Assembly (NCBI GenBank): GCA_028688015.1
Contig: JAQTZB010000004.1
Span: forward strand, 124,001 to 188,000
Source of the DNA: Elusimicrobiales bacterium
GTDB lineage: Bacteria > Elusimicrobiota > Elusimicrobia > Elusimicrobiales > UBA9959
DNA length: 64,000 nucleotides
Direction: 5' to 3'
The notes beneath the pieces are model-generated. The model saw only the letters and a list, made by a program, of their open reading frames with translations. It ran no database searches and was not told the origin of the DNA. How positions within the stretch are numbered: position 1 is the first letter of the stretch; every line of letters begins with the position of its first letter. This document shows, in pieces, positions 1-64,000 of the stretch. Position numbers and translations under genes: made by a program.

Positions 1-2231
1 CCGGACAGCTCGTCGCGGCTTTTAGTGACGGACGCCAGCTCCTCCCGGGCGAGGCGCAGCTTCTCCTGGGCGGACTCGACCGCGGCCTCCACGGCCGCGT
101 TCAGCGTCAGGTCCAGCTCGCGGGCCTGCGCCTTCTGCATCTCCAGCTTCTCGTCGTGGAATTTTTTCCCGGCCGCCAGCAGCTGCTCGGCCAGCTCGGC
201 GGAGCGCGCGTTGGCGGAGGCGGCCGCGGCGCCCATCTTCTCCAGGGCCTCGCGCAGCGCGGAGTTTTCCTCATTCAGGCGCGCAGCCTTCAGGGAAATT
301 TCCTGTTCCATCGCCTCGCGGCGGTGCCTGAAGTCCATGTCCAGCGCTGACTGGCGGGCGGCGTAGGCGGCGTCCAGCTCCGCGCGGCGGGTTTCGGCCG
401 CGGCGGAGAAATCGGCTATAAAGCGGGCTTCCACCTCGCCCTGTGAGCGCGACCATTCCGTCTTGAGGGTCGAGATCTCTTTGTCCTTGGCGGCCAGCGC
501 GGCGGACAGGTCCGACTTGGCGGCAGAGGCGGCTTCCAGTGCTTCGGACAGCGCGGCGGTCTGGGCCAGCACGGCTTCCTTCACCCGGTCGGAGAGCTCT
601 TTCTCGAACGCCGCCTTGGCGGCCACTATCTCGCCGGTGGTGGCGGCGTCCCGGGCGGCGTTCTCCGCGGCGGCCTTGCGCAGCTCAGAGTTAAGGCTTT
701 CTATCTCAGCCTGGGCTTCCCGGAAACGCGTCCCGGTAGCGGCCAGCGTATTTTCAAAGCGTGCGCGTTCGGAGGTCCAGTTGGCGCGCTCGGCTTCCAG
801 CTTAGCGTCGTAATCGGCGCGGGCGGCCTCCAGCAGGGAGGCCCGCTCCTTCTCGAAAACTTCGCGGCGGGCGGCGTACTCGGCCTCCAGGCGGGCGGCC
901 AGGCGCTCGAATTCCTCTTCACGGGCGCGCAGTTCCCCGGAAAGCGCGCTTATCTTCTCATTATAGGCCCGGCGGTCGGCCTCGTAGGCGGCGGCTTCGG
1001 CCGAGAGGCTGACCTTGCCCGCCTCCAGCAGCCCGCGCTCCTGCCGCAGCCTGGCTTCCAGTTCAGTCCCCAAGGCGGCTTTCCGGGAAGAATACTCGTT
1101 CTCCAGGGCGGCCTCGCGCTCGCGCAGCGCCGCCTCCAGGCGCGCGGCGCGCCCGTCGAAATCCGCCTGCATGCGGGCGCGGTCGGCGTCCCACGCGGCG
1201 GCGGTCTTCTCCAGCCGCGCCTGCAGCTCGCGCACGGTCTCTTCCGTGGCGCGCTTCTCGTTCTCGAGCGCTATCAGCTGCGCCCTGAAAGCGGTTTCCT
1301 TGTCGGCGATCAGCTTCAGCAGCTCGGTATGGTGCGCGTCCTGCTGCGCGGCCAGGCCGTTCTCGATCTCTTTGATCCGGTCCTGCGCGGCCTTGAACTG
1401 GTCCTCGCGCACGCGCTGCTCCTCCAGCAGCCGGCCGCGCTCGGCCTGCCAGGAGGCCTCCAGAGCCGTCACCTGCGCGGCGTGGTCGGAATCGGCGGAG
1501 CGCAGCTTTTCCTCCAGCCCCTGCTCCAGCAGGCTGCGCAGTTTGCGGTAATTCTCCTCGGTTTCGCGCTTTTTGGAGAGATATTCGGCCTCCAGCTCGC
1601 GGCGGCGGCTCTCCACCTTGGCCTCTGACTGGTGCACGCTGCCCTCTAGCAGCTCGATGCGGCTCGTCAGGTCCTTCTCGCGGGCCTTGAACGAGGCCTG
1701 CAGCGCGGTCAGGCGGCCCTGGTGCTCGGCCTCCAGCTCGGCGCGCAGCGTGTCGTATTTCTTCTGGGATTCGGCTATGCGGCCCGCGAACTGGCTCTCC
1801 ACCTCCAGCAGGCGGCCGTTCCAGCGCTCTATCACGGCGCGCTGGTTGCGGTCCAGGTCCTCGAACTTGCTCTGGTACTCGTCCTCCAGGCTTTTGCGCA
1901 GGCTGTCGAGCTTGGCCTCTTTCTTGAGCAGCTGCTGGATATCCAGCTTGCCCTCGCCCAGCAGCGACATGGTGGCTTCGAGCTTGCCGTAAAAATCTTC
2001 CTTCTCCTCGAGGGTCTTGGCGCGCGAGGCGTAGGCGTCGGTAGCCGACGCCTCTTTGACCTGCAGGCGCTTGGCGGTCTCCTCGGCCAGGGTCAGGTTC
2101 TTCTTGAGGTCGGCCTTTTCCTTCTCGATGTTCTGGAGCCGCTCCAGGGCCCAGCGCAGCGTCATGCGGGCCGTGTCGAGGCTCGTCACGTCGTTCACCA
2201 GCTGTTCGAGTTCGCCGTATTCGTTTGCCAT
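1..2231 (-). CDS. Long coiled-coil protein, 3' end outside window
   Basis: The reverse strand is open from an ATG at 2231 to the window edge (743 codons, no stop), so the C-terminus is missing. The start has a Shine-Dalgarno-like AAGGGA about 7 bases upstream. The readable protein is almost entirely charged/Ala/Leu heptad sequence of the type REELEAEY, LEARLEAEY, EKERASLLEAARADYDAKLE. I find no proline and no cysteine codon over the whole stretch, which is what an uninterrupted alpha-helical rod needs. No signal peptide, membrane segment or enzymatic motif is visible; the first 25 residues (MANEYGELEQLVNDVTSLD) are the least repetitive part. It resembles SMC/filament-type coiled coils only in composition. 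A cytoskeletal, scaffold or polarity role would be a guess. Codon use matches the neighbours. It is divergent from the gene at 2360. Confidence 0.9.
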   Translation of the reverse strand, partial: MANEYGELEQLVNDVTSLDTARMTLRWALERLQNIEKEKADLKKNLTLAEETAKRLQVKEASATDAYASRAKTLEEKEDFYGKLEATMSLLGEGKLDIQQLLKKEAKLDSLRKSLEDEYQSKFEDLDRNQRAVIERWNGRLLEVESQFAGRIAESQKKYDTLRAELEAEHQGRLTALQASFKAREKDLTSRIELLEGSVHQSEAKVESRRRELEAEYLSKKRETEENYRKLRSLLEQGLEEKLRSADSDHAAQVTALEASWQAERGRLLEEQRVREDQFKAAQDRIKEIENGLAAQQDAHHTELLKLIADKETAFRAQLIALENEKRATEETVRELQARLEKTAAAWDADRARMQADFDGRAARLEAALREREAALENEYSSRKAALGTELEARLRQERGLLEAGKVSLSAEAAAYEADRRAYNEKISALSGELRAREEEFERLAARLEAEYAARREVFEKERASLLEAARADYDAKLEAERANWTSERARFENTLAATGTRFREAQAEIESLNSELRKAAAENAARDAATTGEIVAAKAAFEKELSDRVKEAVLAQTAALSEALEAASAAKSDLSAALAAKDKEISTLKTEWSRSQGEVEARFIADFSAAAETRRAELDAAYAARQSALDMDFRHRREAMEQEISLKAARLNEENSALREALEKMGAAAASANARSAELAEQLLAAGKKFHDEKLEMQKAQARELDLTLNAAVEAAVESAQEKLRLAREELASVTKSRDELS

Positions 2232-2243
2232 AGTTTTATCCCT

Positions 2244-2265
2244 TTAGACTACACATCAAGTCTAA
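2244..2265. promoter_or_regulatory. Operator-like palindrome upstream of coiled-coil gene
   Basis: A perfect 7-base inverted repeat, TTAGACT and AGTCTAA, is separated by 8 bases and lies 12 to 34 bases upstream of the coiled-coil start codon. Its size and place suit a repressor site or a leader hairpin. There is no experimental or comparative support. Confidence 0.35.
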
Positions 2266-2359
2266 TATACGGCGGCCCAATAGGCAATAAAGGGAATGTT
2301 AAATGATTATTAACAGAATGTTGCGGCCCGGCAGGGCGGGTTTTTTGTAAAATTGAAGA

Positions 2360-2785
2360 ATGAGAAAACGCTGGTTCTGGCTGGCTTTCCTGGCCGCCGC
2401 CGTCTTCCTGGCCTGGCGCTTCGGCTACCAGGCCGCGCTGCGCTATTTTTTCAGGGTTTCGGGCACCGTCAGCGTGGCCCGGGAGCTGCTGCCTGCCCTG
2501 CCCGGGGCCAACAGCATGCTCTTCGTGGTGGCCCGCAATGACCGCGGCGTTCCGGTGGCCGTCCAGAAGATCATCAACCCGGTCTTCCCGGCCAATTTCG
2601 AGCTGGCCGCGGAGGGGCTTATCATGCCGGACCTGCTGACCCGCCGGGTCTACCTGGAGGCGCTCCTGAACACGCACGGCCAGGTGGGAGTTTTCCGCCG
2701 GGGCGACCTCAAAGGCGAACTCAGCGGCCGCGTGCACTTTATAAGCAAGGGCGTGGAACTGCGGCTGGACAGCCAGGCAAAATAA
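2360..2785 (+). CDS. Membrane-anchored protein with CcmI/CycH C-terminal-like domain
   Basis: A 141-residue protein with one N-terminal membrane helix (about residues 5-20, WFWLAFLAAAVFLAW) followed by a soluble domain. The domain reads GTVSVARELLPALPG, then MLFVVARNDRGVPVAVQKI, then a GDLKGELSG turn. That pattern recalls the C-terminal domain of the cytochrome c biogenesis protein CcmI/CycH (oxidised-substrate chaperone domain: LFVFAR, G-P-PLAV, GDL). The TPR part and the second N-terminal helix of true CcmI are missing, and no ccm gene lies nearby, so the role in haem lyase work is not established. A TAAAAT box ends 6 bases before the ATG with no clear Shine-Dalgarno sequence, so translation may be leaderless. 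A terminator follows immediately. Confidence 0.75.
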   Translation: MRKRWFWLAFLAAAVFLAWRFGYQAALRYFFRVSGTVSVARELLPALPGANSMLFVVARNDRGVPVAVQKIINPVFPANFELAAEGLIMPDLLTRRVYLEALLNTHGQVGVFRRGDLKGELSGRVHFISKGVELRLDSQAK

Positions 2786-2788
2786 AAA

Positions 2789-2813
2789 CCCGGGGCAGCT
2801 TCCGCTCCCCGGG
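2789..2813 (-). terminator. Intrinsic terminator between convergent genes
   Basis: The stem CCCGGGG-C-AGC / GCT-CCCCGGG has a TTCC loop and one bulged base. Read on the minus strand it is followed by TTTTTATTTT, so it mainly ends the small gene at 2829. On the plus strand it can also end the CcmI-like gene, with a weaker T tract. Confidence 0.85.
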
Positions 2814-2828
2814 CTTTCCGGTCAAAAC

Positions 2829-3005
2829 TTACTGCTGCTTCCTGGCCTGCGGCCGCGCCCCGTTGGACAGCGAGAACAGCCAGACCAGTTTGTCGGTGGA
2901 CTTCATCAGGTTGTCCCAGTTCTTCTCCAGCTTGGGCAGCCTTTTTTCGGTCTTTACGGCCTTAGCGTCCTGCTCGTACTTCTTCCCTATTTCTTCCCAG
3001 GTCAT
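2829..3005 (-). CDS. Small 58-residue protein of unknown function, own promoter and terminator
   Basis: The ATG at 3005 is chosen over an in-frame GTG at 3014 because GGAGG lies 8 bases before the ATG, whereas the GTG overlaps that site. The product (MTWEEIGKKYEQDAKAV...) is hydrophilic, rich in Lys/Glu and Trp, and predicted helical, with no signal peptide, Cys or membrane segment. I do not recognise a family; the start resembles small stress proteins such as CsbD only loosely, and I do not claim homology. It is flanked by a good sigma70 promoter and a terminator, so it is very likely transcribed alone. This and the strong ribosome-binding site argue for a real, well-expressed small protein. 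Confidence 0.75.
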   Translation of the reverse strand: MTWEEIGKKYEQDAKAVKTEKRLPKLEKNWDNLMKSTDKLVWLFSLSNGARPQARKQQ

Positions 3006-3118
3006 ACCCCTCACCTCCGCTGTTATTACAGCCCCCCCGGGCTGGTACTAATTACTGCCTACCCTGCTTGAACGGGAAGGACCGCGCTGAAATCATACGG
3101 TTCTTTCCCCCCGCTGAT

Positions 3119-3146
3119 ATTATACCGCAAACCGTACGAAAACCAA
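3119..3146 (-). promoter_or_regulatory. Sigma70-type promoter of the 58-residue gene
   Basis: On the minus strand TTGGTT (3141-3146) and TATAAT (3119-3124) are spaced by 16 bases. The predicted transcript start near 3112 leaves a leader of about 107 bases before the ATG at 3005. The leader holds a C/G-rich hairpin (AGCCCGGGGGGGCT). Confidence 0.7.
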
Positions 3147-3213
3147 GGGCATTCAGAGCAGGCCCGGGCTGGGTCTTTTGGCCCATGCCGATAAACCGGA
3201 AAGTCTCTAAACC

Positions 3214-3444
3214 CTACCAGCCGCGCAGGCGCGAGAGGCCCATGTAGAGCAGCACCCCGCCCAGCAGCAGCAGCAGGAAGCCCCAGTTCCTGCGGTGCAG
3301 GGCCACATAGGAGTCGTTGAGGAAGGTTTCCCGGATCAGGCGGTTAACGCGCTCGATGGCGTCGGGCCGGTAGATATAACCGAGCCCGAGCAGCACGAAC
3401 AGCAGGCCGAAAAATATTTTAAGGTACGGATTTATCGCCGTCAT
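3214..3444 (-). CDS. Two-helix membrane protein, unknown function
   Basis: A 76-residue protein with two hydrophobic segments (about residues 7-25, LKIFFGLLFVLLGLGYIY, and 53-70, WGFLLLLLGGVLLYMGL) joined by a polar, Arg/Asn-rich loop. No family is recognised. Its ATG lies inside the 3' end of pth (26-base overlap), so translation is likely coupled to pth. It is the last gene of the rplY-pth end of the operon. Confidence 0.75.
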   Translation of the reverse strand: MTAINPYLKIFFGLLFVLLGLGYIYRPDAIERVNRLIRETFLNDSYVALHRRNWGFLLLLLGGVLLYMGLSRLRGW

Positions 3445-4021
3445 TGTTATAGCGGTTCATCGCGGTCACCACGCCGTCCCTGAACGCCGCAGCAAGCGCG
3501 TCGCAGGCCCGGTCGAGGAACTCCGGAAGCCGCCCCCCCTCTTCCTTTGAAAACTTCGACAGCACGAAATTCTTGCCCTCTATATGCGCCGGCCGCGGCC
3601 CTATGCCCAGCCGCAGCCGCGGGACGTTCGGCCCGACGGCGGAGATCACCGAGGCCATGCCGTTGTGAGAGCCGGCCGACCCTTCCCTGCGCAGCCGCAG
3701 CTTGCCGAAGGGCAGCGCCAGGTCGTCGTAGGCAGCGAGGATCGCCGCGGGCTGGATCTTGTAAAAACCGCCCAGGCTGGCCACCGCCTGCCCCGACAGG
3801 TTCATGTAGGTCTGCGGCTTGAGCAGGTAGCGCCGCAGGCCGCCCAGCTCGAAGTCTACGTAGAGCCCCAGGCCTTTCCAATCGCGCCAGCTCTTGCCGG
3901 GCGCCAGGCGCGCCGCGGCCAGGTCGGCCAGCATGAAGCCGATGTTGTGGCGGGTCCTCTCGTATTCCGGCCCCGGGTTGCCCAGCAGGGCCGCTAATTG
4001 CAGTTGGTCTTTCACTTTCAC
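3419..4021 (-). CDS. pth: Peptidyl-tRNA hydrolase
   Basis: Cleaves peptidyl-tRNA released from stalled ribosomes, freeing tRNA. Family landmarks: LLGNPGPEYERTRHNIGF near the N-terminus, with Asn and the catalytic His of the TRHN motif, KPQTYMNLSG, the YDDLALPFGKLRLR stretch with the catalytic-site Asp, and GSAGSHNGMASV. I place the start at the GTG at 4021 (200 residues, normal for the family); a second GTG at 4015 is equally possible. The longer TTG reading from 4060 would begin inside the loop of a perfect hairpin and add residues not seen in Pth. It follows rplY, the same neighbour order as in many bacteria (prs-rplY-pth), and overlaps the next membrane-protein gene. Confidence 0.93.
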   Translation of the reverse strand: MKVKDQLQLAALLGNPGPEYERTRHNIGFMLADLAAARLAPGKSWRDWKGLGLYVDFELGGLRRYLLKPQTYMNLSGQAVASLGGFYKIQPAAILAAYDDLALPFGKLRLRREGSAGSHNGMASVISAVGPNVPRLRLGIGPRPAHIEGKNFVLSKFSKEEGGRLPEFLDRACDALAAAFRDGVVTAMNRYNNDGDKSVP

Positions 4022-4032
4022 CCCGAAAATGA

Positions 4033-4073
4033 CGGGGAGCAGGAGCCGAACATAGTCCAACTCCTGCTCCCCG
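4033..4073 (-). terminator. Perfect 13-bp hairpin between rplY and pth
   Basis: The arms CGGGGAGCAGGAG (4033-4045) and CTCCTGCTCCCCG (4061-4073) flank a 15-base loop. On the minus strand the stem is followed by TCATTTTC, a weak T tract. It begins 18 bases after the rplY stop and can act as a partial terminator, attenuator or 3'-end stabiliser. It also covers the region just upstream of the likely pth start. Confidence 0.6.
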
Positions 4074-4090
4074 TGTCGAGCGGCACCCCT

Positions 4091-4825
4091 TTACTTCTTG
4101 GGTTCCGCTTTCTTGTCGCCGGCGGGAGCGCCGGCGGCGGGCTTCGCGCCGGGAGCGGCCTTCGCGCCGGCGGCGGGAGCGGCGCCCTCGGCGCCCTCTT
4201 CCTTCTTGCCCTTCGCGCCCACGACCTCGGGGGCGGCGGCCTCGGCGCCCGCGGCGGGCGTCTCGACCTTCTCTTCCTTCGGAGCGGTCACGCTGACCAG
4301 GATCTGCTCCGGGGCGTCCAGCAGGTCGTACTTGCCGGGCTTGATATCTTTCACGCGCAGCGAGTGGTTCAGGTGCAGGTCCGTGATGTCCAGCTCGATC
4401 TCGTGCGGGATCTCGGTGGGCAGACAGGAGATGTTCAGTTCGCGCATCGTGTGTTCCACGAGGCCGCCTTCCGTCTTGGCGCCGTAGCACTCGCCTACGA
4501 GCTTCAGGTGCACCTTGACCTTGATCTTCTCGGTCAGGGAAATGCGCTGGAAGTCGAAATGGCGGTATTTGTCGGTCACCGGGTGGCGCTGCATGGCCTT
4601 GATAATGACGGTGTCCTCGCCGCCGGCGTAGGTCAGGGTGATGATGGCGTTGGGGTCCTTGCGGATGATGGCGACGATGGCCTTCTCGTCCACGGTGACG
4701 GTCACGGGCTTCTTGTCGAGGCCGTAGATGACCGCGGGAATGCGGCCGCCGGCCCGGAAAGCGCTAAGAGTGCCGCGCTGGCCGGCCTTGTCCCGCATCT
4801 CGGCGGAAATTTTTATCTGTTGCAT
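4091..4825 (-). CDS. rplY: 50S ribosomal protein L25 (TL5/CTC type)
   Basis: Binds 5S rRNA in the large subunit. The long CTC-type form is recognised by the N-terminal domain (GRIPAVIYG, KAMQRHPVTDKYRHFDF) followed by the second beta domain (about residues 100-185, HTMRELNISCLPTEIPHEIELDI). The last ~60 residues are a low-complexity Ala/Pro/Gly/Lys tail that is not part of the fold. GGAGGAG precedes the ATG. Neighbours prs and pth are those usually found with it. The tail resembles those on several other ribosomal proteins in this window. Confidence 0.95.
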   Translation of the reverse strand: MQQIKISAEMRDKAGQRGTLSAFRAGGRIPAVIYGLDKKPVTVTVDEKAIVAIIRKDPNAIITLTYAGGEDTVIIKAMQRHPVTDKYRHFDFQRISLTEKIKVKVHLKLVGECYGAKTEGGLVEHTMRELNISCLPTEIPHEIELDITDLHLNHSLRVKDIKPGKYDLLDAPEQILVSVTAPKEEKVETPAAGAEAAAPEVVGAKGKKEEGAEGAAPAAGAKAAPGAKPAAGAPAGDKKAEPKK

Positions 4826-4863
4826 GGTGCTGCTCCTCCTGCTGAATTAAATACCCGCGAGAA

Positions 4864-5817
4864 TCACCTGAAAAGTTCGCTTATGGACTCGCCCATGTGA
4901 TTGCGCTTAATGGCCTCCGCAAGGAGCGGCGCCACGGATACTATCTTTATTTTAGCACTTTTTGAGGCGTTTACGGGAATCGTATCGCTGAAAATGATCT
5001 CTTCGATGGGGGATTTGTCTATCCGCTCTATGGCGTCCCGGCTCAGCACGCCATGGGTGGCGGCCGCTATTATCTTGGCCGCGCCCTGGTCCTTTATGGA
5101 CTGGGCCACCATGCACAGCGTGCCGGCGGTATCCACCAGGTCGTCGAAGATGAAGCAGGTCTTGCCCTTCACGTCGCCGATGATGTTGTAGACCACGGCC
5201 TCGTTGGGGCGCGGGCGGCGCTTGTCGATGATGACCAGGCCCATGTCCAGGCGCTTGGCGAAGGAGCGCGCGCGCTCCACGCTGCCCACGTCCGGGGAGA
5301 CTACCACGGTGTTCTCGAAATTGCGGTTCTTGATGTATTCCAGGATGGCCGGCCGGGAGTACAGGTGGTCCAGCGGGATGTCGAAGAAGCCCTGGATCTG
5401 GGCCGCGTGCAGGTCCAGCGTGATGACGCGGTTGACGCCGGCCTCGGTCAGCAGGTTCGCCACCAGCTTGGCGGTTATGGCCACGCGGGGGGCCGGCTTG
5501 CGGTCGGCGCGGGCGTAGCCGTAGTAAGGCATCACGGCGGTGATGCGGCCGGCCGAGGCGCGCCGCAGCGCGTCCGTCATGATGAGGAGTTCCATCAGGT
5601 TATCGTTGACAGGCGGGCAGGTGGGCTGCACCACGTAGCAGTCCTCGCCGCGCACGCTCTCGAGAATGTGGGCATCGGTCTCGCCGTCGGCGAACCGGCT
5701 GACCTTGGCCTCGGACAGCGGGACGCCCATGATGTCGCAGATCTTCCTGGCCAGCGCCGGGTTGGCGTTGCCGCTGAATATCTTGAAGGTGCCCCGCTTC
5801 CTCATCTCAGGAGTCAT
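4864..5817 (-). CDS. prs: Ribose-phosphate pyrophosphokinase
   Basis: Makes PRPP from ribose-5-phosphate and ATP for nucleotide, histidine and NAD synthesis. At 317 residues it has normal class I length. The PRPP-binding loop FDDLVDTAGT is at about 224-233, the catalytic flexible-loop motif appears as YARADRK at 101-107 (usually YARQDRK, so Gln is Ala here), LDLHAAQIQGFF is at 134-145, and DKRRPRPN is at 198-205. The start codon overlaps the glmU stop by 4 bases (ATGA), indicating coupling. hpt, which consumes PRPP, is elsewhere in the window. Confidence 0.97.
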   Translation of the reverse strand: MTPEMRKRGTFKIFSGNANPALARKICDIMGVPLSEAKVSRFADGETDAHILESVRGEDCYVVQPTCPPVNDNLMELLIMTDALRRASAGRITAVMPYYGYARADRKPAPRVAITAKLVANLLTEAGVNRVITLDLHAAQIQGFFDIPLDHLYSRPAILEYIKNRNFENTVVVSPDVGSVERARSFAKRLDMGLVIIDKRRPRPNEAVVYNIIGDVKGKTCFIFDDLVDTAGTLCMVAQSIKDQGAAKIIAAATHGVLSRDAIERIDKSPIEEIIFSDTIPVNASKSAKIKIVSVAPLLAEAIKRNHMGESISELFR

Positions 5818-7214
5818 TTGGATTTGGTCCTTTTTTTTAGCTGCTTTACCACCTGCCGGGCGCGCGCTATGGCCAGCGTCCCGCCCGGGACGTCCTCGGT
5901 TATCGTGGAACCCGCGGCCGTATAGGCCCCCGGCCCGATGTTCACGGGGGCTACCAGATTGGTGTTGGAGCCGATGAACGCGCCGTCCCCGAGGACGGTC
6001 CTGTTCTTATTGACCCCGTCGTAGTTGCAGGTGATGGTGCCGGCGCCGATGTTGACCTTCTCCCCCATCTCGGTGTCGCCGACGTAGCTGTGGTGGTGCA
6101 TCTTGGAGCCGCGCCCGATGCGCGACTTCTTCTCTTCCGCGAAATTGCCTATCTCCGCGGCCGGACCGATGTCGGACAGCGGGCGCAGGCGGGCGAAGGG
6201 CCCGATGATGGCGCCCTGCCGCACGCGGCTCTTTTCCAGGGCGCAGGAATACTTCACCTGGGCCCCGTCGTCTATCACGCAGTCCTCTATCACTCCGGCC
6301 GGTCCTATTTTACAGCCCTTGCCGATGACGGTATTGCCCTTTATGAAGACGCCGGGATACACCACGGTATCGCGGCCGATGACGGCGCTCTCCTCGATAT
6401 ACGTATTGGCCGGGTCCACCACGGTAACGCCGGAGGCCATCAGGTCCGCGGCCTTGCGGGCGGTCAGCATGGCGTAGGCTGCAGCCAGGTCGGCGCGCGA
6501 ATTTATGCCCGTCATCTCGGTAGCGTCGGGAAGTTTGAAGGCCCCGGCCTTGCCGCCGGCGGCGATTACGTTCTCCACCGCGTCGGTCAGGTAATACTCG
6601 CCCTTGGAGCCCTTCTTCTTAAGGTTGCGAACGGCCTTTTCCAGGGCTTTGACATTGAAGAAATAGGTGCCGGAATTGACTTCCTTGATGGCCCGCTCCC
6701 ACTCGTCGGCGGTGTCGGCCTCGATTATGGCGGCGACGTTGCCGGAGTGGTCGCGCTTGATGCGGCCGTACGAGCCGGGGTTCTCGAGGTCGGCGGTCAT
6801 CACCAGGCAATCGTGCCCGCCGCGGAAGAACTGGTGCAGCATCCGCTTGACGGTCTCGACGCGGAACAGCGGGGCGTCGCCGCAGAGGATCATGACGTTG
6901 GCGTGCCGGCGGACCAGGCCCATGGCCTCCTGCACGGCGCGGCCGCTGCCCTTGAGCAGCTGCTGCCGCACGAAAATCATCTTCGACGCGATATCGGCGG
7001 GCAGTTTCTTCGTCAGTTCGGCTTCCACAAGCTCGGCCTTGTGGCCGGTTATGACGATTATTTTTTCCGGCCCGAGGGCCGCGATCTTGCGGATCGCGCG
7101 CTCTACGAGCGACATGTCGCCGAGATAATGCAACACCTTCGGCAGGTCGGATTTCATCCTGGTGCCGAGGCCGGCCGCCAGAACCACCGCCGCAAAATTT
7201 TTATTCTTTGGCAT
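5814..7214 (-). CDS. glmU: Bifunctional GlcNAc-1-P uridyltransferase / GlcN-1-P acetyltransferase
   Basis: Performs the last two steps to UDP-GlcNAc: acetylation of GlcN-1-P, then uridylyl transfer. The N-terminal nucleotidyltransferase domain opens with VVLAAGLGTRMKSDLPKVLH (residues 10-29). A left-handed beta-helix domain follows from about residue 250, with hexapeptide repeats and the acetyltransferase signature IGNFAEEKKSRIGRGSK...HHHSYVGDTEMGEKVNIGAGTITCNYDG; the His cluster holds the expected catalytic His. It runs 466 residues, complete. glmM and glmS are 8-12 kb upstream on the same strand, so the whole pathway is local. It overlaps prs by 4 bases. Confidence 0.97.
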   Translation of the reverse strand: MPKNKNFAAVVLAAGLGTRMKSDLPKVLHYLGDMSLVERAIRKIAALGPEKIIVITGHKAELVEAELTKKLPADIASKMIFVRQQLLKGSGRAVQEAMGLVRRHANVMILCGDAPLFRVETVKRMLHQFFRGGHDCLVMTADLENPGSYGRIKRDHSGNVAAIIEADTADEWERAIKEVNSGTYFFNVKALEKAVRNLKKKGSKGEYYLTDAVENVIAAGGKAGAFKLPDATEMTGINSRADLAAAYAMLTARKAADLMASGVTVVDPANTYIEESAVIGRDTVVYPGVFIKGNTVIGKGCKIGPAGVIEDCVIDDGAQVKYSCALEKSRVRQGAIIGPFARLRPLSDIGPAAEIGNFAEEKKSRIGRGSKMHHHSYVGDTEMGEKVNIGAGTITCNYDGVNKNRTVLGDGAFIGSNTNLVAPVNIGPGAYTAAGSTITEDVPGGTLAIARARQVVKQLKKRTKSK

Positions 7215-7297
7215 AATTTTTCAGAAAACCGGAACCTGGAACGGAAGGACTACGCTTAAATTCTACAAAAAAGGCGGGAGACCGCGAAAGGAGAGGA

Positions 7298-7380
7298 GGG
7301 GACGTTGATTCCTAAATTCCTAATTATCAACAAATCCCCACGGAACTGTCACCGATTAGGAATTAGGAATCAACGTCCCC
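7298..7380. repeat. REP-like palindrome with GGGGAC/GTCCCC ends
   Basis: Left arm 7298-7324 begins GGGGACGTTGATTCCTAA and right arm 7355-7380 is its complement ending ATCAACGTCCCC. The arms are about 26 bases and perfect except for one bulged A, with a loop of 30 bases. The internal AT-rich repeat CCTAA(A)TTCCTAAT is unlike the GC-rich surroundings. The right end supplies the last codons and stop of the GIY-YIG gene. Palindromes of this build are typical of REP/RAYT-mobilised elements (inference); no transposase is in the window. A second element with the same end bases is at 38498. Confidence 0.8.
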
Positions 7381-7633
7381 TGAAGATCAACGTATCTTTT
7401 TCGGAACGGGAGAGCTTCTTGATGGCGGCTTCGAGGATGGATGCGGCGGAGCGGTCTTTCTTGCGCCGCTTCCAGACCAGTTCCACCGGCCCGAAGGCCG
7501 CCGTATACTTGGCCCCCCGCCCCGCATTATGATCCGCAATGCGCCCGGCGAGGTCGTTAGTAATGCCCGTATACAAACTGCCGTTCGCGCAGCGCACAAT
7601 ATACACCGTCCAGGATTTTTTCTTTACTCTCAT
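7370..7633 (-). CDS. GIY-YIG nuclease superfamily protein (YhbQ/UPF0213 type)
   Basis: An 87-residue single-domain member. The GIY-YIG motif reads VYIVRCANGSLYTGITND (about residues 9-26), with the conserved Arg in LAGRIADHNAGRGAKYT and the Glu in SILEAAIKKLSRSEK. These small proteins are thought to bind or cut nucleic acid, but the cellular role is generally unknown. The final residues (RGR) and the TGA stop are encoded by the right arm of the palindrome at 7298-7380, so the original C-terminus has been replaced or trimmed. It is short of nothing essential. The gene stands between glmU and the tRNA-Gln gene. Confidence 0.9.
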   Translation of the reverse strand: MRVKKKSWTVYIVRCANGSLYTGITNDLAGRIADHNAGRGAKYTAAFGPVELVWKRRKKDRSAASILEAAIKKLSRSEKDTLIFRGR

Positions 7634-7659
7634 TTAATTTGCGGAAGTTGTAGAGGCCG

Positions 7660-7791
7660 GCGCGCGGCCGGGGGGGCCGGGTTAGCAAAACCCTCATGAG
7701 GCCCGAGCTTGCATAAGCGCGAGGGCCGAATGCGGAGTGAGCGCACGGTGTGCGCGAACGCGTTTTGCGTTCCGGCCCACCGGCCGCGCGC
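7660..7791. repeat. GC-rich nested-palindrome element beside tRNA-Gln
   Basis: Bounded by a perfect 12-base inverted repeat GCGCGCGGCCGG (7660-7671) and CCGGCCGCGCGC (7780-7791). Inside are GCGCAC-GGT-GTGCGC (7741-7755) and AACGC-GTTT-TGCGTT-like hairpins. No convincing ORF. The inner core GCGCAC(G/T)GTGTGCGCGA recurs with one change in the element at 25441. It probably forms a large folded structure in RNA or single-stranded DNA. Confidence 0.6.
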
Positions 7792-7810
7792 AAGACCTGC
7801 CATAACGGAG

Positions 7811-7881
7811 CTCCCGGGCATGGATTTGAACCATGTCTAACCGAGTCAAAGTCGGTTGTGCTACCGTTACACCACCCGGGA
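7811..7881 (-). tRNA. tRNA-Gln (UUG)
   Basis: A 71-nt cloverleaf: acceptor TCCCGGG/CCCGGGA, anticodon stem ACCGA-loop CTTTGAC-TCGGT giving anticodon TTG, T arm ATGG-TTCAAAT-CCAT, discriminator G. The 3' CCA is not encoded. It lies downstream of spoVG and its terminator. Confidence 0.95.
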
Positions 7882-7897
7882 ATAAAACCACAGCACA

Positions 7898-7931
7898 AAA
7901 GCCCCTCCCGCGAGAGCGGGAAGGGCGCTTT
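7898..7931 (-). terminator. Terminator after spoVG
   Basis: On the minus strand AAGCGCCCTTCCCGC pairs across a short TCTC loop with GCGGGAGGGGCTTTT and is followed by TTTTGTG. It sits between the spoVG stop and the tRNA-Gln gene, so the tRNA probably has a separate promoter or is processed from read-through. Confidence 0.75.
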
Positions 7932-7946
7932 TCCGTCTCGGGGTTC

Positions 7947-8243
7947 CTAGAAACCCTCGGTTTGGGTAGGAGCCGCCAGCGGTCCCGCCTTAGCGTTCTC
8001 ATTCTCGTACTCCTTGAGAATGAGCTGCTCCAGCTTGCTGCGGAACTCGTTGTTGATCGGGTGCGCAATGTCCTTGTACGTGCCGTCCTTTATCTTTCTG
8101 GAAGGCATGCAGACGATGAGGCCGTTGTTGCCGTTCACGACCTTCATGTTGTGCACCACGAACGCGTTGTCAAAGGTCACAGTAGCGAAAGCCTTGAGCC
8201 GGGCCTCGTTCCTGAGATGTATCCTCACTTCGGTGATTTCCAT
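7947..8243 (-). CDS. spoVG: SpoVG family RNA/DNA-binding regulator
   Basis: The start is the ATG at 8243, where the family begins (MEITEVRIHL), preceded by GGGGGA; an upstream in-frame start would add 18 unrelated residues. Conserved core: AFVVHNMKVVNGNNGLIVCMPSRK (residues ~30-53) and the following HPINNEFRSKLEQLILKEY. 98 residues, standard length. SpoVG proteins bind nucleic acid and act as site-specific regulators in Firmicutes and spirochaetes; here the target is unknown. The location between ispE and glmU-prs-rplY-pth repeats the Firmicutes order ispE-spoVG-glmU-prs-ctc-pth, so this is ancient synteny. Confidence 0.96.
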   Translation of the reverse strand: MEITEVRIHLRNEARLKAFATVTFDNAFVVHNMKVVNGNNGLIVCMPSRKIKDGTYKDIAHPINNEFRSKLEQLILKEYENENAKAGPLAAPTQTEGF

Positions 8244-8335
8244 ACTTCCCCCTGTTGTCCGCCCCCCGTACAGCCCTAACCGTTGCGTACTACTCAAGGC
8301 AGCGTTACTCTGCTACAACTGAATTTTAGCAAAAA

Positions 8336-9214
8336 TCAGCAAAATTTTGACAAGAACACCCTGTAACCTTTAATACGGCCCAGTTCCGCGGCCATGGCCG
8401 CGGCTTTCGCCCTGTCCCCGCACAGGCCGAAAACCGAGGCCCCGGAGCCCGACATCAGCGCCGCGTCCGCCCCCAGCGCCAGCAGGCGCTCCCTGGCCCG
8501 CCGCACCGCGGGGTGGCGGGGCAGCACCGGCTCCTCCAGCCGGTTGAACAGTACCCCGGCCCGGCCCGGCACGAATTTACCCTTCCTTATAAGGCCGCAG
8601 AGTTCGCGGAAGCCGGCCAGCCGCGCCCTTATCTCCGCGGAGGTCCCGAGCTTGAGGGCCCCGTAAACCTCTTTGGTATAGACGGGCGCGCCTGGATAGA
8701 CCAGCACGACATGCGGCAGGGGGCCGCCGGCTTTAAGGACCGTCAGCTTCTCGCCGCGACCGCGCCCCTCGGCGAAAGGCTCATCGAGCAGGAAGAAAGC
8801 CACGTCGGAGCCGATCGCGGAGGCGATCTTCAGCAGTTTCGGGAAGCCGGCGCGCGGGACCTTGTAGAGCCTGGCCAGCCCCAGCAGCGCGGCCGCCGCG
8901 TCCGAAGAGCCGCCGCCGAGGCCGGCGCCGACCGGCAGGTTCTTTTTCAGCGAAATCTCCACGGCCGGCGGGAGCTTGAAAGCGGCGAAGAAGCGTTCCG
9001 CCGCCTTGTAGACGATGTTGTCGGCCGGGCGCGCCAACCCCAGGTCCCCTCCCGAGGTTCTGAGGACTATGCCGGGCCCGGCTTTTTTCAGCGTAAGCTC
9101 GTCGTGGATACCCACCCTGGCGAACAGCGTGGCCAGGTCGTGATAGCCGTCCGGGCGGCGCCGCGTCGCCTCAAGGAAGAGGTTCACCTTGGCGCGGGCC
9201 CTGATCTTTACCAT
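8336..9214 (-). CDS. ispE: 4-diphosphocytidyl-2-C-methyl-D-erythritol kinase
   Basis: GHMP-family kinase of the MEP isoprenoid pathway; phosphorylates CDP-ME at the 2-hydroxyl. The N-terminal KIRARAKVNLFLEATRRRPDGYHDL and the ATP-binding glycine/serine loop LPVGAGLGGGSSDAAAA (about residues 93-109) are clear. The C-terminal motif LMSGSGASVFGL matches. I chose the ATG at 9214; a TTG at 9226 overlapping the previous stop (TTGA) adds four residues and is possible. It lies downstream of a TPR/LolB-like gene and upstream of spoVG. No other MEP gene is in the window. Confidence 0.95.
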   Translation of the reverse strand: MVKIRARAKVNLFLEATRRRPDGYHDLATLFARVGIHDELTLKKAGPGIVLRTSGGDLGLARPADNIVYKAAERFFAAFKLPPAVEISLKKNLPVGAGLGGGSSDAAAALLGLARLYKVPRAGFPKLLKIASAIGSDVAFFLLDEPFAEGRGRGEKLTVLKAGGPLPHVVLVYPGAPVYTKEVYGALKLGTSAEIRARLAGFRELCGLIRKGKFVPGRAGVLFNRLEEPVLPRHPAVRRARERLLALGADAALMSGSGASVFGLCGDRAKAAAMAAELGRIKGYRVFLSKFC

Positions 9215-9222
9215 AGCCGGGT

Positions 9223-11364
9223 TCAATCCGCCAGGCGCAGCGTGTTCACGCCGCTGAAGTTCATCTGCTCCCGGTCCAGCGTCAGTTTGAGCGATACGAA
9301 CGGCAGCTTGAACTCGAGGGTCTCAGGGAAGAGGTAGAGGTTTTTCAGGAAATAATTACCCGGCCTGAAAGTCAGTTTGCCCTCGGCCTTGTTCTTTAGC
9401 TCCTCGGGCCAGGCCAGGTTGTCGTCCAGGCAGACCTCGCGCACGGGGCCGCCCAGGCAGGGGCTGTTCCAGGTGGCGGCGGCCAGGTAGTCCCCGGCGA
9501 ACCAGGCCTTCATCTCGCCGGCTATCAGCGAGGCCCAGTAGCTGAAGGTCTCGGAATCGATGTCCTTGATGGAGATGCTGTCCAGGTCCAGCACGCCGTT
9601 GGCGACCCGGGCCTTCCAGAGCGGCGCCATCAGCGGGCCCATCACGGTCAGGCTGAAATCCGACGGCGGCGCGTAGTGCACTATGGCGTCGAACTTCACG
9701 GTCTTGCCGCGCAGCTTGCCCTCCAGTTTGGCGAAGGAGGAAAACTCGTGCGCGGCGGGGCTGAAGCTCTTCAGGTAGGCCAGCTCCAGCGCCGGCAGGG
9801 CACGGCCCAGCTTCGGCTGCAGGTCTTTCAGGCGGGCCGCTGCGGCTGCGCGCTTGCCCGGCTTTTCCAGCAGCCAGGAATTCTTCCAGGCCAGCCAGGC
9901 CCGCTGGGTGTCGCCGGCCGCGGCGAAGATGTCCCCGGCGTGCGCCCAGATGATGGCGTCGTCGGGCACGGCCCGCACGGCCCGCTTGATGGCCTCCAGC
10001 GCCTCGGCCGTCCTGCCGCGGCGGTGCTTCACCCAGGCCAGCGAGTCCAGGTAGGCCCCGTTCTGGGGATCAAGCGACACCGCGCCCAGGATCAGCAGCT
10101 CGGCCTCGTCGAGCTTCAGGCCGCGGTCGGCCAGCGAGTAGCCCAGGTAGTTCATCACGTTGGCGTTGTCGGGCTTCTTGGCGAGCAGGTAGCGGAAGTG
10201 CGTCTCCGCGGCCGCCATGTCGCCGGTGCGCTCGCTTATCACGGCCAGCTGCATGCGGGCCTCGTTGTTCCCGGGGTTCTTGGCGAGCACGGCGCGCAGG
10301 GTCTCCAGCGCTTTCGGGGTGCGGCGGGTGTCGTCGTAACCCAGCGCCAGGAAATAAAGGATCTCCTCGTTGTCGGGCCACTTCAGGGAGGCCTTCTCCA
10401 GCAGCGCGATGGCCCGGTCGTAGCCGCCGCCCTGCGTATAGTAGTAGGCGAGGCGCAACGCCAGGCCGGCGTCGTCCTTCAGCGCGGCGGAAGTCTCCAG
10501 GTAGGAGGCGGCGGCCTTGAAGTCGCGCCGCTGCTCGTTTATCACCGACAGCCAGAAACAGGCGGTGGGGTCCTTCTTGTCCAGCGCCCAGGCCCGCAGG
10601 AAATATTTCTCGGCTTCCGGCAGGTCGTTGGCCGCAGGTCCCGCGTAGAGCTCGCCCACGTGGTCCAGCATCTCTATGTTATCGGGCTCCAGGGTCATCA
10701 GCTCTGAGTATTCCACGAGGGCGGCCGCCGTGTCGCTCCTGGACTCGTAAAAGTTGGCCAACATGTAGCGCGGCTGCGGGTAATAGGGATCGGCGGCCTT
10801 GGACTTCAGCAGGCTCGCCTTCACGCCGTCGTTGTCGCCCTTCATGTTGTAGAGCACGGCCATCTGGTAATAAACCTCGGCTGCGTCCTCGGGCTTGAGC
10901 TCCAGGTATTTTTTCAGGTAGTCCACGGACTTTTCGGGGTTGCGCGAGCTCCACAGGCTGGCCAGCTGGTAGACCGCCTCGTGGGAGGCGGGGTCCATCT
11001 CCGCGGCGCGCTCGAAGGCCTTGCGAGCGCCCTCCAGGTCGCCCTTGGCCCAGCGCACGTTGCCGTAGAGCACCCAGTTGTCGGCGGTAGCGGAATCGCG
11101 CTGCACCACGAACTCGGCCCACTGCGAAGCCTCCTCCACCTTGCCGATGTGCAGCGCCAGGTTCAGCGCCTGCTTGTAGACGAAGACAGACTCGGGGTCC
11201 AGCAGCATCGTGCGGCGGTATTCCTGCAGGGCCACGTCGTAGTTGCCCTTGCGCTCCTGCACCATGCCGTTCATGAAGTGCAGGTAGGCCTCTTTTTCGG
11301 CCGCGGCGCACACGGGGGCCGCGGCGGAGAGGAGGGCGAGGAAGCAGGTGAGTTTCTTGATCAT
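9223..11364 (-). CDS. Secreted TPR protein with LolB/DUF4292-like C-terminal domain
   Basis: 713 residues with a Sec signal peptide (MIKKLTCFLALLSAAAPVCA). Residues ~25-510 are tandem tetratricopeptide repeats (for example NYDVALQEYRRTMLLDPES, DLEGARKAFERAAEMDP, NNEARMQLAVISERTGDMAAAETHF), at least ten units. The last ~170 residues are all-beta (KFDAIVHYAPPSDFSLTVMGPLMAPLWKA...), recalling LolB/LppX/DUF4292 lipid-binding lipoprotein folds. In gammaproteobacteria lolB is the direct neighbour of ispE; here such a domain is fused to TPRs next to ispE. A role in outer-membrane lipoprotein or lipid handling is inference. There is no lipobox Cys. It overlaps rimI by 4 bases. Confidence 0.8.
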   Translation of the reverse strand: MIKKLTCFLALLSAAAPVCAAAEKEAYLHFMNGMVQERKGNYDVALQEYRRTMLLDPESVFVYKQALNLALHIGKVEEASQWAEFVVQRDSATADNWVLYGNVRWAKGDLEGARKAFERAAEMDPASHEAVYQLASLWSSRNPEKSVDYLKKYLELKPEDAAEVYYQMAVLYNMKGDNDGVKASLLKSKAADPYYPQPRYMLANFYESRSDTAAALVEYSELMTLEPDNIEMLDHVGELYAGPAANDLPEAEKYFLRAWALDKKDPTACFWLSVINEQRRDFKAAASYLETSAALKDDAGLALRLAYYYTQGGGYDRAIALLEKASLKWPDNEEILYFLALGYDDTRRTPKALETLRAVLAKNPGNNEARMQLAVISERTGDMAAAETHFRYLLAKKPDNANVMNYLGYSLADRGLKLDEAELLILGAVSLDPQNGAYLDSLAWVKHRRGRTAEALEAIKRAVRAVPDDAIIWAHAGDIFAAAGDTQRAWLAWKNSWLLEKPGKRAAAAARLKDLQPKLGRALPALELAYLKSFSPAAHEFSSFAKLEGKLRGKTVKFDAIVHYAPPSDFSLTVMGPLMAPLWKARVANGVLDLDSISIKDIDSETFSYWASLIAGEMKAWFAGDYLAAATWNSPCLGGPVREVCLDDNLAWPEELKNKAEGKLTFRPGNYFLKNLYLFPETLEFKLPFVSLKLTLDREQMNFSGVNTLRLAD

Positions 11365-11810
11365 AGGTCCTTTGACGGCAGGACGCGGCGCAGCAGCAGC
11401 GCGGCGTCCGTGTTATTATAGAATTTCGGCCTTTTGCCTACCACTTCGAACCCGAACCGCTTGTAAAGCGCGATCGCGGCGGCGTTGTGTTCGTTCACTT
11501 CCAGGTCCACCTCCCGGCAGAGGCTCTTGGCCGCGTACTCGAACAGCTTGCCGAGCAGCGCGGCGGCGGCGCCCCGGCGCAGGAAGGCGCGGCCCACGGC
11601 CAGGGTGTTCAGCTGCACCTGCGGCCGCAGGATCCAGAAATTTATAAACCCGGCGGTGCGCCCGTCCAGCTCCGCGGCCAGCGTCACAGAGTTGCGGTTG
11701 CCCTCTTCCGCCGCGAAGCCGCTCTCGCCCCAGGCCGGATAGCCGGGATGCTCGGCCTCTATCGCCGCAAAGGCCGGGTAATCCTCTTTTCGCGCGCGCC
11801 GTATCAGCAT
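11361..11810 (-). CDS. rimI: RimI-like ribosomal protein alanine N-acetyltransferase (GNAT)
   Basis: 149-residue GNAT protein. Motif A reads LNTLAVGRAFLRRGAAAALL (acetyl-CoA pyrophosphate loop R-R-G-A-A/G), and motif B is EVNEHNAAAIALYKRFGFEVVGKRPKFY, the E-V-x-x-x-N...Y-x-x-x-G-F signature of RimI. It is likely to acetylate the N-terminus of a ribosomal protein (S18 in E. coli). The cluster tsaE-tsaB-rimI is a standard neighbourhood, which supports the name. Its stop overlaps the TPR gene start by 4 bases. Confidence 0.9.
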   Translation of the reverse strand: MLIRRARKEDYPAFAAIEAEHPGYPAWGESGFAAEEGNRNSVTLAAELDGRTAGFINFWILRPQVQLNTLAVGRAFLRRGAAAALLGKLFEYAAKSLCREVDLEVNEHNAAAIALYKRFGFEVVGKRPKFYNNTDAALLLRRVLPSKDL

Positions 11811-11811
11811 G

Positions 11812-12528
11812 TCAGCCCTTGGCCGGCTCAGGCCGCACGTTGTTCTGCAGCTCGTACTTGGCCGGCTTCAGGTAAAGCGGCTTGAGCGTATGGTTCTTGT
11901 AGGCCAGCGCGGCCCTTATCACGAAAGCGGGGAGTATTTTAGAGACGGCCCGCGGCGCCCGCGCGGCGCCGGGCGGCAGCAGTCCGTAGATGCCCGGCTC
12001 CTCTTCGGCGTCGGCCACGGCGTAGAGCGGCTCCGGCTGGCCGGCCAGCAGGGCGCGCAGCTCGTCGGCCTTCAGCCAGACCGGTTCCCCGGCCGGGCGC
12101 GGCAGCGGCCCCGCCGAGAAGAACTGGCAGAAATATTCGTCCTTGAAGGCGTGCAGCAGCACGGCCAGCCGCCGCCCGCCGGCGCCGGCCCACTTTTTAA
12201 AATGAGGCGTTCCCGCGGCCTGCAGCGCGAGGATCTCGAAGAGCGTCGCCGTGCGGACGGCGGCCCCGGCCAGCGCCTTCAGCGCGCCTGCCAGCGTCAG
12301 CGAGATCCGGATGCCGGTAAAGCGCCCGGGGCCGCGCGCGGCGCAGACTATGTTCACCTTCCGCAGTTCGGACCCGGCTGCGGCCAGGGTCTTCCTGACC
12401 AGCGCGAAGAGGAATTTCTCCTGGTTATAAACTTTCTTCTGGGCCCGCGCGGTGCGCGCGCCGGCGGCCGCGGCGATCTTGAGCCGGGTGCCTGAGGTGC
12501 AGAGCCCGAGTATCACTTTTTCAGCCAT
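11812..12528 (-). CDS. tsaB: tRNA t6A37 biosynthesis protein TsaB
   Basis: ASKHA-fold scaffold partner of TsaD in forming N6-threonylcarbamoyl-adenosine at position 37 of ANN-decoding tRNAs. The family signature appears as AARGPGRFTGIRISLTLAGALK (usual GPGSFTGLRIG), preceded by an N-terminal GLCTSGTRLKIAA in place of the usual DTS. 238 residues. The 3' half is Ala/Pro-rich and diverged. It overlaps tsaE by 16 bases. tsaD and tsaC are not in the window. Confidence 0.92.
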   Translation of the reverse strand: MAEKVILGLCTSGTRLKIAAAAGARTARAQKKVYNQEKFLFALVRKTLAAAGSELRKVNIVCAARGPGRFTGIRISLTLAGALKALAGAAVRTATLFEILALQAAGTPHFKKWAGAGGRRLAVLLHAFKDEYFCQFFSAGPLPRPAGEPVWLKADELRALLAGQPEPLYAVADAEEEPGIYGLLPPGAARAPRAVSKILPAFVIRAALAYKNHTLKPLYLKPAKYELQNNVRPEPAKG

Positions 12529-12998
12529 TTCTTTCCTATGCCGGCCAGTGCGGCGGCCTTGGCCGCCCCGGCGTAAACCTTTATCACGCGCCTGTCGCCG
12601 CCGGCCAGCGCGAACTCTATCTTAATGATCTCGGCGCCGGTCCGCTCTCCGGCCGCCTCGGGCCACTCCACCGCGGTAACGCCGTCGGCCCGGCCCAGGT
12701 AGTCTTCGAGGCCGATGTTTTCCATATCCGCCTCGCCCGCCCGGAACAGGTCGAAGTGGTAAAGCTTCAGGCGGCCCTTGTAGGCCCGCATCAGGTTAAA
12801 GCTGGCGCTGACCGGCAGCTGTTTGGCGCCCAGCGCCGCGGCCAGCTCCCTCACGAAAAAAGTCTTGCCCGCCCCGATAGGCCCCTCGAGGAAAATGGCG
12901 TCCCCCCCGGCGAGCGCGCCGGCGAACAGGCCTGCCAGCCGGGCGGTATCCGCCGGGCCGGAGCTTTTAAAAATGCTCGAAGCTTTCGACCTTGCCAT
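12513..12998 (-). CDS. tsaE: tRNA t6A37 biosynthesis ATPase TsaE
   Basis: P-loop ATPase of the TsaBDE complex. Walker A GPIGAGKT is at residues 39-46, followed by FVRELAAALG; SASFNLMRAYKGRLKLYHFDLFR matches the family's substrate/switch region, and the VEWPEAAG motif carries the conserved W-x-E. 161 residues. It overlaps the 3' end of thiL by 32 bases, so the reading frames are interlocked. No alternative start fits better because the P-loop needs about 38 residues before it. Confidence 0.95.
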   Translation of the reverse strand: MARSKASSIFKSSGPADTARLAGLFAGALAGGDAIFLEGPIGAGKTFFVRELAAALGAKQLPVSASFNLMRAYKGRLKLYHFDLFRAGEADMENIGLEDYLGRADGVTAVEWPEAAGERTGAEIIKIEFALAGGDRRVIKVYAGAAKAAALAGIGKKWLKK

Positions 12999-13947
12999 TG
13001 AAATTCTCCACCAGCGCGCCGGAACCCTTCTCCAGCCGGCCCACCACCACGGCCGCCGGGAGCAGCTTCTTGACCGCTCCCAGTTTCCCGGCCGGGGCCG
13101 TGAACACCAGGCCGTAGTCCTCGCCGCCGCTCACGGCGTATTGGCGCCACGGCTTTTTCTTCAGCGCGGCGTAGGCGCGCAGGTCCGGAGCGCACGCGCC
13201 CTCGCCCACGCTCACCAGCACGCGGCAGCGCGACAGCTCGGCAATGATGGCCGCGCTGCGCGCGAGCCCGTCGGAGTTGTCCAGCATGGCCGTGGCCAGG
13301 CCCTTCCTGCCTATCAGCGCGCCCGCCGCCAGCTGCGGCTCGGGCAGCCAGAAGGATTTTATCAGCGACGGGAATTTCCTCTTCTCCGCCGCATAGTCGT
13401 TCATCAGGATCTCCAGGCCGGCCGCGGCCTGGCCCAGCGGGCCGAGGTTGAACAGCAGGTCGCCCGGCCTGGCTCCGTAGCGGGTGACCAGCGGGGAGCC
13501 GCAGGACTCGCCCCACACCGTCATGTAAAAATGGTTCTCGCGCGCGCCGGCCAGGTTGCCGCCGGCGATGGAAATGCCGTAGCGCAGCGCCTCGGCTTTG
13601 AGCGCCTTCATGAAGCGCGGCGCGAAGTCCGGAGGCGTAGTCTTGCGCAGCCCCGAGCCGACCACGCACGACACCGGCGCCACCGCTCCCATCGAGGCCA
13701 GGTCGCTCAGGTTTATGCGCGTCAGCTTGCGGGCTATGTTCTCCGGTGTGGCGAAGCGGGGCAGGTAATGCGTGCCCTCCACCAGCTCGTCGGTAGTGAT
13801 CACCAGGTCGCGGCCGGCGCCGTGGCGCAGCACGGCGCAGTCGTCGCCGGGGCCCAGCAGCAGGCGGCGGTCGCCTGGGAAGCGGAAAGTCTTCTCTATG
13901 TGTTCTATCAGCCGGGCTTCGCCGCTTTTGGTTGTTTTCATTTTCAC
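12967..13947 (-). CDS. thiL: Thiamine-monophosphate kinase
   Basis: Phosphorylates TMP to thiamine pyrophosphate. PurM/ThiL-fold signature motifs: LGPGDDCAVLRH near residue 31 (metal-binding Asp pair), VITTDELVEGTHYL, LSDLASMGA, and AVSGGEDYGLVF near the C-terminal third. 326 residues, normal. The start overlaps the nnrD stop by 4 bases; a second in-frame ATG two codons on is also possible. Other thiamine genes are absent nearby; here it is grouped with tsaE as in many bacteria. Confidence 0.95.
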   Translation of the reverse strand: MKMKTTKSGEARLIEHIEKTFRFPGDRRLLLGPGDDCAVLRHGAGRDLVITTDELVEGTHYLPRFATPENIARKLTRINLSDLASMGAVAPVSCVVGSGLRKTTPPDFAPRFMKALKAEALRYGISIAGGNLAGARENHFYMTVWGESCGSPLVTRYGARPGDLLFNLGPLGQAAAGLEILMNDYAAEKRKFPSLIKSFWLPEPQLAAGALIGRKGLATAMLDNSDGLARSAAIIAELSRCRVLVSVGEGACAPDLRAYAALKKKPWRQYAVSGGEDYGLVFTAPAGKLGAVKKLLPAAVVVGRLEKGSGALVENFNGKVESFEHF

Positions 13948-14834
13948 AGGTACCCCAGGGCTTCAGGAAGGAAGTCCAGCAATTCCCCCGCCAGCACGCA
14001 GCGCGAGGTATATTTTTTTGCGGCGAGGTCGCCGCAGAGGCCGTGAAGGAAGACCGCCAGCGCGGCGCTGCCCAGGGCGGTTTGCGGAGTAAAGCCGCGC
14101 GCCAGCCCGTTCTGGGCGTAAAAGCCGGCGCAGAGCCCGGCAAGCACGTCCCCGGTTCCGCCTTTGGCCAGCTCGGGTCCGCCGGAGATGTTCTTAAAAA
14201 TGTTCTTCCCGTCGCAAACCAGCGTGGCGGGCCCTTTAAGCACGGCGACGCCGCCCAGCAGGCGGGCCAGCGCCGCGGCCGCGGCGGGCCTGTCGGTGAC
14301 CTTTTTTCCCAGCAGCCGCGCGGCCTCGCCGGGATGCGGGGTGAAGACCGCGGGCGCGGCCCTTAGACTGATGGGCCTGGAACCGGCGGCCAGGGCGTTA
14401 AGGGCGTCGGCGTCCACTACCGCCGGTATAGCCAGCGAACCAAGGAGCTTAAGCGCGAAAGAGCGGGCGCCCTTTGACGCCCCGAGGCCGGGGCCCAGCA
14501 GCAGCGCGTCTATTTTTTTTGCCTTGGCGTAAGCGGCCACCCGGGCTGCAGCCGCGGCCGTAAATGCTCCCCCCGCGCAGGGTGCGCCGAAGGTCATGGC
14601 CTCCGGCAGCGCGCAGGCTATTATCTTTCTCTCGCTCTCAGGGCAGGCCACCGTGACCAGCCCCGCGCCGGCCTTAAGCGCCGCACGGGCGGCGAGGATG
14701 GCGGCCCCGGCCATGCCGCGCGAGCCGGCCGCTACCAGCACGCGGCCGAAATCGCCTTTATGGGCGTTCTTCGGCCTGGGCGGCAGCTGGGCCTCCAGAT
14801 AGTACCTGGTAAGTGATCTCACTTTCATGCTCAA
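13944..14834 (-). CDS. nnrD: ADP-dependent NAD(P)H-hydrate dehydratase, stand-alone
   Basis: Repairs hydrated NAD(P)H using ADP or ATP (ribokinase-like fold). Signatures: KGDFGRVLVAAGSRGMAGAAILAARAALKAGAGL at the N-terminus, VFTPHPGEAARLLGK in the middle, and GGTGDVLAGLCAG with the catalytic Asp. 296 residues with no N-terminal epimerase (NnrE/YjeF_N) domain, so the epimerase is separate or missing. The first ATG overlaps the acpS stop by 4 bases. Confidence 0.93.
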   Translation of the reverse strand: MSMKVRSLTRYYLEAQLPPRPKNAHKGDFGRVLVAAGSRGMAGAAILAARAALKAGAGLVTVACPESERKIIACALPEAMTFGAPCAGGAFTAAAAARVAAYAKAKKIDALLLGPGLGASKGARSFALKLLGSLAIPAVVDADALNALAAGSRPISLRAAPAVFTPHPGEAARLLGKKVTDRPAAAAALARLLGGVAVLKGPATLVCDGKNIFKNISGGPELAKGGTGDVLAGLCAGFYAQNGLARGFTPQTALGSAALAVFLHGLCGDLAAKKYTSRCVLAGELLDFLPEALGYL

Positions 14835-15199
14835 GCCTCGAAGGCTATAACGGCGGCCACGGCATAGGCGGCGGTATGGGAGATCGAGACCAGCAGCCTC
14901 AAGCCGGGCCGGCCCTTCACGCTCACGCGCGGGCTGCCGCTGGGCGTGTTCTCCACTTCTATGGAATTCAGCGGCAGCGCGGCGGCGTCGAGGGCCTTTA
15001 TCACGGCTTCCTTCACAGCGAAGCGCGCGGCCAGCCGCTCGAATTTGTTTTTACTCTGCGCCGCGTAAGCCAGCTCGCCCGGCGTGAAGACGCGCTTGAG
15101 GAAGCGCGGGTTGGCCGCCAGGCGGCGCACGCGGGCCACCTCGGCCAGGTCAACGCCCAGCCCGGACACGGCCGGAGGATTCTTGGCTCTTTTCAGCAT
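14831..15199 (-). CDS. acpS: Holo-[acyl-carrier-protein] synthase
   Basis: Transfers 4'-phosphopantetheine from CoA to the ACP serine. Motif 1 GLGVDLAEVARVRRL (metal-binding Asp) and motif 2 FERLAARFAVKEAVIKAL (Glu/Lys) are both present; VSISHTAAYAVAAV closes the fold. The ATG at 15199 is chosen: it begins two bases after the glmS stop and gives 122 residues, the family's usual size. An upstream start inside glmS would add 18 unrelated residues. No clear Shine-Dalgarno sequence; translation is probably coupled to glmS. Confidence 0.95.
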   Translation of the reverse strand: MLKRAKNPPAVSGLGVDLAEVARVRRLAANPRFLKRVFTPGELAYAAQSKNKFERLAARFAVKEAVIKALDAAALPLNSIEVENTPSGSPRVSVKGRPGLRLLVSISHTAAYAVAAVIAFEA

Positions 15200-15201
15200 C
15201 G

Positions 15202-17076
15202 TCAGCGCACGGTCACGCTCTTGGCCAGGTTGCGCGGCTTGTCTATGTCGCATTTCTTGGCCAGCGCAACGTAATAGGCGAAAAGCTGCAGCGGCAGCAC
15301 CGTCAGCATGGGCGTAAAAAGCTCAGGGGCCTCGGGCAGCGTTATGTAGCGCGAGGCCTTCACGGTCTTGCGCGAGGCGGCGTCCACTATGGCCACCACG
15401 TCGGCGCCGCGCGCCTTGGCCTCTTCCACGTTGCCGGCCATCAGGTCCAGCGTGCGGCCGCTCGGCGCCACCGCCAGCAGCGGCATGCCCTTGTAGATGA
15501 TGGCTATCGGGCCGTGCTTCATCTCGCCCGCGGGGTAGCCCTCGGCGTGCACGTAGGAAATTTCCTTTATCTTCAGCGCGCCCTCGAGCGCTATCGGGTA
15601 GTTCAGGTGGCGCGAGATGAACAGGAAATGCTCGCTCGCGGAGAAGGCTTCGGCTATTTTAGCGATCTCCGGCTCCTTCTCCAGCGTCTCTTCGATCAGG
15701 CGGGGGATCTTCAGCAGGTCCTCGGCGTAGCGGCGGGCCTCGGCGCCAGACAGGCGGCCGCGCGCGGCGGCGAAGTGCCCCGCCAGCAGGTAGATGGCCG
15801 CGAGCTGGCCCAGGAAAGCCTTGGTGGAGGCCACTCCGATCTCGGGGCCGCAGTGGGTGTAGAGCACGTAGTCGGCCTCGCGCGTCAGCGTGGAGCCCAC
15901 GGTATTGGTGATGCACAGCACCTTGGCGCCGCCGGCCTTGGCCTCGCGCACGGCGAACAGCGTGTCGGCGGTCTCGCCGGACTGGGAGATGGCCACGACC
16001 AGCGTGCCCCTGGCCATCAGTTTGGCGCGGTCGGTGAACTCGCTGGCCACGTCGGCGGAGGCGACCAGGCCGAAATTCTCGAACAGCCCGCGCCCGACCA
16101 GGCAGGCGTGGTAGGCGGTGCCGCAGGCTATGAACTGCAGCGAGCTGAAGCCCTTCATGGCCTCGGCGGAAAGGCCCATCTCGGCCTTGAGGATCTCGCC
16201 GCCCAGCGGCAGCAGGCGGCCGCGCAGCGTGTTCTCCACCGCCTCGGCCTGCTCGTGGATCTCCTTGAGCATGAAATGCTTGTAGCCGCCCTTCTCGGCC
16301 ATCGTGGAATCCCACTGTATCGTGACCGAGTCCTTGGCGGTCTTCTTGCCGGCGAAGGTATAGTAGTCCACCCCGTCCATGCGCACGGCGGCCAGCTCGC
16401 CGTCGTTGAGGAACACCACCTTCTTGGTGTGTTTGAGGAAGGCGGATACGTCGGAGGCTATGAAATTCTCGCCCTTGCCCAGCCCTATCACGAGCGGGCT
16501 GTGCATGCGGGCCGCCAGCAGCAGGCCGGGGCAGCGTGCCCAGACCATGGAGATGGCGAAAGAGCCCTTCAGGTCCGCGAGCGTGCGGCGGAAAGCCTCG
16601 AAGAAGACGGGCTCGAGCATTTCGGCGCGCATGGCCGCGGCCTGCACGTGCAGGGCCTTGAGCTTGTCCTCCATCAGGTGGGCTATGACCTCGGTGTCGG
16701 TCTCGGACTTGAACTTGTGGCCGCCGGCCTGCAGCTTCTCTTTAAGGTCGAGGTAGTTCTCGATGATGCCGTTGTGCACCACCACCACCTCGCCGGCGCA
16801 GTCGGTATGCGGGTGGGCGTTGTCCTCCGACGGGGCGCCGTGCGTGGCCCAGCGGGTGTGGCCCACTCCGGACTGCGCGCCCTTCACCGGATCCCCGGCC
16901 ACCAGCTTATCCAGGGCATCCACGCGCCCGCTGACGCGGCGCAGGTACAGTTTGTTCTTGCCGTCCACGACCGCGATGCCGCAGGAGTCGTAGCCGCGGT
17001 ACTCCAGGCGCTTAAGCCCGTCGATCAGGATATCCGTGGTCTTGTTTTCGCCGATGTAGCCGGTTATTCCGCACAT
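15202..17076 (-). CDS. glmS: Glutamine-fructose-6-phosphate aminotransferase
   Basis: Forms GlcN-6-P from Fru-6-P and glutamine, the first step to UDP-GlcNAc. The N-terminal nucleophile Cys2 is in MCGITGYIGE; RLEYRGYDS follows. Two SIS sugar-isomerase domains follow (FIACGTAYHACLVG, SQSGETADTLFAVREAK, CGPEIGVASTKAFLGQ; FISRHLNYPIALEGALKIKE). The C-terminus PRNLAKSVTVR is the canonical tail that shields the active site. 624 residues. There is a 108-base gap to pdxJ containing a long hairpin; it does not match the glmS ribozyme. Confidence 0.98.
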   Translation of the reverse strand: MCGITGYIGENKTTDILIDGLKRLEYRGYDSCGIAVVDGKNKLYLRRVSGRVDALDKLVAGDPVKGAQSGVGHTRWATHGAPSEDNAHPHTDCAGEVVVVHNGIIENYLDLKEKLQAGGHKFKSETDTEVIAHLMEDKLKALHVQAAAMRAEMLEPVFFEAFRRTLADLKGSFAISMVWARCPGLLLAARMHSPLVIGLGKGENFIASDVSAFLKHTKKVVFLNDGELAAVRMDGVDYYTFAGKKTAKDSVTIQWDSTMAEKGGYKHFMLKEIHEQAEAVENTLRGRLLPLGGEILKAEMGLSAEAMKGFSSLQFIACGTAYHACLVGRGLFENFGLVASADVASEFTDRAKLMARGTLVVAISQSGETADTLFAVREAKAGGAKVLCITNTVGSTLTREADYVLYTHCGPEIGVASTKAFLGQLAAIYLLAGHFAAARGRLSGAEARRYAEDLLKIPRLIEETLEKEPEIAKIAEAFSASEHFLFISRHLNYPIALEGALKIKEISYVHAEGYPAGEMKHGPIAIIYKGMPLLAVAPSGRTLDLMAGNVEEAKARGADVVAIVDAASRKTVKASRYITLPEAPELFTPMLTVLPLQLFAYYVALAKKCDIDKPRNLAKSVTVR

Positions 17077-17119
17077 ATTGAGAATTTTCCTCTTTTACCG
17101 CGAAGGGAGGCCAAATGCC

Positions 17120-17168
17120 GAAGGCTGGCAGGCCATACGGAAATTTTCCTTACGGCTTCCCAGCCTTC
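17120..17168 (-). promoter_or_regulatory. Long imperfect hairpin in glmS leader
   Basis: Arms GAAGGCTGG (17120-17128) and CCAGCCTTC (17160-17168) enclose further complementary blocks (GCC/GGC, GTA/TAC, GGAAA/TTTCC), so nearly the whole 49 bases can fold into one stem. It lies between pdxJ and glmS, 44 bases before the glmS start. There is no T tract, so an attenuator, processing site or protein-binding leader is more likely than a simple terminator. Confidence 0.55.
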
Positions 17169-17184
17169 CAGCGCCCCGGCCTCT

Positions 17185-17904
17185 TTACTGGATCAGCCGC
17201 TTCATCTCCGAAACGGCGGTCTTGAGGCCCACGAACATGGCGCGCGAGATGATGGAATAGCCGATGTTCAGGCAGTCCATCCCCTCGATGCGGGCCACGG
17301 GGCCGACGTTGTAGTAGTCCAGGCCGTGCCCGGCGTGCAGCTCCATCTCGAGCTCCTTCACCAGGTGGCCGGCCACCGCCAGCTGCTCCAGCTCTTCCGC
17401 CTGCAGTTTCTTGCCCCAGGACTCGGAATACTTAGTGGTGCAGAGCTCTATGGCGTCGGCGCCCAGGTTGCGGGCTGCGCGGATGGCTTTCGGGTCGGGG
17501 TCGGCGAACACGCTGACCTCGATGCCGGCCTTGGACAGGTTCTTTATGACGCGGGCCAGGTCGGCCTGCTTGCCGTCGAGCTTCATACCGCCCTGCGTGG
17601 TGACTTCCTTGGAGCTTTCGGGCACCAGGCACACGGAATCGGGGCGCAGGCGCAGCGCTATCTTCTCCATCTCGGGAACGGCGGCCATCTCCAGGTGGAT
17701 GAGGCCCTTCACCTCGTGCCGGACGCGCTCGAGGTCGGAATCCTGGATGTGCCGGCGGTCCTGCCGCAGGTGCATCACCACCAGGTCGCCGCCGGAGCTG
17801 TAAACCACGCGGGCCGCTTCCACGGTGTCCGGGTTCTTCTCCTTGCGGGCCTCGCGCAGCGTGGCCACATGATCGATGTTCACTCCGAGTTTAACGTGTC
17901 CCAT
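17185..17904 (-). CDS. pdxJ: Pyridoxine 5'-phosphate synthase
   Basis: Ring-closure enzyme of the DXP-dependent vitamin B6 pathway (3-amino-2-oxopropyl phosphate plus DXP). Signatures: LGVNIDHVATLREAR, VMHLRQDRRHIQDSD with the active-site His/Arg, GLDYYNVGPVARIEGMDCLNIGYSIISR, and the phosphate-binding HAGHGL. 239 residues. It is placed between glmM and glmS; the pdxJ-acpS neighbourhood is known from proteobacteria, and here glmS has been inserted between them. GlmS-family chemistry does not need PLP, so the grouping may only be historical. Confidence 0.97.
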   Translation of the reverse strand: MGHVKLGVNIDHVATLREARKEKNPDTVEAARVVYSSGGDLVVMHLRQDRRHIQDSDLERVRHEVKGLIHLEMAAVPEMEKIALRLRPDSVCLVPESSKEVTTQGGMKLDGKQADLARVIKNLSKAGIEVSVFADPDPKAIRAARNLGADAIELCTTKYSESWGKKLQAEELEQLAVAGHLVKELEMELHAGHGLDYYNVGPVARIEGMDCLNIGYSIISRAMFVGLKTAVSEMKRLIQ

Positions 17905-17933
17905 TTTTCCTCCAGACGATTAAAAACCTAAAA

Positions 17934-19304
17934 CTATTTAGCGGCGGCCACGGCCCCGGAATGCTTGCGGTAATGCGCCAGCAGCTCGTCGGCTATGGCC
18001 TTTATTTTGGCCTTGGACTCGCCCTCCACCAGCAGCCGCAGCAGCGGCTCGGTGCCGGAGTAGCGGATGAAGATACGGCCGTTGCCCTTCAGCCCGCCCT
18101 CGAGCCTGGAGAGCTTGTCGCTGAAGCCCGCCACGTCCTTGAAGTCGGGCTTGCCGGTCACCCTGACCTTCTCCACTACCTGCGGGTAGCGGCTCCAATG
18201 CCGGCGGAACCAGCTGAAAGGTTTGCCCATGTCGCGCACGGCGGCCAGCGTCTGCAGCGCGGTCAGCACTCCGTCGCCAGTGGGGGCGAACTCGCGGAAA
18301 ATGATGTGGCCGCTGGTCTCGCCGCCTATCTTCAGGTCGCCCTTCTCCATGGCGTCGGTGACATTCTTGTCGCCGACGGGGACCTGCGCCACGCTGATGC
18401 CCTGGCCCTCCAGGTACTTGAGCAGGCCGTAGTTGGACATGAAAGTCAGCGACACGCCATTATTGGTCAGGCGGCCGCGGGCCTTCAGGTAGGGGGCCGT
18501 CATCGCTATGACGTCGTCGCCGTCGAGCTGCGCGCCCTTCTCGTCTGCGAACATGCAGCGGTCGGCGTCGCCGTCGAAGCTGATGCCGCAGAACGCGCCC
18601 CATTTTGCGGCGGCCTGGGCCATCTTTTCGGTATGAAGCGCGCCGCAGCCCATATTGATATTCTTCCCGTTGGGCTTGTCTCCTATCACCTTGACCTTGG
18701 CGCCCAGGTCGCGGAAGATGCGCGGGCCGATCTTATAGGCGGCTCCGTTGGCGCAGTCCAGCAGGATCTTCAGGCCTTTCAGCGTGAAGCCGGGCGGCAG
18801 CGTGCTCTTGAGGAAGTCCTCGTAGTCGCGCGTAAAATCCTTCTTGTGCAGGCCGGGATGCGTCGGGCGGAACTTCAGCGGCTCACGGCCGAGCAGCAGC
18901 TTCTCTATCTTGTTCTCTATGGCGTCATTGAGCTTGAGCCCGTCGTTGGAAAAGAACTTGATGCCGTTGAATTCGGGCGGGTTGTGGCTGGCGGAGATGA
19001 CTATGCCGAAGTCGGCGTTCTCGCGCTTTACCAGGTAGGACACGGCCGGGGTGGGAATGATGCCGAGATCAACAACCTTGAACTTGCTGGCACCCAGGCC
19101 CTCTACCAGGTATTTCTTTATGAGCCTGCCGGAGGCGCGGGAGTCCATGCCGATGAGCACCACCGGTTTGCCGGTGTGCCCCTTCTTCTTATATTTAGGC
19201 AGCACCAGGGAGGCCGCGTAGCCTATCTTGCGGATGAAATCGGGGGTGAAAGGATAGTCCCAGGTGATGCCGCGTATGCCGTCAGTGCCGAATAGTTTGC
19301 CCAT
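17934..19304 (-). CDS. glmM: Phosphoglucosamine mutase
   Basis: Interconverts GlcN-6-P and GlcN-1-P. N-terminal FGTDGIRG, the phosphoserine loop ISASHNPPEFNGIKF (active Ser near residue 106), the Mg-binding DGDADR at 244-249, the sugar-binding GETSGHIIF and C-terminal phosphate-binding RYSGTEPLLRL are all intact. 456 residues. It is first in the apparent operon glmM-pdxJ-glmS-acpS-nnrD-thiL-tsaE-tsaB-rimI-TPR-ispE, with its own promoter just upstream. In many bacteria glmM is next to cdaA; here cdaA is 10 kb away. Confidence 0.98.
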   Translation of the reverse strand: MGKLFGTDGIRGITWDYPFTPDFIRKIGYAASLVLPKYKKKGHTGKPVVLIGMDSRASGRLIKKYLVEGLGASKFKVVDLGIIPTPAVSYLVKRENADFGIVISASHNPPEFNGIKFFSNDGLKLNDAIENKIEKLLLGREPLKFRPTHPGLHKKDFTRDYEDFLKSTLPPGFTLKGLKILLDCANGAAYKIGPRIFRDLGAKVKVIGDKPNGKNINMGCGALHTEKMAQAAAKWGAFCGISFDGDADRCMFADEKGAQLDGDDVIAMTAPYLKARGRLTNNGVSLTFMSNYGLLKYLEGQGISVAQVPVGDKNVTDAMEKGDLKIGGETSGHIIFREFAPTGDGVLTALQTLAAVRDMGKPFSWFRRHWSRYPQVVEKVRVTGKPDFKDVAGFSDKLSRLEGGLKGNGRIFIRYSGTEPLLRLLVEGESKAKIKAIADELLAHYRKHSGAVAAAK

Positions 19305-19346
19305 TTGGATGAAAACCCCGCTTTATATCGCCTTATATAATTTTAT

Positions 19347-19375
19347 ATTATATCATTCTAGTCGGGCCGCTGTAA
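19347..19375 (-). promoter_or_regulatory. Promoter of the glmM operon
   Basis: On the minus strand TTACAG (19370-19375) and TATAAT (19347-19352) are separated by 17 bases. The start codon is 42 bases after the -10 box in an AT-rich leader. This is the only strong promoter-like site seen for the 10-kb block downstream. Confidence 0.75.
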
Positions 19376-19384
19376 GGCCAGTAA

Positions 19385-19472
19385 GGAAGGATGGCCGAGC
19401 GGTTTAAGGCGCCGGTCTTGAAAACCGGTGTACGGTTAATCCGTACCGTGGGTTCGAATCCCACTCCTTCCG
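19385..19472 (+). tRNA. tRNA-Ser (UGA)
   Basis: An 88-nt class II tRNA: acceptor GGAAGGA/TCCTTCC, anticodon stem CCGGT-loop CTTGAAA-ACCGG giving anticodon TGA, variable arm GTACGGTTAATCCGTAC, T loop TTCGAAT, discriminator G. CCA is not encoded. A run of seven T follows at about 19479, a plausible terminator tract. Confidence 0.96.
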
Positions 19473-19498
19473 TAGATCTTTTTTTAAATAAGGTAAAA

Positions 19499-19651
19499 AT
19501 TTCATCTTCGGGTGGTTCAGCGCAGCGACGGTATCCCCGGACTTCTTAAGGGGGGTTCAGCGAGCGTTCGGCCTCAATGGCCGAAAAGCGAGCGACGATG
19601 AAATGGGGGGCTTAGCCCCCCTTGTAGAGCGCCCGGCCGACGAAGGCCGGG
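19499..19651. repeat. Nested-palindrome spacer between the tRNA-Ser genes
   Basis: Outer arms ATTTCATC (19499-19506) and GATGAAAT (19597-19604) enclose CGGCC-TCAAT-GGCCG (19569-19583). Directly after come GGGGGGC-TTA-GCCCCCC (19605-19621) and CCCGGCC...GGCCGGG (19632-19651). No coding potential is credible: the only sizeable ORF here is antisense to the second tRNA. It looks like a stack of stable hairpins. Confidence 0.55.
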
Positions 19652-19691
19652 GCGAAGCCTCCGAGCAGCAGCGAGGAGCGCGTTTTCAGAT

Positions 19692-19776
19692 GGAGAGGTG
19701 TGTGAGTGGTTGAAACAGCAGGTCTCGAAAACCTGTAGGGGTAACACCCTCGAGGGTTCGAATCCCTCCCTCTCCG
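19692..19776 (+). tRNA. tRNA-Ser (CGA)
   Basis: An 85-nt class II tRNA: acceptor GGAGAGG/CCTCTCC, anticodon stem CAGGT-loop CTCGAAA-ACCTG giving anticodon CGA, a variable arm, T arm GAGGG-TTCGAAT-CCCTC, discriminator G. CCA is not encoded. It is downstream of tRNA-Ser (UGA) on the same strand. Confidence 0.96.
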
Positions 19777-19850
19777 CCATATTTTTCCTGCGAAAAAAAT
19801 GGCGCAGTATCCGTAGTGGCGCAGGATAGCGCAGTCCCCTGCTCCGATTT

Positions 19851-19874
19851 AAAAGGCCCCGTACGGGGCCTTTT
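19851..19874. terminator. Bidirectional terminator (24-bp palindrome)
   Basis: AAAAGGCCCC-GTAC-GGGGCCTTTT is a perfect palindrome with A and T runs at its ends. It serves the tRNA-Ser transcript on the plus strand and the HTH cassette on the minus strand, which ends at 19897. Confidence 0.9.
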
Positions 19875-19896
19875 ATTCTTTCACGCTCTCGCCCGC

Positions 19897-20100
19897 TTAT
19901 TTCTCCAGGTAAAAGACTTCTTCCATCGGCTTGCCGAAATAGGCGGCGATCTTGAGCGCCAGCGCTACGGAGGGAGAATAGTCGTCCCCCTCTATGGCCA
20001 CCACCGTCTGGCGGGAAACCCCGACGGCTTTAGCCAGCACCTCCTGCGAGATGTCCTTCTCCGCGCGCAGCACGCGCAGCCGGTTCTTGAGTTTCTCCAT
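19897..20100 (-). CDS. Small HTH (Cro/CI-type) transcriptional regulator
   Basis: 67 residues consisting of a single helix-turn-helix domain: RLRVLRAEKDISQEVLAKAVGVSRQTVVAIEGDDYSPSVALALKIAAYFGKPMEEVFYLEK. The sequence is of the compact YozG/XRE group often encoded beside DUF2178-type membrane proteins. It is the third gene of a cassette with two membrane proteins and starts one base after the preceding stop, so translation is coupled. It probably represses the cassette promoter at 20833-20861, which contains repeated ATGTATA boxes (inference). Confidence 0.95.
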   Translation of the reverse strand: MEKLKNRLRVLRAEKDISQEVLAKAVGVSRQTVVAIEGDDYSPSVALALKIAAYFGKPMEEVFYLEK

Positions 20101-20101
20101 A

Positions 20102-20449
20102 TCAGTTCCAGGCCTTCCGGAAGATCAGGTTGGACGCGGCCCAGGACACTATGAACACGTACAGCATGTAGCTGTAAGCCTGCGCCACGGCGGGGTCTCC
20201 GCCCACTACCGCCTGCATGACGATAGCGAAGGCCATCACCGCCGCCATCGCCGCGTAATTGCTGAGCATCTCCACCCGGATATCCCGCTCGTCGGACTCC
20301 TTCTTTTTGCGCAGGGAAAGCCCGATCAAAACGCCTACCCCCACGGCTACCAGGGCCCCGTAGCCGTCCCGCAGCCACACGCTCACGCCAGCGGCGGCGA
20401 ACATCAGCCCGGCGACCAGTTTGCGCATCAGCCTTATTTTATTTTCCAT
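20102..20449 (-). CDS. Integral membrane protein of HTH cassette, paralog 2
   Basis: 115 residues with four hydrophobic segments (about residues 10-25, 30-45, 64-82 and 90-107) and a cytoplasmic-type charged loop KKKESDERDI between the second and third. The same topology and the xDERDI motif are in the gene at 20451, so the two are tandem paralogs. Length and layout recall DUF2178-like proteins, which accompany small XRE regulators. Function unknown. It ends in the dipeptide WN, as does its paralog. Confidence 0.85.
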   Translation of the reverse strand: MENKIRLMRKLVAGLMFAAAGVSVWLRDGYGALVAVGVGVLIGLSLRKKKESDERDIRVEMLSNYAAMAAVMAFAIVMQAVVGGDPAVAQAYSYMLYVFIVSWAASNLIFRKAWN

Positions 20450-20450
20450 G

Positions 20451-20795
20451 TCAGTTCCAGACCTTCTTAAAGATCCCGATAAAGAAGACCAGCGAGAGCA
20501 TCAGAACCGACTGCACATTGCTGTAGGCCAGGCTGCCCACCGCGTTGACATGCTGCATTACAAAGGTAAAGCACAGGGTCACCATAAGAGAGCCGTAGCA
20601 GGCCAGCAGGTGTATCTGTATGTCCCGCTCGTCAGCTTTATGTTCCGCTTTTCGGCTGGCGAACAGCACCGCCGCCATAACCACGGCCACGAAGCCCGCC
20701 AGCAGGTAGGCGCCTTTCAGCAGCATACTGGAAAACACCAGGATGACTATCAGCCCGCCCATTATCCGCTGCATTACCGCTATTTTCTTTTCCAT
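20451..20795 (-). CDS. Integral membrane protein of HTH cassette, paralog 1
   Basis: 114 residues from the ATG at 20795, which follows GGGGGAGAG; a longer reading frame would start before the likely transcript start region. Four predicted membrane segments, a central KADERDIQIH loop matching the SDERDIRVE loop of the next gene, and a shared C-terminus (FKKVWN versus FRKAWN). First gene of the three-gene cassette. A heteromeric membrane complex with its paralog is possible. No transporter, nuclease or lipid-enzyme motif is visible. Confidence 0.85.
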   Translation of the reverse strand: MEKKIAVMQRIMGGLIVILVFSSMLLKGAYLLAGFVAVVMAAVLFASRKAEHKADERDIQIHLLACYGSLMVTLCFTFVMQHVNAVGSLAYSNVQSVLMLSLVFFIGIFKKVWN

Positions 20796-20832
20796 TTTCT
20801 CTCCCCCGATTGTTTGTCTTGACCGCAATAAC

Positions 20833-20861
20833 AGTATACATCAAACTATACATAATGTCAA
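20833..20861 (-). promoter_or_regulatory. Near-consensus sigma70 promoter with repeated operator-like boxes
   Basis: On the minus strand TTGACA (20856-20861) and TATACT (20833-20838) are spaced by exactly 17 bases. The spacer and -10 contain two direct ATGTATA copies (in ATGTATAGTTTGATGTATA), and TACATGTA lies just upstream at 20870-20877. This is the best promoter in the window and the repeats suit binding of the cassette's HTH protein. Confidence 0.9.
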
Positions 20862-20950
20862 GTATTCTTTACATGTAGTATATATTTCCTTTCATACGGC
20901 CGAAAAGCGGCGGCCCGGTCGGGCGTTTTTTTATACAATTCAATTGAACC

Positions 20951-22501
20951 ATGAGCGCCAAGGCCAAGATCCTGATAGTGGACGACGAGCCGCAGATAGC
21001 GGAGATGATCTCCGCCACGCTGCAGCTGCACGGCTACGCCGTGGCGCTGGCCTACGACGGGGCCCAGGGCGTGGAAAAAGTCAGCGCCGAAAAATTCGAC
21101 CTCGCCGTGATGGACCTGCAGATGCCCGGCATGGACGGCATGACCGCCCTGGGCGAGATGAAGAAACTCGACCCCGAGATAGAGGTCATAATCGCCACCG
21201 GCCACGGCACCATGGGCATAGCCATCCAGAGCATGCGCAAGGGCGCCTTCGACTTCATCAGCAAGCCCTTCGACATCAAGGACCTGCTGAAGGCGGTGGA
21301 GCGGGCCCTCGAAAAGAAAAAATTCAACGACATCGGCCGCGCCATCTTCTCCACCATCCGCCCGGAGGAGCAGCTGCGCGTCATCATAGATTCCGTCACG
21401 CGCATCCTGAAGGCGCAGGAATCCCTGCTGGTGCTGCCAGACAAGGACGGCAAGCCGCGCATCGCCGTCTCGCAGGGCCTGGAGGAGGAAACCGCCCGCG
21501 CCTCCCGGCTGGAGTTCTGCTCGCGGATACTGGCGCAGGCCGACGGCGCGGGCAAGGCGCTGCTGCCGGTGGACGCGCCCGGCGCCGACAAGCGCTACGC
21601 GGACATCCCCGGCCTCGGGGCCGTTAAATTTTCGCTCTTTTTGCCGCTGGTGGAGGACAATAAGCGCGCCGGGCTCATAGGCATCAACCGGCTGGAGGAG
21701 AATTCCCCCTTCAGCGAGGACGATCTGCAGCGGGCGCGCATCTTCGGCTCGCTGGTCAATTTGGCGCTGCGCAACTCGAGCCTCTACCGCCAGCTGCAGG
21801 AGACGCAGGGGCAGCTGATCCAGGCGGAAAAGATGTCGGCCCTGGGCCAGCTGGCCGGGGGCCTCGCGCACGAGATCAACAACCCGCTGTCGGGCATCCT
21901 TGGCCTGACGCAGCTGGTGCTGGAGAACCTGGACCCCTCCAGCCAGAACCACGCCGACCTGAAAGAGATAGAGAAGGCCGTTTTCCGCTGCAAGAAGATC
22001 ATAGTCTCGCTGCTCTCCTTCTCGCGCCAGGAGAAGACGCGCATGGAGCCGGTCAGCCTGAACGAGGTGATAGAGGAGACGCTGACGCTGTGCGCGCGCC
22101 AGCTGGAGCTGCAGCGCGTTAAGATCAACCGCCAGTTCTCGCCCGGCCTGCCGCTGGTGAACGCCGACTTCCAGCAGCTGATGCAGGTGTTCCTGAACCT
22201 GCTGACCAACGCGCGCGACGCCATGCCCGACGGCGGCGAACTGACCATCGCCACGAACCTGGTCAAGGACCCGGCCGGCCGCGAGCTGCTGATCAGCTCC
22301 GTGTCGGACACCGGCGCGGGCATAGACCCGGAGATCCTGGGCCGCATCTTCGACCCGTTCTTCACCACCAAACCCGTAGGCAAAGGCACCGGGCTCGGCC
22401 TATCGGTCTGCCTGGGCATCATCAGCCGCCACAACGGTTACATCAAGGCGCACAGCATGCCCGGCGCCGGCTCTACCTTTACCGTTACGATACCCGCCTG
22501 A
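20951..22501 (+). CDS. Hybrid sensor: receiver-GAF-like-HisKA-HATPase kinase 1
   Basis: 516 residues, no membrane segment, so cytoplasmic. Receiver domain at 1-122 (phospho-acceptor D55 in LAVMDLQMPG, conserved Lys in SKPF); a GAF-like sensing domain about 125-280; the HisKA phospho-His H307 in LAGGLAHEINNPLSGIL; N box NLLTNARDAM (416-425), G1 DTGAGI and G2 GKGTGLGLS. The N-terminal receiver means it takes phosphate or signal from another kinase and has its own kinase output. The next gene, a single receiver, starts two bases after the stop and is the likely partner. Its overall plan matches the kinase at 22852-24426, so the two are paralogs. A TACAAT box lies 11 bases before the ATG. Confidence 0.95.
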   Translation: MSAKAKILIVDDEPQIAEMISATLQLHGYAVALAYDGAQGVEKVSAEKFDLAVMDLQMPGMDGMTALGEMKKLDPEIEVIIATGHGTMGIAIQSMRKGAFDFISKPFDIKDLLKAVERALEKKKFNDIGRAIFSTIRPEEQLRVIIDSVTRILKAQESLLVLPDKDGKPRIAVSQGLEEETARASRLEFCSRILAQADGAGKALLPVDAPGADKRYADIPGLGAVKFSLFLPLVEDNKRAGLIGINRLEENSPFSEDDLQRARIFGSLVNLALRNSSLYRQLQETQGQLIQAEKMSALGQLAGGLAHEINNPLSGILGLTQLVLENLDPSSQNHADLKEIEKAVFRCKKIIVSLLSFSRQEKTRMEPVSLNEVIEETLTLCARQLELQRVKINRQFSPGLPLVNADFQQLMQVFLNLLTNARDAMPDGGELTIATNLVKDPAGRELLISSVSDTGAGIDPEILGRIFDPFFTTKPVGKGTGLGLSVCLGIISRHNGYIKAHSMPGAGSTFTVTIPA

Positions 22502-22502
22502 T

Positions 22503-22892
22503 ATGGCCAAAAAAGTCCTGATAGTCGACGACGAAGACCTGGTACGCAACTACGTGCGGCGCGCGCTGGCCAGCCGCGGCTGGGAGATCACCGAGGCCAA
22601 TAACGGAGCGGCGGCGCTGGCCCTGCTGGACGGCCGCGAGTTCGACGCCGTGGTCTGCGACCTGAAGATGCCCGACCTGCGCGGCGAGGAAGTAGTGCGC
22701 CAGATCCGCGCGCTGCGCCCGGCCATGAAGATAGTGGTCATCACCGGCTCGGTCTCCAATATCACCACCCCGATAGTTCCCGGCGTGGAAGTGGACGGCT
22801 TCCTGATAAAGCCCTTCGGCATCGACGAGATCCGCGACCTGCTGGAAAAGCTCACGACCCGCGGCCTTCCGCCGCGGGAAGAAAAACCCTGA
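22503..22892 (+). CDS. Single-domain response regulator (CheY-like)
   Basis: 129 residues: a receiver domain with acidic pair DDED (9-12), phospho-acceptor D53 (VVCDLKMPD), Thr in VVITGS and Lys in LIKPFG. There is no DNA-binding or enzymatic output domain, so it works by protein contact or as a phosphate shuttle, probably for the kinase just upstream. Its 3' end overlaps the 3' end of the convergent kinase gene by 41 bases (22852-22892), leaving no space for a terminator. Confidence 0.95.
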   Translation: MAKKVLIVDDEDLVRNYVRRALASRGWEITEANNGAAALALLDGREFDAVVCDLKMPDLRGEEVVRQIRALRPAMKIVVITGSVSNITTPIVPGVEVDGFLIKPFGIDEIRDLLEKLTTRGLPPREEKP

Positions 22893-24426
22893 AGATCGCG
22901 CCGCCGCCGGGCCGGTTAACCGCCGCCACCCCCCCGCCGTACTCGCGGGCCACGCCCTGCACTATGTGCAGCCCCAGCCCCGTCCCCTTACCGTCGGGCT
23001 TGGTGGTGAAGAACGGCTCAAAGATCTTCTCAAGGTTCTCCTCCGCTATGCCGGGGCCCTCGTCCGAGATTTCCAGCACGGCGTAGTTCCCAGGCTTGAG
23101 GCCGGCCGGCAGCGGCTCGCCGGGCCCGGCGGGCCTGGTAGCCACCGTGAGCCGCCCCCCGCCGGGCATGGCGTCCCTGGCGTTCAGCGCCAGGTTCAGC
23201 GCCACCTGCTTCAGATGCTCCGGCCGGATACGCACCTTCGGCAGGCCGGGCGCCAGCTCGTAGGCCACCGCCGTACTTTTACCTGCGAGTTTAACGATTA
23301 TAAGTTTTACGCCCTCCAGCGCGCCGTTGAGGTCAGCCGGCGCGGCGGGCCCGTCGCTGCGCCGGGAAAAAGACAGCAGCTGCTTTATCAGCGCCGAGGC
23401 CCCCTTGGCCATGTCCAGGATGTTCTGGGAGATCCGGGAACTGCTCTCGGGGGACTGGTCCTCGCGCAGCAGCTGCACGGACCCGATGATCACGGAGAGC
23501 AGGTTATTGAAATCGTGCGTGACCTGCCCCACCAGCATGCCCAGGGCCTCCATTTTCTGCGAGCTCAGCAGCTGGCCGCGGGCCGAGCGCAGGTCCCAAT
23601 TAAGCTCCGAATTCCTGAGCGCCAGCGCCACCAGCGGCCCCATCACCCTGGCCCGCCGCAGGTCGTCCTCGCTGAACCCTGGCCGCCCCGCCTGGCGGGT
23701 CACGCAAAGCACGCCGGGCCCGGGGTCTCCGCAAGGCAGGGCGATGAACAGCGCGCTGCCCCGGCCCGCGCCGCCCGACAAGGCCGCCGCCTCCGCGCCT
23801 CCGTCCGCCAGCAGCACCTCCGCCCCCGCTTCCGCCAGCAGCTCCAGCCCCCTGCGGCACAGTTCCGGCCCCGCGTCCAGCGGCAGCGCGGAACCGGGAC
23901 CGTAAAACCCGGAAACTTTCAGGCCGCGCCCGTGGCTGTGCCGCCCAAGCAGCGCCTCGTCGGCCCCGAACAGCCTGGCCGCGGAAGCAGCGGCTATATC
24001 CATCAGCCCTTCCGGGCTTTCGGCGGAAAAAGCGGCGGCGGCTATTTCCGCGAAGCGCTTCTTCTCCACGGCGCGCCCGGCGGCAGCGGCCAGCGCGGTT
24101 ATGCTGAAAGGTTTTTTGAGGTAGTCGAAAGCGCCCAGGCGCATGCTCTCCACCGCGCTGTCCACCGAGCCGTGCGCGGTGAGGATGATGACCTCCAGAC
24201 GGGGCGCCACTTTTTTTATTTCCCGGAGCGCCGCCAGCCCGCCCATGCCGGGCATCATCAGGTCCAGGATCACCAGGTCGAAGCCGTTGGCCGTCACCTT
24301 GGCCAGCCCTTCCTCGCCGCTGGCGGCGCAGGAAACGCTGAAACCCTCGCGCGCGAGGGCCTCCGTGATCAGGCTCAGCAGGTCCGGGTCGTCGTCTATG
24401 GCCAGTATCTCGCCGCGGCAGAGCAT
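22852..24426 (-). CDS. Hybrid sensor: receiver-GAF-like-HisKA-HATPase kinase 2
   Basis: 524 residues, soluble, with the same architecture as the kinase at 20951: receiver 1-122 (D55 in LVILDLMMPG, KKPF Lys), Ala-rich GAF-like region about 125-275, H box QVTHDFNNLLSVIIGS with phospho-His H304, N box NLALNARDAM, G1 DEGPGI, and G2 GKGTGLGLH. The H box (THDFNNLL) is of the NtrB/PAS-kinase-like subgroup rather than the AHEINNPL type of the paralog. A strong GGGAGGGGG Shine-Dalgarno precedes the ATG. It is downstream of the FlgO-like gene, 10 bases away, so that secreted protein may be its target or sensor input. Confidence 0.95.
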   Translation of the reverse strand: MLCRGEILAIDDDPDLLSLITEALAREGFSVSCAASGEEGLAKVTANGFDLVILDLMMPGMGGLAALREIKKVAPRLEVIILTAHGSVDSAVESMRLGAFDYLKKPFSITALAAAAGRAVEKKRFAEIAAAAFSAESPEGLMDIAAASAARLFGADEALLGRHSHGRGLKVSGFYGPGSALPLDAGPELCRRGLELLAEAGAEVLLADGGAEAAALSGGAGRGSALFIALPCGDPGPGVLCVTRQAGRPGFSEDDLRRARVMGPLVALALRNSELNWDLRSARGQLLSSQKMEALGMLVGQVTHDFNNLLSVIIGSVQLLREDQSPESSSRISQNILDMAKGASALIKQLLSFSRRSDGPAAPADLNGALEGVKLIIVKLAGKSTAVAYELAPGLPKVRIRPEHLKQVALNLALNARDAMPGGGRLTVATRPAGPGEPLPAGLKPGNYAVLEISDEGPGIAEENLEKIFEPFFTTKPDGKGTGLGLHIVQGVAREYGGGVAAVNRPGGGAIFRVFLPAAEGRGS

Positions 24427-24436
24427 ATCCCCCTCC

Positions 24437-25345
24437 CTAGTGCAGCCCGCACTCGTCGGAAATCCGGGCCTCTTCGTCCATCAGCTTCACCACGGCGTTC
24501 AGCTCCGGCACCGACAACCTGGGCGCGTCGGGCGAGAGGTGCAGGGAGCGCAGCATGGCGTAGAATTTTTTTCTGTCACCGGCGTTCTGTATTTCCCCCC
24601 CGGGGTTGCGGGTGAGCTTCATGCTGTTGAACTTGGGGTCGCGCATCTGCAGCGACCAGTACTTGGCCTTGGCTTCCAGCGCCACCCGCTGCATGGCCGC
24701 CAGGCGCGTGCGGCGCACGTTGCAACTGTCGGTGTTCAGGCTGGCCGGCGCGTCGCGGAAGTCCGCGAACTCGGGGCGAAGATCCTCTTCGCCGAACATC
24801 TCCGCTATCACCTTCAGGTCGGGCACGTCGAATTCGAAGCCCTGCTTATCCTCCACCATGTCCCACTGCCGCTCGGTCTGCGCTTCCACCGTGTGCAGCA
24901 CGGCGCCGGTCAACGGGTCTATCATCTTGGCTATGATCTTCAGGTGGTCCTTGGTGCCGAAGATGGTCCCCACTATTATGGCGTCGCTCGGGTTCATCTT
25001 CCTGGCCGGGCCCTCCGCTTCCTCGGACACGCCCGAAGCGGCCAGCCGCCGCTCTTCCAGCACCTTCCCCAGCTGCGAGCGCTCCAGCAGGTTCACCTTG
25101 CCGGAGGCCACCAGGCAGCTCATCAGTTTCTCAGAAACGTAATCACTCTCCTCGCGGGAGGTACGGGCCTTGCGAGAGAAACCCAACACGGCCAGGTTCT
25201 TGACGTTCTTGTTGTTGGAATACTTGGCGAAGTCGTTCGCCATTTTCTTGTAGACGTCCTCGCCGGAGGAGGGCGAGGGCGCGCCGAGCAGAAGAACAAA
25301 AGCGGCCGCCAGGGTCAGCTTTAACGGGCGATTCAGCTTTTTCAT
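24437..25345 (-). CDS. Secreted FlgO/CsgG-like domain protein
   Basis: 302 residues from the ATG at 25345, chosen for the GGAGGAGGGG site and because a signal peptide (KLTLAAAFVLLLGAPSPSSG) then sits at the N-terminus. The N-terminal half has the FlgO/CsgG/LpoB-type fold: KNLAVLGFSRKAR, SDYVSEKLMSCLVASGKVNLLERSQLGKVLEERRLA, DAIIVGTIFG, VDP-like KMIDPLTGAVLHTVEA. Members act in outer-membrane secretion or flagellar/curli assembly, or activate synthases. The C-terminal ~110 residues are Arg/Lys-rich and unique. It is in one operon with kinase 2. Confidence 0.8.
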   Translation of the reverse strand: MKKLNRPLKLTLAAAFVLLLGAPSPSSGEDVYKKMANDFAKYSNNKNVKNLAVLGFSRKARTSREESDYVSEKLMSCLVASGKVNLLERSQLGKVLEERRLAASGVSEEAEGPARKMNPSDAIIVGTIFGTKDHLKIIAKMIDPLTGAVLHTVEAQTERQWDMVEDKQGFEFDVPDLKVIAEMFGEEDLRPEFADFRDAPASLNTDSCNVRRTRLAAMQRVALEAKAKYWSLQMRDPKFNSMKLTRNPGGEIQNAGDRKKFYAMLRSLHLSPDAPRLSVPELNAVVKLMDEEARISDECGLH

Positions 25346-25440
25346 AACCCCTCCTCCATCCTCATTCATAGTGTAACAGGAGGGGCCTACGTTAAACAGC
25401 AATAAATAATCAAATCCTCATCAAATCTGTTGAGCCGCCG

Positions 25441-25631
25441 GCGCGGCCTGGCCCGCCGCGAGCGATTTTAGGCCGCAGGGCCAAGGTCCGGAGCGGACCG
25501 CCTATCATTGGGGCGGCGGCGAAGAATGTTTGAGGAGCGCACTGTGTGCGCGACGAGTTCTTCGCCGGCGGAGGACCGCAGGCCCTCTTCGGCCGCGGCC
25601 GCTTATGAGCGAGTGGCGGGCCAGGCCGCGC
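25441..25631. repeat. GC-rich nested-palindrome element beside response regulator
   Basis: A 191-base unit framed by a perfect 17-base inverted repeat, GCGCGGCCTGGCCCGCC (25441-25457) and its complement (25615-25631). Inside, CGGCGAAGAA (25517-25526) pairs with TTCTTCGCCG (25558-25567), and within that loop GCGCAC-TGT-GTGCGC (25537-25551); GGTCC-GGAGC-GGACC forms another hairpin. The inner core matches the element at 7660-7791 in 16 of 17 bases. It occupies most of the 295-base gap between the FlgO-like and OmpR-type genes; I see no gene in it. Confidence 0.65.
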
Positions 25632-25640
25632 AGGGTTGTA

Positions 25641-26330
25641 TTATTCCAGCTTGTAACCGTGGCCGGTGACGCTGGTGATGCGGGCGCCGATCTCCGGGCC
25701 CAGCTTCTTGCGCAGGGAGGAGACGTGCACGCCCACGGTGTGCGGGTCGTTGTAGCTGGCGGGGTCGTAGCCCCAGACGGTCTCCAGCAGGTAGGGGATG
25801 GAAAGCAGGCGGCCCTCCTCGGTGATCAGGGCCATCAGCAGGTCGAATTCCTTGCGCGTCAGCGGCACCACCGCGCCCTGCACCGTCACCGTGCGGCCGG
25901 CGGGGTCTATCACCATGCCCAGCTTGTTGATCTTATCCGCCTTGTCCGCCGCGCCCTCGTAGCGCTTAAGCACGGCCTTGATCTTGGCCAGCAGCACAGG
26001 GAAAGAGAACGGTTTGAGGATATAATCGTCGGCGCCCTTGTTGTAGCCGGCCAGGATATCCTCCTCGCTGATCTTCGCGCCCGAAACTATGATCACCGGC
26101 ACCGCGCCGAAGCCCTCGGTCTCCTTGAGCGCCTTGCACAGCGTGAAGCCGTCCAGCCCCTTCATCTCCGCGTCGGTGATCACCAGGTCCGGCCTGGATT
26201 CCTGCGCCAGGGCCACGGCCTCGGCGCCGCCCCCGGCCGCCGCCACCTTGAAGCCGCGGTCCTCCAGGAAGCGCCGGGTCGAGTTCAGCACCAGGGCGTC
26301 GTCGTCCACTAAAAGTATTTTTTTAAACAT
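25641..26330 (-). CDS. OmpR/PhoB-family response regulator
   Basis: 229 residues. Receiver at 1-125 (D53 in LVITDAEMKGLDG, Lys in LKPFSFP) and a winged-helix DNA-binding domain from about 131 to the end (VVPLTRKEFDLLMALITEEGRLLSIPYLLETVWG, then HTVGVHVSSLRKKLG and RITSVTGHGYKLE). No cognate kinase adjoins it; the two soluble hybrid kinases upstream are candidates. It starts two bases after the flavoprotein gene stop, forming a GDPD-flavoprotein-regulator operon. Confidence 0.95.
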   Translation of the reverse strand: MFKKILLVDDDALVLNSTRRFLEDRGFKVAAAGGGAEAVALAQESRPDLVITDAEMKGLDGFTLCKALKETEGFGAVPVIIVSGAKISEEDILAGYNKGADDYILKPFSFPVLLAKIKAVLKRYEGAADKADKINKLGMVIDPAGRTVTVQGAVVPLTRKEFDLLMALITEEGRLLSIPYLLETVWGYDPASYNDPHTVGVHVSSLRKKLGPEIGARITSVTGHGYKLE

Positions 26331-26332
26331 AG

Positions 26333-26923
26333 CTATAAAAGTTTCCTGCCCAACTTCTCCGCCAGGCGCCGGTCCCGCGCAGTCAGCGCCGGCTTTTCCT
26401 CAGCAGAGGCCAGCCCGATGACCAGCGTGCCCGCGACTTTGGCCCCCAGCGTCCGCGCCGTGAGCCTCAACGCCCGCAGCGCGCCCGTGAACAGCCGCCC
26501 GAAAACAGAGGGCATCGCGGAGGACGTGATCAGCACCGCTTTCCTGCCGCCGGCCTTGAGGCGGAAAGCCGGGGCCAGCGCGCCCCATGGCCAGTAGGCG
26601 TAAGGCGTGCCGCGCTCCATGAACCTGCGGTAGACCGCGCTGACATTAAAGCAGTTGACCGGCGCGGCCAGGATCAGCCCCTGCGCGGCCTCGGCCGCGT
26701 CCAGGATACCGTTCATGTCGTCGGCCAGCGGGCAGGCCCCGCGCTTGTCGCCCGGAGCCTGCGTGCAGGCCCGGCAGTTGGTGCAGAATTCCACGCGCTG
26801 TTCCGAAAGCAGCACCGTTTCCACCACGGCCCCGCCCGCGCGTGCGGCGGCGGCCGCGGCCTGCACGGCCTGGTCTATGATCCCGCCGCGCCGGTAGCTG
26901 CCGTTTATCGCCAGTATTTTCAT
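26333..26923 (-). CDS. NADPH-dependent FMN reductase / iron-sulfur flavoprotein-like
   Basis: 196 residues with a flavodoxin-like fold. The N-terminal FMN-phosphate loop is NGSYRRGGIIDQAV. A Cys-rich insert FCTNCRACTQ...GACPLADDM (C-x2-C-x2-C-x10-C) is the pattern of Isf-type and related multimeric flavin reductases and may bind a [4Fe-4S] cluster. LAAPVNCFNVSAVYRRFMER is the conserved FMN-binding segment. Probable role: electron transfer or redox defence. It is four bases from the GDPD gene and two from the regulator gene, so the three are co-transcribed. Confidence 0.88.
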   Translation of the reverse strand: MKILAINGSYRRGGIIDQAVQAAAAAARAGGAVVETVLLSEQRVEFCTNCRACTQAPGDKRGACPLADDMNGILDAAEAAQGLILAAPVNCFNVSAVYRRFMERGTPYAYWPWGALAPAFRLKAGGRKAVLITSSAMPSVFGRLFTGALRALRLTARTLGAKVAGTLVIGLASAEEKPALTARDRRLAEKLGRKLL

Positions 26924-26927
26924 ACGT

Positions 26928-27668
26928 TCAGGTATACTTGAGAGCCATCTCCACGTCGTCGGTCCAGATCGCGCGGGCGCCCAGCTCCGCCAGCCGCTTC
27001 ACGTCGCGCGGGTGGTTGGCTATGCCAGCAGAGACCTCTATCCCCTCGGCCTCGGCCGCGGCGGCCTGCGCCCTGAAATCGCAGGCGGCGGCGCCGAAAT
27101 AAAAAAGCTGTTTCGCCAGCGGCCAGTCTATCCAGCCGGCGCACACTTTGCTGGCGCCGGTCAGCAACGCGGTCCGCACCAGGCCAGATGGGAAAAGCGG
27201 CATGACCGCGCGCCCTATGCGGGGCACGGCCTCCGCCGCGGCGTCCAGGAAGGAGGTCTTATGCGAGAAGGCCAGCAGGTAGGCGCGGGCCTCCACCCCG
27301 GCGCGCGCGATCTGGCGCGCCAGGTCTGCGGCGTCGGACTCCTTCTGCAGCGCCAGTTCGAAATAAAAATCCTTCCCGGGCCGCAGGATCATCAGGTTCA
27401 GGATATCGTCGAGGTGCGCGATGGGTTCCTCCCCCTGCACGCGCAGGGCCTTCAGGTGGGCCCACTGCGTCCGTGAGATCGCCCAGTCCCGCCCGCAGAC
27501 CCGGTCCGCGGACGCGTCGTGGAAAGCCACGAACTGCCCGTCCGCGGTGCGGCGGATGTCGCATTCTATGGCGGAGGCGCCGGCGGCGAAGGCGGCCCTG
27601 AAGGCCGCCACCGTATTCTCCGGAGCGCGGGCCATGCCGCCGCGGTGCGCGTAAACGGGTACTCCCAT
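26928..27668 (-). CDS. Glycerophosphodiester phosphodiesterase (UgpQ-like)
   Basis: 246-residue TIM-barrel GDPD: YAHRGGMARAPENTVAAF gives the HR(G)...PENT catalytic start, IECDIRRTADGQFVAFHDASADRVCG holds the E-x-D metal site and catalytic His, and a C-terminal WTDD motif closes the barrel. No signal peptide, so cytoplasmic; it releases glycerol-3-phosphate from glycerophosphodiesters. It is first in an operon with a flavoprotein and a response regulator. A TAGAAT box ends 7 bases before the ATG, so the leader is minimal. Confidence 0.92.
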   Translation of the reverse strand: MGVPVYAHRGGMARAPENTVAAFRAAFAAGASAIECDIRRTADGQFVAFHDASADRVCGRDWAISRTQWAHLKALRVQGEEPIAHLDDILNLMILRPGKDFYFELALQKESDAADLARQIARAGVEARAYLLAFSHKTSFLDAAAEAVPRIGRAVMPLFPSGLVRTALLTGASKVCAGWIDWPLAKQLFYFGAAACDFRAQAAAAEAEGIEVSAGIANHPRDVKRLAELGARAIWTDDVEMALKYT

Positions 27669-27700
27669 ATAGAGAATTCTAGTAAATCTGACAGTAAAAA

Positions 27701-27724
27701 AAGCGGCGCCTTTCAGCGCCGCTT
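27701..27724. terminator. Bidirectional terminator after deacetylase gene
   Basis: AAGCGGCGC and GCGCCGCTT are separated by 6 bases. On the minus strand the stem is followed by TTTTTTTACTG, so it ends the polysaccharide deacetylase transcript just upstream of the GDPD promoter. Confidence 0.9.
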
Positions 27725-27743
27725 TTCCGTGCCGCGGGAAGTT

Positions 27744-28868
27744 TTACTCGCCGCGATACGCCTTGGTCAGCCGCTCCGGGGAAACAACGGTATAGCCGTT
27801 GTCCGCCAGCCAGGCCACCAGGCGGATGGAGGCGGTGCGGCTCTGGGAATGGATGTCGTGCATCAGCACTATGCCCTTGCCGCGCTGCTTTATCATGGAG
27901 ACGGTTTTCTGAAAAAGTTCCTCGGGGTCCTTGGTGGACCAGTCCAGTGTGTCTATGGTCCAGCCGACCGGCACCAGGCCCAGTTCGGAATCCGCGGCCC
28001 GCAGCTGCTCCACTGTGACGATGCCGTAGGGCGGCCTGAAGAACTGGGGCGCCGCGCCGGTGGTTTCCTTGATGGAGGCTTTCACTCCGCCGAGCTGCTT
28101 CACGGACTCGCCGGTGGACATGGCGGTTAAGGGCTTGTCGCCCGCAGCCGCGTGGTTGTAGCCGTGCACCGCCACTGAGTGGCCGTCGGCGGCCTCGGCC
28201 TTTATGCGGCCTTTGCCGGCAGCGCCGGCGATGTTGCGGCCCAGCACGAAGAAAATGGAGGGCGCGTTGCCGGCCTTCATGCCGGCGGAAACCTCTTCGG
28301 TCAGGGCGCCAGGGCCGTCGTCGAAGGTAAGGATCACTTCGCCCTTCTTCAGGAAGCCGTCGTACTGCACGAGGAACGGCACGTTGTTCTTGACGTAATT
28401 GATCTGGCAGTAGCCCGCCTTTATCGGCACGCCGCGCTCCGCGTCGCGTGCGGCGGGCCGGGCGTAGAAGCCGAAAACGTCGTTGAGCTCGGCGGAGATC
28501 CTGTAGGAGACCTCGCCCCCGCCGCGCGAGGCCGGGCCCTTATAATCCCGCCCCGTTTCTTTCTGTATGAGCGCGCGGACCTCCTCCAGGCGGCCGCGCA
28601 GGTACTGGCCCGCGGCCGCGGCCTCCAGGTATTCGGGGCTGTCCTGGGGCGACACGTAGGCCACGCTGGAATAGACCTTCAGCGCGGAATAGATTTCGTC
28701 GTAGTCGCCGATCAGCTCTATGGCGTCCGCCGCGGCGGGGCTGGCGGCGGGCACCTCCACGTCCCCGGGAGCCCCGGGGAGCCGGAGGTCGGCGGCGGCC
28801 GCGTTCAGCAGGGCCGAAAAGGAAATAAGCGCGGCGAAAAAGAAAGACTCGCGGAGCAGTTTTATCAT
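27744..28868 (-). CDS. Secreted polysaccharide deacetylase (NodB/CE4 family)
   Basis: 374 residues from the ATG at 28868, chosen because it gives a clean signal peptide (MIKLLRESFFFAALISFSAL). N-terminal ~150 residues are an uncharacterised helical region. The CE4 domain follows: motif 1 LTFDDGPG (Asp pair near 183-184), metal-binding H-x3-H in VAVHGYNH (near 235-239), motif 3 RPPYGIV, motif 4 WTIDTLDW, motif 5 IVLMHDIH. All catalytic residues are present. It probably deacetylates peptidoglycan or an exported polysaccharide. There is no Shine-Dalgarno sequence; a CATAAT box is 6 bases before the ATG, so it may be leaderless. Confidence 0.92.
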   Translation of the reverse strand: MIKLLRESFFFAALISFSALLNAAAADLRLPGAPGDVEVPAASPAAADAIELIGDYDEIYSALKVYSSVAYVSPQDSPEYLEAAAAGQYLRGRLEEVRALIQKETGRDYKGPASRGGGEVSYRISAELNDVFGFYARPAARDAERGVPIKAGYCQINYVKNNVPFLVQYDGFLKKGEVILTFDDGPGALTEEVSAGMKAGNAPSIFFVLGRNIAGAAGKGRIKAEAADGHSVAVHGYNHAAAGDKPLTAMSTGESVKQLGGVKASIKETTGAAPQFFRPPYGIVTVEQLRAADSELGLVPVGWTIDTLDWSTKDPEELFQKTVSMIKQRGKGIVLMHDIHSQSRTASIRLVAWLADNGYTVVSPERLTKAYRGE

Positions 28869-28912
28869 ATCTATATTATGCCGCATAAACGCGGCAGCAA
28901 TAAGAGGCGAAA

Positions 28913-28938
28913 GGCCCAAAAACCGCAGTTTTTGGGCC
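28913..28938 (-). terminator. Terminator of the hpt-ftsH-cdaA operon
   Basis: GGCCCAAAAA and TTTTTGGGCC enclose CCGCAG; on the minus strand TTTCG follows. The A/T part of the stem supplies the U tract. It sits 30 bases after the mini-CdaR stop and upstream of the deacetylase start. Confidence 0.75.
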
Positions 28939-28968
28939 CAGGAGGGATAGGACTAAAGGTCTTGGCGG

Positions 28969-29070
28969 TCAGCCGATGCCGCCGCGCTTGAAGTACCAGA
29001 TCAGCAGGGCTATGATGAGCGACAGCGCTTTGATCTGCCAGTTGCGGGTAAAGAGTTCGGGGATGTTCAT
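28969..29070 (-). CDS. 33-residue CdaR/YbbR-like membrane anchor
   Basis: A complete small ORF starting three bases after the cdaA stop (TGA ACC ATG) and ending in TGA. The product is MNIPELFTRNWQIKALSL... with one membrane helix (LSLIIALLIWYF) and a basic end FKRGGIG. The segment NW-x-L/I-K-x-L-S-L-x-x-A-x-x-x-W-Y is how CdaR/YbbR proteins begin, and cdaR directly follows cdaA in Firmicutes. Here the YbbR repeats that normally follow are missing: the frame stops right after the helix. It is either a reduced CdaA partner or the remnant of a deleted cdaR. Intact frame and coupling favour a functional microprotein. Confidence 0.75.
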   Translation of the reverse strand: MNIPELFTRNWQIKALSLIIALLIWYFKRGGIG

Positions 29071-29073
29071 GGT

Positions 29074-29898
29074 TCAGGCCTGGGGGGGCGGGGCGGCGGC
29101 GGGCGGGACCGCGGCAGGCGCTCCGGGCCGCTGGGCCTTGCGCAGCAGGGTCTTCTCGGCCTTGGAGCGGTACAGCTGGTACAGCATGGCCTCGAGGTCT
29201 TTGGGGTCCACGTGCTGCTGCAGCTTGCCGTTGCGGGCTACGCTCAGCGTGCCGGTCTCTTCGGAAACGATGACGATGATGGCGTCGGCGGCCTCGCTGA
29301 GGCCCAGCGCCGCGCGGTGGCGCATGCCGAGGATCTTGGACAGTTCCTGCTGCTCGGTCAGCGGCAGGATGCAGCCGGCGGCCACCAGCCGGTTATTGGC
29401 TATCACGGCGGCCCCGTCGTGCAGCAGGGTGTTGATGTGGAAGACGGTGAGCAGCAGTTCCTTGGATACCTCGCCGTTCACGCGCACGCCCGTCTCCACT
29501 ATGTCGCGCAGCGCCATGTCCTGCTCGAGCACTATCAGCATGCCCATCTTTTCGGCCATCGCGGAGCGCACGGCCTCCATCATCTCGCCGATAAAGCGGT
29601 ACTCGGCCGAAACCATCACCCGCCCCAGCGGGTTGGAGCCGATGTTCGCCAGCGCGAAGCGGATCTCGGGCTGAAAAACGACGATGAGCAGCACCATGCC
29701 GGCTACCCAGAACTGCCCTACGAGCCAGACCGTGGCGGCGAGGTGCAGGGCCTGGGCCAGGGCTGTGATGACCGCGAGGATGGAGACGCCCCAAATTACC
29801 TGCATGGCGCGGGTGCCCTTGAGCAGCAGGATGAGGCGGTACACTATGTAGTATACCACCGCGATGTCTATGAGGTCCCTAAGGTACTGCAGGTACAA
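29074..29898 (-). CDS. cdaA: Diadenylate cyclase, CdaA type
   Basis: Makes c-di-AMP from two ATP at the membrane. Three N-terminal membrane helices (about residues 10-27, 35-52 and 57-76) precede the DAC domain, with catalytic LLHDGAAVI (DGA 161-163) and GMRHRAALG (RHR 193-195). Topology and motifs are those of CdaA/DacA rather than DisA. The ~20 C-terminal residues are Pro/Ala-rich and not part of the domain. It is 18 bases after ftsH and is followed at once by a CdaR-like mini-ORF. glmM, the usual third member of this operon, is elsewhere in the window. Confidence 0.95.
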   Translation of the reverse strand: MYLQYLRDLIDIAVVYYIVYRLILLLKGTRAMQVIWGVSILAVITALAQALHLAATVWLVGQFWVAGMVLLIVVFQPEIRFALANIGSNPLGRVMVSAEYRFIGEMMEAVRSAMAEKMGMLIVLEQDMALRDIVETGVRVNGEVSKELLLTVFHINTLLHDGAAVIANNRLVAAGCILPLTEQQELSKILGMRHRAALGLSEAADAIIVIVSEETGTLSVARNGKLQQHVDPKDLEAMLYQLYRSKAEKTLLRKAQRPGAPAAVPPAAAPPPQA

Positions 29899-29916
29899 AT
29901 TTCCCCCCGTTTAATC

Positions 29917-31757
<1,841 letters not shown>

Positions 31758-31758
<1 letters not shown>

Positions 31759-32300
31759 TAGTTCTTTCCTTGTATGGCGGCCTCGTTGAGCACGCCGATG
31801 TACGGCAGGTTGCGGTAGATGCCGTTATAGTCCAGCCCGTAGCCCACGACGAATTTATCGGGGATGCTGAAAGCGGAATACTTGATCGGGACCTGGGCCC
31901 GGCGGCGCGAGGGTTTATCCAGCAGCGTGCAGATCTCCACCGACTTGGGGCGGCGGGTCTTGAGGTTCTGCAGCATGTACTGCATCGTCAGGCCGGAGTC
32001 CACTATGTCCTCTACGATGATCACATCGGAATCCTCGATGCTTTCCTTGAGGTCCAGCAGGATGCGCACCACGCCGGTGGAATGCTCGCCGGAGTACGAG
32101 GAGACCATCATGAAGTCCAGCCGCGTGTCGAGGTCGATGTGCCGGGCCAGGTCGGCCAGGAACAGCGTGCAGCCTTTCAGCACGCCCACCAGCGTGACGG
32201 TGCGGCCCGCGTAGTCGCGCGAGATCCGCTCGCCCAGCTGCTTAACGCCTTCGGCGAGCTGCTCCCTGGAAATCAGTATCTCCTGCAGGTCCTTATGCAT
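31758..32300 (-). CDS. hpt: Hypoxanthine phosphoribosyltransferase
   Basis: Purine salvage: converts hypoxanthine (and guanine) plus PRPP to nucleotide. The PRPP-binding loop is VIIVEDIVDSGLTM (usual VEDIIDTG), the PPi loop is VGVLKGCTLFLADLARHI, the flexible-loop SSYSGEHSTG is present, and the C-terminal VGYGLDYNGIYRNLPYIGVL is diagnostic. 180 residues. Promoter 9 bases upstream of the start. First gene of the hpt-ftsH-cdaA-mini-CdaR operon. Confidence 0.96.
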
Positions 32301-32308
32301 TCATATAT

Positions 32309-32337
32309 ATTTTAGTATTTATAGGGGGTTTAACCAA
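32309..32337 (-). promoter_or_regulatory. Promoter of the hpt-ftsH-cdaA operon
   Basis: TTGGTT (32332-32337) and TAAAAT (32309-32314) on the minus strand with a 17-base spacer. The ATG follows the -10 box after 8 bases, so the transcript has almost no 5' leader. Confidence 0.65.
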
Positions 32338-32343
32338 TGGAAA

Positions 32344-32378
32344 AGAAGAAGCCGGGGCGGACGGCCCCGGCTTCTTCT
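32344..32378 (-). terminator. Strong terminator after phospholipase D gene
   Basis: A 15-bp stem AGAAGAAGCCGGGGC with its complement and a 5-base loop; TTTTCC follows on the minus strand. It isolates the PLD gene from the hpt promoter. Confidence 0.9.
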
Positions 32379-32393
32379 CTGCGGCTGGCCCGC

Positions 32394-33986
32394 TTACTCG
32401 CCCATCGGGATCAGGCCCTGCGCGCCCTGGGGGGCGGCTTCGAGCTGCGCGTAGAAGAAGTTATTGGCGACGCTGCCCATGAAGCTGGGCTTGCCGTCCA
32501 GGTCGGCGGCGCTCTTCACGCGGCGGGACTTCTGCAGGTCCTTGGCGAAGGCCGCGTCCAGCTGGGCCACGGAGCCGCGGTCCAGGACATTCACGTTCAC
32601 CTCGGTGTCGTAGCGCTCGCCGCGGGGGTGCAGGTTGTAGGAGCCGATGTCGGCGAACTCGCCGTCCACGGTCATGAACTTGGAGTGCAGGGTATCACCG
32701 GGGGAGCGCCAGCCGTTATAGAGGTAGATGTTCGCCCCGGCCTGGGCCAGCGGGATGAGGCACTTGTACATGGCCTCCACTATCACGACACCCTCGGGGT
32801 CGATGCTTTCCTTGGAATTGGTCAGGATATTGACCTCGACGCCGCGGGCGCGGGCGTCCAGCACGGCCTGGGTCACTACGGGCAGGGAGACGAAGTAAGC
32901 GTTCTCGATATTGATATTGCGGGTGGCGCCGTACATGGCCTTTATGATGCTGGTCAGGATCGGGGAGCTCTGGGGCGGGTTCTGCATCACCACCGCCACG
33001 CGGGCGCTGCCGCCCTCAAAGGGCATGCCGGCGAGATTGCGGGCGTCCACGGACTTCAGGCCGTTCTTGGCGGCGTACTTGTTCCACTCGCCGGCCAGGA
33101 GTTTCTTGGCGTCGAGCACGGCCGGGCCGGAGAAGACCACGTCGGTATCGCGCCACAGGATGCTGCCGCCCTTATGGGAGTACACGTCGCCGAAATTCTG
33201 GCCGCCGGCCACCGCGTACTGGTCGTCGGCGATCAGCACCTTCACGTGCCAGATGTCGTTGGAGCGGGACTCCTGCACCTTGAGCACTTCGATCCCGGCC
33301 TTCTGCATCATCGCCACCACCTTCTTGCCGTGGCCGACGTTGACCTTGCTGTCGATCATCACCTTCACGTCAACGCCCTCGCGCTTCTTGGAGATCAGCA
33401 TCTGCGCGGCCTGGTAGCCGGTGGTATCGTCGTAGAAAGCCCAGCTGGAGATCAGCAGGCTCTTCTTGGCGCTGCGGATCAGGGCGTCCTTCACCTCGAA
33501 GGAGGCGGGGCCGTTGATAAGGAAACGGGCCGAGTTGCCCGAGGTGAAGCGGCCGCCGGTGACCTGCTCGAACTCGGAGATGAAGCCGGGCTCGGTGAAC
33601 AGGGAAGGCTGGCCCGCGCGGCGGGCGGGGAAGGCCTTGGACTTCGAGGCCGCCATCACGCGGTCGGAGATAGCTTCGAAAGCGGGGGTATTGGTCCACG
33701 GGCCGTTGTCCGTGATCTGCGCGCCCAGCGCGTACCAGAGGGTGACCGCTGTGCCGGAATAGGAAACAGGCTCCGCGCCCGAGAATTCCTGCGGCACGGC
33801 CACCGGCTGCGCCAGCGGGCTGGGGATCGGGGAGGCCTTAACGGCGCTCACGTCCGCGCCGAGGGCGGAAACGGAGCCGTTGTACCTTTCGAGGATATCC
33901 GCCTGGCGGGCGGTCTGGGCCGAAGAGAAGCCGGGAAGCATGACGCAGGAAACGAGGAGCGCTAGGGCGAGCTTTTTGTTGGTCAT
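32394..33986 (-). CDS. Exported phospholipase D / cardiolipin-synthase-like protein
   Basis: 530 residues with a Sec signal peptide (KLALALLVSCVMLPGFSSAQ). Two complete HKD motifs: HVKVLIAD at H247/K249/D254 and HSKFMTVD at H434/K436/D441, each followed by the expected G-x2-N / GSYN. Such proteins act as a phosphatidyl transferase or phosphodiesterase; the two-HKD layout with ERYDTEVNV near the end resembles cardiolipin synthase. A signal peptide instead of membrane helices suggests a periplasmic enzyme. The -10 box TATACT lies 6 bases before the ATG, with no Shine-Dalgarno. Confidence 0.9.
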   Translation of the reverse strand: MTNKKLALALLVSCVMLPGFSSAQTARQADILERYNGSVSALGADVSAVKASPIPSPLAQPVAVPQEFSGAEPVSYSGTAVTLWYALGAQITDNGPWTNTPAFEAISDRVMAASKSKAFPARRAGQPSLFTEPGFISEFEQVTGGRFTSGNSARFLINGPASFEVKDALIRSAKKSLLISSWAFYDDTTGYQAAQMLISKKREGVDVKVMIDSKVNVGHGKKVVAMMQKAGIEVLKVQESRSNDIWHVKVLIADDQYAVAGGQNFGDVYSHKGGSILWRDTDVVFSGPAVLDAKKLLAGEWNKYAAKNGLKSVDARNLAGMPFEGGSARVAVVMQNPPQSSPILTSIIKAMYGATRNINIENAYFVSLPVVTQAVLDARARGVEVNILTNSKESIDPEGVVIVEAMYKCLIPLAQAGANIYLYNGWRSPGDTLHSKFMTVDGEFADIGSYNLHPRGERYDTEVNVNVLDRGSVAQLDAAFAKDLQKSRRVKSAADLDGKPSFMGSVANNFFYAQLEAAPQGAQGLIPMGE

Positions 33987-34048
33987 GCCTATAGTATACG
34001 GCCGGGAACGCTTTTTCGAAAGGGCCGTGTAGGCCCAAAAGCCGCAAA

Positions 34049-34076
34049 AAAGGGCCCAGTAAAATCTGGGCCCTTT
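34049..34076 (-). terminator. Terminator of the hicA-comB-queCE operon
   Basis: AAAGGGCCCA and TGGGCCCTTT enclose an 8-base loop; the minus strand continues as TTTTTTGC. It is downstream of the zinc-ribbon gene at 34162 and just upstream of the PLD promoter. Confidence 0.85.
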
Positions 34077-34121
34077 GGGCTAATGTACCCGCGCGCGGGC
34101 GATTAAACCCGTTAGCGCCTT

Positions 34122-34143
34122 ATAATATAAATATTTATATTAT
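34122..34143. other. 22-bp perfect AT-only palindrome
   Basis: An uninterrupted A/T palindrome (core AATATAAATATTTATATT) in a gap of the GC-rich sequence, 19 bases downstream of the zinc-ribbon gene stop. It could be a protein-binding site, an easily melted DNA segment or part of a 3' end. No gene in the gap 33987-34161. Confidence 0.6.
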
Positions 34144-34161
34144 TAAACGCGACAAAAAATT

Positions 34162-34467
34162 TTAATCCAAGTCAAAGGGACTATCCGGCCGGGAGGTGTC
34201 TCCGGACTCCTCTATGCGCTTCTTTTCCTTCTGGAACTTCTCTTCCAGTTCCTTTTTCTTTTCCTCCATGCTCTTGCCGGCGTTGGAGAAATAGCTGTCC
34301 AGGCGGGCCTTGTCCTCCTGCATCTTTTTCATGGCTTCCTGCATCAGGTCGCCGCCCGGCTTGACCTGCGGCTTGTCCCAGTGCTTAAGCACCTTGCCGG
34401 TCTTCCGGTCCACTTCTATGCGCGCCTTGCAGCACGGGCAGTCGATAAGAAAAGTTCCTTCGGACAT
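34162..34467 (-). CDS. CPCC zinc-ribbon-like protein with charged helical tail
   Basis: 101 residues from the ATG at 34467, which overlaps the queE stop by one base (TAATG) and has GGGGGG upstream. The N-terminus SEGTFLIDCPCCKARIEVDRKTG is a small Cys-rich knuckle (C-P-C-C) with a beta hairpin; the rest is a Lys/Glu coiled-coil (KSMEEKKKELEEKFQKEKKRIEE). Only one Cys cluster is present, so metal binding would need dimerisation. No family name is known to me. The location after queE may only reflect transcription. Confidence 0.8.
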   Translation of the reverse strand: MSEGTFLIDCPCCKARIEVDRKTGKVLKHWDKPQVKPGGDLMQEAMKKMQEDKARLDSYFSNAGKSMEEKKKELEEKFQKEKKRIEESGDTSRPDSPFDLD

Positions 34468-35165
34468 TATTTTACCCCCCACAAGGGATGCTGCTGCGGC
34501 AGCACCTTTACGTTGACCAGCCGCGAGGCCGCCAGACAGGCGGCCTCGCGCAGGAATTTTTGCGACGGCGGCCGAACGCCGGGGCGGGCGGTGGCCGGCT
34601 GGATAAAGAACGGCGCGCCGGGCACTGCAGCCGCCAGGGCCACGGCTTTTCTGAAATCCGCCGGTTTCGTGCCGGAAGTCAGCACTACTTTTATGAAAAT
34701 TTTTTCAGGCGCGGCCGCCAGGAATTTTTTATGCTCGGCCCAGGCGCCCTTCTGCCCGGTGGAGGAGGGCAGTTTGATGTCCATGGCTATGACATCCAGG
34801 AGCGCCGCGGTTTTGCGGAGCTCCGGGTAAAGCACGCCGTTGGTTTCCAGGTGCAGCCGCAGACCGGCTCTTTTCAGCAGCGGAGCCAGGGCTTTTATGA
34901 ACCGCCACTGCAGCAGCGGCTCCCCGCCGGTAAGGGAAACGTCGCGGGCTTTTTTAGCCCTGGCAAGCTTTATTACATCTTTCGCCGCCTCGGCCGGGGT
35001 CTTGGTTTCTGCTGCCGCGCCGTCGAGCGCGGCCGGCTCGTCGCAATAGCCGCAGCGCAGGTTGCAGCCGGCAAAGCGCAGGAACACCTGGCGCTGCCCG
35101 GCGTAAAGGCCCTCGCCCTGCAGCGAGCAGAAGATCTCGGCGACGGGTGCGGTAAGTTTTTTCAT
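34467..35165 (-). CDS. queE: 7-carboxy-7-deazaguanine synthase (radical SAM)
   Basis: Converts carboxytetrahydropterin to CDG in the queuosine pathway. Cluster motif C-x3-C-x2-C in FAGCNLRCGYCD (about residues 31-42), SLQGEGLYAGQRQVFLR at the N-terminus, SLTGGEPLLQ (SAM/substrate GGE motif), LETNGVL. 232 residues. queC is immediately upstream with a 2-base gap. queD, queF and tgt are not in the window. Confidence 0.95.
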   Translation of the reverse strand: MKKLTAPVAEIFCSLQGEGLYAGQRQVFLRFAGCNLRCGYCDEPAALDGAAAETKTPAEAAKDVIKLARAKKARDVSLTGGEPLLQWRFIKALAPLLKRAGLRLHLETNGVLYPELRKTAALLDVIAMDIKLPSSTGQKGAWAEHKKFLAAAPEKIFIKVVLTSGTKPADFRKAVALAAAVPGAPFFIQPATARPGVRPPSQKFLREAACLAASRLVNVKVLPQQHPLWGVK

Positions 35166-35167
35166 TT

Positions 35168-35842
35168 TCAGAGCGCGGGGTCTTTCAGCCCGGCGTCGGC
35201 GAATCCTCTGGCGCGCAGCTTGCAGGAATCGCAGCGGCCGCAGGGCCTGCGCCCGCCGCTGTAGCAGGACCAGGTCAGCTCCAGCGGAGCCTTGAGCTTC
35301 AGGCCCAGCCTGGCGATGCCGGCCTTGCTGAGTTTTATCAGCGGCGTCAGGATCTTTATCGGCCGCCCCCCCGCGCCGCGGCGCGTGCCGAAGGCCGCGG
35401 CCTTCTGGAGCGCGCGGTAAAACTCCGGGCGGCAGTCGGGGTAGCCGGAATAATCCACCACGTTGGGCCCCAGCACTATGGCGTCGGCGCCCACGGCGTC
35501 CGCCAGCGAGAACCCTACCGAGGCGAAGACCAAATTGCGGCCCGGCACATAGGTGGACGGGATGTCCCCCTTCCTGCCTATCTTCGAAAGCTTTACGTCG
35601 GGCAGCTTCATTTTTTTGTTAACCAGGGAGCAGGAGGCGAACCAGGGGAAGGCCAGGTTTATCTCATACAGCTTAACGCCCAGGCGGCGCGCTATGGCGC
35701 GGGCGCTGCGGTTCTCCCTGTCGTGGCGCTGGCCGTAATCGAAAGAGACGGCCAGGCACTCATAGCCTTCGGCCAGCGCCCAGGCGAGGGCGGTGGTGGA
35801 ATCCAGCCCGCCTGAAAAAAGGACCACGGCTTTTTTCTTCAT
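35168..35842 (-). CDS. queC: 7-cyano-7-deazaguanine synthase
   Basis: Forms preQ0 from CDG using ATP and ammonia. PP-loop SGGLDSTTALAWAL near residue 10, FDYGQRH, STYVPGRNLVF, and the zinc site CYSGGRRPCGRCDSCKLR near the C-terminus (four Cys). 224 residues. The start overlaps the ComB-like gene stop by 4 bases. Together with queE it gives two sequential steps of the preQ0 pathway. Confidence 0.97.
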   Translation of the reverse strand: MKKKAVVLFSGGLDSTTALAWALAEGYECLAVSFDYGQRHDRENRSARAIARRLGVKLYEINLAFPWFASCSLVNKKMKLPDVKLSKIGRKGDIPSTYVPGRNLVFASVGFSLADAVGADAIVLGPNVVDYSGYPDCRPEFYRALQKAAAFGTRRGAGGRPIKILTPLIKLSKAGIARLGLKLKAPLELTWSCYSGGRRPCGRCDSCKLRARGFADAGLKDPAL

Positions 35843-36537
35843 ACCGCATTCTCCACTATGCCGGCGCCGGCCCTGAATTTTATCCGCGGCACCGCCTTCA
35901 TGTGTCCCCGCTTCAGGACCAGTTCCATGTCGCGCTTGCCGGTCTCGGGCCTGAAGGCCAGGAAGTCCAGCACGCGGCCGCTGGCGTGGATCTCTTCGAG
36001 GGCGGCCGGGAAGGCGTCGCGGCCTTCCAGTTCCTCCACCAGCGCCCGCGCGCAGATCATGTCCTCGACGTGCTTCATGTCGTAAAACAGGCAGGCTGGC
36101 ACTATCAGCGTGGGGGCGGGATGGGCGCGGCAGTAGGCGGCCAGCGCCGGAAAATTGGCGAAGCAGGCCACCAGGATCTCGGAGGCCAGCAGCAGCGAGG
36201 AGGCGGCGGGAGAGCCGGAGTTGGTGACGGAAAGCGCAGGGCGCAAAGGATCGGAATCGTAAAGGGCGGTATACGGCGAATTATCATACTGATCTACGCC
36301 CAGGTTTATCTCTGAAAAGAGGTCGGAGCCGGGCAGCCGGCGTCGGGCCGCCAGCGCCAGGGCCGGGTTCGGGTAAACCCGCACGTCGCGGCGGCCGCTC
36401 TCGAGCAGCGCGGTTATGGTATTGGAAAAGCGGAAGAGGTCGATAACGATGCCGCGGCCGCGCCAGGTGCGGGCCTCGGCGCGGTCCAGGGCTATGCGGG
36501 GGCTATTTTGCGGTGCGGGTGGAAGCTTCGGTGACAT
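35839..36537 (-). CDS. ComB-like 2-phosphosulfolactate phosphatase family protein
   Basis: 232 residues. Family landmarks in diverged form: GIVIDLFRFSNTITALLESG (usual VVIDVLRASTTI), the DQYDNSPYTALYD segment (usual GFDxGNSP), LSVTNSGSPAASSLLLAS (usual TTNGTRA) and CRAHPAPTLIVPAC. In coenzyme M synthesis ComB removes phosphate from 2-phosphosulfolactate, but many bacterial members have no such pathway, and none is seen here. The departure from TNGT suggests another substrate. It overlaps the lipoprotein gene by 35 bases and queC by 4. Confidence 0.78.
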   Translation of the reverse strand: MSPKLPPAPQNSPRIALDRAEARTWRGRGIVIDLFRFSNTITALLESGRRDVRVYPNPALALAARRRLPGSDLFSEINLGVDQYDNSPYTALYDSDPLRPALSVTNSGSPAASSLLLASEILVACFANFPALAAYCRAHPAPTLIVPACLFYDMKHVEDMICARALVEELEGRDAFPAALEEIHASGRVLDFLAFRPETGKRDMELVLKRGHMKAVPRIKFRAGAGIVENAV

Positions 36538-36892
36538 ATTTTATGGCCAGAGCGCTCAGGTACAGCTCCGGCTCCTCGTAGACGCCCATCTGCGGCCCCG
36601 CCGCTGCGGAGTCCACCGCCAGGATGACCGCATCCGCCCCTATGGCGGCGGCCTGCCGTCGGGCCTGGGCCTTAAGCGCCTCCAACCGGGCCTGCCCGGT
36701 GGACGCGCTGACGCGGGGGCTGTGGATAATGGCGATCCCGCCCCAGGGGCGGACGGCCTCGGCGCGGGAATTATAGACGGCGACCTCGCGCCAGGGGCGC
36801 GGTTCGAACCAGGGGCCTACCTGTATGACGTCGAGCCTGGAGGAAGCGCAGGCGCAGGCAGAGAGCAGCGCCAGCGCCGCCCAGCGGCGCAT
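36503..36892 (-). CDS. Small putative lipoprotein
   Basis: 129 residues with a short signal sequence and lipobox (ALLSAC, Cys near residue 13). The mature part has a conserved-looking segment EVAVYNSRAEAVRPWGGIAIIHSPRV and GADAVILAVD, recalling the YbjQ/YedP-like 'GADA' folds of small surface lipoproteins, but I cannot name a family. The start codon shares a TGATG with the HicA-like gene, the end overlaps the ComB-like gene by 35 bases. Confidence 0.8.
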   Translation of the reverse strand: MRRWAALALLSACACASSRLDVIQVGPWFEPRPWREVAVYNSRAEAVRPWGGIAIIHSPRVSASTGQARLEALKAQARRQAAAIGADAVILAVDSAAAGPQMGVYEEPELYLSALAIKYVTEASTRTAK

Positions 36893-37077
36893 CAGGGCTG
36901 GTCTACGCCGAGGTCGCGGCAGATCTTGCGGACCGTGAAGTCGGCGATCTCGTTGTGGCGGGTGACCGGAACTTCCTTGTTGGAAACCGGGTTGAGGAAA
37001 ACGGAGTACTTGCCGCCCTCGCGGTTGAGCACGCAGCCCTTGCTGATAAGATGTCTAACCAGATCCTTGCGTTTCAT
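36892..37077 (-). CDS. HicA-like toxin-family protein without partner antitoxin
   Basis: 61 residues from the ATG at 37077 (GAGG upstream); a longer frame adds 18 residues of no family resemblance. The dsRBD-like HicA pattern is visible: KRKDLVRHLISKGCVLNREGGKYSVFLNP...KEVPVTRHNEIADFTVRKICRDLGV. The usual G-S-H-H segment with the catalytic His reads G-G-K-Y here, so RNase activity is doubtful. No HicB-like gene adjoins it. A TAAAAT -10-like box (37122-37127) is framed by two CCGCGG sites (37112-37117, 37136-37141), which could be an operator. It may be a domesticated regulator. Confidence 0.82.
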   Translation of the reverse strand: MKRKDLVRHLISKGCVLNREGGKYSVFLNPVSNKEVPVTRHNEIADFTVRKICRDLGVDQP

Positions 37078-37168
37078 ATTTGCCTCGCTGCGGCCGCCGG
37101 GAAAGGCTCGGCCGCGGCTATATTTTAGCACTTATCCGCGGGGCGCGGGAACAGCGGGGCGGGGCCGC

Positions 37169-37678
37169 TCAGTTATAATCGGCGTCGGAGCCGCCGGAGA
37201 CGGCCTCTGAGCCGTAACGTTTGATGGAGTCCATGAACCGCCAGGCCACCCCCCCGGTCTTGGAGAAGGTCACCTGCACGAAGGTAAGTTCCCCGTCCTC
37301 GGGGTTTTCAAAGACCAGGACGCTGCGGCCTCCCTCGGTCAGCGTGCCCTTGCACTGGCCGTAGGAATTCGGGAGGCCGAGTGAACCCGCGGGGCGGTCA
37401 CCGCCCTCGGCGGCGCTGGCCTGGCGGCCTTCGGGTTCGGCCTTGGTGTCTATCATAACCATGGCCTCTTCAGGCTCTTCGGCGGGCTTGGGGGCGGCCT
37501 TGGCCGGAGCCGGCTTCTTGGCCGCCGGCTGCTCCGGCTGCGGGGCGGCGGCGGTCTGTGCCGCCGGCGCGGCCGCCGTTTTCTTTTCCGGGGCCGGCTT
37601 CGTCTTCTCGGCCGGAGCCTGCGCGGCAAGCGCCCCGGCACAGGCGAACAGCAGTACTGCGGCAAAAGTATTTTTCAT
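37169..37678 (-). CDS. Secreted protein with Ala/Pro/Lys-rich linker
   Basis: 169 residues. Signal peptide MKNTFAAVLLFACAGALAAQ; residues ~20-75 are a low-complexity linker (KPAPEKKTAAAPAAQTAAAP...) of the kind that spans the periplasm or cell wall; the last ~75 residues form a small globular domain (SYGQCKGTLTEGGRSVLVFENPEDGELTFVQVTF). I do not recognise the domain. GGAGG precedes the ATG. It is followed downstream by the HicA-like gene after a 91-base gap. Confidence 0.8.
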   Translation of the reverse strand: MKNTFAAVLLFACAGALAAQAPAEKTKPAPEKKTAAAPAAQTAAAPQPEQPAAKKPAPAKAAPKPAEEPEEAMVMIDTKAEPEGRQASAAEGGDRPAGSLGLPNSYGQCKGTLTEGGRSVLVFENPEDGELTFVQVTFSKTGGVAWRFMDSIKRYGSEAVSGGSDADYN

Positions 37679-37706
37679 AATCCCTAACCTCCGTTCCCGC
37701 GGCTAA

Positions 37707-38552
37707 TCAAAATCTCTTTACGGCCACGCGGCCCGTCTTTATCCCGAGCAGCCCCAGCGCCAGCGCGGCGAAGCGCTCCGGGGCGTCGCTGACCACGAAC
37801 TCGGAGCGGCCGCGGCGGCCCGGGTTCAGCAGGCCCCTGTCCGCCAGTTCGGTGCGGGCGGCCTGCGCCGCCGCCAGCGCTGAATCCACTATCTTCGTGC
37901 GCGGGCCCATCACCTTCGCTATGACTTTCTTGAGCAGCGGGTAATGCGTGCAGCCCAGGATCAGCGCGTCGGCCCGGCCGCGGAAAGGCGCCAGGTACTC
38001 GCGCGCCACCGTCTCCGCCACCGGTTTCGAACACCAGCCCTCCTCCACCAGCGGCACGAACAGGGGGCAGGCGCGCTCCGTTACTTTCACGCCGGAACCG
38101 GCCAGCGCGCGGGAATAGGCGCGGCTGTTCACCGTGGCCGAGGTGCCGGTCACCAGCACCCGCCCGCCGGGCGGCGCGGTGCGCAGCGCGGCCTCCACGC
38201 CCGGCAGGATCACGCCCATGACGGGCACCGGCGAGATTTTCCTGACCGCGTCCAGCGCCAGCGAAGAGGCAGTATTGCAGGCGACGATCAGCAGCTTCAC
38301 GCGCTTTTCCAGCAGGTAGGCCGCTATCTCCTTGGAAAAGGCTATCACCGCCTCCGGGGACTTGGTGCCGTACGGCACGCGCGCGGTGTCGCCGAAATAG
38401 ACCAGGTTCTCTCCGGGCAGCATGCTCCGCAGCTCCTTGAAGACGGTCAGCCCGCCGAGCCCGGAGTCGAAGATGCCTATAGGGCGCCCGGCAGCTTGGG
38501 GACACACCTTCCCAACTTCGGTTTTCCCCAATGATCCAGTCTTTCTGCGCAT
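37707..38552 (-). CDS. murI: Glutamate racemase, start region inside a palindrome
   Basis: Supplies D-glutamate for peptidoglycan. Motifs: PIGIFDSGLGGLTVFKEL (N-terminal catalytic segment), VACNTASSLAL with the first catalytic Cys, ALILGCTHYPLLKK with the second, and GTSATVNSRAYS. The first ~20 residues of the longest frame (MRRKTGSLGKTEVG...) are encoded by the palindrome at 38498-38575 and have no counterpart in the family; a GTG at 38507 or the ATG at 38552 must serve as start, because no start codon remains at the usual position just before GRPIGIFDSG. No clear Shine-Dalgarno sequence for the ATG. It follows the amidase gene closely. Confidence 0.93.
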   Translation of the reverse strand: MRRKTGSLGKTEVGKVCPQAAGRPIGIFDSGLGGLTVFKELRSMLPGENLVYFGDTARVPYGTKSPEAVIAFSKEIAAYLLEKRVKLLIVACNTASSLALDAVRKISPVPVMGVILPGVEAALRTAPPGGRVLVTGTSATVNSRAYSRALAGSGVKVTERACPLFVPLVEEGWCSKPVAETVAREYLAPFRGRADALILGCTHYPLLKKVIAKVMGPRTKIVDSALAAAQAARTELADRGLLNPGRRGRSEFVVSDAPERFAALALGLLGIKTGRVAVKRF

Positions 38553-38575
38553 AGAAGTTATGAAGGTATGTCCCC
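38498..38575. repeat. REP-like palindrome with GGGGAC/GTCCCC ends at murI start
   Basis: Left arm GGGGACACACCTTCCCAACTTC (38498-38519, split here as GGGGACACACC and TTCCCAACTTC) and right arm 38554-38575 pair with about four mismatches over 22 bases, with a 34-base loop. It ends two bases after the amidase stop and covers the murI start region. Same terminal hexamer as the element at 7298, but a different interior. Confidence 0.8.
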
Positions 38576-38577
38576 GG

Positions 38578-40155
38578 TCATTTCCACTGTTTCATCTCGG
38601 CGTACTTCAGAATGCCCCTGTGCACGGCGGACGCTATCTTGGCCCGGACCTTCTTGTCGTTCATGTTCTTCTGGTCGGAGGAATTGGTCATGAAGCCCAT
38701 CTCCAGGAGGATGCCCGGCGAGTAGGTGCCGCGCAGCACGTAGAAGGCCGCCTGCTTAACCCCGCGGTTCACGAACGGGGTGCGGCGCTCCATCTCCGCG
38801 GTGACGTAGCCGGCGAGGAGCCCGCCCTCTTTCTGGTAATCGTTGCGGGCCATCGCGTGCAGGAGCATCGCGGCCGCGTCAGCCTGGCCGCCGCCGTCCT
38901 CGAGGCCGACCACGGAGTTTTCGTAATCGGCGACCTCGGCCGCGCCGGGGTCGGAGGCCTTCTCGGACATAAAGTAGATCTCGAAGCCTTTCTCCCTGCG
39001 GTCGCGGTTGGCGTTGGCGTGGATGGAGACGAAGATGTCCGCCTTGAAATTATTGGCTATCACCGAGCGGTCGGCCAGCGGCACGAACTCGTCGGTACTG
39101 CGCGTCAGCGTTACGTCGAAGATCTCCTCGGCCTTCAGCAGCTCGTAGAGCTCTTTGGCCACCGCCAGGTTCAGCTCCTTCTCCTTTAGCCCGAACAGCT
39201 TGCGGCCGCCCGGGTCCTTGCCGCCGTGACCGGCGTCGATAACGATCTTCTTCCTGCCCGTCGGCGCCGCCAGCTTGTCCGGGATGCCCAGGCCGGCCGC
39301 TGAAGAGGCGGCGACGGCGGCGGTGGCGGCGGCCAGCCCGAAGCCGCCGTCCGGAGCGATGACGGGCGGCTCCCCGCCCAGGGGCGCCTGCGCGCCGGCG
39401 ATGCTCTGCCGCACGGTTTCCGCCCGCTTGGCGACGTCTATCACCAGGCGGTCCGGGTCGGACAGCGCGAACACGTCCACCTTGCCGAAATTCTCGTCGG
39501 GGTCAAGCACCAGGATGGCGGTCTTGTTCTCCTGCCGCAGGTCAACGCCCCGCAGCACGCCGTCGCCGATGGACAGCTTTTCCTCCCGGGAGATAACACC
39601 GCCGAAGATGTTGATCCGGAAAAGGTTATTCTCCTTCTGCGTGGACTGCCACTTGAGCGGCTCCTCCATGTAGACGACCACACGCGTCTTGTCCTGGTGG
39701 GTGAAGTAGTTTATCGAGGTCACGTTGACCTCGCGCTGCGCGCCCAGCGTGGCGGTGGCCTGGTTGTAATCCAGCTTGAACCCGAAGGCCTCCGCGAAAT
39801 GCTTGGAGACGAAGAAGTCCAGCGCGAGGAAGGCCTTTCCCCCGCGCACTATCAGCGGGTTCGGGAACTGCACGCTCTCGCCCTGGATCAGCACGCTGTC
39901 CGACTTCATGAAGAACGTCACCGTCTTGCCCTTCATCTGCAGGGTCAGCTTGCCGGAGACCGGGGACCAGTAGATCTTCCCGCCGATGAGCTTGGCGGCC
40001 TGGGCGGCGTCCAGGTACGCGACGCCGTTGAGCGCGTAGGTACCTATCCTGCCGGCGTACACGCCGTTCTTCATGTAGGTGACCTGGTCCACCCGGGCCT
40101 GCGCCGGCGCCCAGAGCGCGGCCAGCAGGAACAGCACAGATAATCTTTTGAACAT
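38578..40155 (-). CDS. N-acetylmuramoyl-L-alanine amidase with AMIN domain
   Basis: 525 residues from the ATG at 40155, chosen because GGAG lies 8 bases upstream and a signal peptide (FKRLSVLFLLAALWAPAQA) then starts the protein. Order: copper-amine-oxidase-N-like beta domain (~25-125), AMIN domain (~145-245), an Ala/Pro linker, and an Amidase_3 catalytic domain from ~300, with zinc ligands H310 in IDAGHGGKDPG, E327 in EKELNLAV and the later SIHANA, and LLEMGFMTN. Cleaves peptide stems from glycan strands, usually in cell separation; AMIN domains target peptidoglycan or secretins. It follows rng after 59 bases. Confidence 0.93.
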   Translation of the reverse strand: MFKRLSVLFLLAALWAPAQARVDQVTYMKNGVYAGRIGTYALNGVAYLDAAQAAKLIGGKIYWSPVSGKLTLQMKGKTVTFFMKSDSVLIQGESVQFPNPLIVRGGKAFLALDFFVSKHFAEAFGFKLDYNQATATLGAQREVNVTSINYFTHQDKTRVVVYMEEPLKWQSTQKENNLFRINIFGGVISREEKLSIGDGVLRGVDLRQENKTAILVLDPDENFGKVDVFALSDPDRLVIDVAKRAETVRQSIAGAQAPLGGEPPVIAPDGGFGLAAATAAVAASSAAGLGIPDKLAAPTGRKKIVIDAGHGGKDPGGRKLFGLKEKELNLAVAKELYELLKAEEIFDVTLTRSTDEFVPLADRSVIANNFKADIFVSIHANANRDRREKGFEIYFMSEKASDPGAAEVADYENSVVGLEDGGGQADAAAMLLHAMARNDYQKEGGLLAGYVTAEMERRTPFVNRGVKQAAFYVLRGTYSPGILLEMGFMTNSSDQKNMNDKKVRAKIASAVHRGILKYAEMKQWK

Positions 40156-40214
40156 TTTGCCCATCTCCAAATTCTATACCAACTTAGGGGCGCCTTACAA
40201 CAGGCGTCCGCGGC

Positions 40215-41663
<1,449 letters not shown>

Positions 41664-41680
41664 AAATTCTCCTTCAGCTT

Positions 41681-42364
41681 TCAAAATACTTCGAGTTTCC
41701 CGGCCGAGTCCAGCCAGTACAGCTCTTTGCGCGTGATGCGCCTGAAAACGGGTTTGCCGCCGCTCATCAGCTCCGCCACGGTCTCCGGCTTGACGTTCTT
41801 GCCGGGCGCCAGGCGCAGCGTCAGCTTCAGCAGCGCGGCGGCCGGGTCGTACGAGGCCGACAGCACCGGGCCCCGCGCGTCCAGCGTCTTCTTCTCGCCG
41901 GAAGGTTTCACCCTCTCCCACGGCAGCTCCTTCAGGGCCATGAAGGCGTCCACGGCCGCGTCCGCGAAGCCGGCCGGGAACTCTCCCTCGAGGAAGAACT
42001 CCGCGGCGTTCACCGCGGCCTCTATCGAAGGGAAGAACACCGGGATGCGGCGCGCCGACAGCAGCCGGAAGCGGTCGTCGTCGAGAGGCCGGATCTTCTC
42101 CGCGGCCGCCTCGTCCCTGGCGAACTCCTCCAGGTAGAGGTCGGCGTATTCGCAGAGGCTCTCGTGTCCCACGGAGACCGCGGGGCCGAACGCCATCTTA
42201 GGCGTTGCGCCGCCGGCGCCCTTCGCGGGCCAGAACTTCAGGCCGCACGCGGCCGCGCGGCCGCGCAGGATCTTCAGCTGCTCCAGGTGGCTCAGGTCCT
42301 TCGCCGCGGCGAGCCGCGCGAACTTGAGCCTGATGCGTGACTTGGGGCCTTCGTTCATGATCAC
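41681..42364 (-). CDS. TIGR03936/DUF2344 family, radical-SAM-linked protein
   Basis: 227 residues. The family start KFARLAAAKDLSHLEQLKILRGRAAACGLKFWPAKG...PKMAFGPAVSVGHESLCEYADLYL is clear (usual SHLD, GFNPHPKISFA-PLPVG-ESxxEY). These proteins are encoded with or fused to a B12-binding radical SAM enzyme and lie next to rng/rplU in many genomes; their function is unknown. Here no radical SAM partner adjoins. Start overlaps the rodA stop by 4 bases; a second ATG two codons on is possible. Confidence 0.85.
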   Translation of the reverse strand: MIMNEGPKSRIRLKFARLAAAKDLSHLEQLKILRGRAAACGLKFWPAKGAGGATPKMAFGPAVSVGHESLCEYADLYLEEFARDEAAAEKIRPLDDDRFRLLSARRIPVFFPSIEAAVNAAEFFLEGEFPAGFADAAVDAFMALKELPWERVKPSGEKKTLDARGPVLSASYDPAAALLKLTLRLAPGKNVKPETVAELMSGGKPVFRRITRKELYWLDSAGKLEVF

Positions 42365-43701
42365 ACCAGCGCGTACCGGCGCGCGTAAACCGACTCGGCT
42401 ATGCCGATGGCGGCCAGCGTGGCCACCAGGTTGGAGCCGCCGTAAGAGACCAGCGGCAGCGGCACGCCCGCCACCGGGGTGAGCCCCAGCAGCATGCCGA
42501 AATTCATGCAGAAATAGACCAAGAACATCCCGAAGATGCCGCAGTTAACCAGGTAGCCGAAGCGGTCGCGCGCGAGGCGCGCTCCCTGCATGATACGCCG
42601 CAGCAGCAGCGCGTAGAGGCCGGTCACCAGCGCCATGCCCCAGAACCCCATCTCCTCTCCGACTACGGCGAGGATGAAATCCGTGTGCCGCTCGGGCACG
42701 AAGCCCAGCCGCGACTGCGTCCCCGAAAAGATCCCGCGCCCGAAAATGCCGCCCGAGCCTATGGCGATGCGCGCCTGCAGCAGGTTGTAGCCCGCCCCCC
42801 GCGGGTCCGTCTCCGGCGAAAGGAAGACCTCCAGCCGCTTCTGCTGGTAGTCCTTCATCTGGTTCTTCACCAGCACGCCGGAGAAGAAGCCCAGGATCAG
42901 CACCAGGGCCGCTCCGGCGAAGTAGACGCCGGACACGTTGGCGTAGAGCTGCACCGAGAGACGCCAGAGCACCCAGAAGCCGAAGACAGCGCCGGCCACA
43001 AAAATGGAAGCGCTGAGCCAGGAATCACTCAGGCGGAAAAAGTAGCCCACGAGCGGGTTATCGAGCAGCTCCGGGTTCAGCGAGATGACGCTCCAGAGCA
43101 CCGGGAACAACCCCGAGATCAGGCCGTAGCCGACGATGATGGCGAGGTGGAAGACGCTGGCCCCGGCGGCGAACAGCATCAGCAGCGCGATCGGGAAGGT
43201 CAGCAGGATGGCGGAGAAGTCGGGCTGCTTGATCAGCAGCAGGAACACCGGCACGCACAGCGCGAAGGCGCCGAGCACGGTCTGCAGTTCGCGGATCTTG
43301 CCCATGCGCTTGTCGAGGAAATTGGCGAGCACCAGGATCAGGCCCAGGCGGGCGAACTCGGACGGCTGGATAGAGAAGAACGGCAGGCGGTACCAGGAGC
43401 GGGCGCCCTTGTCCACCACGCCGAAGATCAGCACGCCCACGAGGGCAGCCAGGATGAAGCCGTAGACGAATTTCCACTGGTCCTGATAGACCTGATAGTT
43501 CAGGCTCCACGCCGCGGCGAAAGCCATAAGCGCCAGCGGGATCGCGATCAGCTGCACGCGGATGATGCGGGCCTGCTGGGGCAGCACGGCCACCGACGAG
43601 AAGATGGCGACGGTCCCGATGGCCAGCAGGGCCATCGCGGCCAGGAAGAGGGCCCAGTCCACGCGGCTTTTCCTGAGGCCGGTCCCGGGGGAGAGGGTCA
43701 T
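42361..43701 (-). CDS. rodA: SEDS peptidoglycan polymerase RodA
   Basis: Polymerises glycan strands during cell elongation with PBP2. A polytopic membrane protein (about 10-12 helices), 446 residues. SEDS signatures: RSWYRLPFFSIQPSEFARLGLIL, LLLIKQPDFSAILLTF (essential Asp), GFVPERHTDFILAVVGEEMGFWG, and GLTPVAGVPLPLVSYGGSN. A larger central loop (about residues 210-280, GYFFRLSDSWLSASIFVAG...) than in E. coli adds extra helices. It overlaps both neighbours by 4 bases. Confidence 0.96.
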   Translation of the reverse strand: MTLSPGTGLRKSRVDWALFLAAMALLAIGTVAIFSSVAVLPQQARIIRVQLIAIPLALMAFAAAWSLNYQVYQDQWKFVYGFILAALVGVLIFGVVDKGARSWYRLPFFSIQPSEFARLGLILVLANFLDKRMGKIRELQTVLGAFALCVPVFLLLIKQPDFSAILLTFPIALLMLFAAGASVFHLAIIVGYGLISGLFPVLWSVISLNPELLDNPLVGYFFRLSDSWLSASIFVAGAVFGFWVLWRLSVQLYANVSGVYFAGAALVLILGFFSGVLVKNQMKDYQQKRLEVFLSPETDPRGAGYNLLQARIAIGSGGIFGRGIFSGTQSRLGFVPERHTDFILAVVGEEMGFWGMALVTGLYALLLRRIMQGARLARDRFGYLVNCGIFGMFLVYFCMNFGMLLGLTPVAGVPLPLVSYGGSNLVATLAAIGIAESVYARRYALV

Positions 43702-45551
43702 CTCGCCACCCCCCTGGCCGCGGGCCGCAGGACGGCGGCGGGCAGGTGCGGCAGTTCCGGCCCCTCCGGCTTCGCCGCCGCGGCTTTCAGGTCGCTGCGC
43801 AACACGGCTTCTATCACGGCCTTGGCTATGGGCGCGGCCGCCGAAGCGCCGTGCTCGCCGTGCTCCACGAGAACGGCCACGGCCACTTTGGAAGGCTGGT
43901 TATTGACGGTGGCGTAGGCTACGAACCACGCGTGGTCCTTGCCCTGCGGGTTCTGGGCCGTGCCGGTCTTGCCGTAAATTTCCGCGCCGGAGATCTTGGC
44001 GGCCTGGCCGGTGCCCTCCAGCACGACGCTGTGCAGGCCTTCGCGGATCAGCGCCCAGGTAGAATCTTTGAGCTGCACCCGGCTGAGCACCTCGGGCTCG
44101 TTCTTCAGGATCTGGACGCCGTCGCTCTTAACGATGCGGTCCACGTAGAAGGGGCGGTGGAAGACGCCGCCGTTGGCTACGGCCGCTATCTCTCCTGCGG
44201 CCTGCATCGGCGTCATCAGCGTCTCGCCCTGGCCGATGGCCAGGTTCAGCGTGTCGCCGATGAACCAGTAGCTCTTCTTCGCCGCGCGCTGGCTGGGACC
44301 GAACACGTTGCCCGTCCTTTCCTCCGGCAGGGCTATGCCGGAAGCCTTGCCCAGACGGAAAGCGCGCGCGTACTTCTCTATGTTCAGGGCGCCCGCCCGC
44401 TGCCCGCTGACGTAGAAGTAGACGTCGCAGGAATTGGCCAGGCCGGTTATGAAATCCACCTGGCCGTGCCCCTTTTTCTGCCAGCACTTGAAAACGCGGC
44501 TGCCGGCGTCGTAATAGCCGGGGCAGAAGACCTTTTCATCCGGGCGCACCCGGCCGGACTCCAGGATGGCCGCGGCGGTGATGATCTTGTAGATTGAGCC
44601 GGGCGGGTAAGAGCCCTGCAGCGCCACGTTGAACTCCGGCAGGATCTTGCCGGCCGGCAGGCCCTCCCGCTCCGAGCCCGACAGCACGAACATGTTGGGG
44701 TCGTAGTCTGGCATCGAGGCGAAGGCCAGCACCGCGCCGGTGCGCGGGTCCAGCGCCACCACCGCGCCCTTGCCGCTGACGGACTTCTGCAGCCCTTCCT
44801 CGGCCGCGGCCTGCGCTTTGGAATCTATCGTCAGGAAGATGTCGGCGCCGGGCACCCACTTGCGGCTCTCCAGCACCCGGTTGAGCTTGCCGCGGGAATC
44901 TACCTCGAGGTAGATGCCGCCGTCTTTGCCCTTGAGCTCGCGCTCGTACATCTTTTCCAGCCCGGCCTTGCCGAGGCGGGAATCCATAGAGTAGTTCTTG
45001 TCCTTGGAGCGGGCGGCCCAGTCCTTGGCGTCCATCTTGCCGATGTAGCCGACAAGGTGGCTCAGGTACGCCCCGAACGGGTAGTAGCGCCGCGCCTCTA
45101 CGATAATATCCACTCCCGGGTAGATCGCCTTCAGTTCGGAGAGCGCCAGCATGATCCTGGGCGGCAGGTTCTCGGCCAGGCGCACCGGCTTCTCGCGCGA
45201 GGCGGCCTTGTAGAGGGCGCGCCGCAGGTCCTCGAAATCCGCCCCCAGGGGCTTTGCCAGCGCGCGGGCCATGCGGTCCGTCTCGGGCGTGCTCTTGGCG
45301 TGGCCGGGGAAATAGATGAGGCTGAACGAGGGCTTGCTGGTGGCAATGGCCGTCTCGTCGGAGGAAAAGATGCGGCCGCGGGGGGCCGCCTGCGCTATCA
45401 CCTGCGTGCGGTTCTTCTCGGCGATCTCGCGGTAATGCGCCCCGCCCAGCACCTGCAGGTTCACGAGGCGCAGGATGAAGAGCACCGCCGCGGCGTAGGC
45501 CAGCACCCAGAGAAGTTCCAGCCTTTGGTTCGGGGTCTGGCGGTCCATCAT
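43698..45551 (-). CDS. mrdA: Penicillin-binding protein 2 (elongation transpeptidase)
   Basis: Class B PBP, 617 residues, single N-terminal membrane helix (~12-32), pedestal domain with PRGRIFSSDE, transpeptidase with S-x-x-K at S319/K322 (PPGSIYKI), second motif S-C-D at 374-376, and KTG at 528-530 (YGKTGTAQ). The C-terminal ~35 residues are Pro/Ala-rich. It partners with RodA next door. It overlaps mreD by 4 bases. Confidence 0.97.
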   Translation of the reverse strand: MMDRQTPNQRLELLWVLAYAAAVLFILRLVNLQVLGGAHYREIAEKNRTQVIAQAAPRGRIFSSDETAIATSKPSFSLIYFPGHAKSTPETDRMARALAKPLGADFEDLRRALYKAASREKPVRLAENLPPRIMLALSELKAIYPGVDIIVEARRYYPFGAYLSHLVGYIGKMDAKDWAARSKDKNYSMDSRLGKAGLEKMYERELKGKDGGIYLEVDSRGKLNRVLESRKWVPGADIFLTIDSKAQAAAEEGLQKSVSGKGAVVALDPRTGAVLAFASMPDYDPNMFVLSGSEREGLPAGKILPEFNVALQGSYPPGSIYKIITAAAILESGRVRPDEKVFCPGYYDAGSRVFKCWQKKGHGQVDFITGLANSCDVYFYVSGQRAGALNIEKYARAFRLGKASGIALPEERTGNVFGPSQRAAKKSYWFIGDTLNLAIGQGETLMTPMQAAGEIAAVANGGVFHRPFYVDRIVKSDGVQILKNEPEVLSRVQLKDSTWALIREGLHSVVLEGTGQAAKISGAEIYGKTGTAQNPQGKDHAWFVAYATVNNQPSKVAVAVLVEHGEHGASAAAPIAKAVIEAVLRSDLKAAAAKPEGPELPHLPAAVLRPAARGVAR

Positions 45552-46027
45552 AGGACCCCGAACCTCCGCTTGGCCCAGTAAAACACCTGGAACACCACCG
45601 GCACGGCCAGCGCGTTCAGGAACGGTTCAGCGAGGAAGATCTTCAGCCCGGTGGGGTTGATGCGCGCGAAGGCGAGGCTCAGCCCCCCGTAGAAGAGCAT
45701 GGAGAGCCAGGAGAGCGAGACCGCGGCCACGAGCTGGGAGAAGAGGCTGTCCATGTCGAAATGCTTCTTCACCACGGAGACCGCGTAGGCCATCAGCGTG
45801 TAGGTCAGCGCCCACCCGCCGAAGACACTGACGCCGAGCATGTCGGCGTAAAGGCCCAGGGCGAAGCCCCAGGCTATGCCCTTGACCGGACCGGAGAGGA
45901 TAGCCGCGGCCAGCGCGGCGGCGAAGATGAAGTTGGGCGCCAGGCCGAAGAAGGTCAGGTTCTGCGTCCACCACCAGTACAGCGTGCCGGTGCCCAGGTA
46001 GAGAAGCACTTCGAAGATGATGCTCAT
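45548..46027 (-). CDS. mreD: Rod shape-determining protein MreD
   Basis: 159 residues with five or six hydrophobic helices; the family is poorly conserved, and identification rests on size, topology, the segment IAWGFALGLYADMLGVSVFGGWALTYTLMAY (usual G-x-x-G-L-x-x-D), and position between mreC and mrdA. It links MreC to the synthesis complex. Overlaps of 4 bases with both neighbours. Confidence 0.9.
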   Translation of the reverse strand: MSIIFEVLLYLGTGTLYWWWTQNLTFFGLAPNFIFAAALAAAILSGPVKGIAWGFALGLYADMLGVSVFGGWALTYTLMAYAVSVVKKHFDMDSLFSQLVAAVSLSWLSMLFYGGLSLAFARINPTGLKIFLAEPFLNALAVPVVFQVFYWAKRRFGVL

Positions 46028-46881
46028 TCTTCGGCCCCCTTCAGGGCGGACAAGTCCTGCGGCAGGTGGCGCCGGACCACGAAAACTTCCTTCAGGGTGT
46101 TGACGTTGACCGCCGGCGTAACGTCAGCCGTGATGAAATTCATGAAAGACTCGCGCGGGTAGAGCTTGGTGACCCTGCCCACCGGCACGCCGGCGGGGAA
46201 CAGCAGGCCGCCCGGGGCGGTGACCAGCTCGGCGCCCTCGGCCAGCGCAGCCTCCTCCGGCACGTAGTTCATCTTCAGCAGCCAGGTGCCCTTGCCCTCC
46301 ACCAGCGCCTCCAGCCCGGCCGGCGCTATCGCGCAGACGGCCGAGGCCGCGGCGTTGGTCAGCAGCAGCACCTTGGAAAATTTGGGATAGACTTCGAAGA
46401 CGCGCCCGGCGAGACCCGCCCGCTCGCCCTGCATGCCGAGCACCGTGTCGTTCACCTGGATGCCGTCGTCGGAGCCTTTGTCGATGAAGAAGGAGCCGTA
46501 CCAGTCGGAAGGCGTCTTGTTGACCACCCGGGCCCACGAACCGGCCCAGGGCAGCGAGCGGGAAAGGCGCATTTCCCTGGAGAGGCGCTCGTTCTCGGCC
46601 ACCATGACGGCCGAGTTCTGGAGGCTGATCTCCAGGTCCTTCACCCGCGCCTTCAGCGCGCGGTTCTCCTGGTCGGTCTCGAGCAGGGCGACGAAATTAG
46701 CCGGCACGTTGCGGATGAAATGGCCGTATTTAGCCCCGTAATGGAGCGAGGGATAGAGGCTGTAGCTGACTGCGATGCGCCCGGTATGGGCCAGTTTGGA
46801 GGCGGGAAACAGCAACAGGAGGACCGACAGTACGGCGAAGAATACTAAAGCGTAATTGGCTGCGTCTTTCTCTCTGCTCAT
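46024..46881 (-). CDS. mreC: Rod shape-determining protein MreC
   Basis: 285 residues: one N-terminal membrane helix (~10-30), a coiled coil (~65-105, DQENRALKARVKDLEISLQ) and a periplasmic double-beta-barrel (SWARVVNKTPSDWYGSFFIDKGSDDGIQVNDTVLG, LLTNAAASAVCAI). Forms the periplasmic scaffold that activates PBP2. The gap to mreB is 52 bases with a short C6/G6 hairpin (46918-46933). Confidence 0.95.
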   Translation of the reverse strand: MSREKDAANYALVFFAVLSVLLLLFPASKLAHTGRIAVSYSLYPSLHYGAKYGHFIRNVPANFVALLETDQENRALKARVKDLEISLQNSAVMVAENERLSREMRLSRSLPWAGSWARVVNKTPSDWYGSFFIDKGSDDGIQVNDTVLGMQGERAGLAGRVFEVYPKFSKVLLLTNAAASAVCAIAPAGLEALVEGKGTWLLKMNYVPEEAALAEGAELVTAPGGLLFPAGVPVGRVTKLYPRESFMNFITADVTPAVNVNTLKEVFVVRRHLPQDLSALKGAEE

Positions 46882-46933
46882 CGCCTGTGGCCCCGTTGGC
46901 CCCGCCTGAAAGACAGCCCCCCCTTGCGGGGGG

Positions 46934-47971
46934 TCAGCTGCGGTACGAACTCAGGAATTCGGGGCGCTGGATCTTGTCCAGCTCTTCGAGGTATTTACCG
47001 CAGCCAAGGGCGACACAGCTTAAAGGATCGGCGGCACGGTGGACGGGCAGTTCTGTCTCCTGCCGGATAAGCTCGGGGAAGCCGCGCAGCAGCGAACCGC
47101 CGCCGGCCAGCACCATGCCGCGGTCCACCAGGTCCGAAGAAAGTTCGGGCGGGGTGGCCTCCAGCACCTGCTTGATCACGTCCACTATGAGCTGGACAGG
47201 CTCCATCAGGGCCTGCCGTATCTCTTCCGAAGTAACGAGAATCGTCTTGGGCAGGCCCTTGGCCTGGTCCCTGCCCTTGACCTCAATGGTCTTTTCTTCT
47301 TTAAGCGGGAAAACCGATCCTATCTGTATCTTAACTTCTTCAGCGGTAGTTTCACCTATAACAAGATTGTGCTTGCGCCGGAAATACTGCACGATGCAGT
47401 CGTCCATCTCGTCGCCGGCCACGTCGAGGGACTTCGCCACCACCATGCCGCCGAGGGAAATGACCGCCACCTCGGTGGTGCCGCCGCCGATGTCGCAGAT
47501 CATGCTGGCGTGCGGCTCGGCCACCGGCAGGTCGGACCCTATGGCGGCCGCCATCGGCTCTTCTATCAGCTGCACTTCGCGGGCGCCGGCCTGCTCGGCC
47601 GACTCCTGCACGGCGCGCTTCTCCACTTCCGTTATGCCGGAAGGGATGCCTATCACTATGCGGGGGTGCAGCAGGCTGCGCCTGTTATGCACCTTGCGGA
47701 TGAAATACTTTATCAGCTCCTGCGTGAGCTCGAAGTCGGCTATCACGCCGTTGCGCAGCGGGCGCACGGCTACTATGCCCGAAGGGGTGCGGCCCAGCAT
47801 CAGCTTGGCCTCGCTGCCCACGGCGAGCACCTTCCGCCTGTTCTTGTCTATCGCCACCACTGACGGCTCACGCAGCACGATCCCCTTGCCCTTGACGTAG
47901 ACGAGGGTGTTCGCGGTGCCGAGGTCGATGCCGATATCGTTAGAGAACAGGCTGAAGAAATAGTCGAACAT
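46934..47971 (-). CDS. mreB: Rod shape-determining actin homologue MreB
   Basis: 345 residues. Actin-fold phosphate 1 loop [20 protein letters not shown], phosphate 2 [17 protein letters not shown], adenosine loop [17 protein letters not shown]. The N-terminal amphipathic [11 protein letters not shown] fits membrane binding. It starts only four bases after the rplQ stop, so it appears to be translated from the same message as the ribosomal genes. First gene of the shape cluster mreB-mreC-mreD-mrdA-rodA. Confidence 0.98.
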
Positions 47972-47975
47972 TGTT

Positions 47976-48317
47976 TTAGACCAGTTTCACCAGCGCCGTT
48001 TCGGTGGCGTCGCCGCGGCGCATGCCGAGCTTGAGGATGCGGGTGAAGCCGCCGGGGCGCTCTTTGTAGCGCGGGGCGAGCACGTCGAAGACCTTGTGGT
48101 AGACCACCTTGTCCTTGATGACGCGGCGCACTTCTACGTGGCGGCCGTTCTTGGCGTCGGCGATCACGCGCTCCACCACGCGGCGGAGCTCCTTGGCCTT
48201 CATCAGCGTGGTCTCCACCTTTTCGTGCTGCAGCAGGCTGGTGGCCATGTTGGAGAACATCGCGCGGCGGTGCGAGCCGGTCTTGGAAAGTTTCCTTGCG
48301 CCTAAGTTTCTTATCAT
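47976..48317 (-). CDS. rplQ: 50S ribosomal protein L17
   Basis: 113 residues; the N-terminal [38 protein letters not shown]-type core is canonical. L17 sits near the polypeptide exit. It is normally the last gene of the alpha operon, but here mreB follows after four bases with no terminator. Confidence 0.97.
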
Positions 48318-48339
48318 AGCGGTTCCTTGAAATGCGGTA

Positions 48340-49317
48340 TTAGTCTTTCTTCGTCATGCCGAGACCGAGGCCCATTTCCTTGAGCTTTTCCTTGATCTCG
48401 TCGAGCGATTTCTGCCCGAAATTCTTTACGGCCAGCAGGTCGTCTTCGGTCTTGCCGACCAGCTCGCCTATCGTGCGGATGCCGGCCACCTTCAGGCAGT
48501 TGGAGGCGCGCGAGGAGAGTTCTATCATCTCCACGCCCTGCTCCAGCTTTGAGGCGTTCTCGCCGGCGGGCTCCTTCTTGGCTTCCTGGGCCTTGGCGGG
48601 CTCCTTGGCGGCCTCTTCGGCCGGGAGGAACGGCATGATCGAGCGGCGCAGCAGCGCGGCGGTGTTGGCCACGGCGTCGGAGGGCGTCGTCGTCCCGTCG
48701 GTCCAGACCTCGAGCACGAGCTTGTCGTAGTCGGTGCGCTGGCCCACGCGGGCGTTCTCCACCACGTAGTGCACTTTCTGGATCGGGGAGAAGATGGCGT
48801 CCATCGGGATGAACTCCATCGGGAGGTTCATGCGGGCGCGGATCTCGTCGGAAGTCAGGTAGCCGGAGCCCTTCGCGATCTCGAGCTCGGCTTCGAACTC
48901 GGCGCCGCTCTCGACGTGCGCCAGCACGAGGTCACGGTTGATGATCTCGACGTTGGCGTTCTCGCCGATGTCGGAGGCCTTCACCTCTTTCTTGCCCTTC
49001 ACGCTGATCAGCAGCGTCTCGGGGCCCTCGCCCTTCAGGCGCACGCGGAGCTTCTTGAGGTTCAGCACGATGTTGACCACGTCTTCCTGCACGCCGTTGA
49101 CGGCGGCGTATTCGTGACGCGCGCCCTTGATGCGCACGGCCACCACGGCCGCGCCCTCGAGGGAGGACAGCAGGATGCGGCGCAGCGAGTTGCCTATCGT
49201 GTGGCCGTAGCCCTTCTCGTAGGGCTCGGCAGTGAACTTCGCGTAGTTGTCGGTCTTCGTCTTGTCCTCGACGCTGAGCGTTTCGGGGATGACGAGCTGT
49301 TTGGTGAAAGTTGACAT
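48340..49317 (-). CDS. rpoA: DNA-directed RNA polymerase subunit alpha
   Basis: 325 residues. N-terminal assembly domain (EPYEKGYGHTIGNSLRRILLSSLEGAA, dimerisation and beta/beta' contact) to about 230, a Lys/Glu/Ala-rich linker (AAKEPAKAQEAKKEPAGE), and a C-terminal helix-hairpin domain (LSSRASNCLKVAGIRTIGELV, LAVKNFGQKSLDEIKEKL) for UP-element and activator contact. Placed between rpsD and rplQ as usual. Confidence 0.98.
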   Translation of the reverse strand: MSTFTKQLVIPETLSVEDKTKTDNYAKFTAEPYEKGYGHTIGNSLRRILLSSLEGAAVVAVRIKGARHEYAAVNGVQEDVVNIVLNLKKLRVRLKGEGPETLLISVKGKKEVKASDIGENANVEIINRDLVLAHVESGAEFEAELEIAKGSGYLTSDEIRARMNLPMEFIPMDAIFSPIQKVHYVVENARVGQRTDYDKLVLEVWTDGTTTPSDAVANTAALLRRSIMPFLPAEEAAKEPAKAQEAKKEPAGENASKLEQGVEMIELSSRASNCLKVAGIRTIGELVGKTEDDLLAVKNFGQKSLDEIKEKLKEMGLGLGMTKKD

Positions 49318-49332
49318 GCGTTAGAACCTCGC

Positions 49333-49980
49333 TTACTTGGAATAGAACTCTACGATGAGCTGCTCGTCGGCGGAGATGCTGGACTCCGCGCGGTCCGGCC
49401 AGCGCACCAGTTTGCCCTTCTTCGCGCCGGCGTCCCAGGAGAGGAAGCTCGGGCGGTGGGTGGTCTTGTCGGCGTGCTCGAGGCCCTGCTTGACCAGCGC
49501 GGTCTCCAGGGTCTTCGTCTTCGCCGGGTTGATCGAGATCTCGTCGCCGGGCTTCAGCATGGCGGACGGGATGGAGAGGCAGCGGCCGTTCACGCAGATG
49601 TGGCCGTGGTTCACCAGCTGGCGGGCGGCCTTCATCGACACGGCGTAGCCGAGGCGGCGCACGATGTTGTCGAGGCGCACTTCGAGGAAGCGGAGCAGCG
49701 CGGCGCCGGTCTGACCCTTGTCCTTGGAGGCCTTGGCGAAGAAGCGCTTGAACTGGGCTTCGGTCACCTGGGCGCTCAGGCGGGCTATCTGCTTCTCGCG
49801 CAGGTGTTTGCCGTAGTCCGACATCTTGTTGGGGCGGCCGCCGGGGGAGAAGCGCTTTTCCTTCTCGGCCCTCTGGGCTTTGTCCACCTGGCAGTTAGTG
49901 TGGCACTTGGTTCCCTTGAGGAACAGTTTCTGGCTGACTTTCGTGCATTTCTTGCAGCTGGGTCCGGTATATCTCGACAT
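49333..49980 (-). CDS. rpsD: 30S ribosomal protein S4 (zinc form)
   Basis: 215 residues. Four Cys (C9-x2-C12, C26-x3-C30 in SCKKCTKV...KCHTNC) mark the zinc-binding form. S4 RNA-binding domain RLDNIVRRLGYAVSMKAARQLVNHGHICVNGR. Primary assembly protein for the 16S 5' domain and an mRNA-entry helicase component. Confidence 0.97.
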   Translation of the reverse strand: MSRYTGPSCKKCTKVSQKLFLKGTKCHTNCQVDKAQRAEKEKRFSPGGRPNKMSDYGKHLREKQIARLSAQVTEAQFKRFFAKASKDKGQTGAALLRFLEVRLDNIVRRLGYAVSMKAARQLVNHGHICVNGRCLSIPSAMLKPGDEISINPAKTKTLETALVKQGLEHADKTTHRPSFLSWDAGAKKGKLVRWPDRAESSISADEQLIVEFYSK

Positions 49981-50013
49981 TTTAAAAGTCTCCTTCGAAT
50001 TTCTCTGTTGCTG

Positions 50014-50445
50014 TTAGACGCGGCGGGCTTTCGGGGGCCTGCAGCCGTTGTGCGGGATCGGGGTGACGTCCTTGATGGACACCACGTGGATGCCGCTCTG
50101 CGCCACGGCGCGGATCGCGGTCTCGCGGCCGGGGCCGGGGCCGCTGACGAACACCATGGCCTGGCGCACGCCGTACTCGGAGGCCTTGGCCGCCGCCTTG
50201 GAGGCGGTGATCTGGGCCGCGAAGGGGGTGCCCTTCTTGGTGCCGCGGAAACCGTTACCGCCGGAGGTGGACCAGGCTATCACGCCGCCCTTCTCGTCGG
50301 TAAAGGTTATGATCGTATTGTTGAAGGAGCAGTTGACGTACACGCGGGCGAACGCCACGGTGCGCACGCGGCGCCGGGGGGCCGCCTTCTGCTCGGGTTT
50401 CTTGGCCCCGTCCTGGGGCTGCGGGTTCTTGTTCTCTTCTGCCAT
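50014..50445 (-). CDS. rpsK: 30S ribosomal protein S11
   Basis: 143 residues; core [44 protein letters not shown] and C-terminal [18 protein letters not shown]. The first ~25 residues ([21 protein letters not shown]) are an extra Pro/Lys/Gln extension. S11 lines the platform near the Shine-Dalgarno helix. A short hairpin C6-GC/GC-G6 (50471-50490) lies in the gap to rpsM. Confidence 0.97.
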
Positions 50446-50497
50446 ATTAAATCATCCTCCGTTTAGTTTGCCCCCCGCCCTCGCGGGGGGCCGGGCC

Positions 50498-50893
50498 TTA
50501 CTTGGCCGCTGCCGCGGCGGCTTTACCCGACGAACCCACGGTCCGTCTGCGGCCTCTGCGGGTGCGCCCGTTGGTGCGGGTGCGCTGCCCGCGGACGGGC
50601 AGGTTGCGGCGGTGCCTATAGCCGCGGTAGCTGTTGATCTCGACGTAGCGCTTCAGGTTCGCGGTGATCTCGCGGCGGAGCTCGCCTTCCACCTTGTACT
50701 CTTTCTGGATGGTGGTGTTCAGGAGACCTATCTGGTCCTCCGTGAGGTCCTTCACGCGCGTGTCGGGGCTGATCTGGGCGCTGAGGCCGGCCAGGATCTT
50801 CTTGGCTATCGGCCGGCCTATGCCAAAGACATAAGCCAAAGCGATGCTGATTTTTTTATCTCTCGGTAAGTCCACACCTGCTATACGTGCCAT
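50498..50893 (-). CDS. rpsM: 30S ribosomal protein S13
   Basis: 131 residues: [33 protein letters not shown] start, [38 protein letters not shown] end. The basic tail contacts tRNA; the protein forms head-to-50S bridges. Order rpmJ-rpsM-rpsK-rpsD is canonical. Ala-rich extreme C-terminus (AAAAAK). Confidence 0.97.
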
Positions 50894-50957
50894 ACTTTCT
50901 CCTTAGGATGCTGCTGTGATCGGTCACCGGCGTCTCGCGCTGGTCACCAGCCCGGGC

Positions 50958-51071
50958 TCAGCCCTGGCGCTGCTTGTGGCGGGGGTCGCCGCAGATTACG
51001 CGGACGACGCCCTTGCGCTTGACGATCTTGCACTTTACGCAAATTTTCTTTACGCTCGCTCTGACTTTCAT
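50958..51071 (-). CDS. rpmJ: 50S ribosomal protein L36 (zinc form)
   Basis: 37 residues: [21 protein letters not shown]... with zinc ligands C11, C14, C27 and H32. Start ATG at 51071 with GGTGCT-AAGAGG-like sequence upstream; stop TGA at 50958-50960. Found between infA and rpsM, its usual place. It is short enough to be missed by length-filtered gene finding. Confidence 0.97.
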
Positions 51072-51124
51072 TGAAGCACCTCTTGCCTGTGGTTATGCCG
51101 CGCGGGCCTCGCCCGGGTTACGGC

Positions 51125-51346
51125 TTACTTTTCCCTGTAAACTATCCGGCCCTTGCTGAGATCGTAGGGCGAAAGCTCCATCTTCACCTTGTCGCCCGGG
51201 AGTATCTTGATGTGGTGGATGCGCATCTTGCCGGAAATGATACCCAGTATCGTCTTGCCCGGGGCGATCTCCACCTTGAAAGTGGCGTTCGGGAGGGATT
51301 CCTTAACGATGCCCTCCAGCTCTATTTTCTCGCTGTTTTCTGACAT
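51125..51346 (-). CDS. infA: Translation initiation factor IF-1
   Basis: 73-residue OB-fold protein: [67 protein letters not shown] (shown in parts: [28 protein letters not shown]). Binds the A site of the 30S subunit during initiation. Its own -10 box is 9 bases upstream, unlike most genes in the array. Confidence 0.97.
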
Positions 51347-51355
51347 ATTTTCTAT

Positions 51356-51361
51356 ATTATA
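51356..51361 (-). promoter_or_regulatory. -10 box of an internal infA promoter
   Basis: TATAAT (minus strand) in an AT-rich patch AGTATAATATAG, 9 bases before the infA ATG, in a 31-base gap after map. No convincing -35 hexamer. It suggests extra, short-leader transcription of infA and downstream genes. Confidence 0.5.
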
Positions 51362-51377
51362 CTAAATATTGGCCGCC

Positions 51378-52127
51378 CTAGGGGGCGCTCAATATGTCGC
51401 AGCCGTCCTCCGTAACGGCCACAGTATGCTCAAAATGGGCCGCCAGGCTGCCGTCCGCGGACACCGCGGTCCAGCCGTCGTTCTTAACCACCACGTCCGC
51501 CCGCCCGAGGCACAGCATCGGCTCTATCGCCAGCGTCATGCCCGTCTTCAGCGTGGGCCCGGTCCCGGCCCGGCCGTAGTTAGGGATCGAAGGCTCCTCG
51601 TGAAGCCGCCGGCCTATGCCGTGCCCGGTGAATTCCCGGACCACCGCCATGCCGTTCCGCTCGGCGTAATCCTGAACCGCGCGGGAAACGTCTCCCAGCT
51701 TGGCCCCGGCCCTCACGGCCGCCAGGCCCGCGTCCAGGGAGGCCCGCGTGACCTCCATCAGCTTCTTCGCCGGGGCCGGGACCGCTCCCGCCGCCAGCGT
51801 CACGGCCGCGTCGCCGTAAAAACCTTCTATCACCGCGCCCATGTCCAGGCTGACGATGTCCCCCTCCCGCACTATCCGCTTCGGGCTGGGGATGCCGTGG
51901 ACGATCTCCTCGTTTATCGAAACGCAGAGCGTCGCGGGATAGCCGCGGTAGCCGAGGAAGGCCGGGACGGCGCCGAGTTCGCGCACGCGCCGTTCCGCAA
52001 AATCGTTTAACTCTGCCGTCGTAACGCCGGGCTTAACCAGGGGCTTGAGCTGTAAAAGAACCTCCGCGACCACCCGGGAGGCCCTGCGCATGCTTTCTAT
52101 CTCGGCAGGGGTCTTGATCTCTATCAC
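51378..52127 (-). CDS. map: Type I methionine aminopeptidase
   Basis: Removes initiator Met. 249 residues; the pita-bread fold metal ligands are seen in SLDMGAVIEGFYGDAAVT (Asp-x10-Asp), FTGHGIGRRLHEEP (His), MTLAIEPMLCLG (Glu) and a C-terminal Glu in HFEHTVAVTEDG. No N-terminal zinc finger. Starts with GTG overlapping the adk stop (GTGA). Order secY-adk-map-infA is canonical. Confidence 0.97.
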   Translation of the reverse strand: MIEIKTPAEIESMRRASRVVAEVLLQLKPLVKPGVTTAELNDFAERRVRELGAVPAFLGYRGYPATLCVSINEEIVHGIPSPKRIVREGDIVSLDMGAVIEGFYGDAAVTLAAGAVPAPAKKLMEVTRASLDAGLAAVRAGAKLGDVSRAVQDYAERNGMAVVREFTGHGIGRRLHEEPSIPNYGRAGTGPTLKTGMTLAIEPMLCLGRADVVVKNDGWTAVSADGSLAAHFEHTVAVTEDGCDILSAP

Positions 52128-52762
52128 TTTTTAAGCAGGGCGGAAACTTTTTCCGTCACCGCGGCGGGCGCCTGCCCCCCGTCGGCCTCGTGGAAGTTGC
52201 CGGCGGCCCTGTAATAGGCCAGCAGCGGCTCCGTCTGGTCCTTGTAAACCTGGATGCGCCTGGCTATCACGCCGGGCTTGTCGTCTTCGCGCGTCATCAG
52301 CGGCTTGCCGCAGGCGTCGCAGACGTTTTCTTTGGCCGGCGGGCTGCTGATCACGTTGTAGATCTTGCCGCAGCCGGTGCAGGTGCGCCGCGAGCCGAGG
52401 CGCTGCACTACGATGTCCTCGGCCACCTTCAGGAATACCACGGCGTCGATGGACTGCTTGCGGGACTCGAACCAGGAGTCCAGCGACTCGGCCTGCTCCA
52501 CCGTGCGCGGAAAGCCGTCGAACAGCAGGCCGCGCGTCTCGGCGCCCAGGCGCGTCTTGATCATGTCCATCACCAGGCGGTCCGGCACCAGCCGGCCCGA
52601 GGTCATGTAGGACGAAGCCTCCACGCCGAGCGGCGTCTTCTTGGCCATCTCGTCGCGGAGGATGTCCCCCGTCGAGACGTGCACGAGGCCCATCGCTTTC
52701 ACGAGGTCCTTGGCGAGGGTTCCTTTGCCGGAACCGGGATAGCCCAAGAGTATGACGTTCAT
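52124..52762 (-). CDS. adk: Adenylate kinase (zinc LID type)
   Basis: 212 residues. P-loop LGYPGSGKGTLAKDL (7-21), LLFDGFPRTVEQAESL, and a long LID with four Cys (RTCTGCGKIYN...NVCDACGKP), so zinc-binding. Interconverts AMP/ATP and ADP. It follows secY closely as in most spc operons. Confidence 0.97.
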   Translation of the reverse strand: MNVILLGYPGSGKGTLAKDLVKAMGLVHVSTGDILRDEMAKKTPLGVEASSYMTSGRLVPDRLVMDMIKTRLGAETRGLLFDGFPRTVEQAESLDSWFESRKQSIDAVVFLKVAEDIVVQRLGSRRTCTGCGKIYNVISSPPAKENVCDACGKPLMTREDDKPGVIARRIQVYKDQTEPLLAYYRAAGNFHEADGGQAPAAVTEKVSALLKK

Positions 52763-52781
52763 AAAAAGTTCCGCGGGCCGG

Positions 52782-54110
52782 CTAGCTGCCGACGTTGAAC
52801 CAGCGCCCCTTGATGCGGGAGTTCTTATAGAACCCCTCGTAATTGCGCATTACGAGGTGCGCTTCGGTCTGCGCTATCGTGTCCAGGGCCACGCCCACGA
52901 CGATGAGCAGCGAGGTGCCGCCGAAGTAGAACGGCACGTTGAACTTGGCCCGCAGGTAGTCGGGCAGCACGGCTATCGCCGAGACGAACAGCGCGCCGCC
53001 GAGCGTGATGCGGTTGAGCACCCACTCGATGTGCTGCGCGGTCGGCTCGCCGGGGCGGATGCCGGGGATGAAGCCGCCCCACTTCTTCATGTTCTCGGCC
53101 AGGTCCTTCGGGTTGATGCTGACGGAGTTGTAGAAGTAGCAGAAGAAGATGATCAGCGCCACGTAGCACAGCTGGTACAGGATGCTGGTGTGGTTCATGA
53201 ACCCCATCAGCTTCTGCGCCCAGACGGCGTTAGGATTGAAGGAGCCTATCGTATAGGGGACGCTCAGCAGGGACACCGCGAAGATGACCGCGATGACGCC
53301 GGACTGGTCAACCTTGAGCGGCAGGAACGTGGAGGCGCCGCCCATCATCTTGCGGCCCACCATGCGCTGCGCGTACTGCACCGGGATCTTGCGCTGGGCG
53401 GTCTCGACCCAGATCACGAAGCCGACGATGGCCAGCACCACGGCCAGGATCAGGATGCCGGAGAGCAGGCTGATTTCGTCTATCTGGATCAGCTTGATCA
53501 TGCCCATCACTGCGGAGGGCAGGCGGTCCACGATGCCGGCGAAGATGATCAGCGAGATGCCGTTGCCGATGCCGCGCTCGGTGATCTGCTCGCCGAGCCA
53601 CATCACGAACATCGTGCCGGTCACCAGCGTCAGCACCGTCACGAAATAGAACCCGAAGGTCGGGTTGGTCACGATCGTGGGGCCGCCGCCGGCCTGCATC
53701 TTGGTCAGCGCTATCGTCAGGCCCAGCGACTGGAAGGCCGCCAGGAACAGCGTGAAGTAGCGCGTGAACTGCGTGATCTTCTTGCGGCCGCTCTCGCCTT
53801 CCTTCTGGAGGCGGTCGAGCACCGGGAAGATATGCGCGCCCTGGATCAGGCTCATGATGATGGACGCGTTGATGTAGGGCATCACGCCCATCGAGAAGAT
53901 GGAGAAGCGCCCGAGGGCACCGCCGGAGAAGATGTCCAGGAAGCCCAGCAGCGAGCCTTTCTGGGCCTCGAACAGGGCCTGCAAAGCGGCCGTGTTGATG
54001 CCGGGGATCGGGATCGTGGCCCCCAGCCGGTAGACGGCCAGGGCCCCGAGCACGAAGAATATCCGTTTCTTTAGATCTTCTATCTTAAAGATGTCGGTTA
54101 TCTGCTGCAT
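52782..54110 (-). CDS. secY: Protein translocase subunit SecY
   Basis: 442 residues, ten predicted membrane helices; LDIFSGGALGRFSIFSMGVMPYINASIIM (plug and TM2), TLVTGTMFVMWLGEQITERGIGNGISLIIF, GFIPGIRPGEPTAQHIEWVLNRITLGGALF. Forms the Sec channel. Shares TAATG with rplO, one-base overlap. Confidence 0.98.
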   Translation of the reverse strand: MQQITDIFKIEDLKKRIFFVLGALAVYRLGATIPIPGINTAALQALFEAQKGSLLGFLDIFSGGALGRFSIFSMGVMPYINASIIMSLIQGAHIFPVLDRLQKEGESGRKKITQFTRYFTLFLAAFQSLGLTIALTKMQAGGGPTIVTNPTFGFYFVTVLTLVTGTMFVMWLGEQITERGIGNGISLIIFAGIVDRLPSAVMGMIKLIQIDEISLLSGILILAVVLAIVGFVIWVETAQRKIPVQYAQRMVGRKMMGGASTFLPLKVDQSGVIAVIFAVSLLSVPYTIGSFNPNAVWAQKLMGFMNHTSILYQLCYVALIIFFCYFYNSVSINPKDLAENMKKWGGFIPGIRPGEPTAQHIEWVLNRITLGGALFVSAIAVLPDYLRAKFNVPFYFGGTSLLIVVGVALDTIAQTEAHLVMRNYEGFYKNSRIKGRWFNVGS

Positions 54111-54634
54111 TATTTTTTATCCGTTTTCGACTGCTTCTTGGCTTCTGCCTGGGCCTTCACCTCCGCCACCTTGGCGGACTTGGCGCCGGGGAGCAGCTCG
54201 ATCTTGCCGCCGGCTTTCTCGATCTTTTCCTTGGCGGAGGCGGAGAAGGCCTGGGCCTTCACGGTCAGGGCCTTCTTCAGCTCGCCGTCGCCGAGGATCT
54301 TGATCTGGTCGGTGTGCTTGACCAGGCGGGCTTTAACCAGCGCGTCGGGCGTAACTTCCGCGCCGGCCTTGAAGCACTTCTCCAGCGAGGAGATGTTGAC
54401 CCACTCGTATTTGATCTGGAAGCGGATATTGCTGAAGCCGCTCTTGGGGATGCGCCGCAGCAGCGGCAGCTGGCCGCCCTCGAACCCGTCGCGCTTGGCG
54501 CCGCCCGAGGTGGAGTTCTGGCCCTTCTGGCCGCGGGTAGAGGTCTGGCCGTGGCCGGAACCCTGGCCGGTGCCGAGGCGCTTCCGCCGCTTGGCGGAAC
54601 CGGGCTTGGCTTTGAGATTGTTCAGTCCGATCAT
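54110..54634 (-). CDS. rplO: 50S ribosomal protein L15
   Basis: 174 residues; GSAKRRKRLGTGQGSGHGQTSTRGQKGQNS start and GFEGGQLPLLRRIPKSGFSN. About 25 extra Lys/Ala-rich residues at the C-terminus. Assembly-central 23S binder. The rpsE-rplO gap is only 37 bases, so the usual rpmD (L30) is missing here. Confidence 0.96.
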   Translation of the reverse strand: MIGLNNLKAKPGSAKRRKRLGTGQGSGHGQTSTRGQKGQNSTSGGAKRDGFEGGQLPLLRRIPKSGFSNIRFQIKYEWVNISSLEKCFKAGAEVTPDALVKARLVKHTDQIKILGDGELKKALTVKAQAFSASAKEKIEKAGGKIELLPGAKSAKVAEVKAQAEAKKQSKTDKK

Positions 54635-54671
54635 AATGTCTCTCCTCCTGCTGCTGTAATCGTGAGTGCGC

Positions 54672-55226
54672 TTATTCGGCGCGGCCGCGGATCTTCATGA
54701 CTTCTTCGCGGCTCTTGAGCTTGCTAAGGGCGTTGAGCGTGGCGTAAACCGTGTTGAACGCGTTGCGCGTGCCGAGGTTCTTGGTCAGGACGTTCTTCAC
54801 GCCGGCCGCTTCGAGCACGGCGCGCACGCCGCCGCCCGCTATCAGGCCGGTGCCGCCCACGGCGGGCTTCATCCAGACCTTGCCGGCGCCGAACTTCCCC
54901 TCGACTTCGTGCGGGATAGTGTGGTTTTCCAGCGGGAACTGCATCATGTCCTTGCGGGCGCCGGCGGTGCCTTTCTGTATGGCGCCCTGCACCTCGTTGG
55001 ACTTGCCGAGGCCGACCCCGACCTTGCCGTGGTTGTCGCCCACCACTACGAGGGCGTTGAAGGAGAAGCGCTTGCCGCCCTTGACCACCTTCGTGACGCG
55101 GTTGATGATGACGGTGACGACCTTTTCTTCTTTCGCGTCGGTCAGGTCGAGTTCCATAGCCTCGCCGGGCTTGCCCTGCGCGCTGAGTTCCTTGCTGGTC
55201 TTGAGCTGTTTCTGGTTTCTGAGCAT
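54672..55226 (-). CDS. rpsE: 30S ribosomal protein S5
   Basis: 184 residues: [38 protein letters not shown] and [32 protein letters not shown] ~25-residue N-terminal extension precedes the dsRBD-like domain. Functions in mRNA entry and decoding accuracy. Confidence 0.97.
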
Positions 55227-55241
55227 GTTAGCGTGTCTCCC

Positions 55242-55604
55242 TTAGAATTTCAGGCCGGCTTCGCGGGCCGCGTCGGCGAGCGCCTTGATGCGCCCGTGGT
55301 AGATCCTGCCGCCGCGGTCGAAACAGACCTCGGTCACGCCCTTGGCCACGGCGCGCTTGGCGAGCAGGGCCCCGACCACCTTGGCGGAGGCGATGCTCTT
55401 GCCGGACTTCAGTTTGCCCTTCAGCTCCTTGTCGTTGCTGGAGGCGGCGGCCACCGTGGCGCCCTTCACGTCGTCCACGACCTGCGCGTAGATGTTCTTC
55501 GCGCCGCGGTAGACGCTGAGGCGGGGCCTGCGGATGCCGTTCTCGAACAGCCTGTTGCGGGAGCGGATCTTGCGGAATTCGTAGCGTTCCTGTTTGCTTA
55601 TCAT
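55242..55604 (-). CDS. rplR: 50S ribosomal protein L18
   Basis: 120 residues; [34 protein letters not shown] and [32 protein letters not shown]. Binds 5S rRNA with L5 and L25 and anchors it to the large subunit. Confidence 0.97.
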
Positions 55605-55619
55605 AATAGTTGATCTCCG

Positions 55620-56198
55620 TTATTTCTTGGCTGCGCCGCCGCCCGCGCCGGCTCCGGCGCCAGCCGCGGTCTTGCCGGCCTTGCGGATAATGTGTTCGCC
55701 CTGGTACTTGATGCCCGTGCCCTTGTAGGGTTCGGGGCGCTTGATCTTCTTGATCTGGGCGGCCAGGTTGCCGACGGCTTCCCGGTCTATGCCCTTGATC
55801 GTCAGCACGACCTGCTTGGGGTCGAAGGACATCTTGATGCCCGGCGGGATGTCCACCAGGACGGGGTGCGAGAAGCCGAGCGTCAGCGAGACGCGGCTGC
55901 CTTCCACGGCGCCCTTGAAACCGACGCCGCTGATCTCGAGCACCTTCTCGAATTCTTTGGTCACGCCGGTCACCATGTTGTTGATGCGGGCGCGGCACGT
56001 GCCGAACAGCGCGCCCTTGTCGAGGGCGCCCTGGGCTATGCTGATGTTGATCACGTTGCCGGCCACGGCGGCGTTGATGCCGTCGGGCAGCGAGTAGTTC
56101 AGCTTGCCCAGCGGGCCTTCCACGTGGACGGTGCGGCCGTCGACGCGGGCCTTCACCTTGTCGGGCATGTTGATCGGCATTTTTCCAATTCTGCTCAT
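55620..56198 (-). CDS. rplF: 50S ribosomal protein L6
   Basis: 192 residues; two similar beta domains, with the signature PEPYKGTGIKYQGEHIIRKAGK at the C-terminal end, then a Gly/Ala tail (AAGAGAGAGGGAAKK) not found in most L6. Located near the sarcin-ricin loop. Confidence 0.97.
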   Translation of the reverse strand: MSRIGKMPINMPDKVKARVDGRTVHVEGPLGKLNYSLPDGINAAVAGNVINISIAQGALDKGALFGTCRARINNMVTGVTKEFEKVLEISGVGFKGAVEGSRVSLTLGFSHPVLVDIPPGIKMSFDPKQVVLTIKGIDREAVGNLAAQIKKIKRPEPYKGTGIKYQGEHIIRKAGKTAAGAGAGAGGGAAKK

Positions 56199-56224
56199 GT
56201 TATATACCTCTTAATAGCTTTTCT

Positions 56225-56632
56225 TTACCACACCTGGCACAGCACTTCGCCGCCCAGCTTCTGCTTCTTGGCCTCGGCGTCGGTCAGCAGGCCCTTCGAG
56301 GTGGACACGATGGTCACGCCGAAGGCGGCGCGCACGCGCGGCATCTCGTCGTGGCCGCGGTACACGCGCAGGCCCGGCTTGGACACGCGGCGGATGCCGT
56401 TGATGACGGGCTGCTTGTCGGCGGTATACTTCAGCGTGATGCGGATCACGCCGCGCCGGTCTATGGTCTTGTCCAGCTTGGGGTCAAGCACCTTGAAATT
56501 AGAGACGAAGCCCTCGTCCTTGAGGAGCTTCACTAAACCGGCCTTGATACCGGAGAAGGGCACGTCGACGCGCTCTTTCTTCTTGGACGTGGCGTTCTTG
56601 ATCGACGCGAGCATGTTAGATATGGGATCCAT
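56225..56632 (-). CDS. rpsH: 30S ribosomal protein S8
   Basis: 135 residues: DPISNMLASIKNATSKKKERVDVPFSGIKAGLVKLLKDEGFV start and RVRAAFGVTIVSTSKGLLTDAEAKKQKLGGEVLCQVW end. Binds the 16S central domain; in E. coli it is the spc-operon translational repressor at rplE. Confidence 0.97.
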   Translation of the reverse strand: MDPISNMLASIKNATSKKKERVDVPFSGIKAGLVKLLKDEGFVSNFKVLDPKLDKTIDRRGVIRITLKYTADKQPVINGIRRVSKPGLRVYRGHDEMPRVRAAFGVTIVSTSKGLLTDAEAKKQKLGGEVLCQVW

Positions 56633-56667
56633 TGTTTCTCTCCTTGCCTTTAAAACTTATAGCAGCG

Positions 56668-56853
56668 TTACCAGCTGGACTTGCGCAGCCCGGGTATGAG
56701 ACCCTCGTGGGCCATCTTCCTCAGGCAGATCCTGCAGAGACCGAAGTCCCGGTAGTAGCCGCGCGGCCTGCCGCAAATCTGGCAGCGGTTGCGGAAGCGC
56801 GTGGAAAACTTCTGGGGTTTGCGCATCTTCGCCATCCAAGCGTATGTAGCCAT
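56668..56853 (-). CDS. rpsN: 30S ribosomal protein S14 type Z
   Basis: 61 residues, zinc-binding short form: [32 protein letters not shown] with C24/C27 and C40/C43. The absence of the long zinc-free form agrees with the zinc forms of S4, L36 and L24 here. Confidence 0.97.
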
Positions 56854-56877
56854 TTCTTTCTCCTATGTCCTTAGATC

Positions 56878-57594
56878 TTATTTAGCCGCGGGTTTCTTGA
56901 CTTCGGGCTTCTTGAACGGCATGCCCAGGTATTCCAGCAGGGCCTTGCCTTTCTTGTCGTCGCCGGCGGTGGTCACGAACGTGATGTTCATGCCGCGCGC
57001 CTTCGGGGACTTCTCCATGTTGATCTCGGGGAAGATGTGGTGCTCTTTGAGGCCGATGTTCAGGTTGCCGCGGCCGTCGAAGAAGCGCGGGTCGAAGCCC
57101 TGGAAGTCGCGTATACGCGGCACGCTGATGCTGACGAAGCGGTCGAAGAACTCGAACATGCGGATGCCGCGCAGGGTGACGCGCACGCCTATCGGCATGC
57201 CCTCGCGCAGCTTGAAGTTCGAGATGGACTTCTTGGCCCTGCGCACCTGCGGGTTCTGCCCGGAGATGAGCATCAGGTCTTCCTTGGCGAGGTCGAGGGC
57301 CTGGATGTTCTCCTTGGCCTCGCTCACGCCGATATTGATGACGACCTTGACCAGCTTCGGGGCGGCCATCGGGGAGGACAGGTTAAAGTCCTTCATCAGG
57401 GCCGGCCGCACGGCGGTCAGGTAGTTGTCGCTGACGCGGACCTTATAGCCCTTGGGCAGGGGCGCCACGGGGCCTTTGGGGATCTCGGTCAGCTGCAGCT
57501 TAGCCTGGTGCTGCTCTTTCTTCTGGGCCTTGAACTGCTCTTTATTGACCTTGGGCTGGTCCTTCGCTTTTTCCTTGGGGGTTTCCTTCGCCAT
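56878..57594 (-). CDS. rplE: 50S ribosomal protein L5 with N-terminal extension
   Basis: 238 residues against about 179 usually. The core starts near residue 60 (YLTAVRPALMKDFNLSSPMAAPKLVKVVINIGVSEAK), with NFKLREGMPIGVRVTLRG and FPEINMEKSPKARGMNITFVTTA. The extra ~55 N-terminal residues are Lys/Gln/Glu-rich (KETPKEKAKDQPKVNKEQFK). Binds 5S rRNA and the P-site tRNA. Confidence 0.96.
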   Translation of the reverse strand: MAKETPKEKAKDQPKVNKEQFKAQKKEQHQAKLQLTEIPKGPVAPLPKGYKVRVSDNYLTAVRPALMKDFNLSSPMAAPKLVKVVINIGVSEAKENIQALDLAKEDLMLISGQNPQVRRAKKSISNFKLREGMPIGVRVTLRGIRMFEFFDRFVSISVPRIRDFQGFDPRFFDGRGNLNIGLKEHHIFPEINMEKSPKARGMNITFVTTAGDDKKGKALLEYLGMPFKKPEVKKPAAK

Positions 57595-57607
57595 TATAAA
57601 TTACCTC

Positions 57608-57916
57608 TTAAACTATAGCTTCGCCGCATTTCTTGCAGGCGCGCATCTTTTCGCCGCCCTGCACCGTCACCTTAACGCGGGCCGGCTTGCCGCACTTGGG
57701 GCAGACCAGCTGCACGTTGGAGATGGCCAGCGGGGCTTCCACTTTATGGATGCCGCCGGGCTTTTCCTTGGTGGTCTTCTTGTGCTTGGAGACGATGTTG
57801 ACCCCCATCACCACGACCTTGCGGGCCTCGGGCATGATCTCTTTGATCTCGCCTTTTTTGCCCTTGTCTTTGCCGGCCAGCACTATAACCGTGTCTTTTT
57901 TCTTGAGTTTCAGCAT
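57608..57916 (-). CDS. rplX: 50S ribosomal protein L24
   Basis: 102 residues; KOW motif KKDTVIVLAGKDKGKKGEIKEIMPEARKVVVMGVN. A C-terminal C-P-K-C...C-K-K-C pair (LVCPKCGKPARVKV...RACKKCGEA) suggests a zinc site. Assembly initiator of 50S. Confidence 0.97.
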   Translation of the reverse strand: MLKLKKKDTVIVLAGKDKGKKGEIKEIMPEARKVVVMGVNIVSKHKKTTKEKPGGIHKVEAPLAISNVQLVCPKCGKPARVKVTVQGGEKMRACKKCGEAIV

Positions 57917-57929
57917 AATTTCCGCCTTA

Positions 57930-58298
57930 TTAAAGTACTTCGGGAGCGAGCGAGACGATCTTGAGGAAGTTCTTCGCGCGCAGCTCGCGGGCCACCGGGC
58001 CGAACACGCGCGTACCCTTGGGTTCGCCGTTGTCGTCGATGACGCAGACCGCGTTGTCGTCGAAGCGTATGTAGGAGCCGTCGGGGCGGCGGACTTCCTT
58101 GGCCACGCGCACCACCACGGCTTTCACAACGTCGCCCTTCTTGATGGCGCCGTGGGGGATGGCGTCGCGGACCGAGGCGACGATGGTGTCGCCGAGGAAC
58201 GCGTACTTGCGGTAGCTGCCGCCGTTCACGTGGAAGCACTGCAGCTTGCGGGCGCCGGAGTTGTCGGCGACGTTGAGGATGGTTCTGAGCTGTATCAT
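57930..58298 (-). CDS. rplN: 50S ribosomal protein L14
   Basis: 122 residues, near-canonical: [66 protein letters not shown]. Interface protein contacting 16S helix 14. Confidence 0.98.
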
Positions 58299-58319
58299 GG
58301 TTTTCTCCGTTAGGCCGGC

Positions 58320-58592
58320 TTAGCGGGCGGCCTTCTCCACTATGCGGCTCACGCGCCAGCGCTTCAGCGCGGACAGGGGCCGGGTGCTGACTATCTCCAC
58401 CAGGTCGCCCATCTTGGATTCGTTGGCCTCGTCGTGCGCGTAGAATTTGCGGTGGCGGCGGAGGGTCTTGCTGTAGACATTGTGGCTGATCACGTGGTCC
58501 ACGCTGATCACGCGGGTCTTGGTCATCTTGTCGGAGACGACGACGCCCCGCAGGGATTTCCGCTGGTTCCTCTTCTCGGTATTCTCGGTCAT
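58320..58592 (-). CDS. rpsQ: 30S ribosomal protein S17
   Basis: 90 residues: KSLRGVVVSDKMTKTRVISVDHVISHNVYSKTLRRHRKFYAHDEANESKMGDLVEI. OB-fold 16S binder. Overlaps rpmC by 4 bases. Confidence 0.97.
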   Translation of the reverse strand: MTENTEKRNQRKSLRGVVVSDKMTKTRVISVDHVISHNVYSKTLRRHRKFYAHDEANESKMGDLVEIVSTRPLSALKRWRVSRIVEKAAR

Positions 58593-58813
58593 TTCTTCAC
58601 CTCGGCCTTGGTTTTAGCGAGCTCGCGCTGGCGCAGCCAGGTGTTGATCATGGCTATCTTGCGGCGGGCGTTGCGCAGCTGCAGCGGGTTTTCCACCGGC
58701 GCGGTGCTGCGTTTGAAGTTGATCTGGAAGATCTGCTTCTTAAGTTCGGCGGCCTGGGCTTTCAGCTCGCCCTCGCTCATGTTCTTAAGAGTTTCCTTGT
58801 CTTTTCTTTTCAT
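58589..58813 (-). CDS. rpmC: 50S ribosomal protein L29
   Basis: 74 residues: KETLKNMSEGELKAQAAELKKQIFQINFKRSTAPVENPLQLRNARRKIAMINTWLRQRE. Two-helix protein near the exit tunnel, docking site for SRP and trigger factor. A Lys-rich end. Confidence 0.97.
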   Translation of the reverse strand: MKRKDKETLKNMSEGELKAQAAELKKQIFQINFKRSTAPVENPLQLRNARRKIAMINTWLRQRELAKTKAEVKK

Positions 58814-58832
58814 AATATCGGGCTGCTCCTTC

Positions 58833-59246
58833 TTAATTGTCGCGGCTCACGAACTTGGTCTTGATCGGCAGCTTGTGGCCGGCGCGGGTGAAAGCTTCTT
58901 TCGCGGTGACCAGGTCCAGGCCTTCGACTTCGAACAGCATGCGGCCCGGCTTCACGACGGCCACCCAGTGGTCCGGCGCGCCCTTGCCCTTACCCATGCG
59001 GGTTTCGGCGGGGTGCTTGGTGATGGCCTTGTCGGGGAAGATGCGGACCCAGATCTTGCCTTTCTTGCGGAGGTAGCGCACTATGGTCACGCGGCAGGCC
59101 TCTATCTGGCGGGCGGTGATCCAGCGGGGCTCCAGCGCCTTCAGGCCGTACTCGCCGAAGGACAGGGAGAAGCCGCGCTTGGCCGGGCCCTTAATGCGGG
59201 GCGCGGAATGCGTCTTGCGGTATTTTACTCTCTTGGGCATCAACAT
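58833..59246 (-). CDS. rplP: 50S ribosomal protein L16
   Basis: 137 residues; [82 protein letters not shown]. The ATG at 59246 has AAGGAG 8 bases upstream and is preferred over the ATG two codons on. Supports A-site tRNA. Confidence 0.97.
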
Positions 59247-59269
59247 AGTTATCGCTCCTTAAAGAAGTC

Positions 59270-60010
59270 TCAGGCCGACGGGGTGGTATTCCGGCGGGCG
59301 GCGGCGGACTCGTCCATCACCGGTATCTCGCTCGGGTTCTCGGCTTCCATCTTTATCAGCTGCTCGCGCAGCTCGCGGGGGGTCTTCGCGAAGAACAGCT
59401 TCTTGAAGATCCAGACCTTGATGCCGATCTTGCCCATCGAGGTGTGGGCTTCGGTCAAGCCGTAATCGATGTCGGCGGAGATGGTCTGCAGCGGCACGCG
59501 GCCTTTGCGGAACCACTCGCGGCGGGCGATCTCGGCGCCGCCCAGGCGGCCGGAGGCCATGACCTTGATGCCGAGGGCGCCTGAGGTCATCGTGCGCTCC
59601 ATCGCGCGCTTGATGGCGCGCTTGAAGGAGATGCGCTTCTCGAGCTGCTGCGCGACGTTCTGACCGACGAGGCGCGGGTCGAGCTCGGGGATCTTGATCT
59701 CGGAAACGTTGATGAACACCTTGCGGCGGGTGAGCCGCTCGACGTCCTTCTTCAGGGCCTCGATGTCGGCGCCCTTGCGGCCGATCACTACGCCGGGGCG
59801 GGCGGTGTGGATGGTCACCTTCAGGTAGGCGCCGGCGCGCTCGATGTCCACCCAGCTGACGGAGGCCATCGCGAAGCGCTCGGTCACCATGTGCCGGATC
59901 TCGAAGTCCTCGCGGATGAGCTCGGGCATCTTCTTGGGCGAGAACCAGCGGGACTGCCAGTCCTGGATGTAGCCGAGGCGTAAGCCCTTAGGATGTATTT
60001 TCTGACCCAT
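59270..60010 (-). CDS. rpsC: 30S ribosomal protein S3
   Basis: 246 residues: [24 protein letters not shown] domain [27 protein letters not shown], and [35 protein letters not shown]. The C-terminal ~20 residues ([19 protein letters not shown]) are variable. Mouth of the mRNA entry channel. Confidence 0.98.
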
Positions 60011-60011
60011 A

Positions 60012-60368
60012 TTATTTTTTCCCCTTGGTGTCGGACACGGCCACGTGGATGTGGCACATCTTGCGCTTGAACGGCATCGCGCGGCCCTGCGGGCCGGGCT
60101 GCACGCGGCGCAGGAACTTCATAGGGCCCTGGTCGGCGAAGCACTCGGTGACCCAGACCTGCTTGAGGTCCAGCTTCTTGCCGAGCTTCACGGACAGGTT
60201 GGCGCCCGCGGACTTGATGGCCTTGCCGACGACGTCGGTGGCGATGCGGGGCAGGGAGGCCAGGATGTACTGGGCCTCGTAAAGGGATTTACCCCTCACG
60301 GCGTCGAGCAGCTGGGCTACCTTGCGGCGGCCGTAGCGCTGGTATCTGAGATGGCATTTAGCTTCCAT
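60012..60368 (-). CDS. rplV: 50S ribosomal protein L22
   Basis: 118 residues: [48 protein letters not shown] and the tunnel hairpin tip [26 protein letters not shown]. Ends one base before rpsC begins. Confidence 0.97.
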
Positions 60369-60397
60369 GATTTTCTCCGTTTGTTGTCACTGCACCG

Positions 60398-60685
60398 TTA
60401 GGTGAGGTCCGTGGCTTCCTTGGTATGCGACTGGCCGTGGCCCTTGAACAGCCGCGGGAAAGAGAACTCGCCGAGCTTGTGGCCGACCATGCGCTCGGTG
60501 ACGTACACCGGCAGGAACTTGCGGCCGTTGTGCACCAGCAGGGTCTGCCCTACGAACTCGGGGGTGATCGTGCAGGCGCGGGCCCAGGTCTTTATCTGCT
60601 TCTTTTCGCCGGACTGGACGACCGCCTGGACTTTCGCCAGGAGCTTCTGGTCTACGTACGGCCCTTTCTTAGAAGATCTGCTCAT
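60398..60685 (-). CDS. rpsS: 30S ribosomal protein S19
   Basis: 95 residues, canonical: [72 protein letters not shown]. Head protein near S13. Confidence 0.98.
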
Positions 60686-60698
60686 TTATATTCCTCCG

Positions 60699-61538
60699 TT
60701 AAGCGGCCGTCGACTTGCGCCGGTCCTGCACTATCATCCAGCCCCAGATCTTGGATTTGGTCCTGGTCTTAAAGCCCTTGGAAGGCTGGTTCCACGGCGA
60801 GCGCGGAACGTTGTTGCCCTTGGAGTGGCCGCGGCCGCCGCCGAGCGGGTGGTCCGTGGCGTTCATCGCCGCGCCGCGCACGGTGGGCTTCACGCCGATG
60901 TGGCGCTGCCTGCCGGCCTTGCCGAGGGTGATCGTGTTGTGCTCGATGTTGCCCACCTGGCCTATGGTGGCCATGCAGTTCTTGAGCACTTTGCGGAGCT
61001 CGCCGGACGGCATCTTGACGAGGGCGTAGTCGCCCTCCTTGGCCATCAGCTGCGCCTGCGTGCCGGCCGCGCGCACGAACTGCGCGCCCTTGCCGGGGAT
61101 CATCTCTATGGCGTGGATGAAGGTACCGTCGGGGATGTTGGTCATCGGCAGCGCGTTGCCCAGCTTGATCTCCGCCTTGGGGCCGCTCATCACGGTGGCA
61201 CCCACGCCCAGGCCCAGGGGGGCCGGGATGTAGCGCTTGTCGCCGTCGGCGTACACAAGCAGGGCGATGCGCGCGTTGCGGTTCGGATCGTATTCGATCG
61301 CCGAAACCTTGGCGGGCACGCCGAACTTCTCGCGCTTGAAATCTATCAGGCGGTAGCGCCGGCGGTGGCCGCCGCCGTGGTGGCGGACCATGACCATGCC
61401 GGTGTTGTTGCGGCCGCCGTGCTTGCGCATGCCTTTGGCGAGGCTCTTCTCGGGGTCGGTCTTGGTGATGTCCGAGTAGTCGGCCATCTGCAGCGTGCGC
61501 CGCGAGGGGGTATAGGGTCTGTAGGATTTTATGGGCAT
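60699..61538 (-). CDS. rplB: 50S ribosomal protein L2
   Basis: 279 residues: [39 protein letters not shown], and the peptidyl-transferase-proximal [21 protein letters not shown] carrying the conserved His. Required for subunit joining and peptidyl transfer. Confidence 0.98.
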
Positions 61539-61557
61539 ATCTCTTTCTTCCTCCGCC

Positions 61558-61848
61558 TTACTTCGGCAGGTCCGTCATGTCTATCTTCTGGCCGGCCTTA
61601 ACGGTGACGACCGCTTTCTTCCAATCTGAACGATAACCCTCGTGCCGGCCCACCTTGTGGAGCTTGCCGGGGAGGTTGGCGGTGCGGACCGCGGTGACCT
61701 TGACCTTGAAGAGGGTCTCGATGGCCTTCTTGATCTCGGTCTTGTTGGACTTGGGGTTCACGCGGAAGGTGTAGCGGTTCTCCGAATCCTTCAGGATAAC
61801 GCTCTTCTCGCTGAGTATGGGGGCTATCAGCACTTCGGTAAAGTTCAT
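61558..61848 (-). CDS. rplW: 50S ribosomal protein L23
   Basis: 96 residues from the ATG at 61848, chosen for GGAGG upstream and the family start [19 protein letters not shown]; a longer frame lies within rpl[29 protein letters not shown] is typical. Exit-tunnel dock for trigger factor. Overlaps rplD by 4 bases. Confidence 0.96.
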
Positions 61849-62471
61849 TTTGCCTCCTTGACGCTGGCGGCCAGGGCCTTCAGGCCGGCCGCGGTGAAAA
61901 CCAGCTTGGTGCTGCGCATCGCCTCGTAGGCGTTCAGGTTCTGCGCCAGGCACCAGCCGAAATTGCCGATGTTCTTGGACGCGGTCTTGAAGTTCTTATC
62001 CATCTTGTCGGTAACGAACAGGACGGTCTTGGCGTTGAGGCCTTTGCGCAGGTCGTTGAGCCCGCTGGTCTTGGCGGCGCCGAGGTCCAGGTTCTCGATG
62101 ACCAGCACGGCGCCGTCGGCGGCGCGCGCGGAGAGGGCGTCGATCAGGCCCAGGCGCAGCTTCTGCACCGGCAGGTACTGGCGGAACGAGCGCGGCTTGG
62201 GGCCGAACGCGACGCCGCCCTTGCGCCAGATCGGCGAGCGGGTGGAGCCGTGGCGGGCGCGGCCGGTGCCCTTCTGCTTCCAGGGCTTCTTGCCGCCGCC
62301 GGACACTTCGGAGCGGGTCTTGGTGCAGGCGGTGCCGCGGTGCTTGTTGGCCTGGTAGTGGTTCATCACCTCGTGGATGAAGAACGGGTCGGGCTTAACC
62401 GAGAACAGGTTCTCGGGCAGGGCGACCTTGCCCACTTCCTGTCCCTTGAGGTTCAAAAGTTTTGTTTCCAT
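61845..62471 (-). CDS. rplD: 50S ribosomal protein L4
   Basis: 208 residues. The tunnel-lining extended loop is in RGTACTKTRSEVSGGGKKPWKQKGTGRARHGSTRSPIWRKGGVAFGPKPR; C-terminal domain LVIENLDLGAAKTSGLNDLRK. In E. coli L4 also represses its own operon through the S10 leader; the long leader upstream of rplC here could serve a similar purpose (inference). Confidence 0.97.
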   Translation of the reverse strand: METKLLNLKGQEVGKVALPENLFSVKPDPFFIHEVMNHYQANKHRGTACTKTRSEVSGGGKKPWKQKGTGRARHGSTRSPIWRKGGVAFGPKPRSFRQYLPVQKLRLGLIDALSARAADGAVLVIENLDLGAAKTSGLNDLRKGLNAKTVLFVTDKMDKNFKTASKNIGNFGWCLAQNLNAYEAMRSTKLVFTAAGLKALAASVKEAK

Positions 62472-62486
62472 GGTTTGTCCTCTCTC

Positions 62487-63275
62487 TTACTTCTTGGCCG
62501 CGGGCTTGGCGGCGGGCTTTTTGCCGGCGTCCTGCTTAACTTTGTTCTTGGAGACCTTGTTGGCCTTCGGGGCGGGCACTTTCTTGTTGGTCAGCGTGAT
62601 ATACACGGTGCTGCCGGTCGCGCCGGGGATGCCGCTGTTCACCAGGATCAGGTTCTCCTCGGCGATCACCTTCACGATCTTGACCTTCTGCACGGAGCAG
62701 GTTTCCACGCCCCAGTGGCCGGCCATGCGCTGGCCGGGCAGCACGCGGCCCAGCGAGCGGCGGGACCCCAGCGAACCGGGCGCGCGCTCGCGGTCCGAGG
62801 CGCCGTGGGAGGCGGGACCGCCGCGGAAATTGTGGCGCTTCATGCCGCCGGAGAAGCCGTGGCCCTTGGTCACGCCCTGCACGTCGACGTATTCGCCCTC
62901 GGCGAAGCGCTCGACGCTGGCGGTCTGGCCCTGGGCGGCGCCGGCGAGGTCGGCTACGCGGAACTCGCGCAGGTGCCTGAGCGGGGCGGAACCGAGCTTC
63001 TTGGCGAGGCCCTTCTCTGCGCCGTTGGCGCTCTTCTCTTTCTTGTGGCCGTAGCCGAGGCAGACGGCCTGATAGCCATCCTTTTCCTTGGTGCGGGTGT
63101 AGGCCACGCGGCAGGGACCTGCCTGCACGACGGTGACGGCGTGCAGGTTGCCGGCGTCGTCGAAGAGCTGGGTCATGCCCATCTTCTGGCCGACGAGAAA
63201 TTTATGAACCACGGGCAGCTGCTGCGCCTCGGGCTTGGCCTCGGGGGCCGCGTTCTCTTTATTTTCTTCTGTCAT
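62487..63275 (-). CDS. rplC: 50S ribosomal protein L3 with extended termini
   Basis: 262 residues from the ATG at 63275 (AAGGAG upstream); a longer frame runs into the leader. Core starts near residue 24: HKFLVGQKMGMTQLFDDAGNLHAVTVVQAGPC, later GFSGGMKRHNFRGGPASHGASDRERAPGSLGSRRSLGRVLPGQRMAGH. Extra N-terminal Glu/Ala residues and a C-terminal Lys/Ala tail (KQDAGKKPAAKPAAKK). First gene of the ribosomal array; rpsJ is not upstream, unlike the standard S10 operon. Confidence 0.97.
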   Translation of the reverse strand: MTEENKENAAPEAKPEAQQLPVVHKFLVGQKMGMTQLFDDAGNLHAVTVVQAGPCRVAYTRTKEKDGYQAVCLGYGHKKEKSANGAEKGLAKKLGSAPLRHLREFRVADLAGAAQGQTASVERFAEGEYVDVQGVTKGHGFSGGMKRHNFRGGPASHGASDRERAPGSLGSRRSLGRVLPGQRMAGHWGVETCSVQKVKIVKVIAEENLILVNSGIPGATGSTVYITLTNKKVPAPKANKVSKNKVKQDAGKKPAAKPAAKK

Positions 63276-63307
63276 GTCAGTCCGCTCCTTGCGTCGTCTC
63301 TCCCGAC

Positions 63308-63339
63308 GGAAAACTCCCGGTTTTAACGCCGGGTTTTCC
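63308..63339 (-). promoter_or_regulatory. Leader hairpin before rplC
   Basis: GGAAAAC-CCGG pairs with CCGGG-GTTTTCC around an 8-base loop; it ends 33 bases before the rplC ATG. It lies in a 275-base leader (63276-63550) that holds no gene and also a CGCGG-CAACG-CCGCGG-type stem near its 5' end. Possible autogenous control site. Confidence 0.5.
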
Positions 63340-63557
63340 GCGGTTTTCAAAAGACAAACGAACAAACCGCGCCGGAACTTTTCAGCTCCGGTACTGGTCA
63401 AACAATATTTTTAGTTTCTATGATTAAGCCCGCAGGTGAAGGGAATCAAGGCCGCTTCATCTATAGGGCCGCTGTCCGTATTCTTTCGAACGCGACAGCG
63501 TAATAAAAACTGCATTTTCAAAGAAACCGCGGCGTTGCCGCGATTAACTACACGATT

Positions 63558-63586
63558 ATTATAACAAAACCCCTATATTATGTAAA
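63558..63586 (-). promoter_or_regulatory. Main promoter of the ribosomal protein array
   Basis: TTTACA (63581-63586) and TATAAT (63558-63563) on the minus strand with exactly 17 bases between. Predicted start near 63551. It is between the VOC gene stop (63595) and rplC and is the only strong promoter found for the following 23 kb. Confidence 0.88.
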
Positions 63587-63594
63587 GCGATTTT

Positions 63595-63972
63595 TCAAAG
63601 GGGCGAAGCGAAGGCCAGGCAGTGGCCGTCCGGGTCCAGGCAATAGGCCGCCCTGTCCCCCCAATCCCTGGGGCCCAGCGGGCTCAATTCCCTGGCTCCC
63701 GCGGCCAGCGCCCGCGCCTGAAAAGCCTCCGGATCCGGCACGGTCAGATACAGCTCAGCCCTGGGGATGCCGGCGGCTTTTTCCGGGTCAGGCAGGGAGG
63801 GCAGCAGCCTTTTTATGCCTTTTTCCGGCATTAAGCCCAGCACGCAGCCGGGGAGCAGCTCGAATTCGGTCATGCCCGGCACATCCAGCCGGGGCCCGAC
63901 AGCCAGGACCGCGGCGTAAAAAGTCCGGCTGGCCGCCTGGTCCCGGACGTAGAGTATGGTATTTAATTTCAT
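63595..63972 (-). CDS. VOC (glyoxalase/bleomycin-resistance fold) family protein
   Basis: 125 residues with the paired beta-alpha-beta-beta-beta fold: NTILYVRDQAASRTFYAAVLAVGPRLD at the start and YCLDPDGHCLAFASPL at the end. The metal-ligand positions of glyoxalase I are not clearly present (N-terminal His replaced by Asn/Tyr), so a binding or unassigned enzymatic role is likely. A TAGAAT box lies 10 bases before the ATG at the window edge. It is not otherwise connected with the ribosomal genes. Confidence 0.9.
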   Translation of the reverse strand: MKLNTILYVRDQAASRTFYAAVLAVGPRLDVPGMTEFELLPGCVLGLMPEKGIKRLLPSLPDPEKAAGIPRAELYLTVPDPEAFQARALAAGARELSPLGPRDWGDRAAYCLDPDGHCLAFASPL

Positions 63973-64000
63973 ATGGATATCGATTCTATATCTATATTAT

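Follow-up and report, generated by a model that had tools for sequence, protein, structure and literature searches.

In the window, the 64,000 nucleotides of Elusimicrobiales DNA analysed here, a very short reading frame lies directly behind cdaA, the gene for the membrane diadenylate cyclase. What does this gene encode, and how might its product be connected with the cyclase? The initial annotation placed it three bases past the cdaA stop codon, which the ORF coordinates confirm (Table 1). On the basis of sequence comparison, we propose that its product is very probably a minimal CdaR: a free-standing protein of some 25-50 residues that retains the N-terminal membrane helix of this CdaA regulator, lacks YbbR domains and would pack on CdaA to set its output. 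What was observed directly is that the gene is conserved and under selection, where it lies, that the helix is fused to CdaA in some lineages, that one helix face is conserved and that YbbR is absent.

Table 1. Features of the mini-ORF locus, with window coordinates.
Feature	Position	Strand	Details
Candidate mini-CdaR ORF	28969..29070	-	33 aa, ATG start; listed ORF with translation MNIPELFTRNWQIKALSLIIALLIWYFKRGGIG
Layout of the mini-ORF product	28969..29070	-	MNIPELFTRN predicted cytoplasmic lead, predicted helix WQIKALSLIIALLIWYF, short tail
cdaA, membrane diadenylate cyclase	29074..29898	-	274 aa, TTG start as listed
Hairpin of 12 pairs, 3' of the mini-ORF	28912..28939	-	possible transcript end; no clear T run
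ftsH, upstream of cdaA, same direction	29917..31758	-	TIGR01241, 806.9 bits
hpt, hypoxanthine phosphoribosyltransferase	31758..32300	-	TIGR01203, 214.3 bits
glmM	17982..19292	-	TIGR01455, 463.7 bits, cut-off 447.55; contig 141982-143292

The partner gene encodes a CdaA-type diadenylate cyclase. Its product matches TIGR00159 with 213.6 bits against a cut-off of 188.8, and a Pfam scan found both the CdaA_N membrane domain and the DAC domain (PF02457). The DGA (D161 G162 A163) and RHR (R193 H194 R195) motifs of the latter are invariant in 36 aligned CdaA rows, an alignment from which the mini-proteins were left out. The mini-ORF of the window itself had no match in Pfam or in NCBIfam, and a PDB profile search returned nothing meaningful (best E 0.6). 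Scanning 52 mini-proteins against Pfam and NCBIfam gave no consistent family, with at most 2 of the 52 members matching any one. A mini-ORF profile did match its own genome (E 4.8e-15). Downstream, the region 28860-28975, which contains the hairpin, folds with a z of -4.08; the hairpin was absent from the output of a consensus terminator scan.

The initial annotation suggested looking for the same ORF in related genomes and for purifying selection on it, and both were found. The ORF follows cdaA in all 31 complete loci of the genus; the 32nd genome has cdaA only as a scrap at a contig end. Across the 31 loci, dN/dS is 0.075/0.909 (about 0.08) for residues 2-28 of the mini-ORF and 0.062/0.667 for 120 codons of cdaA, and the length of the mini-ORF is constant. 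Entropies of 0.27, 0.09 and 0.91 at its three codon positions show that amino acids rather than bases are conserved. pN/pS of the same DNA is 0.14 in the true frame, compared with 0.32 to 4.85 in the two other forward and three antisense frames. The mini-ORF is a real gene under strong purifying selection, like cdaA. Residues 29-32 are free to vary (pN/pS 1.06), indicating that selection sees the helix and its lead and not the tail. Thus, while the helix ORF described for this genome recurs in its relatives, the basic tail KRGGI described with it is confined, among the 31 loci, to this genome and its closest relative.

We then considered how widely the gene occurs across the phylum Elusimicrobiota, which the broad search covered. 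A DAC domain was found in 220 of 340 genomes, and 219 cdaA loci from 215 genomes were examined. In this set two genes were fetched twice (L109/L129 and L108/L175), and the loci of named genomes (L037-L077) were left out of the counts. Families and genera carry anonymous labels (f1, g1 and so on), and loci and genomes are labelled L and G. A 25-position helix profile scored at least 8 bits at 205 of the 219 loci, compared with none on the reverse strand, none in shuffled sequence and one far downstream (+800..+1900). Since this profile was built from the loci on which it was tested, a second one was trained on the window's family, f1, alone. At 5 bits or more it found the helix at 119 of the 162 other loci (reverse strand 0, far downstream 2), and at 3 bits or more at 125 (reverse strand 11, far downstream 8). 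Counted by genome, 202 of 215 (74 of 83 genera) have the helix at their cdaA locus; it is nearly phylum-wide, a wider spread than the initial annotation supposed. Outside this set, the closest named relative is the MAG Elusimicrobia bacterium GWC2_64_44, with 98% identity in CdaA. In one scan of CdaA-relative loci from named genomes, a mini-ORF was present at 39 of 41 (32 with Elusimicrob- names and 7 named 'bacterium'); by the same pattern, the two cyanobacterial loci had none.

The helix occurs in three forms. It is a separate mini-ORF in 146 genomes, the C-terminus of CdaA in 44 (form F), and part of a CdaA-helix-single-YbbR fusion in 13 (form FY). G330 has two kinds (L174 and L175), a type A cdaA with a separate mini-ORF and a type B CdaA-helix-YbbR fusion. 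The separate forms, which include two frayed copies beside a broken cdaA (G250, G256), span 54 genera and 17 of 23 families, and have a median size of 32 aa (range 24-64, taking the furthest-upstream start). One further locus assigned to this form, L087 (16 aa, 5.9 bits), was a false positive and by genome is counted as having none. A start codon is present in 145 separate ORFs, and in 134 of them it lies between -40 and +30 nt from the cdaA stop.

An ORF this short might be open by chance, or might be a leader that acts through its translation rather than its product, and its frequent overlap with the end of cdaA (by 4 nt, with the start at -4, in 61 of 145) would suit the latter. Chance was rejected by the reverse-strand, shuffled and far-downstream controls. 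A leader is at odds with the conservation of amino acids rather than bases and with the fusion of the peptide to CdaA in several lineages; it is refuted unless the peptide is never made. We consider this explanation, in either version, exceedingly improbable.

The conserved residues point to a defined helix face. Those that stand out are Asn, Lys, Ala/Ser, Ala/Ser and Trp, and conservation peaks at 100 degrees per residue (genus-weighted permutation test: p 0.0003 in the separate forms, 0.02 in the fused ones). The motif [KR]xx[AS]xxx[AS]xxx[WYF] is carried by 141 of the 146 separate forms, and 56 of the 59 fused forms have it within their last 170 residues. Three of four Firmicutes CdaR N-termini share it, against 48 occurrences in 109,337 residues of background. 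An N-terminal membrane helix with a CdaR-type face is thus common to the mini-proteins and most of the Firmicutes CdaRs compared. Profile similarity to the Firmicutes CdaR helices is weak: only that of Paenibacillus exceeded background (13.2 bits, E 0.003), the other three lying at or below the best background score of 5.7 bits. A profile of the separate ORFs scored at least 6 bits at 20 of 44 F loci and 1 of 15 FY loci; of 1205 window frames one did so, and of 219 CdaA N-termini none. Analysis of helix-CdaA coevolution, which had low power (Neff 35), gave no excess in the membrane region, with 9 of the 50 top pairs there versus 15.8 expected.

In a midpoint-rooted FastTree of 213 CdaA proteins, 159 proteins of type A and 54 of type B are split with support 1.0. 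In type A the helix has become the in-frame C-terminus of CdaA in three separate places (f1 g6; G288; G319/G320). In type B it is in frame with CdaA except at L140 and L228, where contig ends cut the loci; L124, scored as lacking YbbR, is likewise cut by a contig end. Thirteen type B genomes have one YbbR domain behind the helix: four of these tails pass the Pfam cut-off, and the nine others match a profile of those four with E 1e-18 or better. The 38 fused loci of f15 that lack YbbR group together (support 0.86) among YbbR-bearing ones, and this nesting suggests that YbbR was probably lost in f15 while the helix was kept. The nodes joining the group are weak (0.58 and 0.56; a deeper one has 0.94), and the change may have run in the opposite direction. 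No YbbR domain was seen with any type A CdaA, and no separate gene for a helix with YbbR was found in the regions scanned at cdaA loci. A search for the CdaR/YbbR family PF07949, whose members carry at least one extracellular YbbR domain, gave no match in the window's genome even with stop codons read through, and the mini-ORF has no such domain. Five of the 340 phylum genomes gave PF07949 matches. The match in G331 was spurious; the region encodes a large secreted-type repeat protein, with no cdaA. Among 14 control genomes, 11 had a DAC domain and 4 had YbbR, Thermotoga and Synechococcus being examples of DAC without YbbR.

These results bear on the two readings offered by the initial annotation. 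The second of them, that the ORF is a decayed cdaR pseudogene whose first codons are open by chance, fits its resemblance to the start of a CdaR. A dN/dS of about 0.08 with constant length across the genus, the lack of any YbbR remnant in the genome, and the presence of a separate ORF in 54 genera together refute it, and we give it practically no credence. The first, that this lineage has kept only the transmembrane part of CdaR, is supported by the presence of the ORF throughout the genus, by the selection on it and by the lack of a YbbR match. In most of the Elusimicrobiota genomes examined, a helix of roughly 25-50 residues stands beside CdaA or is fused to it where other bacteria have the large regulator CdaR, and this points to the helix as what evolution retains of CdaR.

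We also considered the position of the gene. In Anoxybacillus and Lysinibacillus records cdaR is annotated between cdaA and glmM, the classical operon. A GlmM start motif, scored as a motif match only, lies within 1.5 kb behind cdaA at 66 of 147 separate-ORF loci (L087 still being included here) in 13 families, placing these mini-ORFs in the position of cdaR. This order does not occur in f1 (0 of 55), and in the window glmM has the same direction at a distance of about 10 kb, whereas in other families it directly follows the mini-ORF. At E <= 0.01, a whole-genome search with the 52 mini-proteins hit 182 of the 340 genomes, usually a single time in each; by eye, the matches listed were mostly on the cdaA contig. 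This search misses much of type B. It also matched four f2 genomes and G331, all weakly except G124, which has no DAC match and carries a mini-ORF ahead of glmM where a contig ends. In G302 the mini-ORF is directly ahead of glmM, with cdaA on another contig.

Because ftsH is just upstream of cdaA in the window, the mini-protein could be an adaptor through which the membrane protease FtsH receives CdaA. The downstream neighbour in 66 of the 147 separate-ORF loci is glmM, and the fusions seen are to CdaA; we regard an adaptor role as very improbable. Another explanation is a single-helix CdaA subunit of separate descent from CdaR, which came independently to occupy the same operon slot with a similar helix face. 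The weak profile similarity to both Firmicutes CdaR helices and YbbR-fused CdaA helices would be expected of such a subunit, as would the absence of YbbR from type A CdaAs. Against this, the gene occupies the same slot ahead of glmM, the face motif is common to three of four CdaR N-termini, and the type B helix directly precedes a YbbR domain. We judge an independent origin distinctly unlikely.

If the gene does encode a minimal CdaR, the mini-protein and CdaA would be produced jointly, their genes being adjacent or overlapping, and the mini-protein would most likely insert with its N-terminus inside. One face of its helix (Lys, small, small, Trp at i, i+3, i+7 and i+11) would pack on the membrane helices of CdaA, and this packing would set CdaA assembly, stability or output. 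As well as descent from CdaR, we infer this topology, contact and effect on activity from the observations above. The mini-protein would then be the membrane contact alone, with CdaA set without an external sensor. A broader idea has a rather low chance of being correct. In it, the CdaA partner was at its ancient core a helix alone, YbbR sensors being later or dispensable; packing between helices would suffice to control CdaA in Elusimicrobiota, with no external sensor; and the helix would repeatedly have become a fourth membrane segment of CdaA.

Small single-helix subunits or regulators of membrane proteins include KdpF, AcrZ and phospholamban, which, like the mini-protein, consist of one helix some 30 residues long and are produced alongside or for a membrane partner. 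We know of no such partner for a diadenylate cyclase, and no paper on one was found in the literature searched. A helix-only CdaR was not described in the titles, abstract starts and passages of the open-access literature searched, and a mention in a DAC domain-architecture survey is possible. If binding is confirmed, the mini-protein may be one of the smallest partners of a second-messenger enzyme. Where a phylum has retained the helix alone, with selection on it similar to that on the cyclase, the part of CdaR that would matter is isolated. The motif describes a candidate contact face, and the natural CdaA-helix fusions could serve structural studies.

The contact proposed here has precedents in the passages available to us from studies of CdaR, which describe it as meeting CdaA through membrane regions (PMC6368335; PMC10243994). 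Some streptococci are described as having CdaA-CdaR fusions, and the contact is predicted to involve the first helix of CdaA (PMC10243994). As in both F and FY, regulator helix and CdaA are there in one chain; the streptococcal fusions join CdaA with CdaR, whereas those of Elusimicrobiota have one YbbR domain (FY) or none (F). Like CdaR/YbbR (PF07949), the mini-protein has a single N-terminal membrane helix and can be encoded between cdaA and glmM; it differs in lacking any extracellular YbbR domain, of which the CdaR of lactic acid bacteria is described as having three or four (PMC10243994). One passage reports suppressors of a ybbR deletion with a change in DacA TM3 (PMC5207132), and another an increase in c-di-AMP of about 2.5-fold on deletion of cdaR in Porphyromonas (PMC9259658). 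CdaR is described as an activator or repressor with an unclear mechanism (PMC8573169). Counting against a minimal CdaR, alongside the lack of a coevolution signal and the weak profile similarities, passages of one study report no conclusive regulatory role of YbbR in S. aureus, and c-di-AMP that stayed high in E. coli co-expressing YbbR and DacA (PMC6368335).

The initial annotation further suggested that the helix may be the essential contact. Our findings are consistent with a contact; strict need is contradicted by f10, f11 and f19, which keep cdaA without a detectable helix at 10 loci, including L087, which ends 139 nt past cdaA. In f10 and f11 (L187, L197, L199, L204, L254) glmM is directly behind cdaA, with the mini-ORF missing between them. 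In f19 no helix was found, either adjoining cdaA or elsewhere in the genome. The helix is thus not strictly required. Some absences are due to contig ends. The gene directly behind cdaA in f19 (L084, L153, L166, L191) is gyrB-like, as named by eye. The sister family f2 (G037-G060, 1.3-1.7 Mb) had a cdaA match in 0 of 24 genomes and is not represented among the 220 DAC genomes; the cyclase seems to have been lost in this lineage. In the small genomes G250, G251 and G256 of f21 (L255, L256, L257), cdaA is broken and a mini-ORF remnant without the conserved Trp lies nearby, as if the two genes were decaying together.
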